64,000 bases of DNA, taken from NCBI RefSeq assembly GCF_008642315.1, contig NZ_CP029192.1:1178001-1242000 (forward strand), given 5' to 3'. A program made the translations under genes and the position numbers. The stretch is from Streptomyces venezuelae. Lineage in GTDB: Bacteria > Actinomycetota > Actinomycetes > Streptomycetales > Streptomycetaceae. This document shows positions 1-64,000 of the stretch, in pieces (position 1 is the first letter of the stretch; every line of letters begins with the position of its first letter). The notes beneath the pieces were generated by a model. That model did no database searches, had not been told where the DNA came from, and saw only the letters and a program-made list of their open reading frames with translations.

Positions 1-45
1 CCCGTCGTGCACGGCGGCCAGGACCGACGACGAAGGGGTGAGCGA

Positions 46-597
46 GTGTTCGATCGGTGGGGTGTGTGGGATGTTCTGCCGGAGAGCGAACGGCGGCGTT
101 GGTCGCTGGAACCGTTCCAGGGCGTGGGCCCGCTGCGGTTCGGGATGCGCCCCGCCGACGTCACCGCGGCGCTCGGCGGCATCACGCGGAACCCCCAGCA
201 CCACACGCGTGCGGCTCTGCCGCAGGATCGGTACGGCACGGTCAAAGGGGAGTGCTGGGGGCTGGGTCTGACGTTCTACTACGGCCTGGACGAACGGCTG
301 CGGGGCATCTCGGTCGACGCCTCGAAGGGGCCGCAAGTCTTCGCCGACGGCACAGCCCTGGTGGGCCGCGTGCCGTCGGAGGTCGAGCAGTGGATCATCG
401 ACCGTTCCGAGACCCGCGAGCCCTTCTCGGAGCTCTTCTACGTGAAGCTCGGCGAACCGGGGTCGGCCAGCCTCGGCGTGGTCGTGTGCGCCCAGCGGGC
501 AGGGGACCGTCTGCTCACGCGGCCGGTCTTCCTCCCCCACGAGGCCATGCACGCACCGACGAGGTTTCTTCCCGCCGACGCGTGGACGTCGCCCTGA
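46..597 (+). CDS. Conserved hypothetical protein
   Basis: 183 aa, no recognised catalytic motif, no signal peptide and no membrane segment. Residues about 16-40 carry the pattern VGPLRFGMRPADV..ALGG, which I associate with small actinobacterial proteins of unknown function. I chose GTG at 46 because a purine-rich GAAGGGG lies 8 nt upstream; an in-frame ATG at 7 has no visible ribosome binding site. It is convergent with the GAF gene of the conservon operon. Function unknown; a role as an SMI1/immunity-like or signalling partner would be a guess. The reading frame is well supported by third-position GC. Confidence 0.6.
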   Translation: MFDRWGVWDVLPESERRRWSLEPFQGVGPLRFGMRPADVTAALGGITRNPQHHTRAALPQDRYGTVKGECWGLGLTFYYGLDERLRGISVDASKGPQVFADGTALVGRVPSEVEQWIIDRSETREPFSELFYVKLGEPGSASLGVVVCAQRAGDRLLTRPVFLPHEAMHAPTRFLPADAWTSP

Positions 598-636
598 GGC
601 GGTCGTGGAGAACGGGGTCCGTGCCGCGGGACCGCG

Positions 637-1170
637 TCAGATACCGCCCTCCTCACGCCGGTGGATCTGCTCGACCAGTTCCGCGGCCATGCGTTTGATC
701 GTGTCGAGCCCCGCCGTTCCCCAGCGGCGCGGCTCGACGTCCACGACGCAGACCGTGCCGAGCACCGTCGACGTGCGGTCGATCAGGGGTGCGCCCAGGT
801 AGGAGCGGATGCCGGTCTCGTCGACCACGGGGTTGCCCGCGAACCGCGGATAGTCGCGGACGTCCTCCAGGACGAGGGCCTTGCGGCGGACGACCACGTG
901 CGGGCAGTACCCGTGGTCGCGGGTCATGTAGCGGCTCGCCGCGCGGTCCGGGTGCCCCGGGGCGTGCAGGCCGGCGAAGAACTGTCCGTTCTCGTCGAGG
1001 AAGTTGACCATCGCGTACGGCGCGCCGGTCAGATCGGCGAGCCGGTCCGCGAAGGCGTCGAAGGCCGGTTCGGGATACTGCCCGATCCCGAGCCCGCGCA
1101 GCCTCCGCACCCGCGCGGGCGCCTCCTTGTCCACGGGAGTGAGCAGGAGGCGCCCGGTCGGGTCATGCAT
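637..1170 (-). CDS. GAF domain protein of the conservon operon
   Basis: 177 aa, nearly all of it one GAF domain (about residues 25-165) containing YCPHVVVRRKALVLEDV and a YLGAPL core strand, the usual look of a cytoplasmic small-ligand or redox-sensing GAF. It is the last gene of the leftward cvn operon. Its ATG (1170) shares one base with the stop of the upstream GTPase gene (TGATG), so translation is coupled. Known cvn operons often carry a fifth gene after cvnD, and a GAF protein is one of those seen. Inference: it senses a signal that feeds the CvnA-D membrane complex. No output domain is fused to it. A GTG three bases upstream (1173) is an alternative start. Confidence 0.8.
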   Translation of the reverse strand: MHDPTGRLLLTPVDKEAPARVRRLRGLGIGQYPEPAFDAFADRLADLTGAPYAMVNFLDENGQFFAGLHAPGHPDRAASRYMTRDHGYCPHVVVRRKALVLEDVRDYPRFAGNPVVDETGIRSYLGAPLIDRTSTVLGTVCVVDVEPRRWGTAGLDTIKRMAAELVEQIHRREEGGI

Positions 1171-1763
1171 CACGTGTGGGCTCCGTAGCTGGCAGCGGGG
1201 GCGTGGTTGAGGAGGTGCTTGACGAGGATGAGCAGGGTCTGGATGCCGGAACTGGAGATGCGCGCGTCGCAGCGCACGACGGGTACTTGAGGGTCGAGGT
1301 CGATCGCGGAACGCACTTCCTCCGGTTCGTAGCGGTAGGCGCCGTCGAATTCGTTGATCGCCACGATGAAACCCATGCCGCGCTGCTCGAAGAAGTCCAC
1401 GGCGGCGAAGCAGTCCTCCAGGCGCCGTGTGTCGGCGAGCACCACCGCGCCGAGCGCCCCCTCGGAGAGCTCGTCCCACATGAACCAGAAACGCTCCTGC
1501 CCCGGCGTGCCGAAGAGGTACAGCACGTGTTCGGGGTCGAGGGTGATCCTTCCGAAGTCCATGGCGACCGTCGTCGTGGTCTTGTTCTCCACGCCCGACA
1601 GGTCGTCGGTGCCCTCGCTGACCGTGGTGAGCAGTTCCTCGGTGCTGAGCGGCGCGATCTCGCTGACCGCGCCGACGAAGGTCGTCTTGCCGACCCCGAA
1701 GCCACCCGCGACCAGGATTTTCAGTGCGGTGGGGAAGGGGTCAGAGCTGTCGTCGTAATCCAT
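1170..1763 (-). CDS. cvnD: CvnD-type small GTP/ATP-binding protein
   Basis: 197 aa P-loop protein of the bacterial Ras-like conservon family. Walker A GGFGVGKTT is at residues 20-28, the switch II region FGTPGQERF at 84-92 and a base-recognition-like NEFD further on. In conservons this protein is thought to work with the sensor-like CvnA, the roadblock protein CvnB and the DUF742 protein CvnC in a complex resembling eukaryotic G-protein signalling. The start overlaps the end of cvnC by 23 bp and the stop overlaps the GAF gene, so all are co-translated. A classical NKxD motif is not intact, as is common in this family, so nucleotide preference is uncertain. Confidence 0.9.
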   Translation of the reverse strand: MDYDDSSDPFPTALKILVAGGFGVGKTTFVGAVSEIAPLSTEELLTTVSEGTDDLSGVENKTTTTVAMDFGRITLDPEHVLYLFGTPGQERFWFMWDELSEGALGAVVLADTRRLEDCFAAVDFFEQRGMGFIVAINEFDGAYRYEPEEVRSAIDLDPQVPVVRCDARISSSGIQTLLILVKHLLNHAPAASYGAHT

Positions 1764-2112
1764 CGAGCACTGCCTCCAACAGGGACCGGTCAGTGGGGTT
1801 GTGGTAGAAGTCCGGGGCCTTCTGGGTGAGGGCCCCGCAGTCGAGGAGATCCGAGAGGATCACTTTGGCCACGGCGGCGGGCAGCTTCAGCTGGGCCGCG
1901 ATCTCGGCGACGGAGGTCGGCTCCTCGCACAGTCCCAGGGCCGTGGAATGCTCGGGCCCGAGGTAGCCGAGCGGGGTGGAGCCGGACGCCATCACCAGGG
2001 AGAGCAGGTCGAGTTGGCTGCTCGGTCTCGTCCGTCCGTTGCTGACGGTGTAGGGGCGGACCAGCCGCCCCGCGGCGTCGTCGAGCCAGGGCCCGTCGTG
2101 CGGGGCCGCCAT
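1741..2112 (-). CDS. cvnC: CvnC-type DUF742 protein
   Basis: 123 aa DUF742 protein, the third member of the conservon operon. The family hallmarks are the N-terminal W.DDAAGRLVRPY block and a winged-helix-like C-terminal half (EIAAQL..P.AVAKVILSDLLDCGAL). It is thought to act at the membrane complex with the roadblock and GTPase proteins. I prefer ATG at 2112 because the GAGG at the end of cvnB lies 8 nt upstream. A TTG at 2118 would overlap the cvnB stop and add two residues. It overlaps cvnD by 23 bp at its 3' end. Confidence 0.88.
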   Translation of the reverse strand: MAAPHDGPWLDDAAGRLVRPYTVSNGRTRPSSQLDLLSLVMASGSTPLGYLGPEHSTALGLCEEPTSVAEIAAQLKLPAAVAKVILSDLLDCGALTQKAPDFYHNPTDRSLLEAVLDGLRRQL

Positions 2113-2114
2113 CC

Positions 2115-2549
2115 TCAATGCCTCATCGGCGCGGGTTCGCCGACGGCTTGCCGGGGAGCGGTGACCAGGTACGGACGGACGCTCTTGACCAGCATCGCCA
2201 TCTCGTAGCCGAGGACGGCCGCGTCCGCGTCGCGTCCCGCGAGGACCGCCAGGCAGGTGCCCGAGCCCGCGGTGGAGACGAACAGGAGGGTGGAGTCCAG
2301 TTCGACGACGACCTGCCGGACGTCGCCGCCGTCGCCGAAGCGGATGCCCGCGCTGCGGCCCAGCGAGTAGAGCCCGGAGGCGAGGGCGGCCATGTGGTCG
2401 GCGCTGTCCGGTTCGAGGCCGTGCACCGACTTCACGAGTCCGTCGGAGGAGAGCAGGACGGCGCTGTGCGTGTGCGGCACGCGCTGCACGAGGCCGCTCA
2501 TCAGCCAGTCGAGATCGGATACATGGCCGGTCGGCGCATCGCTCGCCAT
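2115..2549 (-). CDS. cvnB: CvnB-type roadblock/LC7 domain protein
   Basis: 144 aa consisting of one roadblock/LC7 domain (about residues 12-105), the fold of MglB-like regulators of small GTPases. The segments DLDWLMSGLVQRVPH and AVLLSSDGL are typical of conservon CvnB. It probably binds or regulates the nearby CvnD GTPase and contacts CvnA. The ATG at 2549 has AAGGAG 10 nt upstream. It is separated from cvnA by 83 bp, the only real gap in the operon, which contains the near-palindrome ACGTACGTCCGTA. That gap could hold a secondary promoter or an mRNA processing site. Confidence 0.9.
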   Translation of the reverse strand: MASDAPTGHVSDLDWLMSGLVQRVPHTHSAVLLSSDGLVKSVHGLEPDSADHMAALASGLYSLGRSAGIRFGDGGDVRQVVVELDSTLLFVSTAGSGTCLAVLAGRDADAAVLGYEMAMLVKSVRPYLVTAPRQAVGEPAPMRH

Positions 2550-2632
2550 GGTGGATCGACTCCTTGAGGTACGGACGTACGTAGGTCTGCGCAAGCAGCG
2601 GTGGGGGGCGGGGGTCGGGCCCGGGGTACTGG

Positions 2633-4474
2633 TCAGCCGCCGTGTCCTTGCCCGTCGTGCGGGGCGCCGGCCCGGTGGTCCCGCGGGGTGGGTTCGCGCG
2701 CGTCCTGCGCCTGGGCGAGGCCGATGCCGCGCTGGAACGCGGCCATCAGGCCCGGGTCGTGGCCGATGAGCTGGTCGTTCTCGGACCGCGGCGACGGGGA
2801 GTCGCGCAGCTGCGGTGCGATGTGTTCCTGGGCGCGGCGCTTGGGGAGCTGCGGTCTGCCCACCCGGCCGCGCACGGCGCCGTTGCGGGGTGTCGGCGGT
2901 GCCGCGGCGTGCTCGGCGGCCGCCTGCCGGTCCTCGGGCCGGATGCCGGGGGTGGCGTCGGCGGGCGTCGGGCGTTCCTGGCGGGCGCCGCGCACGGGGA
3001 GGGGTGCGGGTGACGCGCCGGTCGCGGTGCGCGGCTTGGGCGGTGCGGGGGCCTGGGCCGCTGGGTGGGGCGCGGGTTGGGACTGCGGTTCGGGCTGGGG
3101 CTGTACGTGGGTGTGGGGCTGGAGAGGGGTGGGGTCCGGCCAGGCCGGGGGGTCGGCGTGCGCCGCGGGGCGTGCCGCGTCCCGCGCTTCTTCTCCTGCG
3201 CTCCCGGCGGCGCCCCGCGACGCCTCTTCGGCCGCCGGGCGGCGGCGGGTGACCGGGTCGGCCTCCTGATCGCCGCCCAGCAGTTCCTGCGGCAGGATCA
3301 GCACGGCCTGGACGCCGCCGTAGATGTTGGTCTGCAGCCGCACCGCGACGCCGTGCCTGCGGGCGAGCGCGGAGACCACGAAGAGGCCGATGCGGCCGTC
3401 CTGCAGCAGGCCGGCGACGTCGACCTGGTCGGGGTCGGTGAGGAGGCGGTTCATCTTGTTCTGCTCGGTGACGGGCATGCCGAGGCCGCGGTCCTCGACC
3501 TCCACGGCGATCCCGGCGGTGACGAGGTTGGCGCGCAGGAGGACCTGGGTGTGCGGCGCGGAGAACACCGTGGCGTTCTCGACGAGTTCGGCGAGCAGGT
3601 GGATGACGTCGGCGACCGCGTGGCCGCGCAGGGTGCCGTCGATGGGCGGCACGAGTTTGACGCGCGAGTACTGCTCGACCTCCGCGATGGCGGAGCGCAT
3701 CACCTCGTGCATGGAGACCGGGTTGCTCCACTGGCGGCGCGAGACGGCGCCGCCGAGGACGGCGAGGTTCTCGGCGTGCCTGCGGATGCGGGTCGCGAGG
3801 TGGTCGACGTGGAAGAGGCCCTTGAGCAGTTCGGGGTCCTCGACCTCGTTCTCCAACTCGTCGAGCAGGGAGATCTCGCGGTGCACGAGCGACTGGAGCC
3901 GCCGGGCGAGGTTCACGAAGACCTCGACCTTCTGTTCGCTGCCCGCGTGGCTGGAGAGCTGCGAGGCCTGCACGACGGCGCCCACGGCGGCGTCCTGCGC
4001 GCGGTTCAGTTCGTCGGCGAGCTGGTCGAACTCGTCGCCGCCGGGCCTGACCCTGGCCGTGGCGGTGGGGGTCGGCGGTTGGTCGCCGCGGCGCAACTGT
4101 TCGACGACGCCGCGCAGTTCCGTCTGGCCGCGTGCGGTGGCGCGGCGCAGCACGATGACGCGGTCGCGCACGGTCTTGGCGGCGCGCTCGGCGGCGATCG
4201 CGGCCGTCACGATGCCGGCGAGGCCGACCAGGGCGGCCGCGGTGAGGACGGCGAGCAGGACGGGGTCCGGCCGGGCGCCGGTCGAGCGCAGGGTGAACAG
4301 CACGGCCGCGCAGGCGCTCAGGCCCACGGCGACGGCCGGCAGTACGGCGATGCGCAGGAGCTGCGGCCGTATGTGGGTCTCGGGCAGTGCGGCGGCGGTC
4401 CGGCTGCCGGGTTTGCCGTGCCGGCCGCCTTCTCGGCGGTCCGCGCGGGCGGCCGGTGCGCGTAGGTGAGACAT
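2633..4474 (-). CDS. cvnA: CvnA-type sensor histidine kinase-like membrane protein
   Basis: 613 aa first gene of the conservon operon. Two membrane segments near residues 40-61 and 71-92 flank a short extracytoplasmic loop, followed by a HAMP-like linker. A GHKL ATPase domain comes next (LLAELVENATVFSAP as N box, EDRGLGMP as G1 box). The C-terminal about 200 residues are Pro/Gln/Ala-rich and probably disordered. CvnA proteins resemble histidine kinases but their phosphotransfer is not well established. ATG 4474 is favoured over ATG 4546 because GAGGA lies 6 nt before it. It likely anchors CvnB-D at the membrane. Confidence 0.9.
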   Translation of the reverse strand: MSHLRAPAARADRREGGRHGKPGSRTAAALPETHIRPQLLRIAVLPAVAVGLSACAAVLFTLRSTGARPDPVLLAVLTAAALVGLAGIVTAAIAAERAAKTVRDRVIVLRRATARGQTELRGVVEQLRRGDQPPTPTATARVRPGGDEFDQLADELNRAQDAAVGAVVQASQLSSHAGSEQKVEVFVNLARRLQSLVHREISLLDELENEVEDPELLKGLFHVDHLATRIRRHAENLAVLGGAVSRRQWSNPVSMHEVMRSAIAEVEQYSRVKLVPPIDGTLRGHAVADVIHLLAELVENATVFSAPHTQVLLRANLVTAGIAVEVEDRGLGMPVTEQNKMNRLLTDPDQVDVAGLLQDGRIGLFVVSALARRHGVAVRLQTNIYGGVQAVLILPQELLGGDQEADPVTRRRPAAEEASRGAAGSAGEEARDAARPAAHADPPAWPDPTPLQPHTHVQPQPEPQSQPAPHPAAQAPAPPKPRTATGASPAPLPVRGARQERPTPADATPGIRPEDRQAAAEHAAAPPTPRNGAVRGRVGRPQLPKRRAQEHIAPQLRDSPSPRSENDQLIGHDPGLMAAFQRGIGLAQAQDAREPTPRDHRAGAPHDGQGHGG

Positions 4475-4765
4475 CTGCGTCCTCGGTACGTTGCGACGAG
4501 GGTCCGGCGGTCGGCCGGACCTCTCTTTGCGGCGTGGTTGCGGCATCGCCGTGCCGGTCGGCAGGTCGCGACGTCAGCCCTGCGTCGTGATCCCTGCGTC
4601 GCCCGACGGCCACTCACGGTAGTCGGCAACGCATCACGTGCGGTGGGCAGTTGACAAAGTCAGCGGGGCAGCGTCCCGCTCTGGTATGACGCCTCGTACG
4701 CGGGTCCGATTAGCGCCGCACGCGGGACGCCCCAAATCGCCGCCCTTCCCTGCTGTAATGCCCTC
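4475..4765. promoter_or_regulatory. Divergent intergenic region, cvnA and CGNR gene
   Basis: 291 bp between divergent cvnA (left) and the CGNR gene (right), which must hold both promoters. A TTGACA at 4651-4656 lies inside the small dyad TGACAAAGTCA, but no -10 sits at normal spacing. TGTAAT at 4754-4759 stands 6 nt before the ATG at 4766, the arrangement expected for a leaderless Streptomyces transcript. I see no ORF or RNA gene. Confidence 0.4.
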
Positions 4766-5284
4766 ATGCACCTCAACCCTTACGGCGAGGACGCCGTGAA
4801 CCTGGCCGCCGAGCTGGCCAACCGCCGGCCGGTCGACGCACAGGAGCTCGCGGACCGCTGCCGCGCGGCGGGGCTGACGCTGGAGCGCCCGGTCTCGCGC
4901 GACGACCTGGTGCGCGCGCTGGAGGCCCTGGACGCCTGGGAGGAGGTCGTCGACGCGGTCGACGAGCACGAGCGTGCGGCGCTGGTCAACGCCATGCTGG
5001 CCGCGGCGGCGTCCCATCCGCGGCTGACCGACCACGCGGGCAGCGGCTGGCACCTGCACTACCGCGAGGAGCACAGGCCCCTCGGCGACCTGCTGTTCTC
5101 ACTGATCGCGGTGGGCACCGCGCTGCATCTGGCGGGCCGGGGCATGCACCGGCTGCGGCGGTGCGCGGTGGCGGAGTGCACGACGCTCTTCGCCGACACC
5201 TCGCGCACGGGACGGCAGCGCTACTGCTCGCAGCGCTGCGCCAACCGCGACGCGGTGCGCAGACACCGCGCACGCACCGCGTGA
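4766..5284 (+). CDS. CGNR-type zinc finger transcription regulator (ABATE domain)
   Basis: 172 aa. The N-terminal about 120 residues form an ABATE-like ligand-binding domain (NLAAELANRRP near residue 12). The C-terminus is a CGNR zinc finger: C-x4-C...F.D.SR....RYCSQRCANR, with Cys residues suited to bind one zinc. The eponymous CGNR tetrad reads CANR here. Family members are presumed stress or ligand-responsive DNA-binding proteins. No SD is visible; TGTAAT 6 nt before the ATG suggests a leaderless mRNA. It faces a convergent MBL gene across a hairpin. Confidence 0.85.
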   Translation: MHLNPYGEDAVNLAAELANRRPVDAQELADRCRAAGLTLERPVSRDDLVRALEALDAWEEVVDAVDEHERAALVNAMLAAAASHPRLTDHAGSGWHLHYREEHRPLGDLLFSLIAVGTALHLAGRGMHRLRRCAVAECTTLFADTSRTGRQRYCSQRCANRDAVRRHRARTA

Positions 5285-5286
5285 GG

Positions 5287-5331
5287 TGACGGGGACGCAG
5301 GTGGACGGGGACACAGGTGACGGGGCACAGG
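5287..5331 (+). repeat. Three imperfect tandem repeats, about 15 bp each
   Basis: Three consecutive copies of a unit close to TGACGGGGACACAGG (5287-5301, 5302-5317, 5318-5331) directly after the CGNR gene stop; the third is one base shorter. It runs into the terminator-like hairpin that follows. Probably slippage-derived and non-coding. Confidence 0.5.
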
Positions 5332-5339
5332 GGTGCCCC
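5322..5339. terminator. Hairpin between convergent genes
   Basis: Perfect 7-bp stem GGGGCAC/GTGCCCC with a 4-nt loop, between the stop of the rightward CGNR gene (5284) and the stop of the leftward MBL gene (5348). It has no U-tract, as is common in Streptomyces. It could end transcription from both sides. Confidence 0.5.
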
Positions 5340-5347
5340 ATCCCGCG

Positions 5348-6556
5348 TCACCCGACGGGCGCCGCCTCCGGCTCGCCGCTGTCCGACGGGCGCGTCCGCT
5401 CGGTTCCGGCGGTGTCCGCCGCGGCCGGCTCCGGCCACCCGCCCTTCGGCGTGCGGGCGACGCCGCGCCACCACGGTGTCGTCGGCACGGACGGCGTGCC
5501 GGGCTCGAAGGGTTCGCCGGGGCAGGGCAGCGCGATGGCGGCGCCCGCGCGGCGTGCCGCCGCCATGGTGTCCTCGCCCGGCTCCGACCAGGCGTGCGGG
5601 GCGAGGTTGAACGTCCCCCAGTGGATCGGCAGGAGTACGCCGTGCGATGCTCCGCCCTGGAGGTCCAGGTGGGCCTGTACGCCTTCCTCTGGCGTCATGT
5701 GGATGTCGGGCCAGAACTCGCTGTAGGCGCCGATCTGGATCATCGTCGCGTCGAACGGCCCGTACGCGGCGCCGATCTCCTGGAAACCGGCGAAGTAGCC
5801 CGTGTCGCCGCTGTGGTAGACGCGGTGCTCGGACCCCGCCACCACCCACGACGCCCAGAGCGTGTGCTGCTGGTTGCGCAGGCCGCGCCCGCAGAAGTGC
5901 CGGGCGGGGGTGGCCGTGAGGGTCAGCCCCGACACCTTCGCCGACTCGTGCCAGTCCAGTTCGCGCAGCCGGTCGGCCGGCACGCCCCACCGCTCCAGGT
6001 GGGCGCCGACGCCGAGCGGCACCGCGAACACCGTGTCCGTACCGGTGAGGGCCCTGATGGTGGGCATGTCCAGGTGGTCGTAGTGGTCGTGCGAGATCAC
6101 CACCGCGTCGACGGGACCGAGCGCCTCCAGCGGCACCGGTACCGGGTGCAGCCGCTTGGGCCCCGCGAAGGAGAAGGGCGAGCACCGCTCTCCCCACACC
6201 GGGTCGAAGAGGACGCGCCGCCCCTCGATCTCGACCAGGACGCTGGAGTGACCCATCCAGGTGACCCGCAGTCCGCCGTTCGGCGGCTTGGCGAGGTCGG
6301 CGAGGGTGGTGGCGTGCACGGGGACCGTTCCGGCGGGTCCGCGGCGTACGCGCTCCTCCTTGCGGAAGTAGATCTTGGCGAACTCCAGGGACGACCCGGT
6401 AGGCCGGGTCCGCGCCCCCACGGGGTTCTGGAAGGATCCCTCCGCCACGGAGAAATTCGGCGACCTTCGGATGCGTGCCAGCCGGGCACCCGAGGGATCC
6501 GCTCCGAAGGCAGCGGACCGCAGCGAGCGCAGCCCGGGGATCAGGAACCGGGACAC
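5348..6556 (-). CDS. MBL-fold metal-dependent hydrolase (NAPE-PLD/UlaG-like)
   Basis: 402 aa cytosolic metallo-beta-lactamase-fold enzyme. The metal-binding signature HDHYDHLD is present (near residue 160), followed by RHFCGRG, YHSGDTGYF and a late IHWGTF histidine, the order seen in N-acyl-phosphatidylethanolamine phospholipase D-like bacterial proteins. It probably cleaves a phosphodiester or lactone; the substrate is unknown. GTG 6556 is chosen because CAGGAGG lies 4 nt upstream; the open frame extends 34 codons further without a ribosome binding site. A Thr/Pro/Ala-rich tail of about 60 residues follows the catalytic core. Confidence 0.85.
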   Translation of the reverse strand: MSRFLIPGLRSLRSAAFGADPSGARLARIRRSPNFSVAEGSFQNPVGARTRPTGSSLEFAKIYFRKEERVRRGPAGTVPVHATTLADLAKPPNGGLRVTWMGHSSVLVEIEGRRVLFDPVWGERCSPFSFAGPKRLHPVPVPLEALGPVDAVVISHDHYDHLDMPTIRALTGTDTVFAVPLGVGAHLERWGVPADRLRELDWHESAKVSGLTLTATPARHFCGRGLRNQQHTLWASWVVAGSEHRVYHSGDTGYFAGFQEIGAAYGPFDATMIQIGAYSEFWPDIHMTPEEGVQAHLDLQGGASHGVLLPIHWGTFNLAPHAWSEPGEDTMAAARRAGAAIALPCPGEPFEPGTPSVPTTPWWRGVARTPKGGWPEPAAADTAGTERTRPSDSGEPEAAPVG

Positions 6557-6629
6557 GGGACCTCCTGAGGGGGGTGAATAGGCCTCCCCATTATGTCCAC
6601 GGGCCCCGGCTGAGTCCTGCGGGGCCACC

Positions 6630-6657
6630 TGCGCCGGTGCCCAGCCCGCCCGGCGCA
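6630..6657. terminator. Hairpin downstream of the SIMPL gene
   Basis: Perfect 8-bp stem TGCGCCGG/CCGGCGCA with a 12-nt loop, starting 6 bp beyond the stop of the leftward SIMPL gene. Likely terminator. Confidence 0.45.
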
Positions 6658-6662
6658 CCGCG

Positions 6663-7454
6663 TCACCGCAGCTCGTACACCGCCGTCACCGTGACCTCGT
6701 CCTGGATCCGCCCCGGCGCCACCGGCACCGAGTCCTTGGAGAAGGAGGCCACCGGGACCGCCACCGGCCGGGGGCGTCCGCTGTCGCTCTCCTCCAGCGA
6801 GAGCAGGCGGCCCAGGCCCCGGCCGCTCAGCCGGGCGTACTGCGCGGCCTTGTCCTTGGCGTCCTCGTACGCCGACGTACGGGCCCTGGCGCGCAGCGCC
6901 TGCGGGTTCTGCACGTCGAAGGCGACCGAGTGGATGCGGCTCGCGTCGCCGGGGGCGTCGGCGACCGCGCGGACGACGGCGCCGGTCTTCTCGATGTCAC
7001 GGATGATCAAGGAAAACATCTGCGTGGCCCGGTGGCCGACGAAGAGCCCGTCCTCGCCCCTCGCGCCCGTGGCCTCGTACTGGTCCGGGTCGCCGTCCCG
7101 GTTCCGGTACACCGCGGACAGGGAGAGGTTCTCGGTCCTGATGTCGCGCTCGGCGACGCCCGCGGCGCGTGCGGCGGCCAGCAGCGCGTCGGCCGCGGCG
7201 CTCTGCTCGGTGAGCGCCTTGTCGGCGGTCGGCCGGGTGACCTCGACGCCGGCGGTGAGCACGGCCATGTCGGGCGCCGCCGAAGCGCTGCCCGCCCCGG
7301 TCACGCTCACCGTCGCCGGATCGGGTGCCGCGACGGCGGCCGGGAGGGCGGCGGGCGCGGTCTGGGCGGCGATGGCGGGGGCGCCCGGCAGCCCGAGGGC
7401 GGCGAGCGCCAGGGCGAGGGCACTGACGGAACGTACGGAACGTGCTGAGCGCAT
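6663..7454 (-). CDS. Secreted SIMPL-domain protein (DUF541)
   Basis: 263 aa. A Sec signal peptide fills residues 1 to about 30 (RSARSVRSVSALALALAALG then APAIAAQ, cleavage likely after an AxA). The rest is a SIMPL/DUF541 domain starting VSVTGAGSASAAPDMAVLTAGVEV and ending QDEVTVTAVYELR. The family is periplasmic or exported in many bacteria and forms oligomeric assemblies, but its biochemical role is not settled. ATG 7454 has GGAAGGGA about 8 nt upstream. It is monocistronic: a terminator-like hairpin follows, and the MBL gene is 106 bp away in the same direction. Confidence 0.88.
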   Translation of the reverse strand: MRSARSVRSVSALALALAALGLPGAPAIAAQTAPAALPAAVAAPDPATVSVTGAGSASAAPDMAVLTAGVEVTRPTADKALTEQSAAADALLAAARAAGVAERDIRTENLSLSAVYRNRDGDPDQYEATGARGEDGLFVGHRATQMFSLIIRDIEKTGAVVRAVADAPGDASRIHSVAFDVQNPQALRARARTSAYEDAKDKAAQYARLSGRGLGRLLSLEESDSGRPRPVAVPVASFSKDSVPVAPGRIQDEVTVTAVYELR

Positions 7455-7573
7455 GACGGGGGTCCCTTCCGGCTGCCCGTCCCTGCGGGGACGGTTCGCC
7501 GTCATCCCAGCACCGGCGCGCCCGCGCGGGTCCGCGCCACTCCAGCCCTGTCACCTCACCGGCCGACTCCCTT

Positions 7574-7579
7574 TACGAT
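7574..7579 (+). promoter_or_regulatory. Possible -10 for the prpE-ABC operon
   Basis: TACGAT fits a sigma-HrdB -10, about 57 nt before the TTG start of prpE; no convincing -35 at 17 bp. Weak call. Confidence 0.25.
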
Positions 7580-7635
7580 GGCGGGCGTTCGCCCCACGAT
7601 GCCGTCCAGACACCTCGGAAGAGCGGAGTGACCGG

Positions 7636-9531
7636 TTGCCAAGGCCGACGAGTTACGAGAGTGCCCACCGCGAGAGCCTCCTGGACCCGACGGCCTTCTG
7701 GGGCCGCGCGGCCGAGGCCGTCGACTGGTACGTGCCGCCCGCCACGGTCCTGGACGCCGAGGCGCCCACCGCGCCCCGGTGGTTCGCGGGCGGTGCGCTG
7801 AACACCTGTCACAACGCCCTGGACCGGCACGTCCTGGCCGGGCACGGAGACCGTACGGCACTGATCCACGACAGCCCCGTCACCGGCACGGTCCGCGGCA
7901 TCACTTACCGGGAACTGCTCGACGAGGTCGCGCGCACCGCGGGAATGCTCACGGAACTCGGCGTCGGCAAGGGCGACACCGTCGTCGTGTATATGCCGAT
8001 GGTGCCCGAGGCGGCCGTCGCGATGCTGGCGTGCGCGCGCATCGGCGCCGTGCACTCCGTGGTGTTCGGGGGCTTCGCGGCGCCCGAGCTCGCGGCCCGC
8101 GTCGACCACGCGCGCCCCAAGGTGGTGCTCTCGGCGTCGTGCGGCATCGAGGTCGACCGGGTCATCGCGTACAAGCCGCTTCTGGACGCCGCGCTGGAGC
8201 AGTGCGCGCACCGCCCGGAGGCCTGCGTGATCCTCCAGCGGCCGCAGGAGCGGGCGGAGTTGCGGGCCGGACGGGACCTCGACTGGGCGGACGCGGTCCG
8301 TACGGCGCCGAGCGTCGACTGTGTGCCGGTGGCCGCCACGGACCCGCTCTACATCCTCTACACCTCCGGCACGACCGGCTCCCCGAAGGGCGTGGTCCGC
8401 GACAACGGCGGCCACGCCGTGGCGCTGCGCTGGAGCATGGAGCACATCTACGACGCCCGGCCCGGCGAGGTCTTCTGGACGGCGTCCGACGTGGGCTGGG
8501 TCGTCGGGCACTCGTACATCGTCTACGCACCGCTGCTCGCCGGCTGCACCACGCTCCTGTACGAGGGCAAGCCGGTCGGCACGCCGGACGCGGGCGCGTT
8601 CTGGCGGGTCGTCGCGCAGCACGGGGTGCGCACCCTGTTCACCGCGCCGACGGCGATCCGTGCCATCAAGCGCGACGACCCGAAGGGCGCGCACCTGGCC
8701 GAGCACGACGTGTCGTCGCTGCGCGCCCTGTTCCTGGCGGGCGAGCGCCTGGACCCCGACACGTACCACTGGGCGCGTGAGCTCCTTGACCTGCCCGTCG
8801 TCGACCACTGGTGGCAGACCGAGACGGGCTGGCCGATCGTCGCCAACCCGCTCGGCATCGAGGCGCTGCCCGCCAGGTCGGGCTCGCCCGGCAGGCCGAT
8901 GCCGGGCTGGGACCTGCGCGTCCTGGACGAGGCGGGCGAGGAGTGCCCGCCCGGCACGGACGGCACCCTCGCCCTGCGCCTGCCGCTCCCGCCGGGCAGT
9001 CTGACCACGCTCTACCGCGACGACGAGCGGTTCGCGGCCACCTATCTGAGCCGCTACCCGGGCCACTATCTGACCGGCGACGGCGGCCATGTCGACGAGG
9101 ACGGCCACGTCTTCGTGATGGGCCGCCTCGACGACGTCATCAACGTGGCGGGGCATCGGCTGTCGACCGGCGCCATGGAAGAGGTGCTCGCCGACCATCC
9201 GGACGTGGCGGAGTGCGCGGTGGTGGGCGTCGCGGACCAGCTCAAGGGCGAGCTGCCGCTCGGCCTGGTCGTGCTGCGCCAGGGCGTGGACCGGCCGGCC
9301 GGCGACGTGGAGGCGGAGCTGCGCTCCTTGGTGCGGAGCCGCATCGGCGCCGTCGCCACCCCGCGCCGGGTGGTGGCCGTGCCGAGGCTGCCCAAGACCC
9401 GCTCCGGGAAGATTCTGCGCGGCACGGTCCGGGCGATCGCCGACGGCCGGGACTACACCGTTCCGGCGACGATCGAGGACATCGGGGTCCTCGACGAGAT
9501 CACCGCGTCCCTGCGGACGGGCGGCCGGTGA
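7636..9531 (+). CDS. prpE: Propionyl-CoA synthetase (AMP-forming acyl-CoA ligase)
   Basis: 631 aa, the usual length of PrpE. It activates propionate (possibly other short acids) to the acyl-CoA through an acyl-adenylate. Visible ANL motifs: YTSGTTGSPKGVVR (A3), WWQTETGWPI (A5), HYLTGDGG (A7), GRLDDVINVAGHRLSTG (A8) and the C-terminal catalytic lysine in PKTRSGKILR (A10). The start is taken as TTG 7636 with CGGAG 7 nt upstream, and the family N-terminus (SYE..HRESLLDPTAFWGRAAEAVDW) begins right after. The stop overlaps the GTG of the ABC transporter by 4 bp (GTGA), so both are co-translated. Confidence 0.9.
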   Translation: MPRPTSYESAHRESLLDPTAFWGRAAEAVDWYVPPATVLDAEAPTAPRWFAGGALNTCHNALDRHVLAGHGDRTALIHDSPVTGTVRGITYRELLDEVARTAGMLTELGVGKGDTVVVYMPMVPEAAVAMLACARIGAVHSVVFGGFAAPELAARVDHARPKVVLSASCGIEVDRVIAYKPLLDAALEQCAHRPEACVILQRPQERAELRAGRDLDWADAVRTAPSVDCVPVAATDPLYILYTSGTTGSPKGVVRDNGGHAVALRWSMEHIYDARPGEVFWTASDVGWVVGHSYIVYAPLLAGCTTLLYEGKPVGTPDAGAFWRVVAQHGVRTLFTAPTAIRAIKRDDPKGAHLAEHDVSSLRALFLAGERLDPDTYHWARELLDLPVVDHWWQTETGWPIVANPLGIEALPARSGSPGRPMPGWDLRVLDEAGEECPPGTDGTLALRLPLPPGSLTTLYRDDERFAATYLSRYPGHYLTGDGGHVDEDGHVFVMGRLDDVINVAGHRLSTGAMEEVLADHPDVAECAVVGVADQLKGELPLGLVVLRQGVDRPAGDVEAELRSLVRSRIGAVATPRRVVAVPRLPKTRSGKILRGTVRAIADGRDYTVPATIEDIGVLDEITASLRTGGR

Positions 9532-11213
9532 CGTCCGTGGACCGGCCGGGCGTGGAGCTCTCGGCGCGCGGCGTCGAACTGGTGCTGCCGGGCGGCGGTG
9601 TGGCGCTGTCCGGGATCGACGTGCCGACGGTCGGGCCCGGGCGCGTGCTGGGTGTCGCGGGCGGCAGCGGCGCGGGCAAGACGCTGCTCCTCGAGGTCCT
9701 TGCGGGGCTGCGGGTGCCGCGCGCCGGGCGGGTGTCGGTGCGGACCGCCGTGGCCGACGGCGGGGCGAGGACGCCGCAGACGTTGCGGTACGGGTTCGTG
9801 CCGCAGGACGACATCGTGCACCGCGCGCTGCCACTGCGGACCGCCCTGGAGTACGCGGCCCGGTTGCGCGGCACCGACCCCGGCGATGTGCCCCTCGTAC
9901 TTGCGGAGTTGGGGCTCGCGGAGGCGGCCGAACAGCCCGTGCGGACGCTCAGCGGAGGCCAGCGCAAGCGGGCGAGCATCGCGATCGAACTGCTCTCCCG
10001 TCCGCGGCTCCTCTTCCTCGACGAGCCGACGTCCGGACTCGATCCGCTCACCGGGGCGCAGCTGACGCAGCACCTCCTACGGCTCGCGGCGAGCGGCGTC
10101 ACCGTCGTGTTCACCACGCACACGCCCGCCGATCTGCACCACTGCGACCAGGTGCTGTTCATCGCGCCGAACGGCAGACCCGGCCCCTGCGGCACCCCGG
10201 CCGAGCTGCTGCGGCTGTCGCCCGACGGGACGTTCGAGGCCCTGTACGCCGTGGAGGTGCCGACAGCGGACGGCGGGTCGCGGCACCAGCACGAACCGGC
10301 GGCGCCCGCCGCTCGCCCCCGCTTCTCCCCCGCCACCGGCCGCCTGCGCCAGTGGGCCGTCCTGACCGGCCGTGACCTGCGGCTGCTGCGGCACGACCGG
10401 CTGACCGCCGCCATCACCATCGGGTCGCCGCTCATCATCATCGCGATGTTCGCGCTGCTGTTCCGCCCCGGTGCCTTCGACCCCGGCGATCCGTCGCCCG
10501 CGGCCTCCGCGATGGTGCTGTTCTGGATCGCGTTCGGCGCCTTCTTCTTCGGGCTCGCCTATGGACTCCCGCAGATCTGCGGCGAGTTGGCGGTGGTGCG
10601 CAGGGAGCGCAGGACGGTACTGCGGTTGTGGCCCTATCTGCTGGCCAAGCTCACCGTCCTCGGGCCCGTCCTGCTCCTCGCGGACGCGCTGCTGCTCGTG
10701 GTGCTGCGCGCCCTCGACCGGCTGCCGAGCGCCGAACTCTCTGTCCACGCCTCGCTGTTCGTGACGACGGCGCTGGCGTCGTTCGCGGCGCTCGCGCTCG
10801 GCCTGTGCTGTTCGGCCCTGGTCTCCGAACCGAGCCAGGCGGCGCTGGTGCTGCCGCTGCTGTGCTTCCCTCAGGTGCTGTTCTCGGGGGCGTTCGTGCC
10901 GGTGCCCGGGATGGCCGCGGGCGGGCGGTGGATCAGTGTCGCGATGACCAACCGGTGGGCGTTCGAGGCCCTGGGCTCCGGGGCCGGTCTGGAGGAGCTG
11001 TGGCGGGGCGGCGGCGCGGAGGGCCGGGCGCTGCTCGACTCGTACGGGGAGACCTTCGGGCATCCGGCGTGGGTGGGCTGGGTGATCCTCGCCGGGTGCG
11101 CCGTGGCGCTGCTCGTCGTGGCGTGGCTGGTGCTGCGACGGCGCTGTCCCGCGTCGACCCACCGGCTCGGCGAGGCCCTCAGCACGTCAGACGGGGGGCC
11201 AGGTCGCCCCTGA
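9528..11213 (+). CDS. ABCG-type half transporter (ATPase fused to permease)
   Basis: 561 aa. An N-terminal nucleotide-binding domain (Walker A GGSGAGKT, signature LSGGQRKR, Walker B LLFLDEPTSGLD, H-loop TTHT) is followed by an ABC2-type membrane domain with six predicted spans from about residue 295. This NBD-TMD order is that of the White/ABCG class, usually lipid or drug exporters acting as dimers. It is coupled to prpE by a 4-bp overlap, so it may export a product of acyl-CoA metabolism; the substrate is unknown. Its last 35 bp also encode the end of the convergent aminotransferase. Confidence 0.88.
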   Translation: MTSVDRPGVELSARGVELVLPGGGVALSGIDVPTVGPGRVLGVAGGSGAGKTLLLEVLAGLRVPRAGRVSVRTAVADGGARTPQTLRYGFVPQDDIVHRALPLRTALEYAARLRGTDPGDVPLVLAELGLAEAAEQPVRTLSGGQRKRASIAIELLSRPRLLFLDEPTSGLDPLTGAQLTQHLLRLAASGVTVVFTTHTPADLHHCDQVLFIAPNGRPGPCGTPAELLRLSPDGTFEALYAVEVPTADGGSRHQHEPAAPAARPRFSPATGRLRQWAVLTGRDLRLLRHDRLTAAITIGSPLIIIAMFALLFRPGAFDPGDPSPAASAMVLFWIAFGAFFFGLAYGLPQICGELAVVRRERRTVLRLWPYLLAKLTVLGPVLLLADALLLVVLRALDRLPSAELSVHASLFVTTALASFAALALGLCCSALVSEPSQAALVLPLLCFPQVLFSGAFVPVPGMAAGGRWISVAMTNRWAFEALGSGAGLEELWRGGGAEGRALLDSYGETFGHPAWVGWVILAGCAVALLVVAWLVLRRRCPASTHRLGEALSTSDGGPGRP

Positions 11214-12579
11214 CCGGGGTGGCGGCGGCGAAGGTGGCGTACAGGAAATCGAGGAAGCCGTCGATGTCCTCGGTGACGTTCGCGATGCCGGGCGAGACGC
11301 GCACGGCGCCGCCGGAGGGCAGGCCGAGGCGCCGGATGTAGCCGTCGATGGTCTCGGCGCGCCACCGCTCCGTGCCGGTGCGCCGGAGCAGGCGCGGCGC
11401 GATGGTGAAGGCCTCTTCCCCCGCGCCCGGGTTGCAGAAGCAGCCGGTGCGGACCGAGATGCCCGCCGCGGCGCACTCGCGGGCCACGATCCGTTCGTCG
11501 ACGACCTTGCCGCGGGTGTCCAGGACGTTCAGGGCGACCGTCCCGCCGCGCCCGGCGGTGCCGCGCGGGCCGTAGACGCGCACGAGCGGCCTGCCGCCCG
11601 GGTGCCGTAACTCGGCGAGTCCCCGCAGCAGGCGTCCGGTCAGCCGGTTCACGTGCGCGCCCACGGCTTCGGCGCCCACCTCGTCGTACCAGTCGAGTCC
11701 GGTGGTCACCTGCGGGACGGCGTGGAAGTCGGGGGTGCCGTCCTCGAAGGCGGCGGGGGCCTGCGCCATGCGGTGCCAGCGCGCCCGTGCGCTGACGACC
11801 TGGATCGTGCCGCCCGCGAACCAGGGGCGGCGCAGTCCGGCGAGCGCCTCGCGCCGGGCCACCAGGCTGCCCACGCCGGAGGGGTAGCCGAAGACCTTGT
11901 ACCAGCTGGCGACCACGAAGTCCGCGGGCGTCCGGCGCAGGGACAGCTTGCCGGTCGGCAGGTACGCCGCCGCGTCGAGGAGCGTGTGCCATCCGGCCGC
12001 CCTGGCCCGCGCTGTCCACTCCAACGGATGCCGTACGCCGGTGAAGTTGCTCTGCGCCGGATAGCAGAACAGGCCTCGGCGCCGCCCGTCGAGTGCCCTG
12101 CGCACGGCCGCTCCGGAGACCCGCAGTTCGTCGCCCGTGAACGGTACGAGGCCGACCTTGGCGTGTGCGGCGCGCGCGAACTCCCGTACTCCGTTGACGG
12201 AGTTGTGGTTGTCCTGGGTGAGGAGCAGCGATGCCGAGCGGCGGTGGAACGGGTAGGCCTCGGCGACCAGTTTGACGGCCTGCGAGGCGTTGGCCGTGAA
12301 CACCACCGTGTACTCGGCGGGATCCGCGTCGAGGAACCGCAGGACCCGCAGCCTGGCCTCCTCGATCAGCTCGGTCGACGCCGTGGACGCGGGGCTCTCG
12401 GTGTGCGGGTTGCCGAACGCCCGCCCGCTCAGCCGCGCGGCCTGCGCCCGCACGAGGCCGCGGGGCGCGGGTGCTGCGCCGGTGTGGTCCAGATAGATCT
12501 GCCGCGTCTCGTCGAGGTAGGCGAAGTCCGTCGCGCGCAGCCGCGCGAAGACGCCCTCGTCCGCTCCGATCTCCCCCAC
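11179..12579 (-). CDS. Class V PLP aminotransferase-like protein with a TTA codon
   Basis: 466 aa fold-type I PLP enzyme of the cysteine desulfurase/molybdenum cofactor sulfurase-like branch. It has IYLDHTGAAPAP at the N-terminus, a D(A)AAYLPTGKL aspartate region, the PLP lysine in SWYKVFGYP and a late cysteine in RTGCFCNPGAGEEAF, where desulfurases carry their active-site Cys. A sulfur-transfer role is therefore plausible but not proven. GTG 12579 is preferred (GGACGGGGGCGGA upstream); GTG 12597 is possible. Leu in AELRHPGG is encoded by TTA (11608-11610), implying dependence on the bldA tRNA. Its 3' end overlaps the convergent ABC gene by 35 bp. Confidence 0.82.
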   Translation of the reverse strand: MGEIGADEGVFARLRATDFAYLDETRQIYLDHTGAAPAPRGLVRAQAARLSGRAFGNPHTESPASTASTELIEEARLRVLRFLDADPAEYTVVFTANASQAVKLVAEAYPFHRRSASLLLTQDNHNSVNGVREFARAAHAKVGLVPFTGDELRVSGAAVRRALDGRRRGLFCYPAQSNFTGVRHPLEWTARARAAGWHTLLDAAAYLPTGKLSLRRTPADFVVASWYKVFGYPSGVGSLVARREALAGLRRPWFAGGTIQVVSARARWHRMAQAPAAFEDGTPDFHAVPQVTTGLDWYDEVGAEAVGAHVNRLTGRLLRGLAELRHPGGRPLVRVYGPRGTAGRGGTVALNVLDTRGKVVDERIVARECAAAGISVRTGCFCNPGAGEEAFTIAPRLLRRTGTERWRAETIDGYIRRLGLPSGGAVRVSPGIANVTEDIDGFLDFLYATFAAATPVRGDLAPRLTC

Positions 12580-12719
12580 TCCGCCCCCGTCCCGCACGCG
12601 CGGCGCCCCGGCCGCGCGCGTCCGTCCGCCGCGCCTGCCCGCAGCGTCCGCCTTCCGTCCCCGCCTGTCCAGACGGCCCCGGGCGGTCGATGGTTGCGGG
12701 CACGGCGGGCCCGGGTGGT

Positions 12720-13553
12720 TCAGGAACCGGAGTGGATCTGCATCTTGAGGGCGTCGATGTTGCGGAAGCCCTTCGCCTCCACGTGGTCCCCCGAGCTCTC
12801 GCCGCGGATGCGCCGTCCGAACCACGGCACCAGGTACTCGCGCGCCCAGTGGATGTCGTCGCGGCGCACCTCCAGCGTGCCGCGCGGCGGCAGCGGGGGC
12901 CACGGCTGGTCGGGGTCGGCGGGCACGTCGAGTCCGAGGACCTGACCGGCCCGCAGCGCGACGCGCGTGTGGCCCTCGGCGGAGAGGTGCAGCCGGTCGC
13001 CGTCCCAGGCCCTGCGGTCCTGGACGGTCTTGAGGGACCACAGGTCGAGGACGGGGCAGCCGTAGCGGTCCGCGATGGCACGGACATGCATGTTGTACGT
13101 GGCGATCTTGCCGCGCAGGTGCTTGAGCACCGCGACGCCGCGGGTGTCGAAGCCGGTGGTCACCATGACCGTGCCGACCGCCGACGAGAGGTCGGCGACG
13201 GCGCGCTCGAACCGCTCGGCGACCTCGTCGGGGTCGGTGCCGGGCCGGATGATGTCGTTGCCCCCGGCGCAGAAGGTCACCAGGTCGGGGGCGAGCTCCT
13301 TGGCGCGCGGCAGCTGGTCCTCGACGATCTGGTCGAGGAGCTTGCCGCGGACGGCGAGGTTGGCGTACCGGAAGGTGTGCTCGGGCACCCGGTCGTCCAG
13401 CAGGACCGCGAGGCGGTCGGCCCAGCCGACGAAGGTTCCGTCGGGCGCCGGGTCGCCCACGCCTTCGGTGAAGCTGTCGCCGACCGCTGCGTAGGAGTTG
13501 ATTACGCCGTTGTTGATGGGGTGATTGATGAAGGTTGTCGACTCTGCGCTCAC
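12720..13553 (-). CDS. SGNH/GDSL-family hydrolase
   Basis: 277 aa cytosolic esterase/lipase-like protein. The catalytic blocks are in order: GDSFTEG (Ser, block I) near residue 26, NLAVRG (Gly, block II), GGNDI (Asn, block III) and DRLHLS (Asp/His, block V). No signal peptide is seen, so it likely acts on an intracellular ester. The start is GTG 13553 with GAAGGA 9-10 nt upstream. It reads away from the ArsR-SRPBCC gene across a 227-bp divergent region. A 140-bp gap separates it from the aminotransferase downstream. Confidence 0.9.
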   Translation of the reverse strand: MSAESTTFINHPINNGVINSYAAVGDSFTEGVGDPAPDGTFVGWADRLAVLLDDRVPEHTFRYANLAVRGKLLDQIVEDQLPRAKELAPDLVTFCAGGNDIIRPGTDPDEVAERFERAVADLSSAVGTVMVTTGFDTRGVAVLKHLRGKIATYNMHVRAIADRYGCPVLDLWSLKTVQDRRAWDGDRLHLSAEGHTRVALRAGQVLGLDVPADPDQPWPPLPPRGTLEVRRDDIHWAREYLVPWFGRRIRGESSGDHVEAKGFRNIDALKMQIHSGS

Positions 13554-13708
13554 GACGTCACATCCTTCACCTCCCTAAGTGACCTACGCCACCGTAGGGA
13601 GGGGTTGACGGTGCGTGAGATAAGCCACCGGTCAAGATTCACCCAATTTCGGAATAAGCCTCGGCTTCAACCATCGGCCTCTCTCCTGGTCGGCATACAG
13701 CCCTCCGA

Positions 13709-13738
13709 TTGACATGCAGCCGTTCGGCTGCCCATTAT
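13709..13738 (+). promoter_or_regulatory. Sigma-70 promoter of the ArsR-SRPBCC gene
   Basis: A consensus -35 TTGACA (13709-13714) and a -10 CATTAT (13733-13738) are separated by 18 bp. The predicted start of transcription is near 13745. It has one regulator dyad inside the spacer and another on the transcription start, so repression by promoter occlusion is expected. Confidence 0.7.
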
Positions 13739-13760
13739 GAAAGTGCAGCCGCCCGGCTGC
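13716..13760. promoter_or_regulatory. Twin operator dyads for an ArsR-type repressor
   Basis: Two copies of GCAGCCG-NN-CGGCTGC (13716-13731 with TT, 13745-13760 with CC), perfect 7-bp arms, 29 bp apart. The first lies between -35 and -10, the second at the expected start of transcription. They immediately precede the ArsR-SRPBCC coding region, so autoregulation is the simple reading. Confidence 0.75.
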
Positions 13761-13780
13761 ATGACTGGGGGTGGCAGAAG

Positions 13781-14566
13781 GTGGACGCGGCGTTCAAGGC
13801 GCTGGCCGATCCGAGCCGACGGCAGCTGCTGGACCGGCTGCGGGACCGCAACGGACAGACCCTGCGGGAGCTGTGCGCGGGTCTGGACATGGCCAGGCAG
13901 TCGGTGAGCAAGCACCTCGCCGTACTGGAGGCCGCCGAGCTCGTGACCACGGTGCGGCAGGGGCGGGAGAAGCTGCACTACCTGAACGCCGCTCCGATCA
14001 ACGCCATCGCCGAGCGATGGATCAACCGGTTCGACCGCGAACGGGCGCACGCCCTCGCGGACCTGAAGAGAGCATTGGAGCAACCGACCATGGGCAGCGA
14101 CAGCACGACCTTCGTGTACACGACATACATCCGCACCACCCCGGAGCGGCTCTGGCAGGCCCTGACCGACCCGGCCTTCACCCGCCGGTACTGGGGCGTG
14201 GGCTTCGACACCGACTGGACACCGGGGTCGACGATGACCTGGACCGAGACGGGCGCCACCACGGAGGACCCCGAGCAGGTCGTCCTCGTCCACGAACCGC
14301 ACCGCAGACTCGCCTACACCTGGCACACCTTCAGCACGCAGTGGGCCGAGGCCAACAACATCGACGAGGAGCTGCGCGCACGGCTCGCGAGCGAGCGCCG
14401 TTCGCGGGTCACCTTCGACCTGGAGCCCGAGGGCGATCAGGTGAAGCTGACCGTCACGCACGAGTTCGACGGAGCGGGCACGCTGCAGTCCATGTGCAGC
14501 CAGGGCTGGCCGGCCATCCTCTCCAGCCTCAAGACCCTCCTGGAGACCGGCGAACCCCTGGCCTGA
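13781..14566 (+). CDS. ArsR-type winged-helix regulator fused to an SRPBCC (AHSA1) domain
   Basis: 261 aa. Residues 1 to about 90 are an ArsR-like winged helix (FKALADPSRRQLLDRL, then the recognition helix in MARQSVSKHLAVLE). No CxC metal site is seen. From about residue 105 an SRPBCC/AHSA1 domain follows (TTYIRTTPERLWQALTDPAFTRRYW), a hydrophobic-cavity ligand fold. In most genomes the two are separate adjacent genes; here they form one protein, so the cavity may act as built-in ligand sensor. GTG 13781 is the first start downstream of the mapped promoter; frame extension to 13709 would run into the -35 box. Confidence 0.85.
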   Translation: MDAAFKALADPSRRQLLDRLRDRNGQTLRELCAGLDMARQSVSKHLAVLEAAELVTTVRQGREKLHYLNAAPINAIAERWINRFDRERAHALADLKRALEQPTMGSDSTTFVYTTYIRTTPERLWQALTDPAFTRRYWGVGFDTDWTPGSTMTWTETGATTEDPEQVVLVHEPHRRLAYTWHTFSTQWAEANNIDEELRARLASERRSRVTFDLEPEGDQVKLTVTHEFDGAGTLQSMCSQGWPAILSSLKTLLETGEPLA

Positions 14567-14594
14567 CGCGTCACGAGAGGGCCTCCGCCGGGAC

Positions 14595-14625
14595 TTGATT
14601 GCCTCAGGAAGCCATGTCGTATCGT
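14595..14625 (+). promoter_or_regulatory. Possible promoter of the phosphatase gene
   Basis: TTGATT (14595-14600) followed by CGTATC or TATCGT (14618-14625) at 17-19 bp spacing, about 55 nt before the GTG. Weak -10, low confidence. Confidence 0.3.
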
Positions 14626-14677
14626 CGAAGACGCATCTACCGGCGAGCCGCGCCGGCGCAGAGCCCGAGGAGAGCCC

Positions 14678-15502
14678 GTGACGCAGGAGTCCCCGCCGAC
14701 AGAGCTGGCAGCGCTGGTGGAGCTGTCGGAGCCCGACCTCGCCGGAGTGCGCAATTTCCGTGACGTGGGCGGCCTGCCGACCGTGGACGGCCGGCGCGTC
14801 CGCCGGGGCACGCTCTTCCGCAGCGGTCATCTGGCGCACGCCACCGCCGACGACGCCGCGTTCCTCTCCTCGCTGGGCCTGCACACGATCTTCGACTTCC
14901 GCAACGCCGCCGACCAGCGCCTCGAGGGGCCCGACGTCGAGCTGCCCGGCGTGCGGAACGTGAATCTGCCGCTGACCGACCCGGCCGACGGCGCCGAGTT
15001 CTGGAGGATGGTGCGCGACGGCGACCTCGACCAGCTGCGCTCGATCCTCTCCGACGGCAGGGCCGCCGACCGCATGGGCGCCGCGTACCGGGCGATCATC
15101 AAGGAGCGCACCGCCGAGCACAGCCAGGTCCTGCACGCGCTCGCCGAGGACAGCGTGCCGGCCCTGATGCACTGTGCGGCGGGCAAGGACCGCGCGGGCC
15201 TGTCCATAGCCGTCGCGCTCCTCGCCGTGGGCGTGGAGCGCGAGGCGATCGAGGCGGACTACCTCAAGTCGAACGTGAAGCACCGCCGCTACAAGGTGCA
15301 CCGCTCGGACAGCTCGGCCGACGCGATGTCGCCCGAGGTCATGGAGCTCCTCGACCCTCTCTTCGACGCCCGCGCCGAGTACCTGGCGGCGGCATACGAG
15401 ACCATCGAGGAGACCTGGGGCGACGTGGACACGTACCTCTCCGCGGGTCTGGAGCTCAGCCCCGAGACCCGCGAGCGGCTGCGCGAACGCCTCCTCGACT
15501 GA
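14678..15502 (+). CDS. Tyrosine/serine protein phosphatase (PTP-like)
   Basis: 274 aa. The signature HCAAGKDRAG places the nucleophile at Cys166 and the phosphate-binding Arg at 172 (CX5R). The N-terminal NFRDVGG and RRGTLFRSGHL motifs mark the bacterial tyrosine/dual-specificity phosphatase family of MptpB type, in which phosphoinositide activity is also known. No signal peptide is present, so a cytosolic role is likely. GTG 14678 has GAGGAGAG about 4 nt upstream. It is convergent with the XRE operon, 16 bp between stops. Confidence 0.9.
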   Translation: MTQESPPTELAALVELSEPDLAGVRNFRDVGGLPTVDGRRVRRGTLFRSGHLAHATADDAAFLSSLGLHTIFDFRNAADQRLEGPDVELPGVRNVNLPLTDPADGAEFWRMVRDGDLDQLRSILSDGRAADRMGAAYRAIIKERTAEHSQVLHALAEDSVPALMHCAAGKDRAGLSIAVALLAVGVEREAIEADYLKSNVKHRRYKVHRSDSSADAMSPEVMELLDPLFDARAEYLAAAYETIEETWGDVDTYLSAGLELSPETRERLRERLLD

Positions 15503-15518
15503 GCGGGGCGAGCGGGCG

Positions 15519-15692
15519 CTACTGGTTGTTCGCGCCCACTTCGAAGAGCAGGTAGAGGAAGGCCGCGAAGAGGTGGCCGACCGCCACATAGATGATCAGT
15601 CGGACCCAGAGCGCTCGGGGGAACTTCTCCTCCATGGTGTTGCGGGCGGGCCGCTCCGGCTGAACAGGGCCCTGCTGTTCCGGTTCCGTCAT
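15519..15692 (-). CDS. Small single-span membrane protein (DUF6126-like)
   Basis: 57 aa: a polar, Pro/Glu-rich N-terminus of about 20 residues, then one membrane helix (ALWVRLIIYVAVGHLFAAFLYLLF) and a short tail. I associate such proteins with a partner XRE-cupin regulator in Streptomyces; the exact family name is from memory. Its ATG overlaps the stop of the upstream XRE-cupin gene by 4 bp (ATGA), so the two are translationally coupled. The role is unknown; it may be the regulated membrane target or a modulator. Confidence 0.75.
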   Translation of the reverse strand: MTEPEQQGPVQPERPARNTMEEKFPRALWVRLIIYVAVGHLFAAFLYLLFEVGANNQ

Positions 15693-16324
15693 GTCGGGTC
15701 TCCCTGGGTGGGGCCGCCGAGGCACAGCGCGGTGGCGGGGCTCTGCAGCAGCGTGTGGACGAACAGGAGGTCGGCGCCGGCCGGGTCGGCGGCGGCGATC
15801 CGGTGCGGGGTCAGCGAGTCGAAGTGCGCGCTGTCCCCGGGCGCGAGGACGTGCACCGTGTCCCCCAGGTGCAGCCGCAGCCGCCCCTTCAGGACGTACA
15901 GCCACTCCTCGCCGGGGTGGACGCGCACGATGTCGCCCTGCGCCCCGTGCGGGACGTGGACGCGCAGTGCCTGCATGCCGCGGCCCGGGGCGCCCGCCTG
16001 CCAGTAGGTCCAGCCGCCCGCCGCGGTCGGTTCCATGTCCGGGGCGCGGACGACCGCGTCCCGGTCGGCGACCGTCTCGCCGAGCAGTTCCGAGACCGTC
16101 GTACCGTAGACCCGTGCGAGGGTGAGCAGCATCGGCAGGGAAGGCTGGCGCTGCCCGGTCTCCAGGCGGGAGAGATGGGCGGGCGACAGCCCGGCCGTGC
16201 GGGCCGCGGCCTCCAGGGTCAGGGAGGCGCGGCGGCGCAGTTCACGCAGCTGGGGCGCCACGGCGGGGAGCGCGTCGGCCGCCTCGGGCGGCTCGGCGGG
16301 CTCCTTGGGCTCGGCAGGGCTCAT
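15689..16324 (-). CDS. XRE-family regulator with C-terminal cupin sensor
   Basis: 211 aa. A Cro/C1-type helix-turn-helix at about residues 25-80 (LTLEAAARTAGLSPAHLSRLETGQRQPS) is followed by a cupin_2 barrel at about 125-205 (HPGEEWLYVLKGRLRLHLGDTVHVLAPGDSAHFDSLTPH). This is the SutR/PuuR-like architecture in which a small molecule binds the cupin. It is coupled to the small membrane protein gene by a 4-bp overlap. Two TTGCC-N5-GGCAA dyads lie 21-55 bp upstream of its ATG, probably its own operator. It sits just beyond hpnO, and a role in hopanoid control is possible but only positional. Confidence 0.88.
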   Translation of the reverse strand: MSPAEPKEPAEPPEAADALPAVAPQLRELRRRASLTLEAAARTAGLSPAHLSRLETGQRQPSLPMLLTLARVYGTTVSELLGETVADRDAVVRAPDMEPTAAGGWTYWQAGAPGRGMQALRVHVPHGAQGDIVRVHPGEEWLYVLKGRLRLHLGDTVHVLAPGDSAHFDSLTPHRIAAADPAGADLLFVHTLLQSPATALCLGGPTQGDPT

Positions 16325-16344
16325 GGGTTGATTGAGCCAGAGCC

Positions 16345-16379
16345 TTGCCTCCCGGGCAACTTTCTTGCCCGAGAGGCAA
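16345..16379. promoter_or_regulatory. Tandem TTGCC-N5-GGCAA dyads, XRE operator or hpnO terminator
   Basis: 16345-16359 and 16365-16379 each read TTGCC-N5-GGCAA, start-to-start distance 20 bp (two helical turns). Together they form a 35-bp inverted repeat, 15-bp arms with one mismatch and a 5-nt CTTTC centre. It lies upstream of the leftward XRE-cupin gene and 21 bp after the hpnO stop. Helical phasing and internal symmetry favour a two-dimer operator; hpnO termination at the same place is possible. Confidence 0.65.
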
Positions 16380-16399
16380 AAGAGGTCCTCGAAGCGGGA

Positions 16400-17785
16400 C
16401 TACCGGTTCGCGACCGCCTGCTTCACCAGGGTCCTGCCGAAGTCCCACATCAGCCCGCCGCCGCTGTGTGCGTCCTCCATCACGGCGGTGAAGGCGTCCA
16501 CGAAGCGGTCCACCTCCCGCTCCCCCACGGTCAGCGGCGGGATCAGCTTGATGACCTCCAGGTGGTCCCCGGAGACCTGGGTGAGGATGCGGTGCTTCTG
16601 CAGCAGGGGTACGACGACCATCTGCGCGAAGAGCCCCTTGCGGGCCGCCTGCAGCATCGTCCAACGGCCGCGCAGCTTGAGCGACTTGGGGCGCCCGAAC
16701 TCGATGCCGACCATCAGGCCGCGGCCGCGCACCTCGCTCAGCAGCTCGTAGCGGTCGACGAGGGCGGCGAGCCGCGACTTGAGCGACTCCCCTGTCACCC
16801 GCGCGTTCTCGACGACCTTCTCGTCCTCCATCACGGCGAGGACGGCGAGCCCCGCCGCCATGGCCTGCGCGTTGGAGCCGAAGCTCGCCGAGTGCACGAG
16901 CACCCGGTCCATCGAGGAGTAGACCTTCTTGAAGATCCAGTCCTTGCCGAGCGTCGCGCCGACCGGCACATAGCCGCCCGACAGCGCCTTGGCGACGCAG
17001 ACCAGGTCGGGCTCGACGCCCTCCTCGTGCTGGTAGGCGTAGAAGTCGCCGGTCCTGCCGAGGCCGGTCTGCACCTCGTCGGCGATCAGCAGCGCCTTGT
17101 GGCGGTGCAGCAGCTCCTGGGCGGCGCGCAGATATCCCGGCGGGGTCTCGTGCACGCCCTTGCCCTGGATGGGCTCGACGATCAGCCCGGCGACGTCGCC
17201 CTTCTTCAGCTCCGCGCGCAGCGCGTCCAGGTCGCCGAGCGGGACCGCGGTGTCGGGCAGCAGCGGCGCGAACCCGTCGCGGAAGCCGTCCTCGCCGTTG
17301 ACGGAGAGAGAGCCCGTGGTGAGCCCATGGAAGGCGTGCGCGCAGTAGAGCACCCGCGGCTTCCCGGTCGCGTAGCGGGCGAACTTCAGCGCCGTCTCGA
17401 CAGCTTCGGTGCCGCTGTTGCCGAAGAAGACCCGCTCCAGGTGCGGGCTGTGCGCGAGCAGTCGCTCGGCGAGCAGGCCCGGCAGCGGCTGGCAGTCGAA
17501 GCGGGTGAGGTCGGCGAGCGAGGCGTCGAGGACGTCGTGCAGTGCCTTGCGTACGACAGGGTGGTGCCGGCCGAGACCCATGACCCCGAAGCCCGCGAGC
17601 ATGTCGAGGTAGTCGTTGCCCTCCGCGTCCCAGAAGTACGCGCCCTCGGCCCGCTCGTAGACCTTGTCGAAGCCGATGGTGTGCAGCATGCGGGGCAGTT
17701 GGTGGTTGAGGTGCCGGGCGTGCAGTTCGTACCGTTCGGCGCCCCGCTCGGCGAGAAGTCTGCCGAGGTCGAACTCCTTGGTCAT
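16400..17785 (-). CDS. hpnO: Hopanoid C-35 aminotransferase HpnO
   Basis: 461 aa class III PLP aminotransferase (acetylornithine aminotransferase-like). It has the [16 protein letters not shown] substrate/PLP block, [12 protein letters not shown] and the Schiff-base lysine in [14 protein letters not shown]. In hopanoid loci this enzyme makes aminobacteriohopanetriol from the ribosylhopane-derived aldehyde. It is last in the locus; its ATG overlaps the dxs stop by 4 bp with AAGGAG 8 nt upstream. The assignment rests on family plus context: the sequence alone would only say class III aminotransferase. Confidence 0.88.
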
Positions 17786-19692
17786 ACGCTGTACTCCTTG
17801 CCTGGACCCTGCTGGTGCGTGCCCTGGCCGGCGGTCAGCGTGGCGCTGATGCGGCCGGCGATCTCGACGGGGGTGAGCCCCAGATCCGCGAGGACCTCGC
17901 CGCGCTTGGCGTGCGCGAGGAACTGCTCGGGAATGCCGAACCGCCGTACCGGTACGTCGACTTCGGCCTCGCCGAGCGCGAGCGCCACCGCGGCGCCGAC
18001 CCCGGCGGAGCGGCTGTTGTCCTCGACGACCGCGACGAGGCGGTGCCGGGCGGCGAGGCCGGGCAGCTCCGGGTCCACGGGCTTGACCCAGCGCGGGTCG
18101 ACGACGGTGCAGCGCAGACCGCGCTCCCGGAGCAGTTCGGCGGCCTGCAGACAGACCGGCGCCATCACCCCGACGGCGACGAACAGCACGTCGGCGTCCG
18201 GCTCCTGGAGCAGCACGTCCAGGCCGCCGATCCGGTCCACGGCGGGGATCGCGGGCCCCACCGACTCCTTGGGGAACCGCAGGAGCGTCGGCGCGTCGTC
18301 CACGGCGACCGCTTCCCGCAGCTGCGCCCGAAGTTGGTCGGCGTCGCGCGGCGCGGCGATCCGCAGCCCCGGCACGACCTGGAGGATCGACATGTCCCAC
18401 ATGCCGTTGTGCGAGGCGCCGTCGACGCCGGTCACCCCGGCCCGGTCGAGCACGAAGGTGACCCCGCACCGGTGCAGCGCGACGTCCATGAGGAGCTGGT
18501 CGAAGGCGCGGTTGAGGAACGTGGCGTACACCGCGACGACGGGGTGCAGTCCGCCCGTGGCGAGCCCGGCGGCCGACACGGCGGCGTGCTGCTCGGCGAT
18601 GCCGACGTCCCACACCCGGTCGGGGTAGGCCTCCGCGAACTTCGTCAGGCCGACGGGCCCCAGCATGGCCGCGGTGATGGCGACGACGTCGTCGCGCTCG
18701 GCGCCGATGCGGACGATCTCGTCGCCGAACACGGAGGTCCAGGACGGGCCGTTGGACGGCGCGAGCGGCTCGCAGGTGAGCGGGTCCATGACGCCGACGG
18801 TGTGGAAGCGGTCCGCCTCGTCGGCGAGCGCCGGTTCGTAACCGCGGCCCTTCTCGGTGAGGCAGTGGACGAGCACGGGGCCGTGGAAGCGTTTCGCACG
18901 CCGCAGGGCCGACTCGACGGCCCCGATGTCGTGCCCGTCGATCGGCCCGACGTACTTGAGCCCGAGGTCCTCGAACATGCCCTGCGGGGCGAACGCGTCC
19001 TTGAACCCCTTCTTGGCGCCGTGCAGCGACTCGTACAGCGTCTGCCCGACGACGGGTGTGCGCTGGAGGATGTCCTTGCCCCAGGCAAGGACACGCTCGT
19101 AGCTGTCGGTCGTGCGCAGGGTCGCGAGGTGGTTGGCGAGGCCGCCGATGGTCGGCGCGTACGAGCGTTCGTTGTCGTTGACGACGATGATCAGCGGCCG
19201 GTTCTTCGCGGCCGCGATGTTGTTCAGCGCCTCCCAGGCCATGCCGCCCGTGAGCGCGCCGTCACCGATGACGGCGACGACGTGCCCCCGCTCGCCGAGC
19301 ACTTGGCGCGCCTTGGCGAGGCCGTCCGCCCAGCCGAGCGCGGTCGAGGCGTGGCTGTTCTCGACGATGTCGTGCTCGGACTCCTCGCGCGAGGGGTAGC
19401 CGGAGAGGCCGCCCTTGCCGCGGAGCTTGGAGAAGTCCTTGCGTCCGGTGAGCAGCTTGTGCACGTAGCTCTGGTGGCCGGTGTCCCACACGAGCCGGTC
19501 GACCGGCGACTCGAAGACGCGGTGCAGGGCGATGGAGAGCTCCACCACCCCCAGATTGGGGCCGAGATGGCCGCCCGTCCTGGCGACCGCGTGCACCAGG
19601 AACTCCCTGATCTCCCCTGCCAGTTCGTCGAGCTGGGCCCCGGAAAGTCCCTTCAGGTCCCGCGGCTCCCGGATGGTGTCCAGAATGGTCAT
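17782..19692 (-). CDS. dxs: 1-deoxy-D-xylulose-5-phosphate synthase
   Basis: 636 aa thiamine-diphosphate enzyme that condenses pyruvate and glyceraldehyde-3-phosphate, the first step of the MEP isoprenoid pathway. It has [16 protein letters not shown] at the N-terminus, the TPP motif [16 protein letters not shown], and the transketolase central and C-terminal domains ([16 protein letters not shown]). Full length for the family. It is probably a dedicated second copy serving hopanoids, since Streptomyces usually keeps a housekeeping dxs elsewhere. It sits 65 bp downstream of hpnH, behind a 14-bp-stem hairpin, and is coupled to hpnO. Confidence 0.95.
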
Positions 19693-19716
19693 GCTCGAGC
19701 CCCCTCTCTCGTCGGC

Positions 19717-19749
19717 GCCCCGGAGGCCCGGGATACGGGCCTCCGGGGC
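19717..19749. terminator. Strong hairpin between hpnH and dxs
   Basis: Perfect 14-bp GC-rich stem (19717-19730 with 19736-19749) and 5-nt loop, 8 bp after the hpnH stop and only 24 bp before the dxs ATG. It could attenuate or process the message inside the hopanoid operon; there is no room for a new promoter between it and dxs, and no U-tract follows. Confidence 0.65.
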
Positions 19750-19757
19750 TCACTGCG

Positions 19758-20780
19758 TCACCCGCGGTTTCCGGAGACCGTCTCGCGGGCCGCGCGGATG
19801 GACTCCTTGAGGGAGCCCATGGTGGCGAGGACGGCGGTCGGTTCGTAGCCGCAGTGCGCCATGCAGTTGGCGCAGCGCGGGTCCTTGCCGCGGCCGTACT
19901 TGCTCCAGTCGGTCTCCTCGATGAGCTGGCGGTACGTGGGGACGTACCCGTCGCTCATCAGGTAGCAGGGACGCTGCCAGCCGAAGAGCGAGTAGTTCGG
20001 GATCGCCCACGCGGTGCACGGGAAGTCCGCCTTGCCCTCCAGGAAGTCCAGGAAGAGCGGTGAGTGGTTGAGCCGCCAGCGCAGCCGGTTGCCGCCCGCG
20101 AAGGCCTTCTTGAAGAGCTCGCGGGTCTGCTCGACGCCGAGGAAGTGCTCCTGGTCGGGCGCCTTCTCGTAGGCGTAGGCGGGCGACAGCATCATCTCGT
20201 CGACCTTCAGGTCGTCGTTGAGGAAGTTCAGGACCTCGATGATGGTCTGCGGGGTGTCGGTGTTGAAGAACGTCGAATTGGTGGTGACCCGGAAGCCGCG
20301 CTTCTTGGCCTCCTTGATGGCGGCGACGGCCTCGTCGAAGACGCCTTCCTTCGCGACGGACTCGTCGTGCCGCTCCCGCATTCCGTCGATGTGCACGGCG
20401 AACGCGAAGTACGGCGAGGGCTTGAACTTCTCGATCTTCTTGCGCAGCAGCATGGCGTTGGTGCAGAGGAAGACGTACTTCTTCTTCGCCACCAACTGCC
20501 GCACGATCTCGTCGATCTGAGGGTGCATCAGCGGCTCGCCACCGGCGATGGACACCATCGGGGCGCCGGACTCCAGGACGGCTCCCACGGCTTGGGCCAC
20601 CGGCATGCGCTGCTTGAGCACGCCGGCCGGATGCTGGATCTTCCCGCAGCCCTCGCACTTCAGGTTGCAGGCGAAGAGCGGCTCCAATTCGACGATCAGC
20701 GGAAACTTGTCGCGCTTGCGCAGCTTCTGTTCAAAGAGATACGTAGCGACCTTGATGGACTGACGAAGCGGCATGGCCAT
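19758..20780 (-). CDS. hpnH: Adenosyl-hopene transferase HpnH (radical SAM)
   Basis: 340 aa radical SAM enzyme. The cluster motif C-x3-C-x2-C is Cys38, Cys42 and Cys45 (LFACNLKCEGC), followed by the SAM-binding AGGEPL and a C-terminal Cys-rich segment (CANCMAHCGYEP) typical of this family. It joins 5'-deoxyadenosine to the hopene C-29, giving adenosylhopane, the first step of side-chain extension. ATG 20780 has GGAGGTGA 5 nt upstream; a second ATG at 20774 is possible. It starts 5 bp after hpnG. Confidence 0.95.
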   Translation of the reverse strand: MAMPLRQSIKVATYLFEQKLRKRDKFPLIVELEPLFACNLKCEGCGKIQHPAGVLKQRMPVAQAVGAVLESGAPMVSIAGGEPLMHPQIDEIVRQLVAKKKYVFLCTNAMLLRKKIEKFKPSPYFAFAVHIDGMRERHDESVAKEGVFDEAVAAIKEAKKRGFRVTTNSTFFNTDTPQTIIEVLNFLNDDLKVDEMMLSPAYAYEKAPDQEHFLGVEQTRELFKKAFAGGNRLRWRLNHSPLFLDFLEGKADFPCTAWAIPNYSLFGWQRPCYLMSDGYVPTYRQLIEETDWSKYGRGKDPRCANCMAHCGYEPTAVLATMGSLKESIRAARETVSGNRG

Positions 20781-20785
20781 CTGGC

Positions 20786-21439
20786 TCACCTCCGAGGGAG
20801 CAGCGAAGAACGGTGCCATTCAAAGAAAGCGGGGAGCACGGCACGAAGAACACGGAAAGCTGATATTCCACCGCGCACCGTGCCGATGCGGACGAGTTCG
20901 TGCTGTGGGGCGTCCACGACCACCCGGACGGCCGCAACGGGCCGCTGACCGGTGCGTACGGCGCTGTGGAGCGTCGCGGCGGACTCCATGTCCACGGCGA
21001 TCGCGCCCGTGGCCAGGAGGGCGCCGCGCTCGGGGCCGCGGACGACGTGGTCGGAGCCGGTGAGCGGTCCGGTGTGCACGGTGCGGCCGGGCACGGCCCG
21101 CACCAGCTCCTCGACCAGCAGCCCGGTTCCCGTGCAGGGCGTGCTGCCGCGCGTGTCCCTGGTCTCCTCGGCGACGACGAGGTCACCGGGGTGCATGCCG
21201 GGGGCGAGTCCGGCGCAGAAGCCGGTGGCCAGTACGGCCGCGTCGCGCAGGGTGTGCTTCCCGAGCGCACCGGTGACGGCGCGCTCGGCGTTCTTGGGGC
21301 CCATGCCGGTGCGCAGCACGGTCATGTCTCCCGGCGCGCCCTTGCGGTCGCCGGTGCGCAGGGCGAGGTGCTCGATGCCGAGCGCGCAGGCGATCAGCAG
21401 GGGGGCGGGGCCCGGCCGCTGGGCCGGGTTCCGGTCCAT
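20786..21439 (-). CDS. hpnG: Hopanoid nucleosidase/phosphorylase HpnG
   Basis: 217 aa member of the PNP/UDP phosphorylase (nucleosidase) fold: the N-terminal CALGIEHLAL..G region, TGFCAGLAPGMHPGDLVVA and DMESAA, the ribose-binding Glu/Asp block typical of nucleoside phosphorylases. In hopanoid synthesis HpnG removes adenine from adenosylhopane to give ribosylhopane. The ATG overlaps the shc stop by one base (TGATG), so it is co-translated with the cyclase. Confidence 0.88.
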   Translation of the reverse strand: MDRNPAQRPGPAPLLIACALGIEHLALRTGDRKGAPGDMTVLRTGMGPKNAERAVTGALGKHTLRDAAVLATGFCAGLAPGMHPGDLVVAEETRDTRGSTPCTGTGLLVEELVRAVPGRTVHTGPLTGSDHVVRGPERGALLATGAIAVDMESAATLHSAVRTGQRPVAAVRVVVDAPQHELVRIGTVRGGISAFRVLRAVLPAFFEWHRSSLLPRR

Positions 21440-23457
21440 CAGCTGCCCTTGGCGGGGCGGGCGTCGGAGCCGCCGGCGAAGGGCTCCCCGTTGATGTACC
21501 TGCCGAGGGCGGTGAGCGGGAACACCTGCCGGTAGAGGTGGTAGTTGATGGAGAAGTCCCAGGGGAAGCCGGTGCCGGTGAAGTACGGCTCGTCCCACGA
21601 ACCGTCCGCGCGCTGCGCCTCGACGAGCCAGGCGATGCCCCGCTCCGTCGACTTCGCCTCGCGCTCGCCCGCCGACAGCAGGGCCAGCAGCGCCCACGCG
21701 GTCTGCGACGCCGACGACGTGCCGTGTCCCACCCAGCCCCGGTCGCGGTAGGAGCGCAGGTCCTCGCCCCAGCCGCCGTCGTCGTTCTGCACCGACTCGA
21801 CCCACCGCACAGCGCGCCGGATCGCCGGGTGCGATGCGGGCAGCCCGGCGGTGACCAGGGCGGGCACCACCGACCCCGTGCCATAGATGTAGTTGACGCC
21901 CCAGCGCCCGAACCAGGCGCCGTTCTCCTCCTGTTCGGCGAGGAGCCAGTCGATGCCGCGCCGGGTGCGCGGGTCGCGGGACTTGCCCTCGACGGCGAGC
22001 ATCTCCACGACGTGGCCCGTGACGTCGGCGGACGGCGGGTCGATGACCTCGCCGAAGTCGCAGAACGGCAGCCGGTTGGGGAAGGGGCTCGTGTTGTCGA
22101 CGTCGAAGGCGCCCCAGGCGCCGTTCTTCGACTGCATGCCGAGGTTCCAGCGCACCCCGCGGTCGATGGCGTTCTCCAGGCGCGCCTTGTCGGGGTGCGC
22201 GACCCGGCGCAGCGCGAGGGCGACCTCGGCGGTGTCGTCGATGTCGGGGTAGTTGTCGTTGTGGAACTCGAACGCCCAGCCGCCGGGCGTGAGGCCGGGC
22301 CTGCGCACCGACCAGTCGCCGGGGCGCACGATCTGCTCGCCGAGCATCCAGTCGGCGGCCTTGACCAACTGCGGGTGGTCGGCGGGCACTCCGGCGTCCG
22401 CGAGCGCGATCGTCGCCAGACAGGTGTCCCACACGGGCGACTGGCAGGCCTCGATCATCCGGGAGCCGTCCTCGCGCCACACGGCGAACCGGTCGAGGGA
22501 GGCGAGCCCGGCCTTCAGGACGGGGTGGTCCAGGTCGTAGCCGAGCAGGTGCAGCGCGATGACGGAGTAGACGGCGGGCGGCTGGATCCCACCCCAGCAG
22601 CCGTCGTTCTCCTGCCGCTCGATGATCCAGCGGGCGGCGCTGTTCATCGCGGCCCTGCGCAGCGGGCGCGGCGCGACCTTGTGGTAGACGTGCAGCGCCT
22701 TGTCGAGCCGTTGGAAGACACCGTCCCAACTCGCCACGGGGGCGAGGGGCTTGGTGGGGTTCGGCACGCGCGCGTCGGTGTGCAGCTCGTCCAGGGCGAA
22801 CGGCGCGGGGCGCACGGGCCGCTTGGCCGACACGATGGTGAGCGGCACTATCGTCTGCCGCGCCCAGCAGCCGAAGTCGTAGATGTTGAGCGGCACCCAC
22901 TTGGGGAAGTAGATGAGCTCCGGCGGGAGTTCGGGCAGGTCGTCCCACTTCCACCAGCCGAAGAGGGCGAGCCAGATCCGGGTGAAGACGCGGGCCTCGG
23001 CGATGCCGCCCCGGTCGCGGATCCACGCGGAGGCCTTCGCCATGTGGGCCTCGTCGGGCCGGTCGCCGGCCAGGCGCAGCGCGACGTACGCCTCGATGGT
23101 GGTGGAGAGTTCGCCGGGGCCGCCGAAGAACGTGGCCCAGGTGCCGTCGTCGCGCTGCTCGCCGCGGATGAAGAGCGCGGCGGCGCGCGTGGTGTCCTCG
23201 TCCCGGATCCCGAGGAACTGCCGCAGGAGGAGGTCCTCGGCGTCCATGGTCACATTGGTCTCGAGGTCGCCCTTCCACCAGCCTTCGGCGTCCTGCCGGG
23301 CGAGCAGGAAGTCCGTGGAGCGCCGCATGGCGCGCGCGGCGGCCTCGTGGGGGCCTGCCGCGGTCGTATGGATCAGGTCGACGGGTTCGGTGGACTGGCT
23401 GGCCGAGGCTGCGCGGGGCGTGGCCGCTCCGGTGCTTCCGTCGGTCGTCGCTGTCAT
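21439..23457 (-). CDS. shc: Squalene-hopene cyclase
   Basis: 672 aa peripheral membrane triterpene cyclase converting squalene to hopene and hopanol. The protonating DxDD motif is intact (DIDDTA, residues 405-410). At least five QW-type repeats are visible (e.g. QDAEGWWKGD, QRDDGTWATF, QENDGCWGG, QSKNGAWGAF, QEENGAWFGRWGVNYIYG, QNDDGGWGED, QRADGSWDEP). Full length. It is the central gene of the hopanoid operon, 134 bp after the polyprenyl synthase gene and coupled to hpnG. Confidence 0.97.
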   Translation of the reverse strand: MTATTDGSTGAATPRAASASQSTEPVDLIHTTAAGPHEAAARAMRRSTDFLLARQDAEGWWKGDLETNVTMDAEDLLLRQFLGIRDEDTTRAAALFIRGEQRDDGTWATFFGGPGELSTTIEAYVALRLAGDRPDEAHMAKASAWIRDRGGIAEARVFTRIWLALFGWWKWDDLPELPPELIYFPKWVPLNIYDFGCWARQTIVPLTIVSAKRPVRPAPFALDELHTDARVPNPTKPLAPVASWDGVFQRLDKALHVYHKVAPRPLRRAAMNSAARWIIERQENDGCWGGIQPPAVYSVIALHLLGYDLDHPVLKAGLASLDRFAVWREDGSRMIEACQSPVWDTCLATIALADAGVPADHPQLVKAADWMLGEQIVRPGDWSVRRPGLTPGGWAFEFHNDNYPDIDDTAEVALALRRVAHPDKARLENAIDRGVRWNLGMQSKNGAWGAFDVDNTSPFPNRLPFCDFGEVIDPPSADVTGHVVEMLAVEGKSRDPRTRRGIDWLLAEQEENGAWFGRWGVNYIYGTGSVVPALVTAGLPASHPAIRRAVRWVESVQNDDGGWGEDLRSYRDRGWVGHGTSSASQTAWALLALLSAGEREAKSTERGIAWLVEAQRADGSWDEPYFTGTGFPWDFSINYHLYRQVFPLTALGRYINGEPFAGGSDARPAKGS

Positions 23458-23545
23458 GGCTTCCCCTTCGTGCAGTGCGGTGGCTACGTCTGCTGTGGGT
23501 CCGCCGTCGGCCGACGCGTCACGCCGGCCGGCGACTGCCTGTGGG

Positions 23546-23565
23546 TCCGGGGGTCTCCCCCCGGA
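23546..23565. terminator. Hairpin upstream of shc
   Basis: 8-bp perfect stem TCCGGGGG/CCCCCGGA with a 4-nt loop in the 134-bp gap between the polyprenyl synthase stop and shc. Possible attenuator or processing hairpin within the operon. Confidence 0.4.
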
Positions 23566-23591
23566 TCACCCGGATATCCGCGCGATAATGA

Positions 23592-24662
23592 TCATCTCTC
23601 TCGTACGACGACGAAGTCGGCGAGCGCGACGAGCTGCGCCCGGACACGGTCCGGCATCTGGACGTGGTCCAGCGCCTCGATGGCGACGGCGTGCTGGCGC
23701 CGGGCCTCCTTGGCGGTCCACTCGCGGCCGCCCGCCTCCTCGATGAGGGCGGCGCGCGCGGCGAACTCGTCCTCGGAGAAGTTCTCGAAGTCGCTGCTCT
23801 TGGAGTCGGCGGTGAGCAGCTCGCCGAGCCGCTCGGACGCGGGGCCGCCCGCGGCCAGGGCGGCCACCACGGGCAGCGACTTCTTGCGCTGGCGCAGATC
23901 GCTCCACGTCTGCTTGCCGGTGGCCTCCGGGTCGCCCCAGATGCCGAGCAGATCGTCCACGGCCTGGAAGGCGAGGCCGAGGTGGTACCCGTACTTCTCC
24001 AGGGTGTCCGCGGTGTGGTCGTCCGCGCCGCCGAGGACGGCACCGATGGAGACCGCGCAGGCGAGCAGGGCGCCGGTCTTCTTGCCCTCCATCTCCAGGC
24101 ACTCCTCGACGGTGACCCGGTCGCGGTGCTCGTAGCTGATGTCCTGGGCCTGGCCGTCGATCAGCGCGCGGGTGGCGGTGATGAGGCGGCGGGTGGCGCG
24201 GCCCGCCTCGACGGTGCCGAGTTCGAGGAGGATCTCGTTGCCGAGTGCGAAGAGGGCGTCGCCGACGAGGATGGCCTGCGCGGGGCCGTGCACCTTCCAC
24301 ACGGTGTCGCGGTGGCGGCGCTGCTCGTCGCCGTCCATCAGATCGTCGTGCAGCAGTGAGAAGTTGTGCACGAGTTCGACGGCGACCGCGCCGGGGACGC
24401 CGACCTCGGGGGGCGCGCCTGCGGCCTCGGCGGAGAGCAGGGCGAGCGCGGGACGCACCGCCTTGCCGCCGTCGCCGTCGGAGGGGTTGCCCTCCGCGTC
24501 GATCCAGCCGAAGTGGTAGGCGGCCACGGTGTCCATGGGCGGCGCGAGACGGTCCACCGCGGCCCGCAGCACCGGGGTGGCCAGCGTCCTTCCTTGCTCG
24601 AGCAGTGAGGTCACGTCCACCGTGTCGGCAGCCGTTTTCTCGGCCGAGGGCACAGTCGGCAC
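23592..24662 (-). CDS. Polyprenyl (farnesyl-type) diphosphate synthase
   Basis: 356 aa all-alpha prenyltransferase. The first Asp-rich motif is DDLMD (LLHDDLMDGDEQRRH), the second DDLLGIWGD (FQAVDDLLGIWGD), so both metal sites are complete. It condenses IPP with an allylic diphosphate, here most likely making farnesyl-PP for squalene. GTG 24662 is preferred because AGAGGAG lies 5-6 nt upstream. A GTG at 24725, overlapping the hpnE stop as GTGA, would add 21 residues and is a real alternative. Within the hopanoid operon between hpnE and shc. Confidence 0.9.
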   Translation of the reverse strand: MPTVPSAEKTAADTVDVTSLLEQGRTLATPVLRAAVDRLAPPMDTVAAYHFGWIDAEGNPSDGDGGKAVRPALALLSAEAAGAPPEVGVPGAVAVELVHNFSLLHDDLMDGDEQRRHRDTVWKVHGPAQAILVGDALFALGNEILLELGTVEAGRATRRLITATRALIDGQAQDISYEHRDRVTVEECLEMEGKKTGALLACAVSIGAVLGGADDHTADTLEKYGYHLGLAFQAVDDLLGIWGDPEATGKQTWSDLRQRKKSLPVVAALAAGGPASERLGELLTADSKSSDFENFSEDEFAARAALIEEAGGREWTAKEARRQHAVAIEALDHVQMPDRVRAQLVALADFVVVRER

Positions 24663-24721
24663 AGTTTCTCCTCTTGTTCCGGTGCTGTTTCGCTGGGGAC
24701 CTGACCCCAGAAGGTCGAGCT

Positions 24722-26146
24722 TCACGCCGCCGCCTCCTCGAATGCGAAGAGGTGATCACGGGGGCGGTCGAGGGTGGAGAGGGCGGCTTCGGCCGCGCTG
24801 ATGCCGCTGCGCACGGCGCTCTCCATGGTCGCGGGCCACCCGGTGGCGGTCCACGCGCCCGCGAGGTAGAGGCCGCGGGCCTTGGTGCGGGCGCCGGGGC
24901 GGAGCCTGCCGACACCGGGGGTGGGCGCGAAGGTCGCGGTGCGCTCGCGGGTGACGAAGAAGTCCCGCACCCCGGCGCCGTGCGCCGCGGGCAGCAGCCG
25001 CTCCAGCTCGGGCAGATAGCGCTCTCGCAGGGCGGCGACGGGTGCGTCGATCTCGTCCTGCGCGACCGACTGCGAGAGCGCCAGGTACTGCCCGTCGGTC
25101 AGTCCGGAGGCCTCGGTCCGGTCGAAGACCCACTGCACGGGCGTGCCGAGGGCGGCGAAGAACGGCCGCTTCAGCACCTTCCTGTCGTACACGACGTGGA
25201 TGTTCAGGATCGGCGCGGTGTCGATGTCGAGCAGCCGGTCGGGCTGGTCGAGGGCGCCATCGGGGAGGAGGTCGTGCGTCTCGTGCTGCGGCACGGCGAG
25301 CACGACGGTCTGTGCCTCGATGGTCTCGCCGGGAACCTCCACGCACCAACCGCCGTTGTCCGTACGGGAGATGGAGGTGACGCGTGCCTTTAGTTCCGTA
25401 CGCACTCCCGCGGCGTCGAGCGCCTTGCGGGCCAGTGTGTCGTGCAGATCACCGAGGGGCACCCGGGCCCAGCCGATGTCGGCGGCGCCCGGTTCGGAGA
25501 GCAGCCCGGTCTTGAACACCATCGCGGCGAGCCCCAGGGAGGCGTCGCCCGCGCGGGCGTTGAGCGTCGCGACGCCCACGAGGTCCCAGAGCGCCTCGAT
25601 GGCGCGCGCGGACTGACCGTTCCTGGCCAGCCAGCTGCCGAAGTCCTGGCCGTCGAGGACGGGGTCGGCCGGGTCGAGTCCCTTGAGGGCGAGCGCCGCG
25701 CGGCCCACCTTGGCGCGCTCGGCGACCGACAGATGAGGGTAGGTGGCGAGGCTCGCCGCGAGGTGCAGCGGCACGGGGAGCGCGGTGCGCCTGAGGCGTC
25801 CGAGCCGGTTGCGGTCCGCGTCGAGGACGGGCACGTCGAGACGTTCCTGCACGGGTGCGAGGTGGGTGCCTTCGATGCGGTCGAGGAACCAGCGGTAGGC
25901 GGTGCAGCAGCGCAGGTACACGTGCTGACCGTTGTCGACGGTCAGGGCCCCGCGCTGGAAGGAGAACGCGAGCCCGCCGAGCCGGGGCCGTCCTTCGAGG
26001 AGCGTCACGCGCAGGCCCGCGTCGGCGAGCGCGAGCGCCGTGGTGATGCCCGCGAGGCCGCCGCCGACCACCACGGCGGCCGCCCCTGCGGAGCGGCCTT
26101 CGGCGTCCTCGGTCAGCCCCTCGGGCTGCATGTCTTTCCTCGTCAT
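24722..26146 (-). CDS. hpnE: Hydroxysqualene dehydroxylase HpnE
   Basis: 474 aa FAD-dependent amine-oxidase-fold protein. The dinucleotide-binding motif VVVGGGLAGITTALALADAGLRVTLLEGR lies near residue 20, with GLAFSF, a TVDNGQHVYL active-site strand and a C-terminal FAD motif LYLAGAWTATGWPATMESAVRSG. It reduces hydroxysqualene to squalene as the third step of the HpnC/D/E route. ATG 26146 has GAAGGGG about 8 nt upstream. A 109-bp gap separates it from hpnD and contains a small AACGTT palindrome. Confidence 0.93.
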   Translation of the reverse strand: MTRKDMQPEGLTEDAEGRSAGAAAVVVGGGLAGITTALALADAGLRVTLLEGRPRLGGLAFSFQRGALTVDNGQHVYLRCCTAYRWFLDRIEGTHLAPVQERLDVPVLDADRNRLGRLRRTALPVPLHLAASLATYPHLSVAERAKVGRAALALKGLDPADPVLDGQDFGSWLARNGQSARAIEALWDLVGVATLNARAGDASLGLAAMVFKTGLLSEPGAADIGWARVPLGDLHDTLARKALDAAGVRTELKARVTSISRTDNGGWCVEVPGETIEAQTVVLAVPQHETHDLLPDGALDQPDRLLDIDTAPILNIHVVYDRKVLKRPFFAALGTPVQWVFDRTEASGLTDGQYLALSQSVAQDEIDAPVAALRERYLPELERLLPAAHGAGVRDFFVTRERTATFAPTPGVGRLRPGARTKARGLYLAGAWTATGWPATMESAVRSGISAAEAALSTLDRPRDHLFAFEEAAA

Positions 26147-26255
26147 GCACCCACCCCTTCGGCCGTTGCAGTCTGGGACGCGACCTTGGAGCGGAGGGTT
26201 GCCCGCCGCTTTGCGAACGTTGTCCCAACTGCCCCACGATCGATCCGGATGCGCA

Positions 26256-27206
26256 TCACACACGCCTCCGGACGGTCTGTCGTGACACGTTCCGCGCGTC
26301 GAGACCGGACAGTCCGCGCACGGCGACGTACGCCTTCTCGCGCCCGGGGAGCGAGACACGGCCGCGCAGCACCGCTTCCGGCTCCCGCTCGATGCGGTCG
26401 AGGAGGCGGCGGTAGATGCCGGCCATGGCGGCCACGCAGGCGCCGCTGCGCCGGTCCAGCATGGGCAGCAGGCGGTAGCCCTCGGCGAACAGGGCCCTCG
26501 CGCGGCGCACCTCGAAGTGGACGAGGCCCGCGAAGTCGGCTCCGGCGGGCGGCTCGGAGCCCGAGAACCCGGCGGAGCAGCCGAACTTGGCGAGATCGTC
26601 GGCGGGCAGATAGGTCCGTCCGTCCAGGGCGTCCTCGCGAACGTCCCGGAGAATGTTGGTCAGTTGGAGCGCGAGACCGAGCGTGTCGGCGTACTCGGGC
26701 GCGCGCTCGGCGTGGAGCGCCCCCCGTTCGGTGCCGAACACCCCGAGCGAGAGCCGCCCGATGGCCCCGGCGACGCAGCGGCAGTAGACCTTGAGGTCCT
26801 CCCACGTCTCGTACGTCTCACCGCGTACGTCCATGAGGACACCGTCGATGAGTTCGTCGAGGCCTTCCATGGGGATCGGGAAGTGCGCGGCGGCGTGGCC
26901 GAGGGCGACCGCCACGGGGTCGGTGTCGTCCTCCCGCACCTCGCCCGCGCGGATCCGCGCGACCGTCGCACGGGTGTCGTCGAGCCGCTGCGCCTTGACG
27001 TCCGGGGCGAGCTCGCCGTCGCCGATGTCGTCGACGCGCCGGGAGAGTGCGTAGAGCGCGGACATCGCCCGGCGCTTGGGCGTCGGCAGCAGTCTGATGC
27101 CGTACGCGAAGTTGCGCGCCTGTCGGCCGGTGACGGCCTCGCAGTAGCTGTACGCGGCGAGCACCGACGCGGATACGTGCTGATCCGACTCCACGGCCCG
27201 GCTCAC
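26256..27206 (-). CDS. hpnD: Presqualene diphosphate synthase HpnD
   Basis: 316 aa squalene/phytoene synthase family. The two aspartate motifs are RRVDDIGDGE and LTNILRDVRED, with the YCRCVAG signature between them. In HpnC/D/E loci HpnD condenses two farnesyl-PP to presqualene-PP. GTG 27206 overlaps the hpnC stop (GTGA) and is preceded by GAGGAGAGGG. Product assignment depends on the hpnC and hpnE neighbours, since sequence alone does not separate it from phytoene synthase. Confidence 0.93.
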   Translation of the reverse strand: MSRAVESDQHVSASVLAAYSYCEAVTGRQARNFAYGIRLLPTPKRRAMSALYALSRRVDDIGDGELAPDVKAQRLDDTRATVARIRAGEVREDDTDPVAVALGHAAAHFPIPMEGLDELIDGVLMDVRGETYETWEDLKVYCRCVAGAIGRLSLGVFGTERGALHAERAPEYADTLGLALQLTNILRDVREDALDGRTYLPADDLAKFGCSAGFSGSEPPAGADFAGLVHFEVRRARALFAEGYRLLPMLDRRSGACVAAMAGIYRRLLDRIEREPEAVLRGRVSLPGREKAYVAVRGLSGLDARNVSRQTVRRRV

Positions 27207-28099
27207 CCCTCTCCTCGCAGAACTGCACCCGTCTCGCGCAGCAGGCGCGGCTTGGTCGGCTTGGGCGGGCCGGGCAGGACGTCGTACCCGGCGCTGACGA
27301 TCGCCCGGGCGGCCGCCCTCCCTCCTGCCACGAACCCGGCCAGCAGCAGCTTCAGCCTGCCGTGGACGCTACCCACCAGGGGGGTGCCTTCATTCAGCAG
27401 GCCCCCGGCGCGTTCCACTTCGAATGCGACCAGCGCGCGCACCGACGCGCCCGCTGTCGGCAGGGCCAGATCTGACTCACTCACATGGAACCGCTTCATG
27501 TCCTCGACAGGCAGATAGATGCGGCCGCGCCGCAGGTCTTCGGCGACGTCCTGGATGTGCTCGACGATCTGCAGGCCGGTGCAGACGGCGTCCGAGCGGC
27601 GGACGCGCTCCGGGGTCTCCGTCCCCGTGATGGCCAGGACGAGACGGCCGATGGGATTGGCGGAGAGCGCACAGTACGCGACGAGGTCGTCGTACGTCTC
27701 GTAGCGCGTGATGATCTGGTCCTGGCGGTTGGCCTCGATCAGGTCCAGGAAGGGGGCGGCCGTCAGGGTGCCGCGCTCGGCGGCCGGGCGCAGCGCCCGC
27801 ACCAGCGGGTGGCCGGGCTCGGCACCGGCGAAGACCTTGTCCAGGTCGGCGGCGACGGCGTCGAGGAGCGGCCGCGGGTCGTCCGTGTCGGCGTCGAGGC
27901 CGAGCGTGCGGGCGTGGCGGGCGCCGGGGGCCAGGTCGCCGTCGCCGATGTCGTCGATGAGACGGACGACGCCGTAGACGGCCATGAGGTCGTCGCGCCA
28001 GGCACGGGGAAGGAAGAAGGGCGCGACGGGGAAGTTCTCGTCCGCGGCCTTGGCGAGGACGGCGGAAGCATCGCGGAGCTGGAGATCATCCGTAGCCAT
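27203..28099 (-). CDS. hpnC: Hydroxysqualene synthase HpnC
   Basis: 298 aa squalene/phytoene synthase paralogue of the next gene. It carries RLIDDIGDGD as first aspartate motif and HIQDVAEDL as second, the latter diverged from DxxxD as is usual in HpnC. It converts presqualene-PP to hydroxysqualene. ATG 28099 is chosen; GGGAG is 11 nt away. An in-frame GTG at 28108 is an alternative. It is the promoter-proximal gene of the hopanoid operon. Confidence 0.92.
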   Translation of the reverse strand: MATDDLQLRDASAVLAKAADENFPVAPFFLPRAWRDDLMAVYGVVRLIDDIGDGDLAPGARHARTLGLDADTDDPRPLLDAVAADLDKVFAGAEPGHPLVRALRPAAERGTLTAAPFLDLIEANRQDQIITRYETYDDLVAYCALSANPIGRLVLAITGTETPERVRRSDAVCTGLQIVEHIQDVAEDLRRGRIYLPVEDMKRFHVSESDLALPTAGASVRALVAFEVERAGGLLNEGTPLVGSVHGRLKLLLAGFVAGGRAAARAIVSAGYDVLPGPPKPTKPRLLRETGAVLRGEG

Positions 28100-28444
28100 T
28101 GCCGTCACATCTCCCGTTCTACACTGCCGACCCAATACATCCTATTTCGGACACGCCGCTCGGCTCTCTCCGAGGTGGGCCGTCCTCCGAAGCGGGACAC
28201 CGCGCGATATCGCCCCACTTGCCGCGAATCAGCACCTGTACAGCTTACGTTGTACAACCCAACACGCATCGTCGGGGTGTTCGGCGCATCACAACAACAC
28301 ACCGATTGGCGTCAATCTTCCTTCGCCTGCGGTGAGTTGAGGGGACCGAGGGGCCCCTGGGACACCATGTCACGACAGTGCCCCGCCGGGCTCGTCCCGG
28401 CGGGGCACCACTATCGAACGGGTGTTCCCCGTGGCTCGATCGGG
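28100..28444. promoter_or_regulatory. Region upstream of the hopanoid operon
   Basis: 345 bp between hpnC and the stop of the ABC ATPase gene, both leftward. It contains the exporter terminator (28378-28408), a pair of TGTACA palindromes (28235-28240 and 28249-28254, 14 bp apart) that could bind a dimeric regulator, and a small hairpin CTCGG..CCGAG at about 28160. It is AT-richer than its surroundings, as expected for a promoter; I cannot place -10/-35 boxes convincingly. No ORF seen. Confidence 0.45.
28378..28408. terminator. Terminator of the ABC exporter operon
   Basis: Perfect 13-bp stem (28378-28390 with 28396-28408) and 5-nt loop CTCGT, 36 bp beyond the stop of the leftward ATPase gene. 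No U-tract. It separates this operon from the hopanoid operon. Confidence 0.75.
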
Positions 28445-29233
28445 CTACTTGCCCGTGAACTTCTCGTACTCCTTTATGACCTCGTCGGTCGGCCCGTCCA
28501 TGCGCAGCTCGCCGCGTTCCAGCCACAGCACGCGGTCGCACGTGTCGCGGATCGACTTGTTGTTGTGGCTGACCAGGAAGACCGTGCCGGCCGACTTGCG
28601 CAGCTCCCGGATGCGGGCTTCCGACCGCTTCTGGAACTTGCGGTCGCCGGTGGCCAGGGCCTCGTCGATCATCAGGACGTCGTGGTCCTTGGCCGCCGCG
28701 ATGGAGAAGCGGAGGCGGGCCGCCATGCCGGAGGAGTAGGTGCGCATCGGAAGGGTGATGAAGTCGCCCTTCTCGTTGATCCCCGAGAAGTCGACGATCT
28801 CCTGGTAGCGCTCCCGGATCTGCTCGCGGGACATGCCCATCGCGAGCCCGCCGAGAATGACGTTGCGCTCACCCGTCAGGTCGTTCATCAGGGCCGCGTT
28901 GACGCCGAGCAGCGAGGGCTGGCCGTCGGTGTAGACCTTGCCCTTCTCGGCGGGGAGCAGGCCGGCGATGGCACGGAGCAGGGTGGACTTGCCGGAACCG
29001 TTGGAGCCGATGAGGCCGATGGCCTCGCCGCGGTAGGAGGTGAAGCTGACGCCGCGCACGGCGTGCACCTTGCGTACGCCGCGCTCCTCGCCGCGCTTGA
29101 GCATGCGGCTGAGCGCGGAGGTGGCGCTGCCCTTGCCGGTCTTCGCACCGTTGACGCGGTAGACGATGTGCAGCTCGTCGGCGATGACGGTGGGGATGTT
29201 CGACTTGTCGGGGTTCTTGTCTTCGTCAGCCAC
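28445..29233 (-). CDS. ABC exporter ATPase (Wzt/TagH-like)
   Basis: 262 aa ATPase. Walker A is GSNGSGKST, the signature reads YSSGMAARLRFS (the degenerate SSGM form typical of polysaccharide and teichoic-acid exporters), Walker B is VLMIDEALATGD and the H-loop VSHN. Together with the adjacent permease it forms an ABC-2 exporter for a lipid-linked glycopolymer. It lacks a C-terminal substrate-binding extension. GTG 29233 overlaps the permease stop by 8 bp. Last gene of its operon. Confidence 0.9.
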   Translation of the reverse strand: MADEDKNPDKSNIPTVIADELHIVYRVNGAKTGKGSATSALSRMLKRGEERGVRKVHAVRGVSFTSYRGEAIGLIGSNGSGKSTLLRAIAGLLPAEKGKVYTDGQPSLLGVNAALMNDLTGERNVILGGLAMGMSREQIRERYQEIVDFSGINEKGDFITLPMRTYSSGMAARLRFSIAAAKDHDVLMIDEALATGDRKFQKRSEARIRELRKSAGTVFLVSHNNKSIRDTCDRVLWLERGELRMDGPTDEVIKEYEKFTGK

Positions 29234-30170
29234 GGCCGTAACGCTCCTCAGCCTTCCAGAAGTACACGAATCCGACCGCACCGATCACCACGGCCCAGCC
29301 GACCGCGAAGGCCCACACGTGCGGCGGCAGGTACGAGGAGTCGTACTTGTCGATCATGGCGAAGCGGATCAGGTCCATGTAGATGGAGGCCGGATTCCAC
29401 TGGAGCACGTCCCCGACCCAGGCGGGCACGTCCTTCTTGGTCGCGAGCATCGCGGGGATGCTGAACATGACGCCCGAGGCGTACATCCAGGTCCGCATCA
29501 CGAACGGCATGAGCTGTGCCAGGTCGGGCGTCTTGCTGCCCATCCGGGCGAAGATCAGCGCCAGTCCCATGTTGAAGACGAACTGCAGCACCAGCGCGGG
29601 CAGGACGAGCAGCCAGGACAGGGCGGGGAAGATCCCGAAAGCGCACATGATCACGACGAGCACGATCATCGAGAAGAGCAGCTGCTGGAGCTGCTGGAGC
29701 GCGAAGGAGATCGGCAGCGAGGCCCGCGGGAAGTGCAGGGCTCTCACCAGACCGAGGTTCCCGGAGATCGCCCGCACGCCCGCCATGACCGAGCTCTGCG
29801 TGAACGTGAAGACGAAGACACCCGTCACCAGGAACGGCACGTAGATCTCGTGCGGGATGCCCTCACGGGCGCCGAGCAGCAGCCCGAAGATGAAGAAGTA
29901 GACCGCCGCGTTCAGCAGCGGCGTCGCCACCTGCCACAGCTGGCCGAGCTTGGCCTGGCTGTACTGGGCGGTCAGCTTCGCCTGGGAGAAGGCGAGGATG
30001 AAGTGGCGCCGTCCCCAGAGCTGGCGGACGTACTCGAAAAGTCCGGGGCGGGCGCCGCTGACGGTCAGACCGTACTTGGCGGCGAGTTCGGCCCGGGAGA
30101 GCCCGTCATCGGGCGACGGAGTCGACGGCGATGTCACCGCGACCCCGCCGTCATGCGTTGTCTCACTCAC
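29226..30170 (-). CDS. ABC-2 exporter permease (Wzm/TagG-like)
   Basis: 314 aa: cytoplasmic N-terminus of about 55 residues, an amphipathic elbow helix (FILAFSQAKLTAQYSQAKLGQLW) and six predicted membrane spans. The layout is that of Wzm/TagG, which move a lipid-linked polysaccharide or teichoic acid across the membrane. GTG 30170 has only a weak SD. It follows the glycosyltransferase gene after 96 bp and overlaps the ATPase gene, so synthesis and export are genetically linked. Confidence 0.9.
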   Translation of the reverse strand: MSETTHDGGVAVTSPSTPSPDDGLSRAELAAKYGLTVSGARPGLFEYVRQLWGRRHFILAFSQAKLTAQYSQAKLGQLWQVATPLLNAAVYFFIFGLLLGAREGIPHEIYVPFLVTGVFVFTFTQSSVMAGVRAISGNLGLVRALHFPRASLPISFALQQLQQLLFSMIVLVVIMCAFGIFPALSWLLVLPALVLQFVFNMGLALIFARMGSKTPDLAQLMPFVMRTWMYASGVMFSIPAMLATKKDVPAWVGDVLQWNPASIYMDLIRFAMIDKYDSSYLPPHVWAFAVGWAVVIGAVGFVYFWKAEERYGRG

Positions 30171-30266
30171 GAGTGGAAACTTTCGTCTTCGAAAAGCGCA
30201 GCCGGTCGGGCGTAGGCGTGGGCCAGGGACCGGGGTATGGCCCGAATGCTCTCAGACCCGAGCTTG

Positions 30267-31169
30267 TCAGATGACGGGAGGTCGGCCCAGTCGGGTCAGC
30301 CGCCACACCGTACGCCACTTCATGGGCCTGCGAGGCCCGCAGGGCGTGGTCCAGCCCTCCTTGAAGCCGCCGAACCAGGCCTTGAGGGCCGGGCCCGAGG
30401 GGCGTCGGGCGAGGGTGAGGAGCATCCAGACACCGAGGTAGACCGGGACCAGCGGCGCGGGGAGGTTGCGACGGGCCAGCCAGACGCGGTTGCGGGCCAC
30501 CATCCGGTGGTAGACCGCGTGCCGCGAGGGGGCCGTCGTGGGGTGGAAGAGGACCATGTCGGAGCGGTAGTCGATCATCCAGCCCGCGTCGAGCGCGCGC
30601 CAGGCGAGGTCGGTCTCCTCATGGGCGTAGAAGAACTCGCCGGGCAGGCCGCCGACCTCCGCAAGGACCTTCGTGCGGACGGCGTTGGCGCCGCCGAGGA
30701 AGGTCGTCACGCGCGAGGAGCGCATCGGGTCGGAGGCCCGCAGCCGCGGCACGTGGCGACGCTGGGTCTCCCCCGTGTCCGGGTCCGCGATGCGGAAGCT
30801 GATGATGCCGAGCTCCGGGTCGGCGGCGAACGCCTCGCGGCACAGCCGCGCCGTGTCCAGGGTGGCGAGCAGGCCGTCGTCGTCCAGGAAGAGCAGGATG
30901 TCGACGTCGGTGCCGCCCGGCCCGAACGCCTCGATGCCGACGTTGCGGCCGCCGGGGATGCCGAGGTTCTCGGGCAGCTCGACGGTGCGTACGCCTGCGG
31001 GGACCTCGGGCACCGGGGCACCGTTGCCGACCACGACCACCTCGACCGGGTCGCCCTCCTGCTTGGCGACCGAGTCGAGGAGGGCACGCAGCTCCTGCGG
31101 CCGGTTGCCCATCGTGATGATGACGGCGCCGACCTTCAGCTTCTCCGGCGCGGGGCTCAGGGTGCTCAC
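30267..31169 (-). CDS. Family 2 glycosyltransferase
   Basis: 300 aa GT-A fold transferase: an N-terminal VGAVIITMGNRPQELRALLDSV strand-loop, the NLGIPGGRNVGIEAF segment, a DDD metal/nucleotide-sugar motif in ILLFLDDDG, and EETDLAWRALDAGW in the acceptor half. The C-terminus has one hydrophobic stretch (APLVPVYLGVWMLLTLA) and may sit on the membrane. It overlaps the upstream CDP-alcohol transferase by 4 bp (GTGA). Likely adds sugar to the polymer or lipid made by this operon; specificity unknown. Confidence 0.88.
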   Translation of the reverse strand: MSTLSPAPEKLKVGAVIITMGNRPQELRALLDSVAKQEGDPVEVVVVGNGAPVPEVPAGVRTVELPENLGIPGGRNVGIEAFGPGGTDVDILLFLDDDGLLATLDTARLCREAFAADPELGIISFRIADPDTGETQRRHVPRLRASDPMRSSRVTTFLGGANAVRTKVLAEVGGLPGEFFYAHEETDLAWRALDAGWMIDYRSDMVLFHPTTAPSRHAVYHRMVARNRVWLARRNLPAPLVPVYLGVWMLLTLARRPSGPALKAWFGGFKEGWTTPCGPRRPMKWRTVWRLTRLGRPPVI

Positions 31170-31945
31170 TTCAACCTGCTCGATACGAGGATGGACACGA
31201 GGTGGAGCAGGGTCTGCAGCATCGCGATGCCCGCGAGCACCGCCACACCGAGGCGCGAGAAGAACAGGTCGCCGCGCGCCTGGTCGACGAACGCGATGAC
31301 GAGGATCAGCAGGGAGGCCTCGACCCCGAGGATGAGCCGGTGGAACTTCAGCGCGGCGGCGGCCCTGCGGGCCAGCGCCATGCCGGAGGAGCGCGGCTCG
31401 GCCGCCGACTCCTTGACCGGCTCCTTGCCCGTCTGGTGACGGGCGACGCCGACGAGGTCGGTCTCGGCCTTGATCAGGATCGCACCGAGCGCGGCCAGGG
31501 TGCCCAGGAAGGCCCACAGCCAGTCGATGCGTCCCGAGCCCCATATGTCGGCGGCGCGCAGACCGAAGCCGACCAGGACCGCGGCGTCGCACAGGTAGGC
31601 GGCGACCCGGTCCAGGTAGACCCCGGCCATCGAGTACTGCTTCTTCCAGCGGGCGATCTCGCCGTCCACGCAGTCGAGCAGCAGGTAGAGCTGGACCGCG
31701 ACCACGCCGAGGACGGCGCCCGTGATGCCGGGCACCAGCAGGGCCGGGGCGGCGAGGGCGCCGGCGACGGTCATCACGTAGGTCAGCTGGTTGGGCGTGA
31801 CCCGCGTGTTCACCAGGTGCCGGTCGATGCGGAGGGAGACCTCGCGCATGTAGAGCCGGCCGGCCCAGTGTTCGCCGCTGCGCCGGTCCTTCACCCCCGG
31901 GGGGTGAACAACCGGGCGGAGCTCAGCTACCGATGGCTTTTGCAT
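31166..31945 (-). CDS. CDP-alcohol phosphotransferase, variant active site
   Basis: 259 aa integral membrane protein of the CDP-alcohol phosphotransferase family, which transfers a phospho-alcohol from a CDP donor to an acceptor alcohol. The signature is D91-x2-D94-G-x2-A-R-x8-G108-x3-D112, but the fourth aspartate, the presumed base, is Ala116. So either the acceptor is activated differently or the enzyme belongs to a divergent subfamily. About six membrane spans. It overlaps the dehydrogenase gene by 23 bp and the GT2 gene by 4 bp. Confidence 0.85.
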   Translation of the reverse strand: MQKPSVAELRPVVHPPGVKDRRSGEHWAGRLYMREVSLRIDRHLVNTRVTPNQLTYVMTVAGALAAPALLVPGITGAVLGVVAVQLYLLLDCVDGEIARWKKQYSMAGVYLDRVAAYLCDAAVLVGFGLRAADIWGSGRIDWLWAFLGTLAALGAILIKAETDLVGVARHQTGKEPVKESAAEPRSSGMALARRAAAALKFHRLILGVEASLLILVIAFVDQARGDLFFSRLGVAVLAGIAMLQTLLHLVSILVSSRLK

Positions 31946-32990
31946 AGTCGGCGTATGCGTCCCTGATCTGGTCGGTGGACAGGTCGAGGTGTTCGAGGAT
32001 CGTGTAGCGGCCCGGGCGGGTCTGCGGAGCGAACTCCACGACCTTCACGAACTCGTCCACGGTGAATCCGATCTCCTCCGGCAGCACGGGCAGGCCGTGG
32101 CGGCGCAGCACCTGGGCCATGAACGCCGACTCCTCGTGGGCACCCCGCAGGTGCATCGCGAAGGCCGCGCCCAGGCCGCACTGCTCGCCGTGGCTGGCGG
32201 CGCGCTTGGGGAAGAGCAGGTCGAAGGCGTGGTTGATCTCGTGGCAGGCGCCGGACGCCGGGCGGGAGTCGCCCGAGATCGACATGGCGATGCCGGTGAG
32301 GACCAGGCCCTCGGCCAAGACCTGGAGGAAGCCGTCGTCGCCGACGCCGCCGGGGTGGCGGAGCACGGCCTCGCCGGCCTGGCGGGCCATGGCGGCCGCG
32401 AGGCCGTCGATGTCCTCGCCGCGCTCGCGGGCGGCGAGCTCCCAGTCACGGATGGCGGAGATGTTGGACAGCGCGTCACCGATGCCGGAGCGGACGAAAC
32501 GGACGGGCGCCTCACGGATCACATCGAGGTCGATGACGACCGCGATGGGGTTCGGCACACCGTACGAGCCGCGGCCCGCGTCGTTGTCGAGCGTCGCGAC
32601 CGGCGAGCAGAGACCGTCGTGCGACAGGTTCGTCGCGACGGCGACCAGCGGCAGACCCACACGCGCCGCGGCGAACTTGGCACAGTCGATGATCTTGCCG
32701 CCGCCGAGGCCGACGACCGCGTCGTACCGGCCCGACTTGCGGATGTCCTCGCCGAGCTTGATGGCGTCGTCGAGCGTGCCGCCACCGACCTCGAACCACT
32801 CCGCGCCGCCCAGCGAGGGCATCAGCCGCTCACGGAGCACCGCGCCCGAGCCGCCGCTGATGGCGATGGCGAGCTTGCCGGTCGACGAGCAGATCCGCTG
32901 GTCGGCGAGGACACCGGCCAGGTCGTCGAGCGCCCCCGGCCGGATGTCGACGACGACCGGCGAGGGGATGAGCCTCGTCAGTACTGGCAC
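31923..32990 (-). CDS. Iron-containing alcohol dehydrogenase family, sn-glycerol-1-phosphate dehydrogenase-like
   Basis: 355 aa NAD(P)-dependent dehydrogenase of the dehydroquinate synthase-like fold (EgsA/AraM type). It has the glycine-rich VVGLGGGKIIDCAKFAA cofactor loop, AVATNLSHDGLCSPVA, and a metal-binding Asp plus His set in GDALSN, GACHEINHAFD and HGEQCGLG. EgsA/AraM relatives make sn-glycerol-1-phosphate from DHAP, or act on a similar polyol phosphate. GTG 32990 overlaps the nucleotidyltransferase gene by 13 bp with GGGAG upstream. Substrate assignment is inference from family and neighbours. Confidence 0.83.
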   Translation of the reverse strand: MPVLTRLIPSPVVVDIRPGALDDLAGVLADQRICSSTGKLAIAISGGSGAVLRERLMPSLGGAEWFEVGGGTLDDAIKLGEDIRKSGRYDAVVGLGGGKIIDCAKFAAARVGLPLVAVATNLSHDGLCSPVATLDNDAGRGSYGVPNPIAVVIDLDVIREAPVRFVRSGIGDALSNISAIRDWELAARERGEDIDGLAAAMARQAGEAVLRHPGGVGDDGFLQVLAEGLVLTGIAMSISGDSRPASGACHEINHAFDLLFPKRAASHGEQCGLGAAFAMHLRGAHEESAFMAQVLRRHGLPVLPEEIGFTVDEFVKVVEFAPQTRPGRYTILEHLDLSTDQIRDAYADYAKAIGS

Positions 32991-33715
32991 GCGATCTCCC
33001 GGCCCTTGGCGAGGTCGTCGTGGTTGTCGATCTCGACCCACTTGACGTCGCCGATCGGGGCCACGTCGACCTTGAAGCCGCGGTTGACGAGCTCCTGGTA
33101 GCCGTCCTCGTAGTAGAGGTCGGGGTCGCGCTCGAAGGTGGTCTTCAGGGCGTCGGCGAGCTCGTCGGCGGCGGAGCCCTCGATGAGGGTGACGCCGATG
33201 TACTCACCGGTGGCCTCGGAGGGGTCCATCAGCTTGGTGATGCGCTGCACGCCCTTGGCGTCGTCGACGATGACCTTCATCTCCTCGTCGGCGAGCTGCT
33301 TCACCGTGTCGAGGGCGAGGATGATCTTCTGGCCGTTGCCGCGGGCGGCGAGCAGCGTCTTCTCGACGGAGACCGGGTGCACGGTGTCGCCGTTGGCGAG
33401 GATCACGTCGTGCTTGATGGCGTCACGCCCGCACCACAGGGAGTAGGCGTTGTTCCACTCCTCGGCCTTGTCGTTGTCGATGAGCGTCAGCTTGAGGCCG
33501 TACTTCGCCTCCAGAGCCGCCTTGCGGTCGTAGACGGCTTCCTTCTTGTAGCCGACGATGATCGCGACCTCGGTGAGACCGATCTCGGCGAAGTTGCCGA
33601 GCGTCAGGTCGAGGATGGTGGTCTCACCATCGACGGGCACCAGGGCCTTGGGCAGGGTGTCCGTGTAGGGACGCAGACGCCGTCCGGCGCCTGCCGCAAG
33701 GACGAGGCCGATCAT
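32978..33715 (-). CDS. Sugar/polyol-phosphate nucleotidyltransferase
   Basis: 245 aa Rossmann-like NTP transferase with the start motif MIGLVLAAGAGRRLRPYTDTLPKALVPVDG and the metal-binding D in LANGDTV. It resembles CTP:inositol-1-phosphate or phosphocholine cytidylyltransferases more than UDP-sugar enzymes. It probably activates the polyol phosphate made by the adjacent dehydrogenase as a CDP derivative for the two CDP-alcohol phosphotransferases. It overlaps both neighbours (4 and 13 bp). Confidence 0.85.
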   Translation of the reverse strand: MIGLVLAAGAGRRLRPYTDTLPKALVPVDGETTILDLTLGNFAEIGLTEVAIIVGYKKEAVYDRKAALEAKYGLKLTLIDNDKAEEWNNAYSLWCGRDAIKHDVILANGDTVHPVSVEKTLLAARGNGQKIILALDTVKQLADEEMKVIVDDAKGVQRITKLMDPSEATGEYIGVTLIEGSAADELADALKTTFERDPDLYYEDGYQELVNRGFKVDVAPIGDVKWVEIDNHDDLAKGREIACQY

Positions 33716-35517
33716 GCAGGTTCTCCTTCATCGTGTACGGCGGGTGCGCCCTTTTTCTCGGCGGCGACCCAGAAGCGGATGCTCTCGACGAGCACCACGA
33801 GTGCCACGGCCACGGCGAGTGCCGTGAGCGCGACGGTGAAATCGGTGGTGGACAGCAGGGTGGCGGCCAGCGCGACCACGAGGGTCCTGCCTTCTTGGCC
33901 GCCGATCGCCCGCACCAGCCGGCGCGGGGGCGCACCGGCGCCGCCCTTGATGCGGTACACCGTGTCGTAGTGATGGTAGGCGACCGCCGACACCAGCCCG
34001 AAAGCCGCGGGCAGCGCCCCGTTCACATCGGCTTTCGCCGCCAGTACCAGGACCGTGCCGTACTCGGCGGCGCGGAAGAACGGCGGGACCAGCCAGTCCA
34101 GGGGGGCCTTGAGCGGCCGCGCGAGCGCGAGACCGGACAGGACCACGTACACGACCGCGGCGACGACGACCCACGGGCTGCCGTAGGAGGTGAACGCGGC
34201 GACCGCCACGATCGCGGCGCCGCCGACGAAGGCGAGCACGGGTGCGGGCAGGAAGCGCCCGCGGCGGCCGAGGGCGGCGAAGGCCGAGCCGAGCGTGCCG
34301 TTGTCGGCGAGGTCGGCGAGGGCGTGGGCGGCGCGGTCGGTGCGGGTCGCCTTGCGGGTCAGCGAGCGCAGGACGCGTCCGGCGGTGGTGTAGCAGGCGG
34401 CGAGCGCGCAGCCGATGATCAGGACGACGAGGGTGATGCGCGGGGTGGTGACCGCGGTGAGCACGGCGATCATCGCCCAGCGCTCGCCGATGGGCAGCAC
34501 TATCATCCGGCGCAGCCAGACCGTCCAGCCGACGCTGTCGAGCTTGTCCGAAAGGGCGGCGGTGGGGCTGGTGTTGGCGGTCGCGTCGTGGTTCGCCTCG
34601 TTGAAGGAGAAGTCCACGACGTGACGGCACGTTTGGAGGACCATCGCGCCGAGGGCAAGGGCCCAGACGTCGTCGCCGTTCGCGTTGGCCGCGCCGAGCG
34701 CGAGACCCGCGTAGTACGCGTACTCCTTGGCGCGGTCGAACGTCGCGTCCAGCCAGGCGCCGAGCGTCGAGTACTGCAGGGAGTAGCGGGCGAGCTGGCC
34801 GTCCGTGCAGTCGAGGACGAAGGAGAGGAGCAGCAGCACGCCGGCCGCGACGAAGCCGCCGCGCGTCCCGGTCGCCGCGCAGCCCGCCGCGATCAGGGCG
34901 GTGAGCAGCGAGGCGGTGGTGACCTGGTTCGGGGTGAGGCCGCGGCGTGCGCACCAGCGGGCGATGTAGCGCGAGTACGGGGAGATGCAGTACGTCGTGA
35001 AGAAGCCGTCCCGCGACTTCACCGCGGTGCGCAGGCGTACGGCTTCGTCGTCGACGGCGGCGACGGCCTGACGTGCCTCGTTCCGCGCCTGCGGGTCGTC
35101 GGGCACGGTGGCGACGAGGGTGCCGAGGTCGGGACGGTGCACGTCCGTCGTGCCGGACTCCAGGGCCGTGGCGATGTCGTCGGGGAGGGCGTCGTGGGTG
35201 ACGACACCGCCCGTGGTGGTGGCCGTCGCCCGCAGCGCGCGCGTCAGCTCCGTGCGGGCCTCCGGCTTGGCCGCGACGGCGCCGGGCACCGCGGAGGCGG
35301 GGAAGCGGGGGTCGGTCAGGCCGAGGCGCAGCGCGTGGACGTGTCCGACGAAGCGTGCGTCGACGACCGCGACCCGCTGGTCGCCCGGCACGGCCGCGAG
35401 CAGCGACTCGGCGTCCGCCGCGTCGGAGGCGACCCGCACGTCGAAGCCGAGGGACCGCAGATCGCCTTCGAGCGGCGACCCGGGGACCGGCTGTCCGGTG
35501 AGGATGGCGGTCGACAG
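33712..35517 (-). CDS. CDP-alcohol phosphotransferase with DUF5941-like domain
   Basis: About 601 aa. The N-terminal about 130 residues are a soluble alpha/beta region recalling a degenerate nucleotidyltransferase. The middle holds a complete CDP-alcohol phosphotransferase signature, DCTDGQLAR..G-x3-D-x3-D (AWLDATFD), in a membrane domain. The C-terminal about 200 residues add further membrane spans (DUF5941-like). Archaeal inositol-phosphate synthases show a related NTP-transferase/CDP-alcohol fusion. The start is placed at CTG 35517, because AAGGAG lies 9 nt before it and the next standard start (GTG 35439) has no SD. First gene of the operon. Confidence 0.82.
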   Translation of the reverse strand: MSTAILTGQPVPGSPLEGDLRSLGFDVRVASDAADAESLLAAVPGDQRVAVVDARFVGHVHALRLGLTDPRFPASAVPGAVAAKPEARTELTRALRATATTTGGVVTHDALPDDIATALESGTTDVHRPDLGTLVATVPDDPQARNEARQAVAAVDDEAVRLRTAVKSRDGFFTTYCISPYSRYIARWCARRGLTPNQVTTASLLTALIAAGCAATGTRGGFVAAGVLLLLSFVLDCTDGQLARYSLQYSTLGAWLDATFDRAKEYAYYAGLALGAANANGDDVWALALGAMVLQTCRHVVDFSFNEANHDATANTSPTAALSDKLDSVGWTVWLRRMIVLPIGERWAMIAVLTAVTTPRITLVVLIIGCALAACYTTAGRVLRSLTRKATRTDRAAHALADLADNGTLGSAFAALGRRGRFLPAPVLAFVGGAAIVAVAAFTSYGSPWVVVAAVVYVVLSGLALARPLKAPLDWLVPPFFRAAEYGTVLVLAAKADVNGALPAAFGLVSAVAYHHYDTVYRIKGGAGAPPRRLVRAIGGQEGRTLVVALAATLLSTTDFTVALTALAVAVALVVLVESIRFWVAAEKKGAPAVHDEGEPA

Positions 35518-35819
35518 ACGAACTCACTCCTTGAGTACCGGCGCGGCTCGCGCCGGGCACATGCGTAAGGGGAGCGCCCCCGGGCCCATGGCGGCCGGGC
35601 GGCACGTCGGCTGAGGCTATCGGATGATGGGAAGCGGGCGTTCATCACCCGTTCACGCCCCGATAAGAGGGGCCTGCGAGGGCCTCGGCCTTCGCGATCA
35701 TCATGGTGGATGGGGGGCCGCGCCCACAAACCGCGCCCCCGTCGGTGCCCGGCTTGCCCGATTGACGGTCACATGCCCGTGCGGGGCTGCGGCCGGGAGG
35801 TCGCTTAGGGTGGGCGCCC
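35518..35819. promoter_or_regulatory. Divergent intergenic region, polyol-phosphate operon and galE
   Basis: 302 bp. It must hold the promoter of the leftward seven-gene operon and that of galE. TAGGGT at 35806-35811 ends 8 nt before the galE ATG, as in leaderless Streptomyces genes. TTGACG at 35762-35767 has no partner at the correct distance. AAGGAG for the leftward gene is at 35524-35529. No ORF recognised. Confidence 0.4.
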
Positions 35820-36803
35820 ATGACATGGCTGATCACAGGCGGAGCGGGTTACATCGGGGCACATGTGGCGCGGGTCATGGCCGGTGCCGGGGAGGACGTC
35901 GTCGTCCTGGACGACATCTCCTCGGGAGTCCCGCGGCGGCTGCCCGCGGACATGGCCCTCGTGAAGGGTTCCTCGCTGGACGGGGACCTGCTGCGCCGGG
36001 TCTTCGCCGAGTACGGCGTCACGGGTGTGGTGCATCTCGCGGCCCGCAAGCAGGTCGGGGAGTCGGTGGAGCAGCCGCTGCGCTACTACCGGGAGAACGT
36101 GGGCGGCCTCACGACGCTGCTCGACGCGGTGGCCGAGGCGGGCATCAAGCGCTTCGTGTTCTCCTCGTCGGCCGCGGTGTACGGCAATCCGCCGGACGCC
36201 GAGCTGGTGGGCGAGGACACGCCGTGCGTTCCGGTCAGTCCCTACGGGGAGACGAAGCTCGCCGGTGAGTGGCTGGTGCGGGCGGCGGGGCGGGCGCACG
36301 GCATCGGGACGGTGTGCCTGCGCTACTTCAACGTGGCGGGCGCGGCGGCGCCGGAGCTCGCGGACACCGGCGTCTTCAACGTGATCCCGATGGTCTTCGA
36401 CCGGCTGCGGCGCGACGAGTCGCCGCGGATCTTCGGCGACACGCACCCGACGCCGGACGGCACGTGTGTCCGTGACTACGTCCACGTCTCCGACCTCGCC
36501 GAGGCCCACCTGGCGGCCGCCCGCAGGCTCGCGGAGGGCGCCGAGGGCGATCTGACGGTGAACATCGGCCGGGGGCAAGGTGTCTCCGTACGCGAACTGA
36601 TCACGGTCATCGGCGAGGTGAGCGGGGATGCCCGTCCCGCGCTCGTCGAGCCGGCCCGCGCGGGCGACTCGCCGCGTGCCGTGGCCGATGCCCGTCTCGC
36701 GGCGGCGGAGCTCGGCTGGACGGCGCGGCGCGGGGTGCGCGAGATGGTCGAGTCGGCGTGGGCGGGATGGTGTCTGCACCACCCGGACGCGCGCCGCGGC
36801 TGA
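35820..36803 (+). CDS. galE: UDP-glucose 4-epimerase
   Basis: 327 aa extended short-chain dehydrogenase: NAD-binding ITGGAGYIGAHVARVM at residues 3-18, the catalytic Y-x3-K in SPYGETKLAGEW, SSSAAVYGNP before it, and RYFNVAGAA after. It interconverts UDP-glucose and UDP-galactose. Being next to the glycopolymer operon, it may supply a sugar donor, but galE also has housekeeping roles. Probably leaderless, with a -10-like TAGGGT 8 nt upstream and no SD. Confidence 0.9.
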   Translation: MTWLITGGAGYIGAHVARVMAGAGEDVVVLDDISSGVPRRLPADMALVKGSSLDGDLLRRVFAEYGVTGVVHLAARKQVGESVEQPLRYYRENVGGLTTLLDAVAEAGIKRFVFSSSAAVYGNPPDAELVGEDTPCVPVSPYGETKLAGEWLVRAAGRAHGIGTVCLRYFNVAGAAAPELADTGVFNVIPMVFDRLRRDESPRIFGDTHPTPDGTCVRDYVHVSDLAEAHLAAARRLAEGAEGDLTVNIGRGQGVSVRELITVIGEVSGDARPALVEPARAGDSPRAVADARLAAAELGWTARRGVREMVESAWAGWCLHHPDARRG

Positions 36804-36816
36804 TCGCTGCCGCGCC

Positions 36817-36869
36817 CTGACCTGCGCCCGCTCCCCCAGTCGGCAACCGTTGCCATTTTCGCAGGTCAG
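36817..36869. promoter_or_regulatory. Nested inverted repeats between galE and the CDF exporter
   Basis: Outer perfect 10-bp arms CTGACCTGCG (36817-36826) and CGCAGGTCAG (36860-36869) enclose an inner dyad GGCAAC-C-GTTGCC (36842-36854). It may be a galE terminator, or an operator or RNA switch for the metal exporter. Confidence 0.45.
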
Positions 36870-36982
36870 CGCAGTGATAACGGTGTTCAGTGCCGCGTTG
36901 CCAGATACCCCCCACCCGTAGTTCACTGTGGTCCCGCGACCAGCGGACAGCACACCGACGACGCATGCGGGAGGGCGGCTCC

Positions 36983-37921
36983 ATGGGGGCTGGGCACGAT
37001 CACGGACACCTGCACGGAGCCCCGGCGACGGGGACGGCGGCCAACGCCCACAAGGGGCGGCTCCGCATCGCTCTCACCATCACGGTCACGGTCATGCTGG
37101 CCCAGATCGTGGGTGGGCTGATGGCGGACTCGCTCGCGCTGGTCGCGGACTCGGCGCACATGGCGACGGATGCGCTGGGCCTCGGCATGGCGCTGCTCGC
37201 GATCCACTTCGCGAACAGGCCGCCGACCCAGAACCGCACCTTCGGCTATGCCCGCGCCGAGATCCTCGCGGCACTCGCCAACTGCCTGCTGCTGCTCGGC
37301 GTGGGCGGGTACGTGCTGTACGAGGCGGTCCAGCGGTTCGTCACCCCCGCGGAGACCGAGGGCGGCCTCGCCCTCTGGTTCGGCGTCTTCGGGCTCGTCG
37401 CGAACATGATCTCGCTCTCGCTGCTCATGCGCGGCCAGAAGGAGAGCCTCAACGTCCGCGGCGCGTTCCTGGAGGTCGTCGCGGACACCCTCGGCTCGCT
37501 CACGGTCATCGTCGCCTCGGTCCTGATCATGCTCACGGGCTGGCAGGCCGCCGACCCGATCGCCTCGCTCGTCATCGGCGTCATGATCGTCCCGCGTACG
37601 GTCAAGCTCCTGCAGGAGACCCTGAATGTACTCCTGGAGTCGGCACCCAAGGGCGTCGACATGGCGGAGGTGCGGGCGCACATGCTCGACCTGCCGGGCG
37701 TGGAGGAGGTCCACGACCTGCACGCCTGGACGATCACGTCGGGCATGCCGGTCCTCTCCGCCCACGTCGTGGTGAGTTCCTGGGCCCTCGACGCGACCGG
37801 CCACGAGAAGATGCTGCACGAGCTCCAGGGCTGCCTCGGCGACCACTTCGACGTCGAGCACTGCACGTTCCAGCTGGAGCCGAGCGGCCACGCGGAACAC
37901 GAGGCGAAGCTCTGCCACTGA
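36983..37921 (+). CDS. Cation diffusion facilitator (CzcD/ZitB-like) metal exporter
   Basis: 312 aa CDF transporter, six membrane spans plus cytosolic C-terminal domain. It has a His-rich N-terminus (GHDHGHLHG). The transport site in TM2 is H59-x3-D63 (ADSAHMATD). In TM5 the expected H-x3-D reads E164-VVA-D168, so one ligand is changed from His to Glu. That residue tunes metal choice in the family, so zinc specificity should not be assumed. ATG 36983 has GGGAGGG 8 nt upstream. Confidence 0.88.
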   Translation: MGAGHDHGHLHGAPATGTAANAHKGRLRIALTITVTVMLAQIVGGLMADSLALVADSAHMATDALGLGMALLAIHFANRPPTQNRTFGYARAEILAALANCLLLLGVGGYVLYEAVQRFVTPAETEGGLALWFGVFGLVANMISLSLLMRGQKESLNVRGAFLEVVADTLGSLTVIVASVLIMLTGWQAADPIASLVIGVMIVPRTVKLLQETLNVLLESAPKGVDMAEVRAHMLDLPGVEEVHDLHAWTITSGMPVLSAHVVVSSWALDATGHEKMLHELQGCLGDHFDVEHCTFQLEPSGHAEHEAKLCH

Positions 37922-38045
37922 CACCCCCGGCGCCGAGAACACGGTCCTGATGCAGGTCCGCATCGTGGTGGCGAACAGCTTCGCGGACGGGTGGCCGGAC
38001 GATGTTAAAGTGAACGGAGTTTCTTGAGTCCTTGGAGGTGGGTTG

Positions 38046-38114
38046 ATGACTGTCGTGGTCTGCGCTGCTCCGCGCGGCGACACGTGCATCCCCACTTTCC
38101 GGGCGCGCGTCTGA
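38046..38114 (+). CDS. 22-codon leader peptide-like ORF
   Basis: A complete small ORF, 22 aa, beginning MTVVVCAAPR and containing two cysteines, an RG pair and an Arg-rich end. GGAGG lies 7 nt before its ATG, a better SD than that of the following gene, and it ends 78 nt before the methyltransferase start. It is too short for automatic callers. Its place, SD and the possible SD-masking pair around it suggest a regulatory leader peptide, not a stable protein. I do not recognise the peptide. Confidence 0.45.
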   Translation: MTVVVCAAPRGDTCIPTFRARV

Positions 38115-38119
38115 CTTCG

Positions 38120-38155
38120 CGTACGGCACTCGTACTCTTCGTACGTCTCTCGTAC
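38120..38155 (+). repeat. Four phased CGTAC repeats
   Basis: CGTAC occurs at 38120, 38131, 38140 and 38151, spaced 11, 9 and 11 bp, so all copies face about the same side of the helix. Flanking GCGTACG and CGTACGC extend the symmetry. A regulator-binding array or RNA element in the leader of the methyltransferase-GNAT gene is possible. Confidence 0.45.
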
Positions 38156-38192
38156 GCGCGGTCCGCGGGTCCTTCACTCAAGGATTTCCACG

Positions 38193-39449
38193 TTGACTGA
38201 CAACACTTCCCTTCACCGCGCCTTCTTCGCCCTGCACCACGGGCTTCCGCGGCAGGGTCCCGGCTCCGACGACACCACCCGGCGGCTGCTCTCCCTCGTG
38301 GGTGCGCTGCCCGAGCGGCCGCGCGTGCTCGACCTGGGCTGCGGCCCCGGCCGGTCCGCGCTCCTGCTCGCCGCCGAGGCCGGCGCCGAGGTGACCGCCG
38401 TCGACCTCCACGAGCCGTTCCTCGACGAGCTCCGGGCCGCGGCCGAGGCCCGCGGGCTCGCCGGGTCGATCACCGCCGTCAACGCCGACATGGGTGAACT
38501 CCCCCATCCGGACGGTTCGTTCGACCTCGTCTGGGCGGAGAGCTCGGCGTACGGCATCGGCTTCGACACCGCGCTGCGCTCCTGGCGGCGCCTGCTCGCC
38601 CCTGGCGGGGCGCTCGTGCTCACCGAGTGCGAGTGGACGAGCGCCGAGCCGTCCGCCACCGCCCGCGCCTTCTGGGAGCGGCACTACACGCTGCGCACCG
38701 GCGAGGAGAACGTGCGGGCGGCGACCGGCGCCGGGTACTCCGTGCTCGGCGTGCACCCGCAGCCCGAGTCCGACTGGGAGGAGTACTACGGCCCGCTGGC
38801 CGCCCGCGCGGACGCGGCGGACCCGGGCGCGCCCGGCATGGCGGAGGCGCTCGCCGCCACCCGCGAGGAGCTCGCGATGCGGCGCGAGCACGGCGCCGAG
38901 TACGGCTACACCGGGTACGTGCTGCGGCCCGTGGACTCCTGGCCCACCCGCCCGGAGACCTCGGCCGACGTCCCCGCCGTGCGCGCCGTGAACGCCGCCG
39001 CCTTCGGGACGGAGGCGGAGGCCGACCTCGTCGACGCGCTGCGCACGGACCCGGAGGCATGGCTGCCCGGTCTGTCGTACGTCGCGGAGGCGCCCGACGG
39101 CTCGGTGGCCGCGCATGCGCTGATCACCCGCTGCCGGGTGGGCGGGGCTCCCGCGCTGGCCCTCGCGCCCGTCGCCACCCTGCCCGAGCACCAGGGGTCG
39201 GGGGCCGGTTCGGCGGTCGTGCATGCCGTGCTCGACGCGGCACGCGCGCGTGGGGAGCGGATCGTCCTCGTCCTCGGGCATCCCTCGTACTACCCGAGGT
39301 TCGGTTTCAAGCCCGCTTCCGGGTACGGAATCCGGCCGGGCTTCGAGGTCCCGGACGAGGCGATGATGGCTCTGGCCCTGCACGGATCCGACGATTCCGC
39401 ACAACTGCCGCGGGGCACGATCACCTATCCGGCCACCTTCGGGGTCTGA
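38193..39449 (+). CDS. Class I methyltransferase fused to a GNAT acetyltransferase
   Basis: 418 aa two-domain protein. Residues about 40-190 are an SAM-dependent methyltransferase (motif I RVLDLGCGPGRSALLLA, then VTAVDLHEPF and NADMGELPHPDGSFDLVW). Residues about 255-415 are a GNAT domain of YhbS type, with the acetyl-CoA loop PEHQGSGAGSAVV. The substrate is unknown; a small molecule modified by both methyl and acetyl groups, or two functions tied together, would fit. The start is TTG 38193 with AAGGA 8 nt upstream. It is preceded by a leader-like ORF, and no break suggests a sequencing fusion. Confidence 0.85.
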   Translation: MTDNTSLHRAFFALHHGLPRQGPGSDDTTRRLLSLVGALPERPRVLDLGCGPGRSALLLAAEAGAEVTAVDLHEPFLDELRAAAEARGLAGSITAVNADMGELPHPDGSFDLVWAESSAYGIGFDTALRSWRRLLAPGGALVLTECEWTSAEPSATARAFWERHYTLRTGEENVRAATGAGYSVLGVHPQPESDWEEYYGPLAARADAADPGAPGMAEALAATREELAMRREHGAEYGYTGYVLRPVDSWPTRPETSADVPAVRAVNAAAFGTEAEADLVDALRTDPEAWLPGLSYVAEAPDGSVAAHALITRCRVGGAPALALAPVATLPEHQGSGAGSAVVHAVLDAARARGERIVLVLGHPSYYPRFGFKPASGYGIRPGFEVPDEAMMALALHGSDDSAQLPRGTITYPATFGV

Positions 39450-39568
39450 CCCCGCTCCGTGTGTCCCGCCGCGCCCCGGCGCGGCGGGACATGCGGATCC
39501 CGGAAGTGCCCGAGGTGTCCGGAACGTACGGCAGACTTGGGGTTCGAAGACCGAAGAGAAGGATGCGT

Positions 39569-40162
39569 ATGCCGATCACACCTGCCACCGCGGCGACCAG
39601 CCCGTCGAACGGCACCGGAGAAGCGATCTTGCTCGAACTCGTCGACGAGGACGGCAGGACGATCGGCACAGCGGAGAAACTCTCCGCGCATCAGGCGCCC
39701 GGGCAGCTGCACCGGGCGTTCTCCGTCTTCCTCTTCGACGAGCAGGGCCGTCTGCTGCTCCAGCAGCGCGCCCTCGGCAAGTACCACTCCCCCGGGGTCT
39801 GGTCGAACACGTGCTGCGGGCACCCCTACCCGGGTGAGGCCCCGTTCGCGGCGGCGGCCCGGCGCACGTACGAGGAGCTCGGGGTCTCGCCGTCGCTGCT
39901 CGCCGAGGCGGGCACGGTGCGCTACAACCACCCGGACCCGGAGTCGGGGCTCGTGGAGCAGGAGTTCAACCACCTGTTCGTGGGCATGGTGCAGTCGCCG
40001 CTGCGGCCCGACCCGGACGAGATCGGCGACACCGCCTTCGTCACGGCGGCGGAGCTCGCCGAGCGGCACGCGAAGGACCCGTTCTCCGCGTGGTTCATGA
40101 CCGTGCTCGACGCGGCGCGGCCCGCGGTCAAGGAGCTGACGGGCCCCTCCGCGGGCTGGTAG
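39569..40162 (+). CDS. idi: Isopentenyl-diphosphate delta-isomerase type 1
   Basis: 197 aa Nudix-fold IDI-1. It interconverts IPP and DMAPP, feeding prenyl-PP synthases such as the hopanoid one in this window. The catalytic Cys is in NTCCGHPYPGE and the catalytic Glu region is EQEFNHLF, with a Nudix-like RRTYEELGV helix. ATG 39569 is chosen (AAGGA 5 nt upstream); ATG 39563 would touch its own SD. Its stop is 11 bp from the stop of the convergent ATPase-domain gene. Confidence 0.95.
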   Translation: MPITPATAATSPSNGTGEAILLELVDEDGRTIGTAEKLSAHQAPGQLHRAFSVFLFDEQGRLLLQQRALGKYHSPGVWSNTCCGHPYPGEAPFAAAARRTYEELGVSPSLLAEAGTVRYNHPDPESGLVEQEFNHLFVGMVQSPLRPDPDEIGDTAFVTAAELAERHAKDPFSAWFMTVLDAARPAVKELTGPSAGW

Positions 40163-40173
40163 CCGGCGAGGCG

Positions 40174-40650
40174 TCAGCCGCCGTGGGGCTTCAGGGGCAG
40201 GGCCGCCCAGATGACCTTGCCCCCGCTCGCGGTGTGCTCGACGTCGCATGCACCGCCCGCCTCGGCGGTGATCTCCCGTACGAGGAGGAGTCCACGCCCG
40301 CCCGTCTGCGCGTGGTCCGCCACCAGGGCGGTCGGGCGGTAGGGGTGGTTGTCCTCGACGGAGACCCGCACCCACTCGGCGCCGACCGCGACCTCCACCG
40401 CGAGCATCGGCGACAGCAGGGCCGCATGGCGCACCGCGTTGGTCACCAGCTCGGAGACGATGAGCAGCAGCCCCTGGACGAGGTCGTCCGGCGCCGGTAC
40501 GCCCTGCCGGGCCAGCAGGTCGCGCACCGCGTGCCGGGCCTGGGGGACGGAGGCGTCCACGGCGGGGGCGGTGAAGCGCCACACCCCCTCGTACGGCACC
40601 GATCCGCCGCTCCGTGGGAGTGGGCACGGCCCTCTCCCGTCGTTCCCCAT
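40174..40650 (-). CDS. RsbW-like ATP-binding (anti-sigma type) protein
   Basis: About 158 aa, a stand-alone GHKL ATPase domain: LLLIVSELVTNAVRHA as N box, SVEDNHP as G1-like box, GGRGLLLVREIT as G2. This class is abundant in Streptomyces and includes anti-sigma factor kinases; most have no known partner and no sigma or anti-anti-sigma gene is adjacent. ATG 40650 is used; an in-frame GTG at 40686 would add 12 residues and neither has a good SD. Confidence 0.82.
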   Translation of the reverse strand: MGNDGRGPCPLPRSGGSVPYEGVWRFTAPAVDASVPQARHAVRDLLARQGVPAPDDLVQGLLLIVSELVTNAVRHAALLSPMLAVEVAVGAEWVRVSVEDNHPYRPTALVADHAQTGGRGLLLVREITAEAGGACDVEHTASGGKVIWAALPLKPHGG

Positions 40651-40779
40651 CGTCCGGTCGCCGCCCTCGCGCTCGATTGTCGCCACACCACGAGTGTTGG
40701 GAACGCTCTCGCCCGGACCGCTCCACTGACCAGAAGTCAGCGACTATCGACGCGATTTGACCGCCTGGGTCGGACGCCG

Positions 40780-41412
40780 TCAGTTGTCCGACTGGTCCTG
40801 CCCGCCCTGCCCTGAAGGGTTCGCCTTCAAGTGTTCTTCAGGTTGTACGAGACTGACGATGCGTCGCCCGCCGATGCCGGTGGCGATCAGGCCGAGGCCG
40901 TCGAAGAGCAGTGCCAGGGAGAAGAAGCAGCCGATCACGTACTGGCTGCTGCTGGGCCACCCCGCGAGGACCAGGATGCCGATCAGCAGGCCGAAGGCTC
41001 CCTGCAGGAGCGTCAGGGCGAACTGCGGGCCGCGTACCACCAGGCTGCCGACCAGCCGGAAGACCCCGCCGGTCAGGAAGAGCAGCGCCGCGAACATGGT
41101 CAGCGCCTCCGCCGCCACGTCGGGCCGGCGGATGACGACGACGCCCGCGGCGAGGTTCAGCGCGGCGACCACGACGCCCAGCCAGAAGAAGCTGGTGCCC
41201 CGTGACTGGACGGCGTGCAGCAGGCCGACGACGCCGCCGATGAGCAGCAGCCAGCCGAACAGGAGCATCGAGGTCAGCGTGGCGACACCGGCGTAGACGA
41301 GGCCGACGAGCCCGGCGACGGCGAGGATCACGCCGAGCAGGGCGAGCCAGCCGAAGCTGCGGCTGACCGTCCTGGCCTCCGAGGTCGCTGTGTCGTCCCT
41401 GGGTCCGGCCAT
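40780..41412 (-). CDS. HdeD-family (DUF308) membrane protein
   Basis: 210 aa, six predicted membrane helices arranged as three repeated hairpins (e.g. FGWLALLGVILAVAGLVGLV, LLFGWLLLIGGVVGLLHAV), the layout of HdeD/DUF308 proteins, which in E. coli are linked to acid resistance. The C-terminal about 25 residues are polar and Gly/Gln-rich. Role in Streptomyces unknown. Divergent from the enoyl-CoA hydratase gene across 68 bp. Confidence 0.85.
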   Translation of the reverse strand: MAGPRDDTATSEARTVSRSFGWLALLGVILAVAGLVGLVYAGVATLTSMLLFGWLLLIGGVVGLLHAVQSRGTSFFWLGVVVAALNLAAGVVVIRRPDVAAEALTMFAALLFLTGGVFRLVGSLVVRGPQFALTLLQGAFGLLIGILVLAGWPSSSQYVIGCFFSLALLFDGLGLIATGIGGRRIVSLVQPEEHLKANPSGQGGQDQSDN

Positions 41413-41467
41413 CGGCGTCTCCCTCTCGCTCGGCCCCCTTCTTGATCGTACGTTCGAGGCGTGCGGA

Positions 41468-41480
41468 TAGCATCCGGCGC
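41468..41480 (+). promoter_or_regulatory. Leaderless -10 of the enoyl-CoA hydratase gene
   Basis: TAGCAT (41468-41473) with 7 nt to the ATG at 41481 and no SD: the standard layout of leaderless Streptomyces transcripts. TTGATC at 41442-41447 is a possible but distant -35 (20 bp). Confidence 0.45.
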
Positions 41481-42218
41481 ATGGAGCCGCAGCTGAGCCA
41501 CACCGTCACGGACGGCGTCGCCACCGTCCTCATCGACCATCCGGCCAAGCGCAACGCCATGACCGCCGACATGTGGCGTCAGGTGCCGCCGCTCTTCGCG
41601 GCACTCGGCGCGGACCCGGCCGTGCGTGCCGTGGTCCTGACCGGCGCGGGCGACACCTTCTGCGCCGGTGCCGACATCTCGACGCTGCGGGAGTCGCCCG
41701 GCACCGCGCAGGATCTCGCGGTGCGGGCCGAGGAGGCGCTCGCGGCGTTCCCGAAGCCGACGCTCGCGGCGGTGCGGGGCTACTGCGTGGGCGGCGGCGC
41801 GCAGCTGGCGGGCGCGTGCGACCTGCGGTTCGCGGACGAGGGCGCCTCGTTCGGTGTCACGCCGGCCAAGCTCGGCATCGTCTACCCGTCGTCGTCCACG
41901 CGTCGCCTGGTGTCCCTGGTGGGGCCCGCCACCGCCAAGTACCTGCTGTTCTCCGGAGAGTTGATCGGTGCCGAGCGGGCGCTGCGCACCGGTCTGGTGG
42001 ACGAGGTGCTGCCGGCCGGTGAGCTGGACAAGCGGGTCGCCGAGTTCACCCGGATCCTCGTGTCGCGCTCCCTGCTGACGCAGGCGGCCGCCAAGGAGTT
42101 CGCCACGGGCCGCACGGACCGGGACGCGTACTGGACGGAGCAGGCAAGCGGCAGCGGCGACACCGCCGAGGGTGTCGCCGCCTTCCTGGAGCGCAGGCCG
42201 CCCCGCTTCACCTACTGA
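41481..42218 (+). CDS. Enoyl-CoA hydratase/isomerase family protein
   Basis: 245 aa crotonase-fold enzyme. The oxyanion hole segments are AGDTFCAGADIS and RGYCVGGGAQLAGACDLRFA. The Glu usually acting as base in hydratases is not obvious in the PAKLGIVYPSSSTRRL stretch, where Tyr/Pro/Ser occur, so an isomerase or other crotonase reaction is possible. ATG 41481 is favoured over an ATG at 41442 because a -10 box overlaps that upstream region. Its last 7 bp overlap the convergent PfpI gene. Confidence 0.85.
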   Translation: MEPQLSHTVTDGVATVLIDHPAKRNAMTADMWRQVPPLFAALGADPAVRAVVLTGAGDTFCAGADISTLRESPGTAQDLAVRAEEALAAFPKPTLAAVRGYCVGGGAQLAGACDLRFADEGASFGVTPAKLGIVYPSSSTRRLVSLVGPATAKYLLFSGELIGAERALRTGLVDEVLPAGELDKRVAEFTRILVSRSLLTQAAAKEFATGRTDRDAYWTEQASGSGDTAEGVAAFLERRPPRFTY

Positions 42219-42844
42219 CCGAAGCGGCTCCCGTCGCGGAACCGCGCGACGAGGTGCGCGGGCGCCTTCTCCGGGGACCCGGCGTCGTAGGGCGGCTGGG
42301 GGTCGTACTCGGCGATCAGCTGCACGGCCTGCGCGTGCTCGTCGCCCGCGATCCGGCCGGCCAGGGTGAGGCCCATGTCGATGCCCGCGGAGACACCGGC
42401 CGCCGTGACGTACTTGCCGTCGAAGACGACCCGCTCCCCCGTCGACTCGACGCCGAGCCGGTCCAGCTCGGCCAGCGCGAGCCAGTGCGAGGTGGCGCGG
42501 CGGCCCTTGAGGAGGCCCGCGGCGGCCAGCGCGAGCGAGCCGGTGCACACGGACGTCGTCCAGGTGGTCGTGGCGTCGACCGCGCGGAGCCAGCCGAGGA
42601 GCGCCTCGTTCTCCATCTGGTCGCTCTGCCCGGGGCCGCCGGGCACGACCACGATGTCGGGCCGCTGGACCTCCTCGAAGGACTTGTCGGCGACGAGGGC
42701 GAGGGAGCCGTTGTCGTCGCGCACCGGGCCCGCCTGCTCGGCGACGAGGACGGTCTCGGCGCCCGGGAGGTTGACCAGTGTCTGGTAAGGGCCGATGGCA
42801 TCGAGGACGGTGAAGCGTTCGTACAAGGCGATGGCGATCTGCAT
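42212..42844 (-). CDS. DJ-1/PfpI-family protein
   Basis: 210 aa class I glutamine amidotransferase-like fold. The nucleophile elbow is SVCTGSLALAAAGLL, with the cysteine placed as in isonitrile hydratases and DJ-1/PfpI regulators, and the acidic partner lies early (VLDAIGP). ATG 42844 is 7 bp downstream of the GlxA-type regulator stop, so they form an operon. The same fold makes up the N-terminal half of that regulator, suggesting a duplicated, functionally linked pair. Isonitrile hydratase-like or glyoxalase-like activity is possible. Confidence 0.87.
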   Translation of the reverse strand: MQIAIALYERFTVLDAIGPYQTLVNLPGAETVLVAEQAGPVRDDNGSLALVADKSFEEVQRPDIVVVPGGPGQSDQMENEALLGWLRAVDATTTWTTSVCTGSLALAAAGLLKGRRATSHWLALAELDRLGVESTGERVVFDGKYVTAAGVSAGIDMGLTLAGRIAGDEHAQAVQLIAEYDPQPPYDAGSPEKAPAHLVARFRDGSRFGQ

Positions 42845-42851
42845 GGTGTCC

Positions 42852-43862
42852 CTATCGGTGTGGGTGATCGGTGTGACGGGTGGCTTCGGCGGCCGGAACG
42901 GCCGGTACGGGACGGAAGCGGCGGCGGTACTCGGCCGGGGCCGCGCCGAGCAGCTTCACGAAGGCGCGGCGCATGGCCTCGGGAGTGCCGTAGCCGCAGG
43001 CGCGTGAGACCTCCTCGACGCCGTCGGAGGTGTCCTCCAGGAGGCGTCGCGCGTGTTCGACGCGGACGCGCTCGACGTACTTGCCCGGGGTCAGACCGGT
43101 GTCCGCCTGGAAGGCGCGGGCGAAGTGGCGGGGCGAGAGGCGGGCGCGCGCGGCGAGTGCCTCGACCGAGAGGTCGGCGGCCGGGTGCTCGGTGATCCAC
43201 TGCTGGACCTCGCGCAGCGGCTCGCGCCGTGCGGTCTGCGCGGCGAGCTGGACGCTGAACTGCGCCTGGTTCCCCGGGCGCCGCAGGAAGACCACGAGGT
43301 GGCGGGCGACCGTGAGCGCCACGTGGCGGCCCAGGTCCTCCTCGACGAGCGCCAGGGCGAGGTCGATGCCCGCGGTGACCCCCGCGGACGTGGCGACGTG
43401 ACCGTCCCGTACGTAGATGGGGTCGGGGTCGACGTCGATGCCCGGATGGTCCCTGGCGAGCTTCTCGCAGTACGCCCAGTGCGTCGTCGCCCTGCGCCCT
43501 TCCAGGAGGCCCGCCTCGGCGAGGCGGATCGCGCCGGTGCAGACCGAGACGAGGCGCTCCGCGCGCGGGCCGTGCTCGCGCAGCCAGGCGGTCAGCCCCG
43601 GGTCCTCCCCGCGCGTGCCGTGGCCGCCCGGGACCAGCAGGGTGTGCGGCACGGGGGCGTCGGCGAGCGCGTGGTCGGGGACGAGGGTGAGGCCGCTGGA
43701 GGTGCGCACGGGCCCGCCGTCCGGGGAGGCCGTACGGACGAGGTAGCCGTCCTGGGTGTCGCCCGTGCAGAGCCCGGCGCCCGTGAACACCTCCACGGGA
43801 CCCGTGACATCAAGGCTCTGGACGCCGTCGAAGAGGACGACCAGGACGATTCGCTGCGTCAT
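42852..43862 (-). CDS. GlxA-type transcription regulator (DJ-1/PfpI plus AraC)
   Basis: 336 aa. The N-terminal about 190 residues are a DJ-1/PfpI domain with the elbow SVCTGAIRLAEAGLL, closely matching the neighbouring PfpI protein. The C-terminal about 110 residues are an AraC helix-turn-helix pair (ADLSVEALAARARLSPRHFARAF, DGVEEVSRACGYGTPEAMRRAF). Likely regulates its own operon in response to a ligand or modification sensed by the first domain. ATG 43862 starts the conserved MTQRIVLVVLFDGVQ region. Confidence 0.9.
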   Translation of the reverse strand: MTQRIVLVVLFDGVQSLDVTGPVEVFTGAGLCTGDTQDGYLVRTASPDGGPVRTSSGLTLVPDHALADAPVPHTLLVPGGHGTRGEDPGLTAWLREHGPRAERLVSVCTGAIRLAEAGLLEGRRATTHWAYCEKLARDHPGIDVDPDPIYVRDGHVATSAGVTAGIDLALALVEEDLGRHVALTVARHLVVFLRRPGNQAQFSVQLAAQTARREPLREVQQWITEHPAADLSVEALAARARLSPRHFARAFQADTGLTPGKYVERVRVEHARRLLEDTSDGVEEVSRACGYGTPEAMRRAFVKLLGAAPAEYRRRFRPVPAVPAAEATRHTDHPHR

Positions 43863-43954
43863 GCCGTCGATTCTTCGCCCGGCACCTGATGTCCGCAATG
43901 ACGAGCACCCCACCTTTCCTGCCATGGTGGGCCACCGCCCCACGCACTACATAC

Positions 43955-43968
43955 CGACCAGTAGGTAA
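43955..43968. promoter_or_regulatory. Candidate dyad operator before the SCO6745-family gene
   Basis: ACCGAC-CA-GTAGGT (43954-43967 area), half-sites agreeing in 5 of 6 positions, overlapping the probable promoter 10-24 nt before the ATG at 43978. It looks like a TetR-class site. Low confidence. Confidence 0.3.
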
Positions 43969-43977
43969 CGTGCTCCC

Positions 43978-44871
43978 ATGACCTCTTCGACGACCTCGTC
44001 CTCCTCGTCCGCCGCACTGGAGTCACGGGCCGGACGCCGTTGCCACTCCGTCCTGAACGCCCTGCACTCGACGCACTACTTCTCGCCGGACGTGAACCGG
44101 GAGCTGAAGGGCCTCGGCATCTCCCACCCCACCGCCGTGAACTTCGCCGTGCGCGCGGCGGCGCTCGGTGCCGTCGGCCCCGGGACGGTGGCGGCCACCT
44201 TCTACAACTACAAGTACGAGCTCGTCGCCGCGCACGTCCCCCAGGTGTGGCGGACGGCCTCTCCGGAGGACATCCTCGCGGCGCGTCTGCGGGGCGTGGA
44301 CACGACGCTGCGGCGGCTGCTCGGCGAGGAGCTCGTCGCCTCGCCCGAGCTTGCCGAGGCCGCGGACCTCGCGCTGCGCGCCACCGAGGCGTGCACGCGC
44401 GGCGCCCGCCCGCTGTACGCCGCCCACGCCGACCTGCCCGTCCCCGAGGAGCCGCACCTCGCCTACTGGCACGCGGCGACGCTGCTGCGCGAGCACCGCG
44501 GCGACGGCCATCTGACCGCGCTGCTCGGCGCCGGACTCGACGGCCTCGAAGCCCTGGTGAGCCACACCGCGACCGGCAAGGGCACCCGGCCGAAGTGGGT
44601 CTTCTCCACCCGCGGCTGGAACCAGGAGGAGTGGGACGCGGCCGTGGACCGGCTGCGGGACCGCGGAGTGCTCGACGGCGAGGGCGAGTTGACGGAGACC
44701 GGCGTGGCGCTGCGCCGGGACGTCGAGGCCGAGACGGACCGCCTGGACCGGGCCCCGTACGAGCACCTGGGCGCGGCGGGCGTCGAGCGGCTCACCGAGC
44801 TCGGCACCCTCATCGCCGGCGCCGCGCTCCAGGCCGGGGCGTTCCCGGCGGACCTGCTCGGCAAGCGCTGA
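43978..44871 (+). CDS. SCO6745-family protein
   Basis: 297 aa, mostly alpha-helical, a Streptomyces family of unknown function named after the S. coelicolor locus. After a Ser/Thr-rich N-terminus (about 15 residues) come FSPDVNRELKGLGI and RAAALGAVGPGTVAATFYNYK, then a helix-turn-helix-like C-terminal half (GWNQEEWDAAVDRLRDRGVLDGEGELTETG). I see no signal peptide or membrane span. Could be a ligand-responsive regulator, but this is not established. A 9-bp-stem hairpin follows the stop. Confidence 0.8.
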   Translation: MTSSTTSSSSSAALESRAGRRCHSVLNALHSTHYFSPDVNRELKGLGISHPTAVNFAVRAAALGAVGPGTVAATFYNYKYELVAAHVPQVWRTASPEDILAARLRGVDTTLRRLLGEELVASPELAEAADLALRATEACTRGARPLYAAHADLPVPEEPHLAYWHAATLLREHRGDGHLTALLGAGLDGLEALVSHTATGKGTRPKWVFSTRGWNQEEWDAAVDRLRDRGVLDGEGELTETGVALRRDVEAETDRLDRAPYEHLGAAGVERLTELGTLIAGAALQAGAFPADLLGKR

Positions 44872-44877
44872 ACAGAC

Positions 44878-44906
44878 GCGCGCCGGACACCAGCCGCCCG
44901 GCGCGC
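44878..44906. terminator. Hairpin after the SCO6745-family gene
   Basis: Perfect 9-bp stem GCGCGCCGG/CCGGCGCGC with an 11-nt loop, 6 bp after the stop at 44871. Probable terminator. Confidence 0.5.
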
Positions 44907-44987
44907 ATGGCTTCGCGCGTCCGAGGTACCCGTTCGTCCACCGGCGCCGCCGATCCCCGGCGGCCCGGGGGCGAAAGGGGAGTTCTC

Positions 44988-45152
44988 ATGTTCCGTGCCA
45001 TAGCGGACGTTCTGCGCCAGATCGGCGGCGCACTCGCCACGGTCGTCACCCTGCCGTTCCGGGCCGTGGCCCGACTGTTCGGCGGAGCGTCCCGTTCCGC
45101 GGGGCGGGGCGGGCGACGGTCGGGACACACGGGCCGGGCCAGCCGGGTCTGA
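44988..45152 (+). CDS. LPFR-motif small protein
   Basis: 54 aa basic peptide starting MFRAIADVLRQIGGALATVV, with the LPFR motif at about residues 22-25 and an RARLFGG-like continuation, then a Gly/Arg/Ser-rich tail. AAGGGGAG lies 5 nt before the ATG, a very good SD for so short a gene. Probably an amphipathic membrane-associated peptide. The family is known only by motif; function unknown. It is monocistronic, 66 bp before tex. Confidence 0.75.
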   Translation: MFRAIADVLRQIGGALATVVTLPFRAVARLFGGASRSAGRGGRRSGHTGRASRV

Positions 45153-45218
45153 TCACCCTCTGTCGGCGCCACCTGCCACAATTGCCCGGCAACCTCAGCG
45201 AGAAGGCGGTACCGGAAC

Positions 45219-47669
45219 GTGGCAGCTTTGAAGACGTCCACCCCAGCATCCATCGAAGGCAGGATCGCCGAGGAGCTCGGCGTACGGGAGCGGCAGGTGA
45301 AGGCCGCCGTCGACCTGCTCGACGGCGGCTCCACGGTGCCCTTCATCGCGCGCTACCGCAAGGAAGCGACCGAGATGCTCGACGACGCGCAGCTGCGCAC
45401 GCTCGAAGAGCGCCTGCGCTACCTGCGCGAGCTCGAGGACCGGCGCGCCGCGATCCTCGACTCGGTCCGTGAGCAGGGCAAGCTCACCGACGAGCTCGAA
45501 GCGCGGATCCGCGAGGCGGACACGAAGGCGCGGCTCGAGGACATCTACCTTCCCTTCAAGCCGAAGCGGCGCACCAAGGCGCAGATCGCGCGCGAGGCGG
45601 GGCTCGAACCGCTCGCGGACGGGCTGCTCGCCGACCCGACCGTCGAACCGCAGGCCGCGGCCGCCGCGTTCGTGGACGCCGACAAGGGCGTCGCGGACCC
45701 GCAGGCCGCCCTGGACGGCGCGCGGGCGATCCTCGCCGAGCGGTTCTCCGAGGACGCCGACCTGATCGGCGAGCTGCGCGAGCGCATGTGGGTGCGCGGC
45801 AGGCTCGCCGCGAAGGTCCGGGACGGCAAGGAGGAGGCGGGCGCCAAGTTCGCCGACTACTTCGACTTCGCCGAGCCCTTCACCGACCTGCCCTCGCACC
45901 GCGTCCTGGCCATGCTGCGCGGCGAGAAGGAGGAGGTCCTCGACCTCGTCCTGGAACCCGAGGAGCCCGCCGAAACGCCGGGGACCCCGTCCTCGTACGA
46001 GGGCATCGTCGCCCAACGCTTCGGCGTCGCCGACCTCGGCAGGCCCGGCGACAAGTGGCTTCAGGACACGGTCCGCTGGTCCTGGCGGACGCGGATCCTC
46101 GTGCACCTCGGCATCGACCTGCGGCTGCGGCTGCGGACCGCCGCCGAGGACGAGGCGGTGCGGGTCTTCGCGTCGAACCTGCGCGACCTGCTGCTCGCGG
46201 CGCCCGCGGGCACGCGCGCCACGCTCGGCCTGGACCCCGGGTTCCGTACGGGCGTGAAGGTCGCCGTCGTCGACGCGACCGGCAAGGTCGTCGCGACCGA
46301 CACGATCCACCCGCACGTTCCCGCCAACAAGTGGGACCAGTCGCTGGCGACGCTCGCGCGGCTCGCGAAGGAGCACGACGTCGACCTGATCGCCATCGGG
46401 AACGGCACGGCGTCGCGCGAGACCGACAAGCTCGCCGGTGAACTCATCACCAGGCACCCCGAGTTGAACCTGACGAAGGTCATGGTCTCCGAGGCGGGCG
46501 CCTCGGTGTACTCGGCGTCGGCGTTCGCCTCGCAGGAGCTGCCCGACCTCGACGTGTCGATCCGCGGCGCGGTGTCCATCGCCCGCCGCCTCCAGGACCC
46601 GCTGGCCGAACTCGTGAAGATCGACCCCAAGTCGATCGGTGTCGGGCAGTACCAGCACGACCTGTCCGAGGTGAAGCTGTCGCGCTCCCTCGACGCGGTC
46701 GTCGAGGACTGTGTGAACGGCGTCGGCGTGGACGTCAACACCGCCTCCGCCCCGCTCCTCGCCCGGGTCTCCGGCATCGGCGCGGGCCTCGCGGAGAACA
46801 TCGTGTCGCACCGCGACGCGAACGGCCCTTTCAAGAGCCGCAAGGGCCTCAAGGACGTCGCCCGGCTCGGCCCGAAGGCGTACGAGCAGTGCGCGGGCTT
46901 CCTCCGCATCCGCGGCGGCGACGACCCGCTGGACGCCTCCAGTGTGCACCCGGAGGCGTACCCCGTGGTGCGCAAGATGGTGAAGTCGGTGGGCGCGGAG
47001 GTCGGTTCGCTGATCGGCAACACGGCGGCGCTGCGCTCGCTGAAGCCGGACACGTTCGTGGACGAGGTCTTCGGTCTGCCCACGGTCACGGACATCCTGA
47101 AGGAGCTGGAGAAGCCCGGTCGCGACCCGCGGCCGGCTTTCAAGACGGCGACCTTCAAGGACGGCGTCGAGAAGATCTCCGACCTCGCCGCCGGAATGGT
47201 CCTCGAAGGCGTCGTGACGAACGTGGCCGCGTTCGGCGCGTTCGTGGACGTGGGCGTCCACCAGGACGGCCTGGTGCACGTGTCCGCCATGTCCAAGACG
47301 TTCGTCAAGGACCCGCGGGACGTCGTGAAGCCCGGCGACATCGTCAAGGTGAAGGTCATGGACGTCGACATCCCACGCAAGCGGATCTCGCTGACGCTGC
47401 GGCTCGACGACGAGGCGAACGCGGCCGCCGGTGACGGGGAGCAGCCGAGGCGGGGCGGCGGCCGTCCGCCGCAGCAGCGGCAGCGGGGCCAGGGCGGTGG
47501 CGGCCAGGGCGGCGGTCAGGGACGACGCCAGCAGGGCCAGGGACAGAGCCAGGGACAGCGGGGCGGTGGCCGCGGGCAGAAGCCGCAGCGGCAGGGCCCG
47601 CCGCCCGCCAACGACGCGATGGCCGAGGCGCTGCGGCGGGCCGGTCTGGTCGACCCGAAGCGGCGCTGA
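45219..47669 (+). CDS. tex: Tex-family RNA-binding transcriptional accessory protein
   Basis: 816 aa. An N-terminal Tex helical domain (1 to about 190) is followed by a YqgF/RNase H-like domain (about 320-460, LGLDPGFRTGVKVAVVD), tandem helix-hairpin-helix motifs (about 490-575, VSGIGAGLAENIVSHR) and an S1 RNA-binding domain (about 645-715, GMVLEGVVTNVAAFGAFVDVGVHQDGLVH). The last about 95 residues are Gly/Gln/Arg-rich (RGG-like) and extend beyond typical Tex proteins. Tex binds nucleic acid and affects transcription and stress fitness. GTG 45219 start. Confidence 0.95.
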   Translation: MAALKTSTPASIEGRIAEELGVRERQVKAAVDLLDGGSTVPFIARYRKEATEMLDDAQLRTLEERLRYLRELEDRRAAILDSVREQGKLTDELEARIREADTKARLEDIYLPFKPKRRTKAQIAREAGLEPLADGLLADPTVEPQAAAAAFVDADKGVADPQAALDGARAILAERFSEDADLIGELRERMWVRGRLAAKVRDGKEEAGAKFADYFDFAEPFTDLPSHRVLAMLRGEKEEVLDLVLEPEEPAETPGTPSSYEGIVAQRFGVADLGRPGDKWLQDTVRWSWRTRILVHLGIDLRLRLRTAAEDEAVRVFASNLRDLLLAAPAGTRATLGLDPGFRTGVKVAVVDATGKVVATDTIHPHVPANKWDQSLATLARLAKEHDVDLIAIGNGTASRETDKLAGELITRHPELNLTKVMVSEAGASVYSASAFASQELPDLDVSIRGAVSIARRLQDPLAELVKIDPKSIGVGQYQHDLSEVKLSRSLDAVVEDCVNGVGVDVNTASAPLLARVSGIGAGLAENIVSHRDANGPFKSRKGLKDVARLGPKAYEQCAGFLRIRGGDDPLDASSVHPEAYPVVRKMVKSVGAEVGSLIGNTAALRSLKPDTFVDEVFGLPTVTDILKELEKPGRDPRPAFKTATFKDGVEKISDLAAGMVLEGVVTNVAAFGAFVDVGVHQDGLVHVSAMSKTFVKDPRDVVKPGDIVKVKVMDVDIPRKRISLTLRLDDEANAAAGDGEQPRRGGGRPPQQRQRGQGGGGQGGGQGRRQQGQGQSQGQRGGGRGQKPQRQGPPPANDAMAEALRRAGLVDPKRR

Positions 47670-47671
47670 GA

Positions 47672-47729
47672 GCCTGTCTTCGAAGCCCCGTCGTTCGCGC
47701 GCTGCGCAGGCGGGGGTTCGAAGACAGGC
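47672..47729. terminator. Long inverted repeat after tex
   Basis: 18-bp arms (47672-47689 and 47712-47729) pair with one mismatch around a 22-nt loop that itself contains GCGC-gct-GCGC. It starts 2 bp after the tex stop and lies between convergent tex and ABC-F genes. A bidirectional terminator; the arms hold TTCGAA palindromes and resemble a mobile repetitive hairpin. Confidence 0.65.
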
Positions 47730-47792
47730 GCTGAGCCGCGCGGGGTCTTCGCGGGACCGTCCTAGGGCCGTCGCAGGACCGAGGGGTGGAGG

Positions 47793-49445
47793 TCAGAGTG
47801 GCAGTTCCGTCACTTTGCCCTCCGCCACCTCCAGGCGGCGCGTCACGCGGACCGCGTCCAGCATCCTGCGGTCGTGCGTGACGAGCAGCAAAGTGCCCTG
47901 GTAGGCGTCCAGGGCCGTCTCCAGCTGCTCGATCGCGGGCAGGTCCAGGTGGTTCGTCGGCTCGTCAAGAACGAGGAGGTTGACGCCCCTGCCCTGGAGC
48001 AGCGCGAGGCCCGCGCGGGTCCGCTCGCCGGGCGAGAGCGTCGCCGCCGAGCGCAGCACGTGATCCGCCTTCAGGCCGAACTTGGCGAGCAGCGTGCGGA
48101 CCTCGGCCGGCTCGGTGTCGGGGACGGCCGCGCAGAACGCGTCGAGCAGGGACTCCTCGCCGTGGAACAGGGCGCGCGCCTGGTCGACCTCGCCGACCAG
48201 GACGCCCGAGCCGAGCGCGGCGTGGCCCTCGTCCAGCGGGACGCGGCCCAGGAGCGCCGCCAGCAGCGTCGACTTGCCCGAGCCGTTCGCGCCGGTGATC
48301 GCGACGCGGTCCGCCCAGTCGATCTGCAGGGTGACCGGGCCGAGCGTGAAGGCGTCCCGGCGGACCTCCGCGTCGCGCAGGCTCGCGACGACCGCGCCCG
48401 AACGGGGCGCGGCGGCGATCTCCATCCGCAGCTCCCACTCCTTGCGGGGCTCCTCGACGACGTCCAGGCGCTCGATCATGCGCTGCGTCTGGCGGGCCTT
48501 CGCCGCCTGCTTCTCGCTGGCGTCCGCGCGGAAGTTGCGGCCGATCTTGTCGTTGTCGCCGCCCTTGGCCGCCTTGCGGCGGGCGTTCTTGACGCCCTTG
48601 TCGGCCCAGGAGCGCTGCATCTGGGCGCGGCTCTGCAGGGCGGCCTTCTTGTCGGCGTACTCCTCGTACTCCTCGCGGGCGTGCCTGCGGGAGGTGTCGC
48701 GCTCCTCCAGGTACGCGTCGTAGCCGCCGCCGTAGAGGTTGATCTGCTGCTGGGCCAGGTCGAGTTCGAGGACCTTGGTGACGGTGCGGGTGATGAACTC
48801 CCGGTCGTGGCTGACGACGACCGTGCCGGCGCGCAGGCCCCGCACGAAGGCCTCCAGACGCTCAAGGCCCGCGAGGTCGAGGTCGTTGGTCGGCTCGTCC
48901 AGGAGGAACACGTCATAGCGGGAGAGGAGCAGGGAGGCGAGTCCGGCGCGGGCCGCCTGGCCTCCCGAGAGGGCGGTCATCGGCTGGTCCAGGCTCACGG
49001 CGAGCCCGAGCGAGTCGGCGACCTCCTCCGCGCGCTCGCCGAGGTCCGCGCCGCCGAGCGCGAGCCAGCGCTCCAGACTGGCCGCGTACGCGTCGTCCGC
49101 GCCCGGGGCGCCGTCGACGAGGGCCTGCGTGTCCCGGTCCATGGTCCGCTGCGCCTCGGCGACGCCGGTGCGGCGGGTCAGAAAGGCACGGATGGTCTCG
49201 CCCGGGCGGCGGTCGGGCTCCTGGGGAAGGTGCCCCACGGAGGCGGAGACCGGCGAGAGCCTCAGCTCACCCCCTTCGGGGGCGTCAAGCCCCGCGAGCA
49301 GCCGCAGCAGCGTGGACTTGCCCGCTCCGTTGGCCCCGACGAGCCCGATGACGTCCCCGGGGGCGACGACGAGGTCGAGTCCGGCGAACAGGGTGCGGTC
49401 GCCGTGGCCTGCGGCGAGATCTTTGGCGACGAGGGTTGCGGTCAT
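47793..49445 (-). CDS. ABC-F family ATPase
   Basis: 550 aa with two fused ATPase domains and no membrane spans. Walker A: GANGAGKST and GANGSGKST; signatures LSGGQ and LSPGE; Walker B LLDEPTNDLDL and VLDEPTNHLDL. The linker between domains is highly charged (about residues 235-320), as in ribosome-binding ABC-F proteins that act in translation or antibiotic protection. It is not close enough by eye to a known resistance gene to name. ATG 49445 has a TACAAT -10-like box 9 nt upstream and no SD, so it may be leaderless. Confidence 0.9.
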   Translation of the reverse strand: MTATLVAKDLAAGHGDRTLFAGLDLVVAPGDVIGLVGANGAGKSTLLRLLAGLDAPEGGELRLSPVSASVGHLPQEPDRRPGETIRAFLTRRTGVAEAQRTMDRDTQALVDGAPGADDAYAASLERWLALGGADLGERAEEVADSLGLAVSLDQPMTALSGGQAARAGLASLLLSRYDVFLLDEPTNDLDLAGLERLEAFVRGLRAGTVVVSHDREFITRTVTKVLELDLAQQQINLYGGGYDAYLEERDTSRRHAREEYEEYADKKAALQSRAQMQRSWADKGVKNARRKAAKGGDNDKIGRNFRADASEKQAAKARQTQRMIERLDVVEEPRKEWELRMEIAAAPRSGAVVASLRDAEVRRDAFTLGPVTLQIDWADRVAITGANGSGKSTLLAALLGRVPLDEGHAALGSGVLVGEVDQARALFHGEESLLDAFCAAVPDTEPAEVRTLLAKFGLKADHVLRSAATLSPGERTRAGLALLQGRGVNLLVLDEPTNHLDLPAIEQLETALDAYQGTLLLVTHDRRMLDAVRVTRRLEVAEGKVTELPL

Positions 49446-49454
49446 CAGGGGGCA

Positions 49455-49460
49455 ATTGTA
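49455..49460 (-). promoter_or_regulatory. Candidate -10 of the ABC-F gene
   Basis: TACAAT on the minus strand, 9 nt before the ATG at 49445. It would give an almost leaderless transcript; no clear -35. Confidence 0.4.
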
Positions 49461-49497
49461 GGTCGGCGAGGTTCCGGGAGGTGGCCGAGGTCGTAGT

Positions 49498-49520
49498 GGG
49501 TGGGTGGGCGGGCGGGTGGG
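49498..49520 (+). other. G-quadruplex-forming tract
   Basis: Six GGG runs separated by single T or C bases over 23 bp (G3N1 pattern), 53-75 nt upstream of the ABC-F start and on the template strand for that leftward gene. Single-base loops predict a very stable parallel quadruplex. It could affect the ABC-F promoter or the end of the upstream hypothetical gene transcript. Confidence 0.7.
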
Positions 49521-49555
49521 AAACATCCGCCGCGGAGCGCCGGTCTGGGCGCTCG

Positions 49556-50596
49556 TCACCCCGGCAGGGCCGACGTAGGGGTGACCAACACGTGGGTCGA
49601 CGTGCGGGCCACCACGTACGACGTGCCCTTGGTGGTTCTCGGGGCCAGGGGGACCTTGTGGTGGCCCGGCTCCAGGACCTCGTCGAAGACTTCGTGGACG
49701 TGGGTGCGGGAGAGGCGGTCCATCCGGTACGCCGTGAGCTGCACGCGGCACGTCGAGGTGACGTCGAGCTCCGCCGAGCGGGGACCCGCGGCGAGGCGGG
49801 TGAGGCGGCGCTGTTCCTGGGGGCTGCGGTCCAGCGCGTCCTCGATCTGGGCGACCAGGAGCGGGACGATCGGGGCGAGGCCGTCCACGTACGCGACGGG
49901 GACGGCCGCGGCGTCGAAGGCCGCGCGCACGGACTGCCGGGTGGCCTCGGGCACCGTCGGGCCGAAGGCGACCGCACCGTACGTGCGGAGTTCGTCGGCC
50001 GGCACCCCCGCCGCGTCCGCCGCGATCTCCGCGCCGACCCCGATCGTCCGCAGCGCGGCCGCCAGCTTGGCGAGGATCGCCACACGCGCGCCGATGAGGA
50101 GGACCCGGCGACGGTTCCGCGCGTCGCCCTCGGCGAGCAACTGCCCGAGCGCCGCCCGGTATTCGTCCCCGCGGAAACGGAACGGCCCTATGCCGTGGTA
50201 GCCGTTGAGCGCCAGGTCGGCCCGTTCCGACGTCTGCCAGGCGAAGTCGCGCCAGACGAAGTCGTCGCTGCCGTCGGCGCACTTCTCGATCACCGCCGTG
50301 ACCGCGCCGCACTCCAGGCCCTCGCACTCGGGGCAGCCGTAAATGACGTAACGCCCCTCCTCCAGCGGCGCCTGCGCCTCGAGAAGGAGTCGGCGCACAT
50401 GCGTCGTGAAGATGGCCGGCGGGATGTCGGAGGCGAGCGGCGACACCGCGTCGAGGTCGGAGAGCCGGAAGAGGAGCGGGCGGCCGTCGACGATGAAGTC
50501 GACGAAATCGCGGTGCACTTGGTAGTCACCGTTGGCGAGAACCCCACCGGCGCGGATGGCCGGTGCCAGACCGAAGGTCGCGTACTCGGCAGACAT
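49556..50596 (-). CDS. Conserved hypothetical protein with a C-x2-C motif
   Basis: 346 aa, no signal peptide and no membrane span. The N-terminal about 150 residues carry FIVDGRPLLFRLSDLD and a YGCPECEGLECGAV cysteine cluster that could bind zinc. The C-terminal half is alpha/beta with an Ala-rich Rossmann-like stretch (RRVLLIGARVAILAKLAAAL). I do not recognise a catalytic family; it is sometimes loosely called an oxidoreductase. ATG 50596; the next codons match the conserved start AEYATFGLAPAIRAGG. Monocistronic. Confidence 0.65.
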   Translation of the reverse strand: MSAEYATFGLAPAIRAGGVLANGDYQVHRDFVDFIVDGRPLLFRLSDLDAVSPLASDIPPAIFTTHVRRLLLEAQAPLEEGRYVIYGCPECEGLECGAVTAVIEKCADGSDDFVWRDFAWQTSERADLALNGYHGIGPFRFRGDEYRAALGQLLAEGDARNRRRVLLIGARVAILAKLAAALRTIGVGAEIAADAAGVPADELRTYGAVAFGPTVPEATRQSVRAAFDAAAVPVAYVDGLAPIVPLLVAQIEDALDRSPQEQRRLTRLAAGPRSAELDVTSTCRVQLTAYRMDRLSRTHVHEVFDEVLEPGHHKVPLAPRTTKGTSYVVARTSTHVLVTPTSALPG

Positions 50597-50660
50597 GCTG
50601 TGAGTATCCCCACCTGAGGTGGGATCTGAGCACGGCATCGCACATTCCGATACCGGGCGG

Positions 50661-50698
50661 CCCGGGAGGCGGCGCGCTCGGTGGCGCCGCCTCCCGGG
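50661..50698. terminator. Terminator of the BCCT transporter gene
   Basis: Perfect 15-bp stem (50661-50675 with 50684-50698) and 8-nt loop, 8 bp after the stop of the leftward BCCT gene. Strong intrinsic-terminator shape without U-tract. Confidence 0.75.
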
Positions 50699-50706
50699 GC
50701 CGCGGG

Positions 50707-52437
50707 TCAGCGGGGAGCGACCGGGTCGTTGTCCCGTTCGGGACCGTCGCCGTTGTCGTCGGTCGCGGGGCCGATCTGGAGCTCGAAGTCACCGTCGTGG
50801 TGCTCGTGTCCTGCGATGACGGCCTTCTCCAGGACCTCCGTGCCGTGCTCGCCGCGCACGATCAGCGGGTCGTGGCGCAGATCCCGCATGAGGGCCACGC
50901 ACATGCCGATCATCACGATGGTGAAGGGCGCGGCGACCAGGATCGTGAGGTTGCGCAGCCCGGTGAGCGCGTCGTCGTTGCCGTCGCCGATGAGGAGCAT
51001 GATCGCGCCGACGGCACCCGTCACGATGCCCCAGAAGATCACGACGAACCGGCCGGGTTCGAGGGCGCCCTTCTGGGAGAGCGTGCCCATGACGATGGAC
51101 GCGGCGTCGGCTCCCGAGACGAAGAAGATGCCGACGAGGATCATGACCAGCAGGCTGGTCACGGTGGCGATCGGGTACTCGTTCAGCAGACCGAAGAGCT
51201 GGGCCTCCTGGGTCGTGTCGCCCTTGAGTCCGCCGCGGTCGGCGACCGTCATGGCGCTGCCGCCGAAGACCGCGAACCAGATGAGGCTGACGGTGCTGGG
51301 CACCAGGATGACGCCGCCGACGAACTGACGGATCGTACGGCCGCGGCTGATGCGCGCGATGAACATGCCGACGAAGGGCGTCCAGGAGATCCACCAGGCC
51401 CAGTAGAAGACCGTCCAGCTGCTCAGCCAGTCCGCGACGCCCTCGCCGCTGGACGCCTCGGTGCGGCCGATGAGCTGCGGCAGGTCGTTGAGGTAGGCCC
51501 CGATGGACGTGGGCACCATGTCGAGGATGATGACGGTCGGGCCCGCGATGAAGACGAAGACGACCAGCAGCCCGGCCAGCACCATGTTGATGTTGGAGAG
51601 CCACTGCACGCCCTTCTCCACACCGGAGATGGCGGACGCCACGAAGGCCAGGGTCAGCACGGCGATGATCGCGACGAGCAGCCCGGTGCCCGCCTTGTCC
51701 ATCCAGTCGACCTCCTCCATGCCGCTGCCGATCTGCAGGGCGCCGAGGCCAAGCGAGGCGGCCGAGCCGAAGAGGGTGGCGAAGATGGCGAGGATGTCGA
51801 TGACGCGGCCCCAGGCGCCGCGGGCGTGCTTCTCGCCGATGAGCGGTTCGAAGACGGCGCTGATGGTCTGCCTACGGTTGCGGCGGAAGGTGCTGTACGC
51901 GATGGCGAGACCCACGACCGCGTAGATCGCCCACGGGTGGAGCGTCCAGTGGAAGAGGGTGGTGGCCATCGCGGTCTCCATGGCCGCGGGCGCGTCCGCC
52001 GGGTCGGTGCCCGGCGGATGGTCCTTGAAGTGCGCGAGGGGCTCGCTCACTCCGTAGAACATCAGGCCGATGCCCATGCCGGCGCTGAACATCATGGCCA
52101 CCCAGGAGACCGTGCGGAACTCCGGGTCCTCGCCCTCCTTGCCGAGGGTGATCTTTCCGTACCGGCTGACGGCCAGCCACAGCGCGAAGACGACGAACCC
52201 TGTGGCGGTCAGCATGAAGAACCAACCGCCGTTGTGCATCAGACCGTTGAGCATGTCCGTGGAGACATTCTCGAGCGAGTCCGTCGATACTCCGCCCCAG
52301 ACCACGAACGCGAGGGTGAGCACGGCGGTGACACCGAACACCACCCGGTCCGTCTGCGGGGATCGGCCGCCGGGGGCGGGCGTCATGGCCTCTGACGCCC
52401 CTCCCCCGTCGTCCGCTTTATGCTGATCCTGCGTCAC
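50707..52437 (-). CDS. BCCT-family betaine/carnitine/choline transporter
   Basis: 576 aa with 12 predicted spans and long charged termini. Family markers: MFSAGMGIGLMFYGVSEP, WTLHPWAIYAVVGLAIAYS, and WWISWTPFVGMFIARISRGRTIRQF. Sodium- or proton-coupled uptake of a quaternary amine, probably an osmoprotectant; the charged C-terminal tail could act as osmosensor as in BetP. GTG 52437 is chosen with AAGGTG 6 nt upstream; a GTG at 52446 is alternative. The dyad GTCAC-TT/AA-GTGAC overlaps the start. Confidence 0.9.
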   Translation of the reverse strand: MTQDQHKADDGGGASEAMTPAPGGRSPQTDRVVFGVTAVLTLAFVVWGGVSTDSLENVSTDMLNGLMHNGGWFFMLTATGFVVFALWLAVSRYGKITLGKEGEDPEFRTVSWVAMMFSAGMGIGLMFYGVSEPLAHFKDHPPGTDPADAPAAMETAMATTLFHWTLHPWAIYAVVGLAIAYSTFRRNRRQTISAVFEPLIGEKHARGAWGRVIDILAIFATLFGSAASLGLGALQIGSGMEEVDWMDKAGTGLLVAIIAVLTLAFVASAISGVEKGVQWLSNINMVLAGLLVVFVFIAGPTVIILDMVPTSIGAYLNDLPQLIGRTEASSGEGVADWLSSWTVFYWAWWISWTPFVGMFIARISRGRTIRQFVGGVILVPSTVSLIWFAVFGGSAMTVADRGGLKGDTTQEAQLFGLLNEYPIATVTSLLVMILVGIFFVSGADAASIVMGTLSQKGALEPGRFVVIFWGIVTGAVGAIMLLIGDGNDDALTGLRNLTILVAAPFTIVMIGMCVALMRDLRHDPLIVRGEHGTEVLEKAVIAGHEHHDGDFELQIGPATDDNGDGPERDNDPVAPR

Positions 52438-52522
52438 AAGTGACACCTTTCAGGGGGTCGGTATCGAGTCGAGAGTTTGTTCTTCGTTACCCCCTACCAC
52501 ATGTGACGTACCTCTCACCTTC

Positions 52523-53803
52523 TCAACAGGCCATGTCGGGCCGACCTGTGACCATGTGATACGGCGCACGCTCGTCGAGCAGCAGCGGCACGAGCGCACG
52601 GGCCGACTGCCGCAGGGGAACGAATGCGCCAGTTTTCGTGCGCTTCACGGTGACTCCGTGCAGGGCCAGTTCGTCCTTGATGTCGCCGTACTGGGCGGCG
52701 TCCAGGCGGTACCCGCAGGGCGGGTCCTGGATGATCTCGGACGGCTCGGCGGGGTCGTTGTCCGCACCACCGATGTAGACGGGGCCGCGGTCACGGAAGC
52801 CCTCGACGCGGGCCGCCCCGGTGGCCGCCTCCAGCTTCCCTCGGCGCTCGTCCGTGTAGTCGAACAGGCCGCCGAGCGCCGAGCGCTGGGAGGCCACGCG
52901 GCGCCGGTTGTTGAGCGCCGCGTCCTTCTTCTCGGCCTCGGTGAGGGGGTCGACGCGGCTCTCGATCAGCAGTCCGGCTGCGTGCTTGATGCCGGACATG
53001 TTGCGCAGGATGCGCTCCTGCCCGTCGCCCGCGGTCTGCTTGATGGGGTCGCCGGTGACCGGATCGGTCCAGATGCCGTACGTGCCCGTGGTGTACCCGT
53101 CGTGCCCGGCGGCCGGCCGCACGTACGCCGTGGAGAGCGTCTGCGCCTCCCCGTGCACGGCTTCGTCGGTGTTGAGGTTGCGCGGCCAGAGGTCGAACAG
53201 GTCCTTGTCGTAGTACTTGGGCGTGGCGCCGTACTCGTGCAGGTCGTAGATGACGTCGGGCTTGCGGTCCCGGATCACCGCGGCCATGGCGCGCGCCTCG
53301 GCGGTCTTGAGGGAGAGGTGGTCGCGGTTGATGTCGACGCCGTCGGAGTTGCCGCGGGTGTCCGCGGCGCGCCCGTCGGGGTTGGCGGTCGGCACGACGA
53401 GGAGCGTGGTGCGGCTGAGGAAGCGCTTGGTCTTCTTGTCCTTCGCGTACGCCAGGTCGCGGATCGTGGACAGACAGGCCTCGCGGCCGGAGGGTTCGTC
53501 GCCGTGCTGGCTGCAGATCAGCAGCACGGTGTTCTTCGCCGGGCGTTCGCCGATGCGGACCAGCTGGACGGGGCGGTCCTTCTTGGTGGTGCCGATGCGG
53601 TCGACCGAGACCCTCTTGGTGGCCCGGTCCACGGTGGCGAGCAGGTCCTGTTCCTCGGGCTGGGAGGTCCAGCGCGCTCCGTTCGTCTCCTCGAATCCGG
53701 TACGGGGCGGGGTCGGCGTCGCCTGTGCGGGCGCCGTCAGGAACGGCGCGGCGAGCGCGGCGGTGGCGCAGACGAGCGCGAGGGAGCGGATGCGCGGTGT
53801 CAT
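52523..53803 (-). CDS. Secreted M14-family zinc carboxypeptidase
   Basis: 426 aa. Signal peptide at 1 to about 29 (SLALVCATAALAAPF, cleavage after AQA). Zinc ligands: H100 and E103 in SQHGDEPSGRE, and the later His in IYDLHEYG; the substrate-binding NPDGR and VDINRDH are intact. It probably trims C-terminal residues of extracellular peptides. It follows the CocE-type peptidase gene with a 4-bp overlap, so both exoenzymes are co-expressed. Confidence 0.9.
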   Translation of the reverse strand: MTPRIRSLALVCATAALAAPFLTAPAQATPTPPRTGFEETNGARWTSQPEEQDLLATVDRATKRVSVDRIGTTKKDRPVQLVRIGERPAKNTVLLICSQHGDEPSGREACLSTIRDLAYAKDKKTKRFLSRTTLLVVPTANPDGRAADTRGNSDGVDINRDHLSLKTAEARAMAAVIRDRKPDVIYDLHEYGATPKYYDKDLFDLWPRNLNTDEAVHGEAQTLSTAYVRPAAGHDGYTTGTYGIWTDPVTGDPIKQTAGDGQERILRNMSGIKHAAGLLIESRVDPLTEAEKKDAALNNRRRVASQRSALGGLFDYTDERRGKLEAATGAARVEGFRDRGPVYIGGADNDPAEPSEIIQDPPCGYRLDAAQYGDIKDELALHGVTVKRTKTGAFVPLRQSARALVPLLLDERAPYHMVTGRPDMAC

Positions 53804-55770
53804 GAAGTGCTGCCTCCCGGGACGGGGTTGATGCGGCGCGGCGGGGCCACGCCGTCGAGTCGGGCTTCGCGGGGAGTGCCGGACGCGGTGGTGGTGAACG
53901 CGCCGGGGCCGCCCACCAGGGGCAGTTTCGCCGAGGTGCGGGCCAGGTCGAGGGTGAGCGTCGGGGTGTCTGCGGGGGCTTCGATCAGATTGCGGTCGGT
54001 GCCCGCCACGATCAGCGCGAGTCGGTGGCCCTTGGGCACGACGTGGTCGGTGGCGGCCAGGTCGAGGGTGATGGTGTGCGGCTTGCCCGGGGTGAGCGGG
54101 CGGCCCCGGCGGGCGTCGGCCCAGTTGCCGAGGTCGGCCCAGCCCCGGCTGAAGATCGTGTAGTCGACGTCGGCGGTGTTCGCGCGCGTCTCCTTGAAGC
54201 AGGAGCTGTCACCCGCGGTGCTCGGCCCCCAGCAGGTGCGCTCGGGAAGGGTGGTGATGCCCTCGCCCGCGGCGGCGTAGTCGCGGATGGTGTCGGGGCC
54301 GAGGTCGACGAGGACCGCGGAGAGGTGGGCGGTGCGGGTCGTCGGGGTCGCGGTGACGGTGACCGTGGAGGAGCCGGAGAGCCGCAGGTCACGGGCGAGC
54401 GGCTTGCTGGTGAAACCCGCCTTGGCCGGTGTCGACATGTCGATCTGCTCGGCCCAGGCCGTCTCGCTCAGGCGCGGGTCGTCGGTGAACGTCTCGGTGC
54501 CCTTGCCGCGCCGGGTGCCGAGGGTGCCGACGCCGGGCTCCGTGCCCTTGGCGGGGCGGAGTTCGACGGCGCGGGTGCCGCGCGGGGGCCAGACGCGGTC
54601 GGTGCTCCAGCGGTCCGGTGCGCGCTCGATGTCGGCCATCGGCTCGCGGTCGACCCCGTTGTCGTAGCCGAGGAGTTCGTGGTCGAACCAGCGGTGCAGG
54701 GTGCGGACCCAGTCGGCGCGGCGGAGGTCGAAGGGGTCGACGTGACCGGCCTGGCTGAGCCAGATCTTGCGGTCCACGCCGTTCTCGGCGAGCGCGTCCC
54801 ACCACTGGCCGAAGTGCTTGGTGCGCACGTTGAGGTCCTGCATGCCGTGGACGACGAAGACGCTCGCGCGCACCTGGTCGGCGTCCGGGACGTGGTCGCG
54901 TTCGCTCCACAGCGGGGTCCAGTCGCCGCTGCGGGGCGCGCCCTCGATGAGTCGCTGCTTGACGGCCCCGCAGCGGGCGCGGGCCTCGGGGCTCTCGATG
55001 CCGCTCGCGAGGCGGTCGGGGCCGCTGCCGTACAGCGGGGCGCCCTTGGCGAAGTAGTAGTCGTACCAGGAGGAGATCGCGCCGATCGGCACGATGGTCC
55101 TGAGGCCCGGGACTCCGGTGGCGGCGACGCCTTGCGCCACGGTCCCGTCGTAGCTCTTGCCGATCATTCCGGTGGCCCCGTTGCTCCAGGTCGCCCGCGT
55201 CCGTTCGGTGCCGGTGCGGCTGGTGTAGCCGCGGGCGCGGCCGTTCAGCCAGTCGACGACGGCCTTCGCGGACTGGACGTCGGAGCGGCCGCCGACGTCG
55301 ACGCAGCCGTCGGAGCGGTTGGTGCCCGCGAGGTCCACGGCGACGTAGCCGTAGCCGCGCGGGACGAAGTAGTTGTCGTAGTACAGCGGGAGCTGGACGG
55401 GGTTGCCGTTCGCGTCGTACGTCTTCTTCTGGCTCTCGTTGCCGCGGCCGCAGCAGGAGTAGTACGGGCTCGCGTCCATGATCACGGGTATGCGGCGGCC
55501 CCGGCGGTCGAGTTCACGGGGCCGGACTATGTCGACGGCGACGCGGTCGGTCTTCCCGTCCGCGTCGCCGTCGATCCTGGTGTCGACCCATACGGATTCG
55601 CGTATCGCGTCCTCGTACGAGTAGACGGGTCTGCTCTCGCGCGGCATGCGCGAGGCCTCGGCGGCGCCCTGCGCCGCGCCCGGGGACATGAGGCCGGCGA
55701 TCAGGGCGGCGAGGGCCGCCGTCAGGAGCGTTCTCCACAGGATGCGGGTGCGTCGCGCACGTATCGGCAT
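53800..55770 (-). CDS. Secreted Xaa-Pro dipeptidyl-peptidase/CocE-NonD hydrolase
   Basis: 656 aa. Signal peptide about 1-42 (twin Arg-like RRTRILWRTLLTAALAALIAGL). X-Pro dipeptidyl-peptidase domain with the Ser nucleophile in GKSYDGT, Asp in VHGMQDLNV and His in SQAGHVDPFD; a C-terminal beta-sandwich follows (about 430-650). It likely cleaves Xaa-Pro dipeptides from extracellular peptides, though CocE-like esterase activity is possible. ATG 55770 has no good SD. First gene of a two-gene exopeptidase operon. Confidence 0.88.
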   Translation of the reverse strand: MPIRARRTRILWRTLLTAALAALIAGLMSPGAAQGAAEASRMPRESRPVYSYEDAIRESVWVDTRIDGDADGKTDRVAVDIVRPRELDRRGRRIPVIMDASPYYSCCGRGNESQKKTYDANGNPVQLPLYYDNYFVPRGYGYVAVDLAGTNRSDGCVDVGGRSDVQSAKAVVDWLNGRARGYTSRTGTERTRATWSNGATGMIGKSYDGTVAQGVAATGVPGLRTIVPIGAISSWYDYYFAKGAPLYGSGPDRLASGIESPEARARCGAVKQRLIEGAPRSGDWTPLWSERDHVPDADQVRASVFVVHGMQDLNVRTKHFGQWWDALAENGVDRKIWLSQAGHVDPFDLRRADWVRTLHRWFDHELLGYDNGVDREPMADIERAPDRWSTDRVWPPRGTRAVELRPAKGTEPGVGTLGTRRGKGTETFTDDPRLSETAWAEQIDMSTPAKAGFTSKPLARDLRLSGSSTVTVTATPTTRTAHLSAVLVDLGPDTIRDYAAAGEGITTLPERTCWGPSTAGDSSCFKETRANTADVDYTIFSRGWADLGNWADARRGRPLTPGKPHTITLDLAATDHVVPKGHRLALIVAGTDRNLIEAPADTPTLTLDLARTSAKLPLVGGPGAFTTTASGTPREARLDGVAPPRRINPVPGGSTS

Positions 55771-55894
55771 GGCGCGGAAGGTACACCGGTGAACTCCCGG
55801 GCGACAGAGGGCAGCACGCAGCGGCGACAGGTGCATGGGACATTGAGGCACATGTCGGCCGAATGGCAATCGTGTGACGGGTGGGGCCATGGAC

Positions 55895-55924
55895 ATGACG
55901 GGTACGGAAGGGGCTGAATAGGCT
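55895..55924 (+). promoter_or_regulatory. Candidate promoter of the M1 peptidase gene
   Basis: ATGACG (55895-55900) and TAGGCT (55919-55924) at 18 bp; predicted transcription start near 55931, leaving a leader of about 42 nt before the GTG. Plausible HrdB-type promoter. Confidence 0.4.
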
Positions 55925-55972
55925 CGACGACCAAGACGAACGCATGTTTTGCCCCTACGACTTGGAGCTCTT

Positions 55973-57475
55973 GTGCACCGCAGACTCATCGCCCCGGGCG
56001 CTCTGGCGGCCTCTCTCCTGCTGGCGATCCCGGCATCGGCCGCGGACTTCTCCCCCGGGGCCCCGGGCATCGGCGACCCCTATTACCCGGCGAGCGGCAA
56101 CGGCGGATACGACGTCTCGCACTACGACCTGCGGCTGAAGTACCAGCCCAAGACCGACCTGCTCGAAGGCACGGCGACGCTCAACGCCCGCACCACGCAG
56201 GACCTCTCGCGCTTCAACCTCGACTTCGGCCTGAAGGTCTCCGAGGTGCGGGTCAACGGCAAGAAGGCGAAGTTCAAGAAGACCGGCGACCAGGAACTGC
56301 AGATCACGCCGCCGGCCGGGCTGCCCAAGGGCACGGCGGTCACGGTCGTCGTGCGGTACGCGGGCAAGCCCTCCGAGCTGAAGATCAACGGTTACACGGC
56401 CTGGCACCGGACGCCGGACGGCGGTGTCGCCGCGCAGGAGCCGGAGGCCGCCGTGTGGTGGTTCCCGTCCAACGACCACCCGCTCGACAAGGCGACGTAC
56501 GACGTGTCCGTCTCGGTGCCCGACGGCACCCAGGCGATCTCCAACGGCGTGCTGCAGTCGCAGAGTTCCAAGCTCGGCTGGACCCGTTACAACTGGCGGT
56601 CGAACAAGCCGCAGGCCAGCTACCTCGCGACGCTCGCGGTCGGCAAGTTCGACATCACGACCGACAAGACGGAGGGCGGCCTGCCCGTCCTCAACGCGTA
56701 CAGCAAGGACCTGGGCGACAACGCGGGCGCGGCGCGGGCCAGCATCGAGCGGACCACCGAGGTCGCCGAGTGGCTGGAGACGCTCTACGGCAAGTACCCG
56801 TTCAACGCGCTCGGCGGCTACGTCCCGAACGTGAAGAGCAGCTACGCCCTGGAGACCCAGACCCGGCCCTTCTACAGCCCCTCCGCGTTCGCGAACGGCT
56901 CCAACGCCTCCATCGTCGTCCACGAGCTGGCCCACCAGTGGTACGGCGACAGCGTCTCGGTGGACGGCTGGAAGGACATCTGGGTCAACGAGGGCTTCGC
57001 CCGCTACAGCCAGTGGCTGTGGTCGGAGAAGGAGGGTGAGGGCACGGCGCAGGAGCTGGCGGACTACGTGTACGCCCAGCACCCCGCCGACGATCCGTTC
57101 TGGAAGGTCAAGCCGGGCGACCCGGGCCCGGACAACCAGTTCCACGGCGGGGTCTACGACCGGGGCGCGGTGGCGCTGCAGGCCCTGCGCAACGAGGTCG
57201 GCGACGACACGTTCTTCGAGATCCTGAAGGGCTGGCCGCAGAAGCACGCGTACGGCAACGCCAAGGTGGGCGACTTCGTGAAGTACGCGGAGAAGGTCTC
57301 CGGCAAGCCGCTCGCGGAGCTCTTCGACACGTGGCTGTACCAGCCGTCGCGGCCCGCGGCGCCCGCCGTGCGCGAGGCCGGCATCGCCCGCTCGGCCGCC
57401 GCCCCGGCCAAGCCGAAGTCGTGGAAGCAGATCGCGGCGACGAACGGCGTGCACGACCACGGGCACGATCACTGA
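55973..57475 (+). CDS. Secreted M1-family metallopeptidase
   Basis: 500 aa. Signal peptide about 1-23 (LIAPGALAASLLLAIPASA). Zinc motif HELAHQW with ligands H317, H321 and, 18 residues later, E340 (WVNEGFARY). The exopeptidase GAMEN is replaced by YALETQ at about 291-296, as in the bacterial short M1 branch. Length is half that of full aminopeptidase N. GTG 55973 has GGAG 5 nt upstream. The tail is His-rich (HDHGHDH). Divergent from the two-gene peptidase operon to its left. Confidence 0.9.
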   Translation: MHRRLIAPGALAASLLLAIPASAADFSPGAPGIGDPYYPASGNGGYDVSHYDLRLKYQPKTDLLEGTATLNARTTQDLSRFNLDFGLKVSEVRVNGKKAKFKKTGDQELQITPPAGLPKGTAVTVVVRYAGKPSELKINGYTAWHRTPDGGVAAQEPEAAVWWFPSNDHPLDKATYDVSVSVPDGTQAISNGVLQSQSSKLGWTRYNWRSNKPQASYLATLAVGKFDITTDKTEGGLPVLNAYSKDLGDNAGAARASIERTTEVAEWLETLYGKYPFNALGGYVPNVKSSYALETQTRPFYSPSAFANGSNASIVVHELAHQWYGDSVSVDGWKDIWVNEGFARYSQWLWSEKEGEGTAQELADYVYAQHPADDPFWKVKPGDPGPDNQFHGGVYDRGAVALQALRNEVGDDTFFEILKGWPQKHAYGNAKVGDFVKYAEKVSGKPLAELFDTWLYQPSRPAAPAVREAGIARSAAAPAKPKSWKQIAATNGVHDHGHDH

Positions 57476-57489
57476 CGATCCGGTGCGCT

Positions 57490-57520
57490 GCGCCGCCGGG
57501 GGGCTACCTCCCGGCGGCGC
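57490..57520. terminator. Hairpin between the convergent M1 and MpaB genes
   Basis: Perfect 11-bp stem GCGCCGCCGGG/CCCGGCGGCGC with a 9-nt loop, starting 15 bp after the M1 stop and running into the last codons of the leftward MpaB gene. Confidence 0.6.
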
Positions 57521-58412
57521 GGTGGCGTGCGCGGGCCCTGCGCGCCGCGGGCAGATAGCGCAGGCGCTCGGGCAGGAGCGGCACAACCGTGCGGACCACC
57601 CGGCCGAGGCGGCGCAGCCTGCGCTCCTGCGTGCCGGTCCAGGGGAGGCCGATGGCCTCGCGGGCGTCCGGGGGCATCAGGCCGATCGTGACGAAGCGGC
57701 GGAAGCGGGCCAGCGGGGGCACGAGTACGGGCCACAGGGCCCGCAGCAGCAGCCGTAGGGCGGCCGGGCCGCGGTCCGGCGGCGGGACGGTCTTGTCGAC
57801 GGCGGTCAGCTCCGCGGCGACCCCGGTGAGTTCGATCTCCTCGGCGAGGACCTTGCGGTAGTGCGGCCAGAACTCTTCCAGCGTCTGCGGCATGTCCCGG
57901 TCGTGGATGCCGAGGATGCGGCCGACCTGGAGCCACTCGGCGTACAGCTGCCGCTCCTGCGCCTCGGTGAAGGGGCGGCCCAGGTACTGCTGCGCGTGCC
58001 GGTAGACGGGGAAGCCCGTGGCGTGCACCCAGGCGTAGTTCTCGGGCATCAGCGCGTGGTAGCGGCGGCCTCGGGTGTCCGTGCCCTGGATGGTGCGGTG
58101 CAGCACGCGCAGCCTGCGGCCCTCGGCGGCCGCCTCGTCCCCGCCGTACACCCACAGCAGGACAGAGCGGATGGAGCGCTCGCCCCTCCCCCACGGGTCG
58201 GTGCGGAACACCGAGTGCTCGTCGACGCCCGCGCCGACCGCCGGGTGCGCCACCTGCATGGTGAGCGCGGGCGGCAGCATCAGGAGCATGCGGATGTCAC
58301 CGGCGATGTTCCAGAGGATCCCGCCGGGCGGGGGCGGGGGCGGGGACGCGTCGGCGGAGTCGCTCTTGTCGTGGGCCGCGTGCTGCTCGCGCGCGTCGGC
58401 CGGGTGGTTCAT
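57504..58412 (-). CDS. MpaB-type (DUF2236) oxygenase
   Basis: 302 aa. Contains the DUF2236/MpaB domain (about residues 30-260): a hydrophobic opening helix (LLMLPPALTMQVAHPAVGAGV), DPWGRGERSIRSV, ENYAWVHATGFPVYR and a His/Arg-rich cluster that binds heme in the rubber oxygenase Lcp and related enzymes. The segment before it is a poly-Pro stretch. Probably oxygenates a lipid or isoprenoid. ATG 58412 has GAGGAG 8 nt upstream. Confidence 0.83.
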   Translation of the reverse strand: MNHPADAREQHAAHDKSDSADASPPPPPPGGILWNIAGDIRMLLMLPPALTMQVAHPAVGAGVDEHSVFRTDPWGRGERSIRSVLLWVYGGDEAAAEGRRLRVLHRTIQGTDTRGRRYHALMPENYAWVHATGFPVYRHAQQYLGRPFTEAQERQLYAEWLQVGRILGIHDRDMPQTLEEFWPHYRKVLAEEIELTGVAAELTAVDKTVPPPDRGPAALRLLLRALWPVLVPPLARFRRFVTIGLMPPDAREAIGLPWTGTQERRLRRLGRVVRTVVPLLPERLRYLPAARRARARHRAAGR

Positions 58413-58426
58413 TCGACGTGCTCCTC

Positions 58427-58451
58427 GGACGTGCCCTGTTGGTGCACGTCC
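58427..58451. promoter_or_regulatory. Dyad upstream of the MpaB gene
   Basis: GGACGTGC-N9-GCACGTCC (58427-58434, 58444-58451), perfect 8-bp arms, plus a third GACGTGC half-site at 58415-58421. It sits 15-39 bp before the MpaB start and 28 bp after the alpha/beta hydrolase stop. Operator or terminator. Confidence 0.45.
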
Positions 58452-58478
58452 CAGTATGCGACCGCGAACGCACCTGCC

Positions 58479-59273
58479 TCAGCGGGCCTCGGCGTACGCC
58501 TCCAGGATGATGTCGAGGACCGCGTCCGGTTCCCGCACCGTCGGGAAGTGGTCGCTGTGCGCGAGCCGCACCGCGCGGCAGCCCGGAATGCGCCGCGCCA
58601 TGGCCTCGTTCAGTTGGACCACCTCGGGCTGGTCGTGCTCGCCGATGGCCAGGGTGCAGGGGACGTCGAGCTCGCCGAGCCGGTCGTAGGCGGGCGGGTC
58701 CGGCACGTGGTGCGGATGCACGGCGAACCACGCCGGGACCACGGCCTTGAGCAGCGCCGTCACCTCGGGGTCGGCGCCGGTGCCCGCAGCGGCGGATACG
58801 CGCCGCATCATCGTCACGATGCCGTCCACGTCGCCCGTCTGGGCGCGGCGGCCGACCTCGGCCATGAACTCGGGCGGGAGGAGGTCGTCGGCGCCGGTGA
58901 CGCCCGGGACGATCAGGGCGAGGCTCGCCACGCGTGCGGGGTCGCGGAGTGCGAGGCTGATGGCCGTCGCGCCCCCCATGCTGGACGCGGCCAGGACGGC
59001 CCGGCCCACGCCGTAGTGGTCCAGGACCGCGATCAGGTCCTCGACCAGTGAGAACGAGGCGGTCGGCGCGGGTGACCTGCCGTACCCACGTGCGTCGTAG
59101 CGGATCACCCGGTGGCGCTCCGTGAGGCGCGGCAGGATGCCGTCCCAGATGCGGGAGTCGCCGACACCCGGGTGCAGAAGGACCAGGGGGAGGCTTCCGC
59201 CGCCCGTGCCGCTCGGTTCACCCGAGTCGTGCGACCACAGTTCGCCGTCCTTGACCGAGACCATGACGTCCAT
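58479..59273 (-). CDS. Alpha/beta hydrolase
   Basis: 264 aa. Catalytic triad visible: Ser in ASSMGGA (nucleophile elbow), Asp in IGEHDQPEVV, His in AHSDHFPTV; the oxyanion LLHPGVGDSRIW precedes it and YDARGYGRS is typical of the esterase/haloperoxidase branch. No signal peptide. Substrate unknown. Same direction as the MpaB gene 66 bp downstream, so they may share a transcript. Confidence 0.88.
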   Translation of the reverse strand: MDVMVSVKDGELWSHDSGEPSGTGGGSLPLVLLHPGVGDSRIWDGILPRLTERHRVIRYDARGYGRSPAPTASFSLVEDLIAVLDHYGVGRAVLAASSMGGATAISLALRDPARVASLALIVPGVTGADDLLPPEFMAEVGRRAQTGDVDGIVTMMRRVSAAAGTGADPEVTALLKAVVPAWFAVHPHHVPDPPAYDRLGELDVPCTLAIGEHDQPEVVQLNEAMARRIPGCRAVRLAHSDHFPTVREPDAVLDIILEAYAEAR

Positions 59274-59344
59274 GCCTGCGAGTCTCGGGGCGCGGTGTCC
59301 GGCCCGCCAGTGGGGGCGGGGGACGTGGGCGTGAATCCGTACGC

Positions 59345-59770
59345 CTAGCGACCAAAAGCCGACGGATCGGTGCCGGGGTCGGCGGACGGATCAGTTCCCG
59401 ACGTGGCACCCGGTCCCGCCGGGGGCCCTTGCGTCGCACTCGGTCCCGCCGGAGGCCCCGCGAGCGGGTCGGCCGCGGCGCGTCCCGCCACCTCGGAGGC
59501 CCACTCGGAGATCTGGCGGCGCAGTTCGGCCTCGGCCTCGGCGCGCTCCGCCTCTCCCCGGGCCTGCCCGGTGGCCGGCGGCCCGGCGCCCTCCCGGGCC
59601 CCGCCGGTGTGCGCCTCCGAGAGCAGCGTCGACACCGTTCGCCGCCGACCGGCGGGCGGAGCCGGTTCCGCGAGGGCGGGGGCCACGACGGGCACCAAGG
59701 CGGGGACGGGCAGGAGGGCGCGCTCCACGCGGAGCAGGAGACGTGCGGCGAGAACACGGATGAACTGCAT
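59345..59770 (-). CDS. Hypothetical low-complexity protein
   Basis: 141 aa. A basic amphipathic N-terminus (FIRVLAARLLLRVERALL), a Pro/Ala linker, a charged helix (EAERAEAEAELRRQISEWASEV) and a repeat-rich C-terminus with units resembling AGPSATQGPP and DPSADPGT. No recognised domain. ATG 59770, weak SD. Codon use agrees with a real gene, but expression is unproven. Confidence 0.4.
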   Translation of the reverse strand: MQFIRVLAARLLLRVERALLPVPALVPVVAPALAEPAPPAGRRRTVSTLLSEAHTGGAREGAGPPATGQARGEAERAEAEAELRRQISEWASEVAGRAAADPLAGPPAGPSATQGPPAGPGATSGTDPSADPGTDPSAFGR

Positions 59771-59886
59771 GACGGGGCTCTACCCGCTCATCCGTGCACA
59801 ACAACGCACACATGCAGGGCAGTTGTCGGCAGGTGGGTCAACCGCCGTACCCGGACGGGACGGCCCCGGTCGCCCGCGGTCCACCC

Positions 59887-60366
59887 TCAGTCCCCGAAGT
59901 CGTACACCGTCACCGCGATTCCCCGCGCCCCCAGGCGCTCGGCTATCAGCGGCTCGACGCGGGACCACTTGCCGCCCGCGAGTCCGCAGCCGATGCGCGG
60001 CATGTGCACGGAGGCGCCGAGCTCCTCGGCCTTGTCGGCGAGGGCCACCAGGGCCTTGTCGATCGCTTCGTACCGCACGGGGACGCCTTTGCTGCCCGTG
60101 CGCATCCCCCGCTGCCCCACCATGTTCGCGACCCACAGGCCGCGGCCGACCTCGACGAACTGGACGGCCCCCAGCCCGAAGTCGTTCTGCGCGCGCTGCC
60201 GGTGCCAGGCGCGATACGCCTTCTCCGGCTCCGGCCAGCGGCGCGACAGCGCGAGCACGAAGCCCTTCCCCCAGCCCCCGAGGTCGTTGCAGACATGGGC
60301 GATCAGCTTGGGGCCCTTGCCGAACGGCGCGGTGGCGTCACCTCGGACATACGTGATCTCCGACAT
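59887..60366 (-). CDS. Macro-domain (ADP-ribose binding) protein
   Basis: 159 aa consisting of a single macro domain: EITYVRGDATAP at the start, the ligand-binding Asn in AHVCNDLGGWGKGF and the phosphate-binding loop MPRIGCGLAGGKW. Such stand-alone proteins hydrolyse ADP-ribose esters or bind ADP-ribose and its derivatives. A perfect 7-bp-arm dyad lies 18-33 bp upstream of its ATG. It follows the amino acid permease gene in the same direction. Confidence 0.9.
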   Translation of the reverse strand: MSEITYVRGDATAPFGKGPKLIAHVCNDLGGWGKGFVLALSRRWPEPEKAYRAWHRQRAQNDFGLGAVQFVEVGRGLWVANMVGQRGMRTGSKGVPVRYEAIDKALVALADKAEELGASVHMPRIGCGLAGGKWSRVEPLIAERLGARGIAVTVYDFGD

Positions 60367-60384
60367 GACGCCACCGTACGGGCT

Positions 60385-60399
60385 GCCACTGACAGTGGC
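60385..60399. promoter_or_regulatory. Dyad upstream of the macro-domain gene
   Basis: GCCACTG-A-CAGTGGC, a 15-bp perfect palindrome around one central base, 18-33 bp before the ATG of the leftward macro-domain gene and 7 bp after the permease stop. Candidate operator. Confidence 0.4.
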
Positions 60400-60406
60400 G
60401 GGCGGG

Positions 60407-61876
60407 CTACCGGTCCTGCGGGCCGGTGAGGCCCTCGGGCTGACGGCCCACCCGGCGCCTGACGCCGAACCAGCCGGCGACCAGGGCGAGGCCCACGACC
60501 GGGATGAGGAAGAGCGTCTTGCGGCCGACCTCGGCGTCCTTCCACATCAGGCAGAGGACGGCGAGCAGGAACGCGATGGTCACGTACTCGGTGACACCGC
60601 TGAACGGGAGCTGGAACTTCGGCCGGGTGATCTCGCCGCGCTTCGCGCTGCGCACGAAGGCGAGGTGGCAGACCATGATCGTGATCCAGGTGCCGATGAT
60701 GCCGAGCGAGGCCACGTTCAGGACGATCTCGAAGGCCTTGCCCGGGACGACCTTGTTGAGGCCGACGCCGACGACGCCGAGGGACGCGGTGAGCAGGATG
60801 CCGCCGTAGGGCACCTGGTTGCGGTTCATCTTGGCGGTGAACTTCGGGGCGGAGCCCGACATCGCCATGGAGCGCAGGATGCGGCCGGTGGAGTACAGGC
60901 CGGAGTTGAGCGAGGACATGGCGGCGGTGAGGACCACGAAGTTCATGACGTCGCCCGCGGCCGGCACGCCGATCTTGGAGAGGACCGTCACGAACGGGCT
61001 CTGGTCGGCCGAGTACATGACACCGGGCAGCAGCAGCGCGAGCAGCACCACGGAGCCGACGTAGAAGAGGCCGACGCGCCACATGATCGAGTTCACCGCG
61101 CGCGGGACGATCTTGTGCGGGTCCTTGGTCTCGCCCGCCGCGACGCCGACCAGCTCCAGCGAGGCGTACGCGAAGACGACGCCCTGCATGACGATCACGA
61201 CCGGCATCAGGCCATTCGGCATGAGGCCGCCATGGTCGGTGATCATGTTGAGGCCCGGCTTCTCGCCGTCCAGCTTGTGCTGGCTGGCGAGCAGCCAGAT
61301 GCCGATGATCATGAAGGCGCTCAGTGCGGCCACCTTGATGATCGAGAACCAGAACTCCATCTCGCCGAAGTACTTCACCGAGACGAGGTTCACCGCGAGC
61401 ACGACCGCGAGGGCGACCAGCGCGAGCACCCACTGGGGTATGTCGGTGAAGAAACTCCAGTAGTGCGTGTAGAGCGCGATCGCCGTGATGTCGGCGATGC
61501 AGGTGGTCGACCAGTTGAGGAAGTACATCCAACCGGCGAAGAACGCGCCCTTCTCGCCGAGGAACTCACGCGCGTACGAGACGAACGAACCCGACGACGG
61601 CCGGTAGAGGACCATCTCGCCGAGCGCCCTGACGACGAAGAACGCGAAGATGCCGCACACGAGGTAGGCAAGGGCGAGCGCGGGGCCCGCCGAGTGGAGA
61701 CGGCCGCCCGCCCCCAGGAAGAGGCCGGTGCCGATCGCGCCACCGATCGCGATCATGTTGACGTGACGGGCCTTGAGGTCCTTGCTGTATCCGGCGTCGC
61801 CCGCGTCCGCGGGGGCCTGGTTCGCATCCGCGCGGGGTGCGTCCAGGATGGCCGAATCTACGGCTTCCTTGCTCAC
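60407..61876 (-). CDS. Amino acid permease (APC superfamily)
   Basis: 489 aa, 12 predicted spans. The first span has the substrate-binding [14 protein letters not shown], followed by the family motifs [22 protein letters not shown] and [16 protein letters not shown]. It imports an amino acid with protons; S. coelicolor-type relatives handle aromatic or basic ones but I cannot assign one. ATG 61876. A hairpin 54 bp upstream may end the preceding acyl-CoA synthetase transcript. Confidence 0.9.
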
Positions 61877-61929
61877 GTGGTGGATCTACTCTCTGGTGCC
61901 CGGAAGAACTCCGGGGTCCGGATGTGCCC

Positions 61930-61960
61930 CGGTCCGCGCACCCCTGACGCGCGCGGACCG
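61930..61960. terminator. Hairpin after the acyl-CoA synthetase gene
   Basis: Perfect 10-bp stem CGGTCCGCGC/GCGCGGACCG with an 11-nt loop, between the leftward acyl-CoA synthetase stop (62035) and the permease start. Terminator or permease leader element. Confidence 0.5.
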
Positions 61961-62034
61961 ACGGGACACCTTCCCCCAGAGATCGCCTCCCACGCGGTGG
62001 CGCACGTCACATAGCGGGACTTCTCACATGCTGG

Positions 62035-63846
62035 TCAGGGGGTGTACATACCGTCGATGACCTGCATGTACTTGTCACGGATCACCCGTCGGCGCAGCTT
62101 GAGGGACGGTGTCAGCTCGCCCGTCTCGGGTCCCCATTCCTCGCTGAGGAGCCGGTAGCGCTTGATCTGCTCGGTGCGGTTGAGGCGCGCGTTGGCGGCC
62201 TCGACCGCGCGCTCCACCTCCGCCCGCACGGCCTCGTGCGTGGCCGGATCGCCCTCTACATCGATCCCGCGCGCGGCGGCCCAGGCGGGTGTCATCTCCC
62301 GGTCGAGGACGAGCAGCGCCACGAGGTAGGAGCGGCCGTCCCCGTGGACGAGGGCCTGCCCTACAAGAGGGTGCTCCTTGAGCGTGTTCTCGACGAGGGC
62401 GGGCGAGACGTTCTTGCCCGTCGACGTCACGATCATTTCCTTCTTGCGGTCGGTCAGCCAGAGGTAGCCGTCCTCGTCGAGCCGTCCGATGTCGCCGGTG
62501 GCGAACCAGCCGTCCGCGTCCCGGGCGTCGTCGAGACCTCCGTCGGGCCGCAGATAGCCGTCGAAGACGGTGGCGCCGCGCACGAGGATCTCGCCGTCCT
62601 CCGCGATGCGTACGTCGAGCCCCTCCAGGGGGCGGCCCACCGAGCCGAGCCGGAAGCCGTCGGGACTGTTCGTGGTGACCACGCCGGAGGTCTCGGTGAG
62701 CCCCCACGCGTCCATGATCACGAGTCCGAACCCGGCCCAGAAGCGGGAGACGTCCAGCGGCATCGGCGCGGAGGCGCTCGCCGTCCACACGAGCCGGTCG
62801 AACCCGGCCAGACTGAGGAGCGGGTCCAGGATGTCCCTCCTGGCCTCCTCGTACGCGGACTGGAGAGCCTCCGACGGCTCCTCGCGCCGCTCCCGGCAGG
62901 CCACGTGCGCGCGTGCCGTCTCGTTGGCGGCCTCGATGGCGCGGCGCCGCTCCTCGGGCAGCCCGGCGAGCGCCGCCCGTACGGAGGCGGCCAGCTTCTC
63001 CCACACGCGCGGGACACCGAAGAACTGGAAGGGGTGCAGTTCGCGCGCGGTGGCGGCCACCTGGGCGGGGTCGGCGCACAGATGGACGTGGGCGGCGCGC
63101 AGCACCGGCAGGTAGATGCCGAGCAGGCGCTCCGCGATGTGTGCGAAGGGCAGATAGCAGATGTGGCCCACGTGGTCGGGGAACTCGACGACGCCGTCCA
63201 GGGCGACGCCGCCCACGAGGACGTTGCGGTGGGTGAGGCGTACGCCCTTGGGGTCGCCGGTGGTGCCGGAGGTGTAGACGACGGTGAGGGCGTCGGTGGG
63301 GCGGTTCTCGCGCCACCCCTTCTCGAAGGCGTCGGGGTTGAACAGGCGGCTGCCGGTGGCGTGCAGGGAGCCGTACGTGCGGTGCTCGCCCGCTTCGGCG
63401 GCCTCAACGACGACGAGGCGCTCCAGGGGTGCGGTGTCGTCCGCCAGGAGGGGCTCCCAGCGCGGCAGTTCACCCGCGCCCTCGACGATCGCGAAGCGGG
63501 CCCGGCTGTGCCGGACGATGTGTGCGACCTGCTCGGGGGCCGCGGTGGCGTACACGGTGACGGGGACGGCGCCGAGGTGCACCAGGGCGAGGTCGCTCAG
63601 CCAGTGCTCGGGGCGGTTGCCCATCATCATCAGGACGTGTTCGCCGCGCTCCACGCCGAGCGCGGCGTAACCGGCGGCCAGGACGGCGACCTTGCGCCGC
63701 GCCTCGCGCCAGGTGAGCGTCGACCACTCCTCCCCCGTGCGCCAGGAGAGCGCGGGAAGATCTCCGTGGTCCTCGGCATTGCGGAGCAGCAGGGCGGGGA
63801 GCGTGATGTCGGCAGGATCTCCGGGGAGTCGCAGGATCGTGGTCAT
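62035..63846 (-). CDS. Long-chain acyl-CoA synthetase (AMP-forming)
   Basis: 603 aa ANL ligase of the FAD15/long-chain acyl-CoA synthetase branch. Motifs: YTSGTTGDPKGVRLTH (A3), DAWGLTETSGVVTTN (A5), GWFATGDIGRLDEDGY (A7), DRKKEMIVTSTGKNVSP (A8, the gate form of fatty acyl enzymes). Lys in SLKLRRRVI near the end is the expected catalytic position. It activates fatty acids with ATP and CoA. ATG 63846 with AGGAGG 5 nt upstream. Divergent from a MerR-type gene. Confidence 0.9.
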   Translation of the reverse strand: MTTILRLPGDPADITLPALLLRNAEDHGDLPALSWRTGEEWSTLTWREARRKVAVLAAGYAALGVERGEHVLMMMGNRPEHWLSDLALVHLGAVPVTVYATAAPEQVAHIVRHSRARFAIVEGAGELPRWEPLLADDTAPLERLVVVEAAEAGEHRTYGSLHATGSRLFNPDAFEKGWRENRPTDALTVVYTSGTTGDPKGVRLTHRNVLVGGVALDGVVEFPDHVGHICYLPFAHIAERLLGIYLPVLRAAHVHLCADPAQVAATARELHPFQFFGVPRVWEKLAASVRAALAGLPEERRRAIEAANETARAHVACRERREEPSEALQSAYEEARRDILDPLLSLAGFDRLVWTASASAPMPLDVSRFWAGFGLVIMDAWGLTETSGVVTTNSPDGFRLGSVGRPLEGLDVRIAEDGEILVRGATVFDGYLRPDGGLDDARDADGWFATGDIGRLDEDGYLWLTDRKKEMIVTSTGKNVSPALVENTLKEHPLVGQALVHGDGRSYLVALLVLDREMTPAWAAARGIDVEGDPATHEAVRAEVERAVEAANARLNRTEQIKRYRLLSEEWGPETGELTPSLKLRRRVIRDKYMQVIDGMYTP

Positions 63847-63861
63847 GACCGCCTCCTGGTG

Positions 63862-63884
63862 CCATCGATTGAGCCCATCGATTG
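63862..63884. repeat. Direct repeats of CCATCGATTG in the divergent promoter region
   Basis: Two copies (63862-63871 and 63875-63884), 13 bp apart, each with a central ATCGAT palindrome, 15-39 bp upstream of the acyl-CoA synthetase ATG. Likely regulator binding sites for the divergent promoter. Confidence 0.5.
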
Positions 63885-63894
63885 GGCGGGAGGG

Positions 63895-63923
63895 TTTCAC
63901 AACACTGGTGTGCCAGCAATACT
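63895..63923 (+). promoter_or_regulatory. Promoter and dyad of the MerR-type gene
   Basis: TTTCAC (63895-63900), 17 bp, AATACT (63918-63923), with the palindrome ACACTGGTGT (63902-63911) inside the spacer as in MerR-regulated promoters; -10 ends 8 nt before the ATG, so the transcript is probably leaderless. Confidence 0.5.
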
Positions 63924-63931
63924 GTTGCACC

Positions 63932-64000
63932 ATGACGACCGATACCGAGGGCGTGGCGACCGAGACGGGTGAGCCGACGTTCACGGTCGACGAACTCGCC
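63932..64000 (+). CDS. MerR-family regulator, N-terminal fragment
   Basis: Only the first 23 codons are inside the window: MTTDTEGVATETGEPTFTVD and then ELA. The end FTVDELA matches the start of a MerR helix-turn-helix (F/YTVDELAR.AGVT). Divergent from the acyl-CoA synthetase gene, with a shared 85-bp promoter region, so control of fatty-acid activation is plausible. Confidence 0.5.
   Translation, partial: MTTDTEGVATETGEPTFTVDELA

Follow-up and report, generated by a model that had tools for sequence, protein, structure and literature searches.

In the window, the whole 64,000-nucleotide stretch of Streptomyces DNA analysed here, we characterized a seven-gene operon that is, on balance, best explained as a line for CDP-polyol supply, transfer and export serving an actinobacterial glycopolymer of the teichoic-acid type, with CDP-1-glycerol as donor. 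We infer the substrates, stereochemistry, acceptor, product and direction of regulation from the observed protein families, active-site residues, gene order, paralogy, lack of a recognisable TagD or TarI here, and a conserved repeat. In the proposed mechanism, Adh would reduce dihydroxyacetone phosphate to sn-glycerol-1-phosphate (G1P), Nt would combine G1P with CTP to give CDP-1-glycerol, and CdpL, using this soluble donor, would add glycerol phosphate to a membrane-bound acceptor that is probably lipid-linked, a transfer that CdpS may also perform by unusual chemistry. Gt2 would add a sugar, and the AbcP/AbcA pair would export the product in the manner of TagGH. The same CDP-glycerol pool probably feeds polymerases of the TagF family whose genes lie elsewhere in the genome, and the product, a glycerophosphate glycopolymer, would be phosphate-regulated. 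The operon looks like the partner of a TagF system.

A more far-reaching proposal, which we put forward tentatively, is that actinobacteria make CDP-sn-1-glycerol from archaeal-type G1P, replacing the TagD-made CDP-3-glycerol in teichoic and lipoteichoic acids, and that CdpS either represents a new class of CDP-alcohol phosphotransferase without the catalytic base (His/Ala instead) or assists CdpL as a non-catalytic partner. CDP-sn-1-glycerol is a donor thought likely to be absent from bacteria, and the pathway yields a prediction of glycerol handedness in the teichoic acids of actinomycetes. An earlier note on this DNA had suggested that G1P would give glycerol stereochemistry of the archaeal kind. 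That suggestion has to be narrowed; since lipoteichoic acid made from phosphatidylglycerol is reported also to contain G1P (PMC8262930), finding G1P in a product would not alone mark it as archaeal, and the novelty would lie in the CDP-1-glycerol donor.

Organization and conservation of the operon

All seven genes lie on the minus strand, at positions 28445-35517. The operon and its surrounding features are as follows.

28378-28408, minus strand: terminator-like perfect stem of 13 bp, without a T run
28445-29233, minus strand: abcA, TagH/Wzt-type ATPase; C-terminal glycan-binding domain not seen
29226-30170, minus strand: abcP, ABC-2 permease of the Wzm/TagG type (PF01061, 44.5 bits)
30267-31169, minus strand: gt2, glycosyltransferase family 2 (PF00535, 38 bits)
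31166-31945, minus strand: cdpS, CDP-alcohol phosphotransferase with D4 replaced by Ala (PF01066, 34 bits)
31923-32990, minus strand: adh, Fe-ADH_2 family, predicted G1P dehydrogenase (AraM/EgsA-like)
32978-33715, minus strand: nt, LicC/IPCT/CpgD-type nucleotidyltransferase, predicted CTP:glycerol-1-phosphate cytidylyltransferase
33712-35517, minus strand: cdpL, N-terminal domain of uncertain fold, CDP-alcohol phosphotransferase and DUF5941; CTG start
35640-35656, plus strand: PHO-box-like direct repeat GTTCATCACCC-GTTCAC, between cdpL and the divergent epimerase
35820-36803, plus strand: GalE-like NAD-dependent sugar epimerase, divergent, a possible accessory gene (PF01370, 203 bits)

The coordinates reproduce the seven genes and every overlap given in the earlier note, namely 8 bp for abcA/abcP, 4 for gt2/cdpS, 23 for cdpS/adh, 13 for adh/nt and 4 for nt/cdpL; the single gap in the operon is the 96 bp between abcP and gt2. 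The gene families assigned there likewise agree with Pfam, NCBIfam and PDB matches. Its terminator stands as a perfect 13-bp stem, and a stem of 12-15 bp occupies the same interval in 4/5 relatives checked, yet the stem in the window has no T run after it. The start of cdpL is unusual in that no ATG, GTG or TTG of its frame comes before the internal GTG at 35439, whereas the conserved start is a CTG at 35517; the aligned start codon is CTG in 32/52 sequences (that of the window included), TTG in 17/52 and neither in 3/52. In S. coelicolor, the operon presumably carries the locus tags SCO6753-6758.

The operon is widely conserved. In a class-wide draw, adh was found in 40/40 genomes of the same genus, and the same gene order is seen again in Nocardiopsis and in deep actinobacterial lineages. 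Among the 40 loci of an 80-locus set that have nt, adh and gt2, 39 carry nt-adh-cdpS-gt2 contiguously, so that the neighbours stay linked in relatives, where unlinked ones would have counted against the operon as first described; gt2 comes after cdpS in most relatives.

Predicted donor synthesis by Adh and Nt

Adh scores closest to sn-glycerol-1-phosphate dehydrogenases and is predicted to reduce DHAP to G1P, a placement based on HMM and PDB scores. Its best match among the six NCBIfam models listed is NF002022 (G1P dehydrogenase) at 229 bits, which misses the curated cut-off of 413, with glycerol dehydrogenase at 89. In PDB, G1P dehydrogenases matched at 6e-41 to 4e-22, while glycerol dehydrogenases start at 1.5e-16, with the exception of 3ce9, which is labelled glycerol dehydrogenase and matched at 1e-41; the dehydroquinate synthases listed are all far behind. 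Grouping with an unrelated Fe-ADH clade, a possibility raised at the outset, is not what these scores show. D125, H250 and H267, which we take to be the Asp/His/His metal ligands, are invariant in 39/39 rows and align with their equivalents in 4rgq.

The PDB matches of Nt are CTP:phosphocholine and inositol-1-P cytidylyltransferases. Its R13, K23 and D110 are invariant in an alignment of 37 rows, from which two weak matches were omitted, and align with 4jd0; the active site of inositol-1-P cytidylyltransferase is reported as R16, K26 and D112 (PMC12275187). Nt therefore retains the active-site residues of its CTP-dependent relatives, and its use of CTP is predicted. The second-best match to Nt in the genome reaches 39 bits only, and nt directly adjoins adh in 34/38 adh loci.

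Two CDP-alcohol phosphotransferases

CdpL combines a CDP-alcohol phosphotransferase domain (PF01066, 37 bits) with a C-terminal DUF5941 domain (PF19365, 311 bits), the latter unmentioned in the earlier note. Compared as a possible inactive nucleotidyltransferase like that of AF2299, the N-terminal domain gave an hhalign probability of 10%, and 1/6 homologues matches PF12804 at an E-value of 0.0056, weaker than the cut-off. CdpL has the complete D1xxD2GxxAR..GxxxD3xxxD4 motif, with Asp at D4 in 120/120 of the relatives listed.

CdpS, in contrast, lacks the last Asp (D4), presumably the catalytic base of class I CDP-alcohol phosphotransferases. The window protein has Ala at this position, as do 120/120 of the nearest proteins listed; D4 is Ala or His in 23/23 sequences, and 67 His and 13 Ala were found across the 80-locus set, His being the usual residue in other actinobacteria and present also in some Streptomyces. 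The CdpS family would thus be a set of natural CDP-alcohol phosphotransferases without the catalytic base, and would allow the accepted mechanism to be tested directly. In mycobacterial PIP synthase, Asp-to-Asn at the D4 site is reported to nearly abolish activity (PMC4634129).

The nearest solved structures for both CdpL and CdpS are AF2299 and AfDIPPS, whose small hydrophilic donor pocket is described as one for CDP-glycerol and CDP-inositol (PMC4634129). The two transferases are not tied to the nt-adh donor, since cdpL, cdpS and the exporter are present in Knoellia and Terrabacter records in which nt and adh are absent from the stretch examined.

Links to the TagF cluster and to probable phosphate control

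AbcA scores 181 bits with the NCBIfam TagH model, 158 with Wzt and 91 with DrrA, all under curated cut-offs (320 for TagH), and AbcP scores 63 bits with the galactan Wzm model (cut-off 380). This genome has a TagF cluster 4.3 Mb away, which holds paralogues of AbcA (81% identical), AbcP (68%) and the epimerase (66%); the epimerase paralogue adjoins the exporter of that cluster, and the AbcA paralogue is the sole further genome match to AbcA at E<=1e-20 (150/243 candidates scored). The divergent epimerase itself is found in only some Streptomyces loci. A drug exporter, which the earlier note named as an outcome against its reading, was rejected in view of the NCBIfam ranking and the exporter paralogue in the TagF cluster.

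PF04464 (TagF family) has seven matches in the same genome, at 5.497-5.528 Mb, and none among the seven proteins of the operon. In another set, of 40 loci, Pfam-confirmed TagF-family genes lie in the stretch examined around the operon genes, within 8.3 kb, in 7/40, with none nearby in 33/40; a further weak PF04464 match (39 bits, locus L044) is outside this count. A custom TagF HMM found such genes, by that model alone, in 6/80 loci of the larger set; it was built from sequences of six loci, in which its own matches are circular, and Pfam confirmed its matches in the 40-locus set. The operon must also act without TagF, because most loci have no TagF nearby and because the Streptomyces genome G601 carries adh but gives no PF04464 match. 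The ORF caller overlooked some true genes (2/7 TagF matches, for example), and absences are therefore based on genome searches.

The earlier note had hoped for conservation in genomes lacking known teichoic-acid genes; this did not materialize, as 39/40 Streptomyces carry TagF-family matches. TagD was above cut-off in 0/48 genomes, against 2/14 control genomes, with a weaker match in 31/48 and no match of any strength in genome G000. Within Streptomyces, a weak TagD-like match occurs in 19/40 (58-68 bits, cut-off 165) and a TarI-like protein in 8/15 tested, which argues for other CDP-polyol sources in many members of the genus. In 7/15 Streptomyces tested, that of the window included, TagF-family proteins occur with no recognisable TagD or TarI (TarI-like IspD).

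A PHO box is defined as at least two GTTCACCC-type repeats with CA pairs 9 bp apart (PMC7244524). The window repeat, the one match in the window against 0.01 expected, corresponds to this definition and is a putative PhoP binding site; it points away from the operon. Of the 21 upstream regions examined first, only 2 contained a strict PHO-box pattern. In later scoring, with mismatches allowed and exact start sites, the region upstream of cdpL scored at least 10/12 in 38/52 sequences (window included), compared to 0.5% of shuffles, and less than 10/12 in 14/52. Transcription of the operon is probably under PhoP, with a presumed direction of regulation.

Alternative explanations

It is unlikely, though deserving of attention, that the genes are not a teichoic-acid enzyme set and that a discrete glycerophospho-glycophospholipid is made and flipped, CdpL joining CDP-glycerol to a lipid or inositol phosphate, Gt2 glycosylating it and the ABC pair exporting it. 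The operon has no polymerase gene, two CDP-alcohol phosphotransferases stand close together, AF2299-like enzymes, the nearest in structure along with AfDIPPS, are thought to act in this way, and G601 keeps adh without PF04464. However, the close paralogue of the exporter sits in the TagF cluster, TagF-family genes recur near nt-adh, and PHO-box-like control is expected of a phosphate-rich wall polymer, although phospholipids could be Pho-controlled too. The earlier note's sequence of polyol phosphate, CDP activation and teichoic-acid-type use is upheld by kinship and context; the identity of the polyol phosphate as G1P, the acceptor, and the choice of polymer over glycophospholipid are predictions.

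A teichoic-acid-type pathway built on another polyol, with some other ketose phosphate as substrate of Adh and some other CDP-polyol as product of Nt, is improbable. Adh does fall under the G1P dehydrogenase cut-off, and IPCT/LicC-type enzymes take several phospho-alcohols, CpgD reportedly using phosphoglycerate and not glycerol-1-phosphate (PMC12275187). Yet the closest function-named PDB relatives of Adh act on glycerol-1-phosphate, with most of the glycerol dehydrogenases and every dehydroquinate synthase listed far behind, and S. hygroscopicus has yielded polyglycerolphosphate lipoteichoic acid, which a preliminary analysis also reports for S. coelicolor (PMC3196553). Very improbable is a hopanoid head group as product, to which the hpnC/D/E-like genes adjoining the operon in the window might point. 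Genes like hpnC occur in 20/80 loci, but all 20 belong to Streptomyces, Kitasatospora or Wenjunlia, whereas loci of Nocardiopsis, Nitriliruptorales, Solirubrobacterales and Streptacidiphilus contain operon genes but gave no hpn match in the stretch examined; we reject this role because the operon genes of other families occur without hopanoid genes there.

Comparison with known systems

We return to the preferred reading, a teichoic-acid-type pathway with a CDP-1-glycerol donor. The AraM-PcrB pathway of Bacillus subtilis shares with it the bacterial G1P dehydrogenase family and carries G1P to an ether lipid via PcrB; PcrB was absent in 10/10 genomes searched, which makes an archaeal-type ether lipid an unlikely use of G1P and led us to reject such a product. 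The Archaeoglobus enzymes AF2299 and AfDIPPS (di-myo-inositol-phosphate synthase) resemble CdpL and CdpS in their class I CDP-alcohol phosphotransferase domains and soluble CDP-alcohol donors, but the operon differs in its separate cytidylyltransferase gene, added DUF5941, exporter and D4-less CdpS. In the CpgD/CDP-glycerate pathway of Caulobacter, a COG1213-type cytidylyltransferase similarly activates a three-carbon phosphate, there destined for a surface lipid; its product, however, is CDP-glycerate, glycerol-1-phosphate gave no product, and the terms CDP-alcohol and phosphotransferase are absent from that paper (PMC12275187).

A 2026 survey describes a tagG/tagH/araM/crtB syntenic region in Streptomyces, with the same gene set, as associated with teichoic acid (PMC13118837). 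This association is therefore already known; the accessible part of that account is without mechanism, CDP-1-glycerol, the CdpS motif, the PHO box or relatives outside Streptomyces. The TagF-cluster paralogues, TagF without TagD or TarI, and the PHO-box-like repeat are new evidence for a teichoic-acid role. Sequenced actinobacteria are reported to have no clear LtaS, and a shared lipoteichoic/teichoic acid pathway has been proposed, which its authors call unproven (PMC3196553); the operon and the TagF cluster of the same genome provide a testable donor pathway for polyglycerolphosphate polymers. Like TagD-TagF-TagGH of B. subtilis, this pathway would combine a cytidylyltransferase-made CDP-polyol, glycerophosphate transfer and a TagGH-type exporter, but the operon has a G1P-type dehydrogenase and not glycerol-3-phosphate, an NTP_transferase-fold Nt in place of TagD, and CDP-alcohol phosphotransferases in place of TagF.

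Operon organization and conservation

From protein families and gene neighbours we infer the chemistry of the operon, which on this basis is a predicted teichoic-acid-type CDP-polyol operon with sn-glycerol-1-phosphate (G1P) as the probable entry to the pathway. Its home is an 8.94-Mb chromosome (G000:C1:1178001-1242000), and CdpL-like proteins at 97-99% identity bear Streptomyces names. The features are as follows.

24722-28135: after the operon, two squalene/phytoene synthase family proteins and an amine-oxidase-family protein, hopanoid-type
28378-28408: perfect 13-bp stem, 3' of the operon
28445-35517, minus strand: seven genes from the cdpL start (35517) to the abcA stop (28445), namely cdpL, nt (nucleotidyltransferase), adh (Fe-ADH-type, predicted G1P dehydrogenase), cdpS (like cdpL, a CDP-alcohol phosphotransferase gene), gt2 (family 2 glycosyltransferase), abcP and abcA (permease and ATPase of a TagGH-type exporter)
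35640-35656: PHO-box-like repeat
35820-36803, plus strand: divergent epimerase

The seven overlapping genes described in the earlier note stand, with overlaps of 4, 13, 23, 4 and 8 bp and a single 96-bp gap, and the operon is a real and conserved feature. The proposed 13-bp-stem terminator holds in part: the stem is perfect and the T run is absent. The start codon of cdpL is CTG; among 52 aligned cdpL starts, the window's included, 32 are CTG, 17 are TTG, 3 are neither and none is ATG or GTG, a choice that may keep translation low.

In a class-wide draw, adh was matched at E<=1e-40 in 100 of 394 genomes; the same-genus genomes listed carried it in 40 of 40 cases, and none of the 20 listed among the 294 genomes without a match belonged to the genus. 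The nt gene directly adjoins adh in 34 of 38 fetched adh loci, the exceptions being L029 (a 4.3-kb contig), L031, L035 and L042. The full order can be kept in distant genomes of the phylum, as in that of locus L024 (cdpL, DUF5941, nt, adh, cdpS, gt2, abcP, abcA), whose operon proteins are 28-58% identical to those of the window. A second genome scan gave at least 592 stretches, the best 80 of which were analysed. Forty of these best 80 hold nt, adh and gt2 together, including Nocardiopsis, Kitasatospora, Streptacidiphilus, Microtetraspora, Nitriliruptorales and Solirubrobacterales records; both exporter genes were matched in 33 of the 40 and cdpL in 28. The earlier note had looked to gene order in relatives for support, and nt-adh-cdpS-gt2 proved contiguous on one strand in 39 of the 40.

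Other arrangements were also seen. Four loci from Nanopelagicales and other actinobacterial MAG records (L079, L080, L089 and L095) have cdpS-gt2 without an adjoining nt-adh pair, mostly with the exporter and partly with cdpL, and the opposite strand carries a distant nucleotidyltransferase (about 30%) close by. A 9338-base contig titled Bifidobacterium breve MAG (L072) bears operon genes, and its title looks like a mislabelled bin. Genes resembling hpnC occur in 20 of the best 80 stretches of at least 592, all from Streptomyces, Kitasatospora or Wenjunlia.

Predicted enzymes of the pathway

The top NCBIfam model for Adh is NAD(P)-dependent glycerol-1-phosphate dehydrogenase, at 229 bits (below its cut-off of 413), ahead of glycerol dehydrogenase at 89 bits. 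Among solved structures, 3ce9, which is labelled glycerol dehydrogenase, scores 1e-41, those labelled G1P dehydrogenase 6e-41 to 4e-22, other glycerol dehydrogenases 1.5e-16 or worse, and dehydroquinate synthases about 1e-4. Three positions, which we take to be the metal ligands, are unchanged across 39 rows. PcrB was found in none of 10 genomes. The solved structures closest to Nt are CTP:phosphocholine and inositol-1-phosphate cytidylyltransferases; its active-site Arg, Lys and Asp, critical in such enzymes according to passages of PMC12275187, are invariant in 37 rows, a count that leaves out two weak matches (L025 and L059).

Of the solved structures, AF2299 and AfDIPPS come closest to both CdpL and CdpS. 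In passages of PMC4634129 both structures are said to accommodate soluble donors, CDP-glycerol in the case of AF2299, in a small hydrophilic pocket, where the CDP-DAG enzyme has a lipid groove. By this analogy, the comparison favours CDP-glycerol over CDP-DAG as the donor. The fourth aspartate (D4), which closes the motif D1xxD2GxxAR..GxxxD3xxxD4, is the presumed catalytic base, and the same passages report that its change to Asn nearly abolished the activity of a mycobacterial PIP synthase. D4 is retained in all 120 CdpL proteins listed. At this position 23 CdpS orthologues (excluding the CdpL-like row L056_44) have 17 His, 6 Ala and no Asp, the 120 nearest proteins have Ala, and the best 80 of at least 592 stretches have 67 His and 13 Ala; both residues are found inside Streptomyces (His, for example, in L112 and L132). 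Because CdpS never has D4 while the rest of its motif does not vary over 24 rows, either a different residue serves as base or CdpS works as a partner to CdpL. Twelve of the 13 Ala-type loci among those best 80 lack other operon genes (L082, L084, L093, L099, L113, L119, L120, L122, L123, L128, L130 and L135, from Streptomyces and Kitasatospora). In several non-Streptomyces loci DUF5941 occupies a frame apart from the phosphotransferase, as confirmed for L024, and the CdpL of the window thus unites two otherwise separate parts, which also share a single frame in L027, L067 and L089.

Links to teichoic acid synthesis

AbcA has one other match in its own genome at E<=1e-20 (150 of 243 candidates scored), 81% identical. 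The permease beside this paralogue is 68% identical to AbcP, and a nearby epimerase is 66% identical to that adjoining the operon. All three paralogues sit among the genome's seven matches to PF04464 (CDP-glycerol glycerophosphotransferase, the TagF family) at 5.497-5.528 Mb. Within the fetched stretches, PF04464 genes are present at 7 of 40 loci (L027, L033, L035, L043, L055, L056 and L062) and absent at 33.

A search of the window's own genome (G000) found no second adh, no close second nt and no TagD match; its IspD-type matches are a true IspD (216 bits) and two under 36 bits. In a set of 15 Streptomyces genomes with no TagD match, a TarI-like protein is present in eight (one of which, G601, is without PF04464) and absent from seven (G000, G161, G524, G610, G627, G643 and G714). 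Since all seven nonetheless have TagF-family genes, we infer that nt-adh is the leading candidate to supply TagF with CDP-polyol there; G524 and G627 carry a second nt-adh pair. In 19 of 40 Streptomyces a TagD-like match is present but weak (58-68 bits, cut-off 165).

Second nt-adh copies were located in three Streptomyces (L060:8801-10602 and L062:8752-10538, with adh only at L035:9391-10449). TagF-family genes are close to two of the three; the preceding gene is presumably RNase E-like in each, and the other flank in L060 and L062 presumably an L21-like gene. In some Streptomyces (L064-L066) the weak TagD-like cytidylyltransferase, at 67-68 bits against the cut-off of 165, lies near frames that by their sequence look like a CDP-alcohol phosphotransferase (L065, L066) and a GT4 (L064, L065); these genes perhaps form a second CDP-alcohol pathway. 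At L044:4617-6023, an IspD-SDR fusion (TarI/TarJ-like), which we take to be of the ribitol type, adjoins cdpL-nt-adh-cdpS-gt2, and this one locus may thus produce both polyol donors.

A PHO-box-like repeat and comparison with known systems

The pattern GTTCAY-N5-GTTCAY occurs once in the window, against an expectation of 0.01; the match is 122 bp away from the start of cdpL. We scored the first 300 bp upstream in the 52 of 119 sequences with an alignable cdpL start, the window's among them; these are related and not independent cases. The best repeat reaches at least 10 of 12 in 38, a score attained in 0.5% of mononucleotide shuffles, and begins 79-156 bp from cdpL in 37 of the 38. The far-side neighbour varies among relatives, so it is the operon that the repeat accompanies. 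Because it points away from the operon, activation and repression are both possible. According to passages of PMC7244524, a PHO box in Streptomyces comprises at least two GTTCACCC-like repeats, with the same spacing as here, and PhoR/PhoP governs the switch from teichoic to teichuronic acids.

In the open-licence literature searched (titles, abstract starts and passages), we found no account of the proposed pathway and no mention of DUF5941 by name; G1P dehydrogenase, CDP-glycerol and teichoic acid came together only in PMC8262930. A 2026 survey of 929 complete genomes (PMC13118837) has linked to teichoic acid a syntenic region in which tagG, tagH, araM and crtB are accompanied by genes for a CDP-alcohol phosphotransferase, a GT2 and a nucleotidyltransferase (duplicated in 76 genomes).
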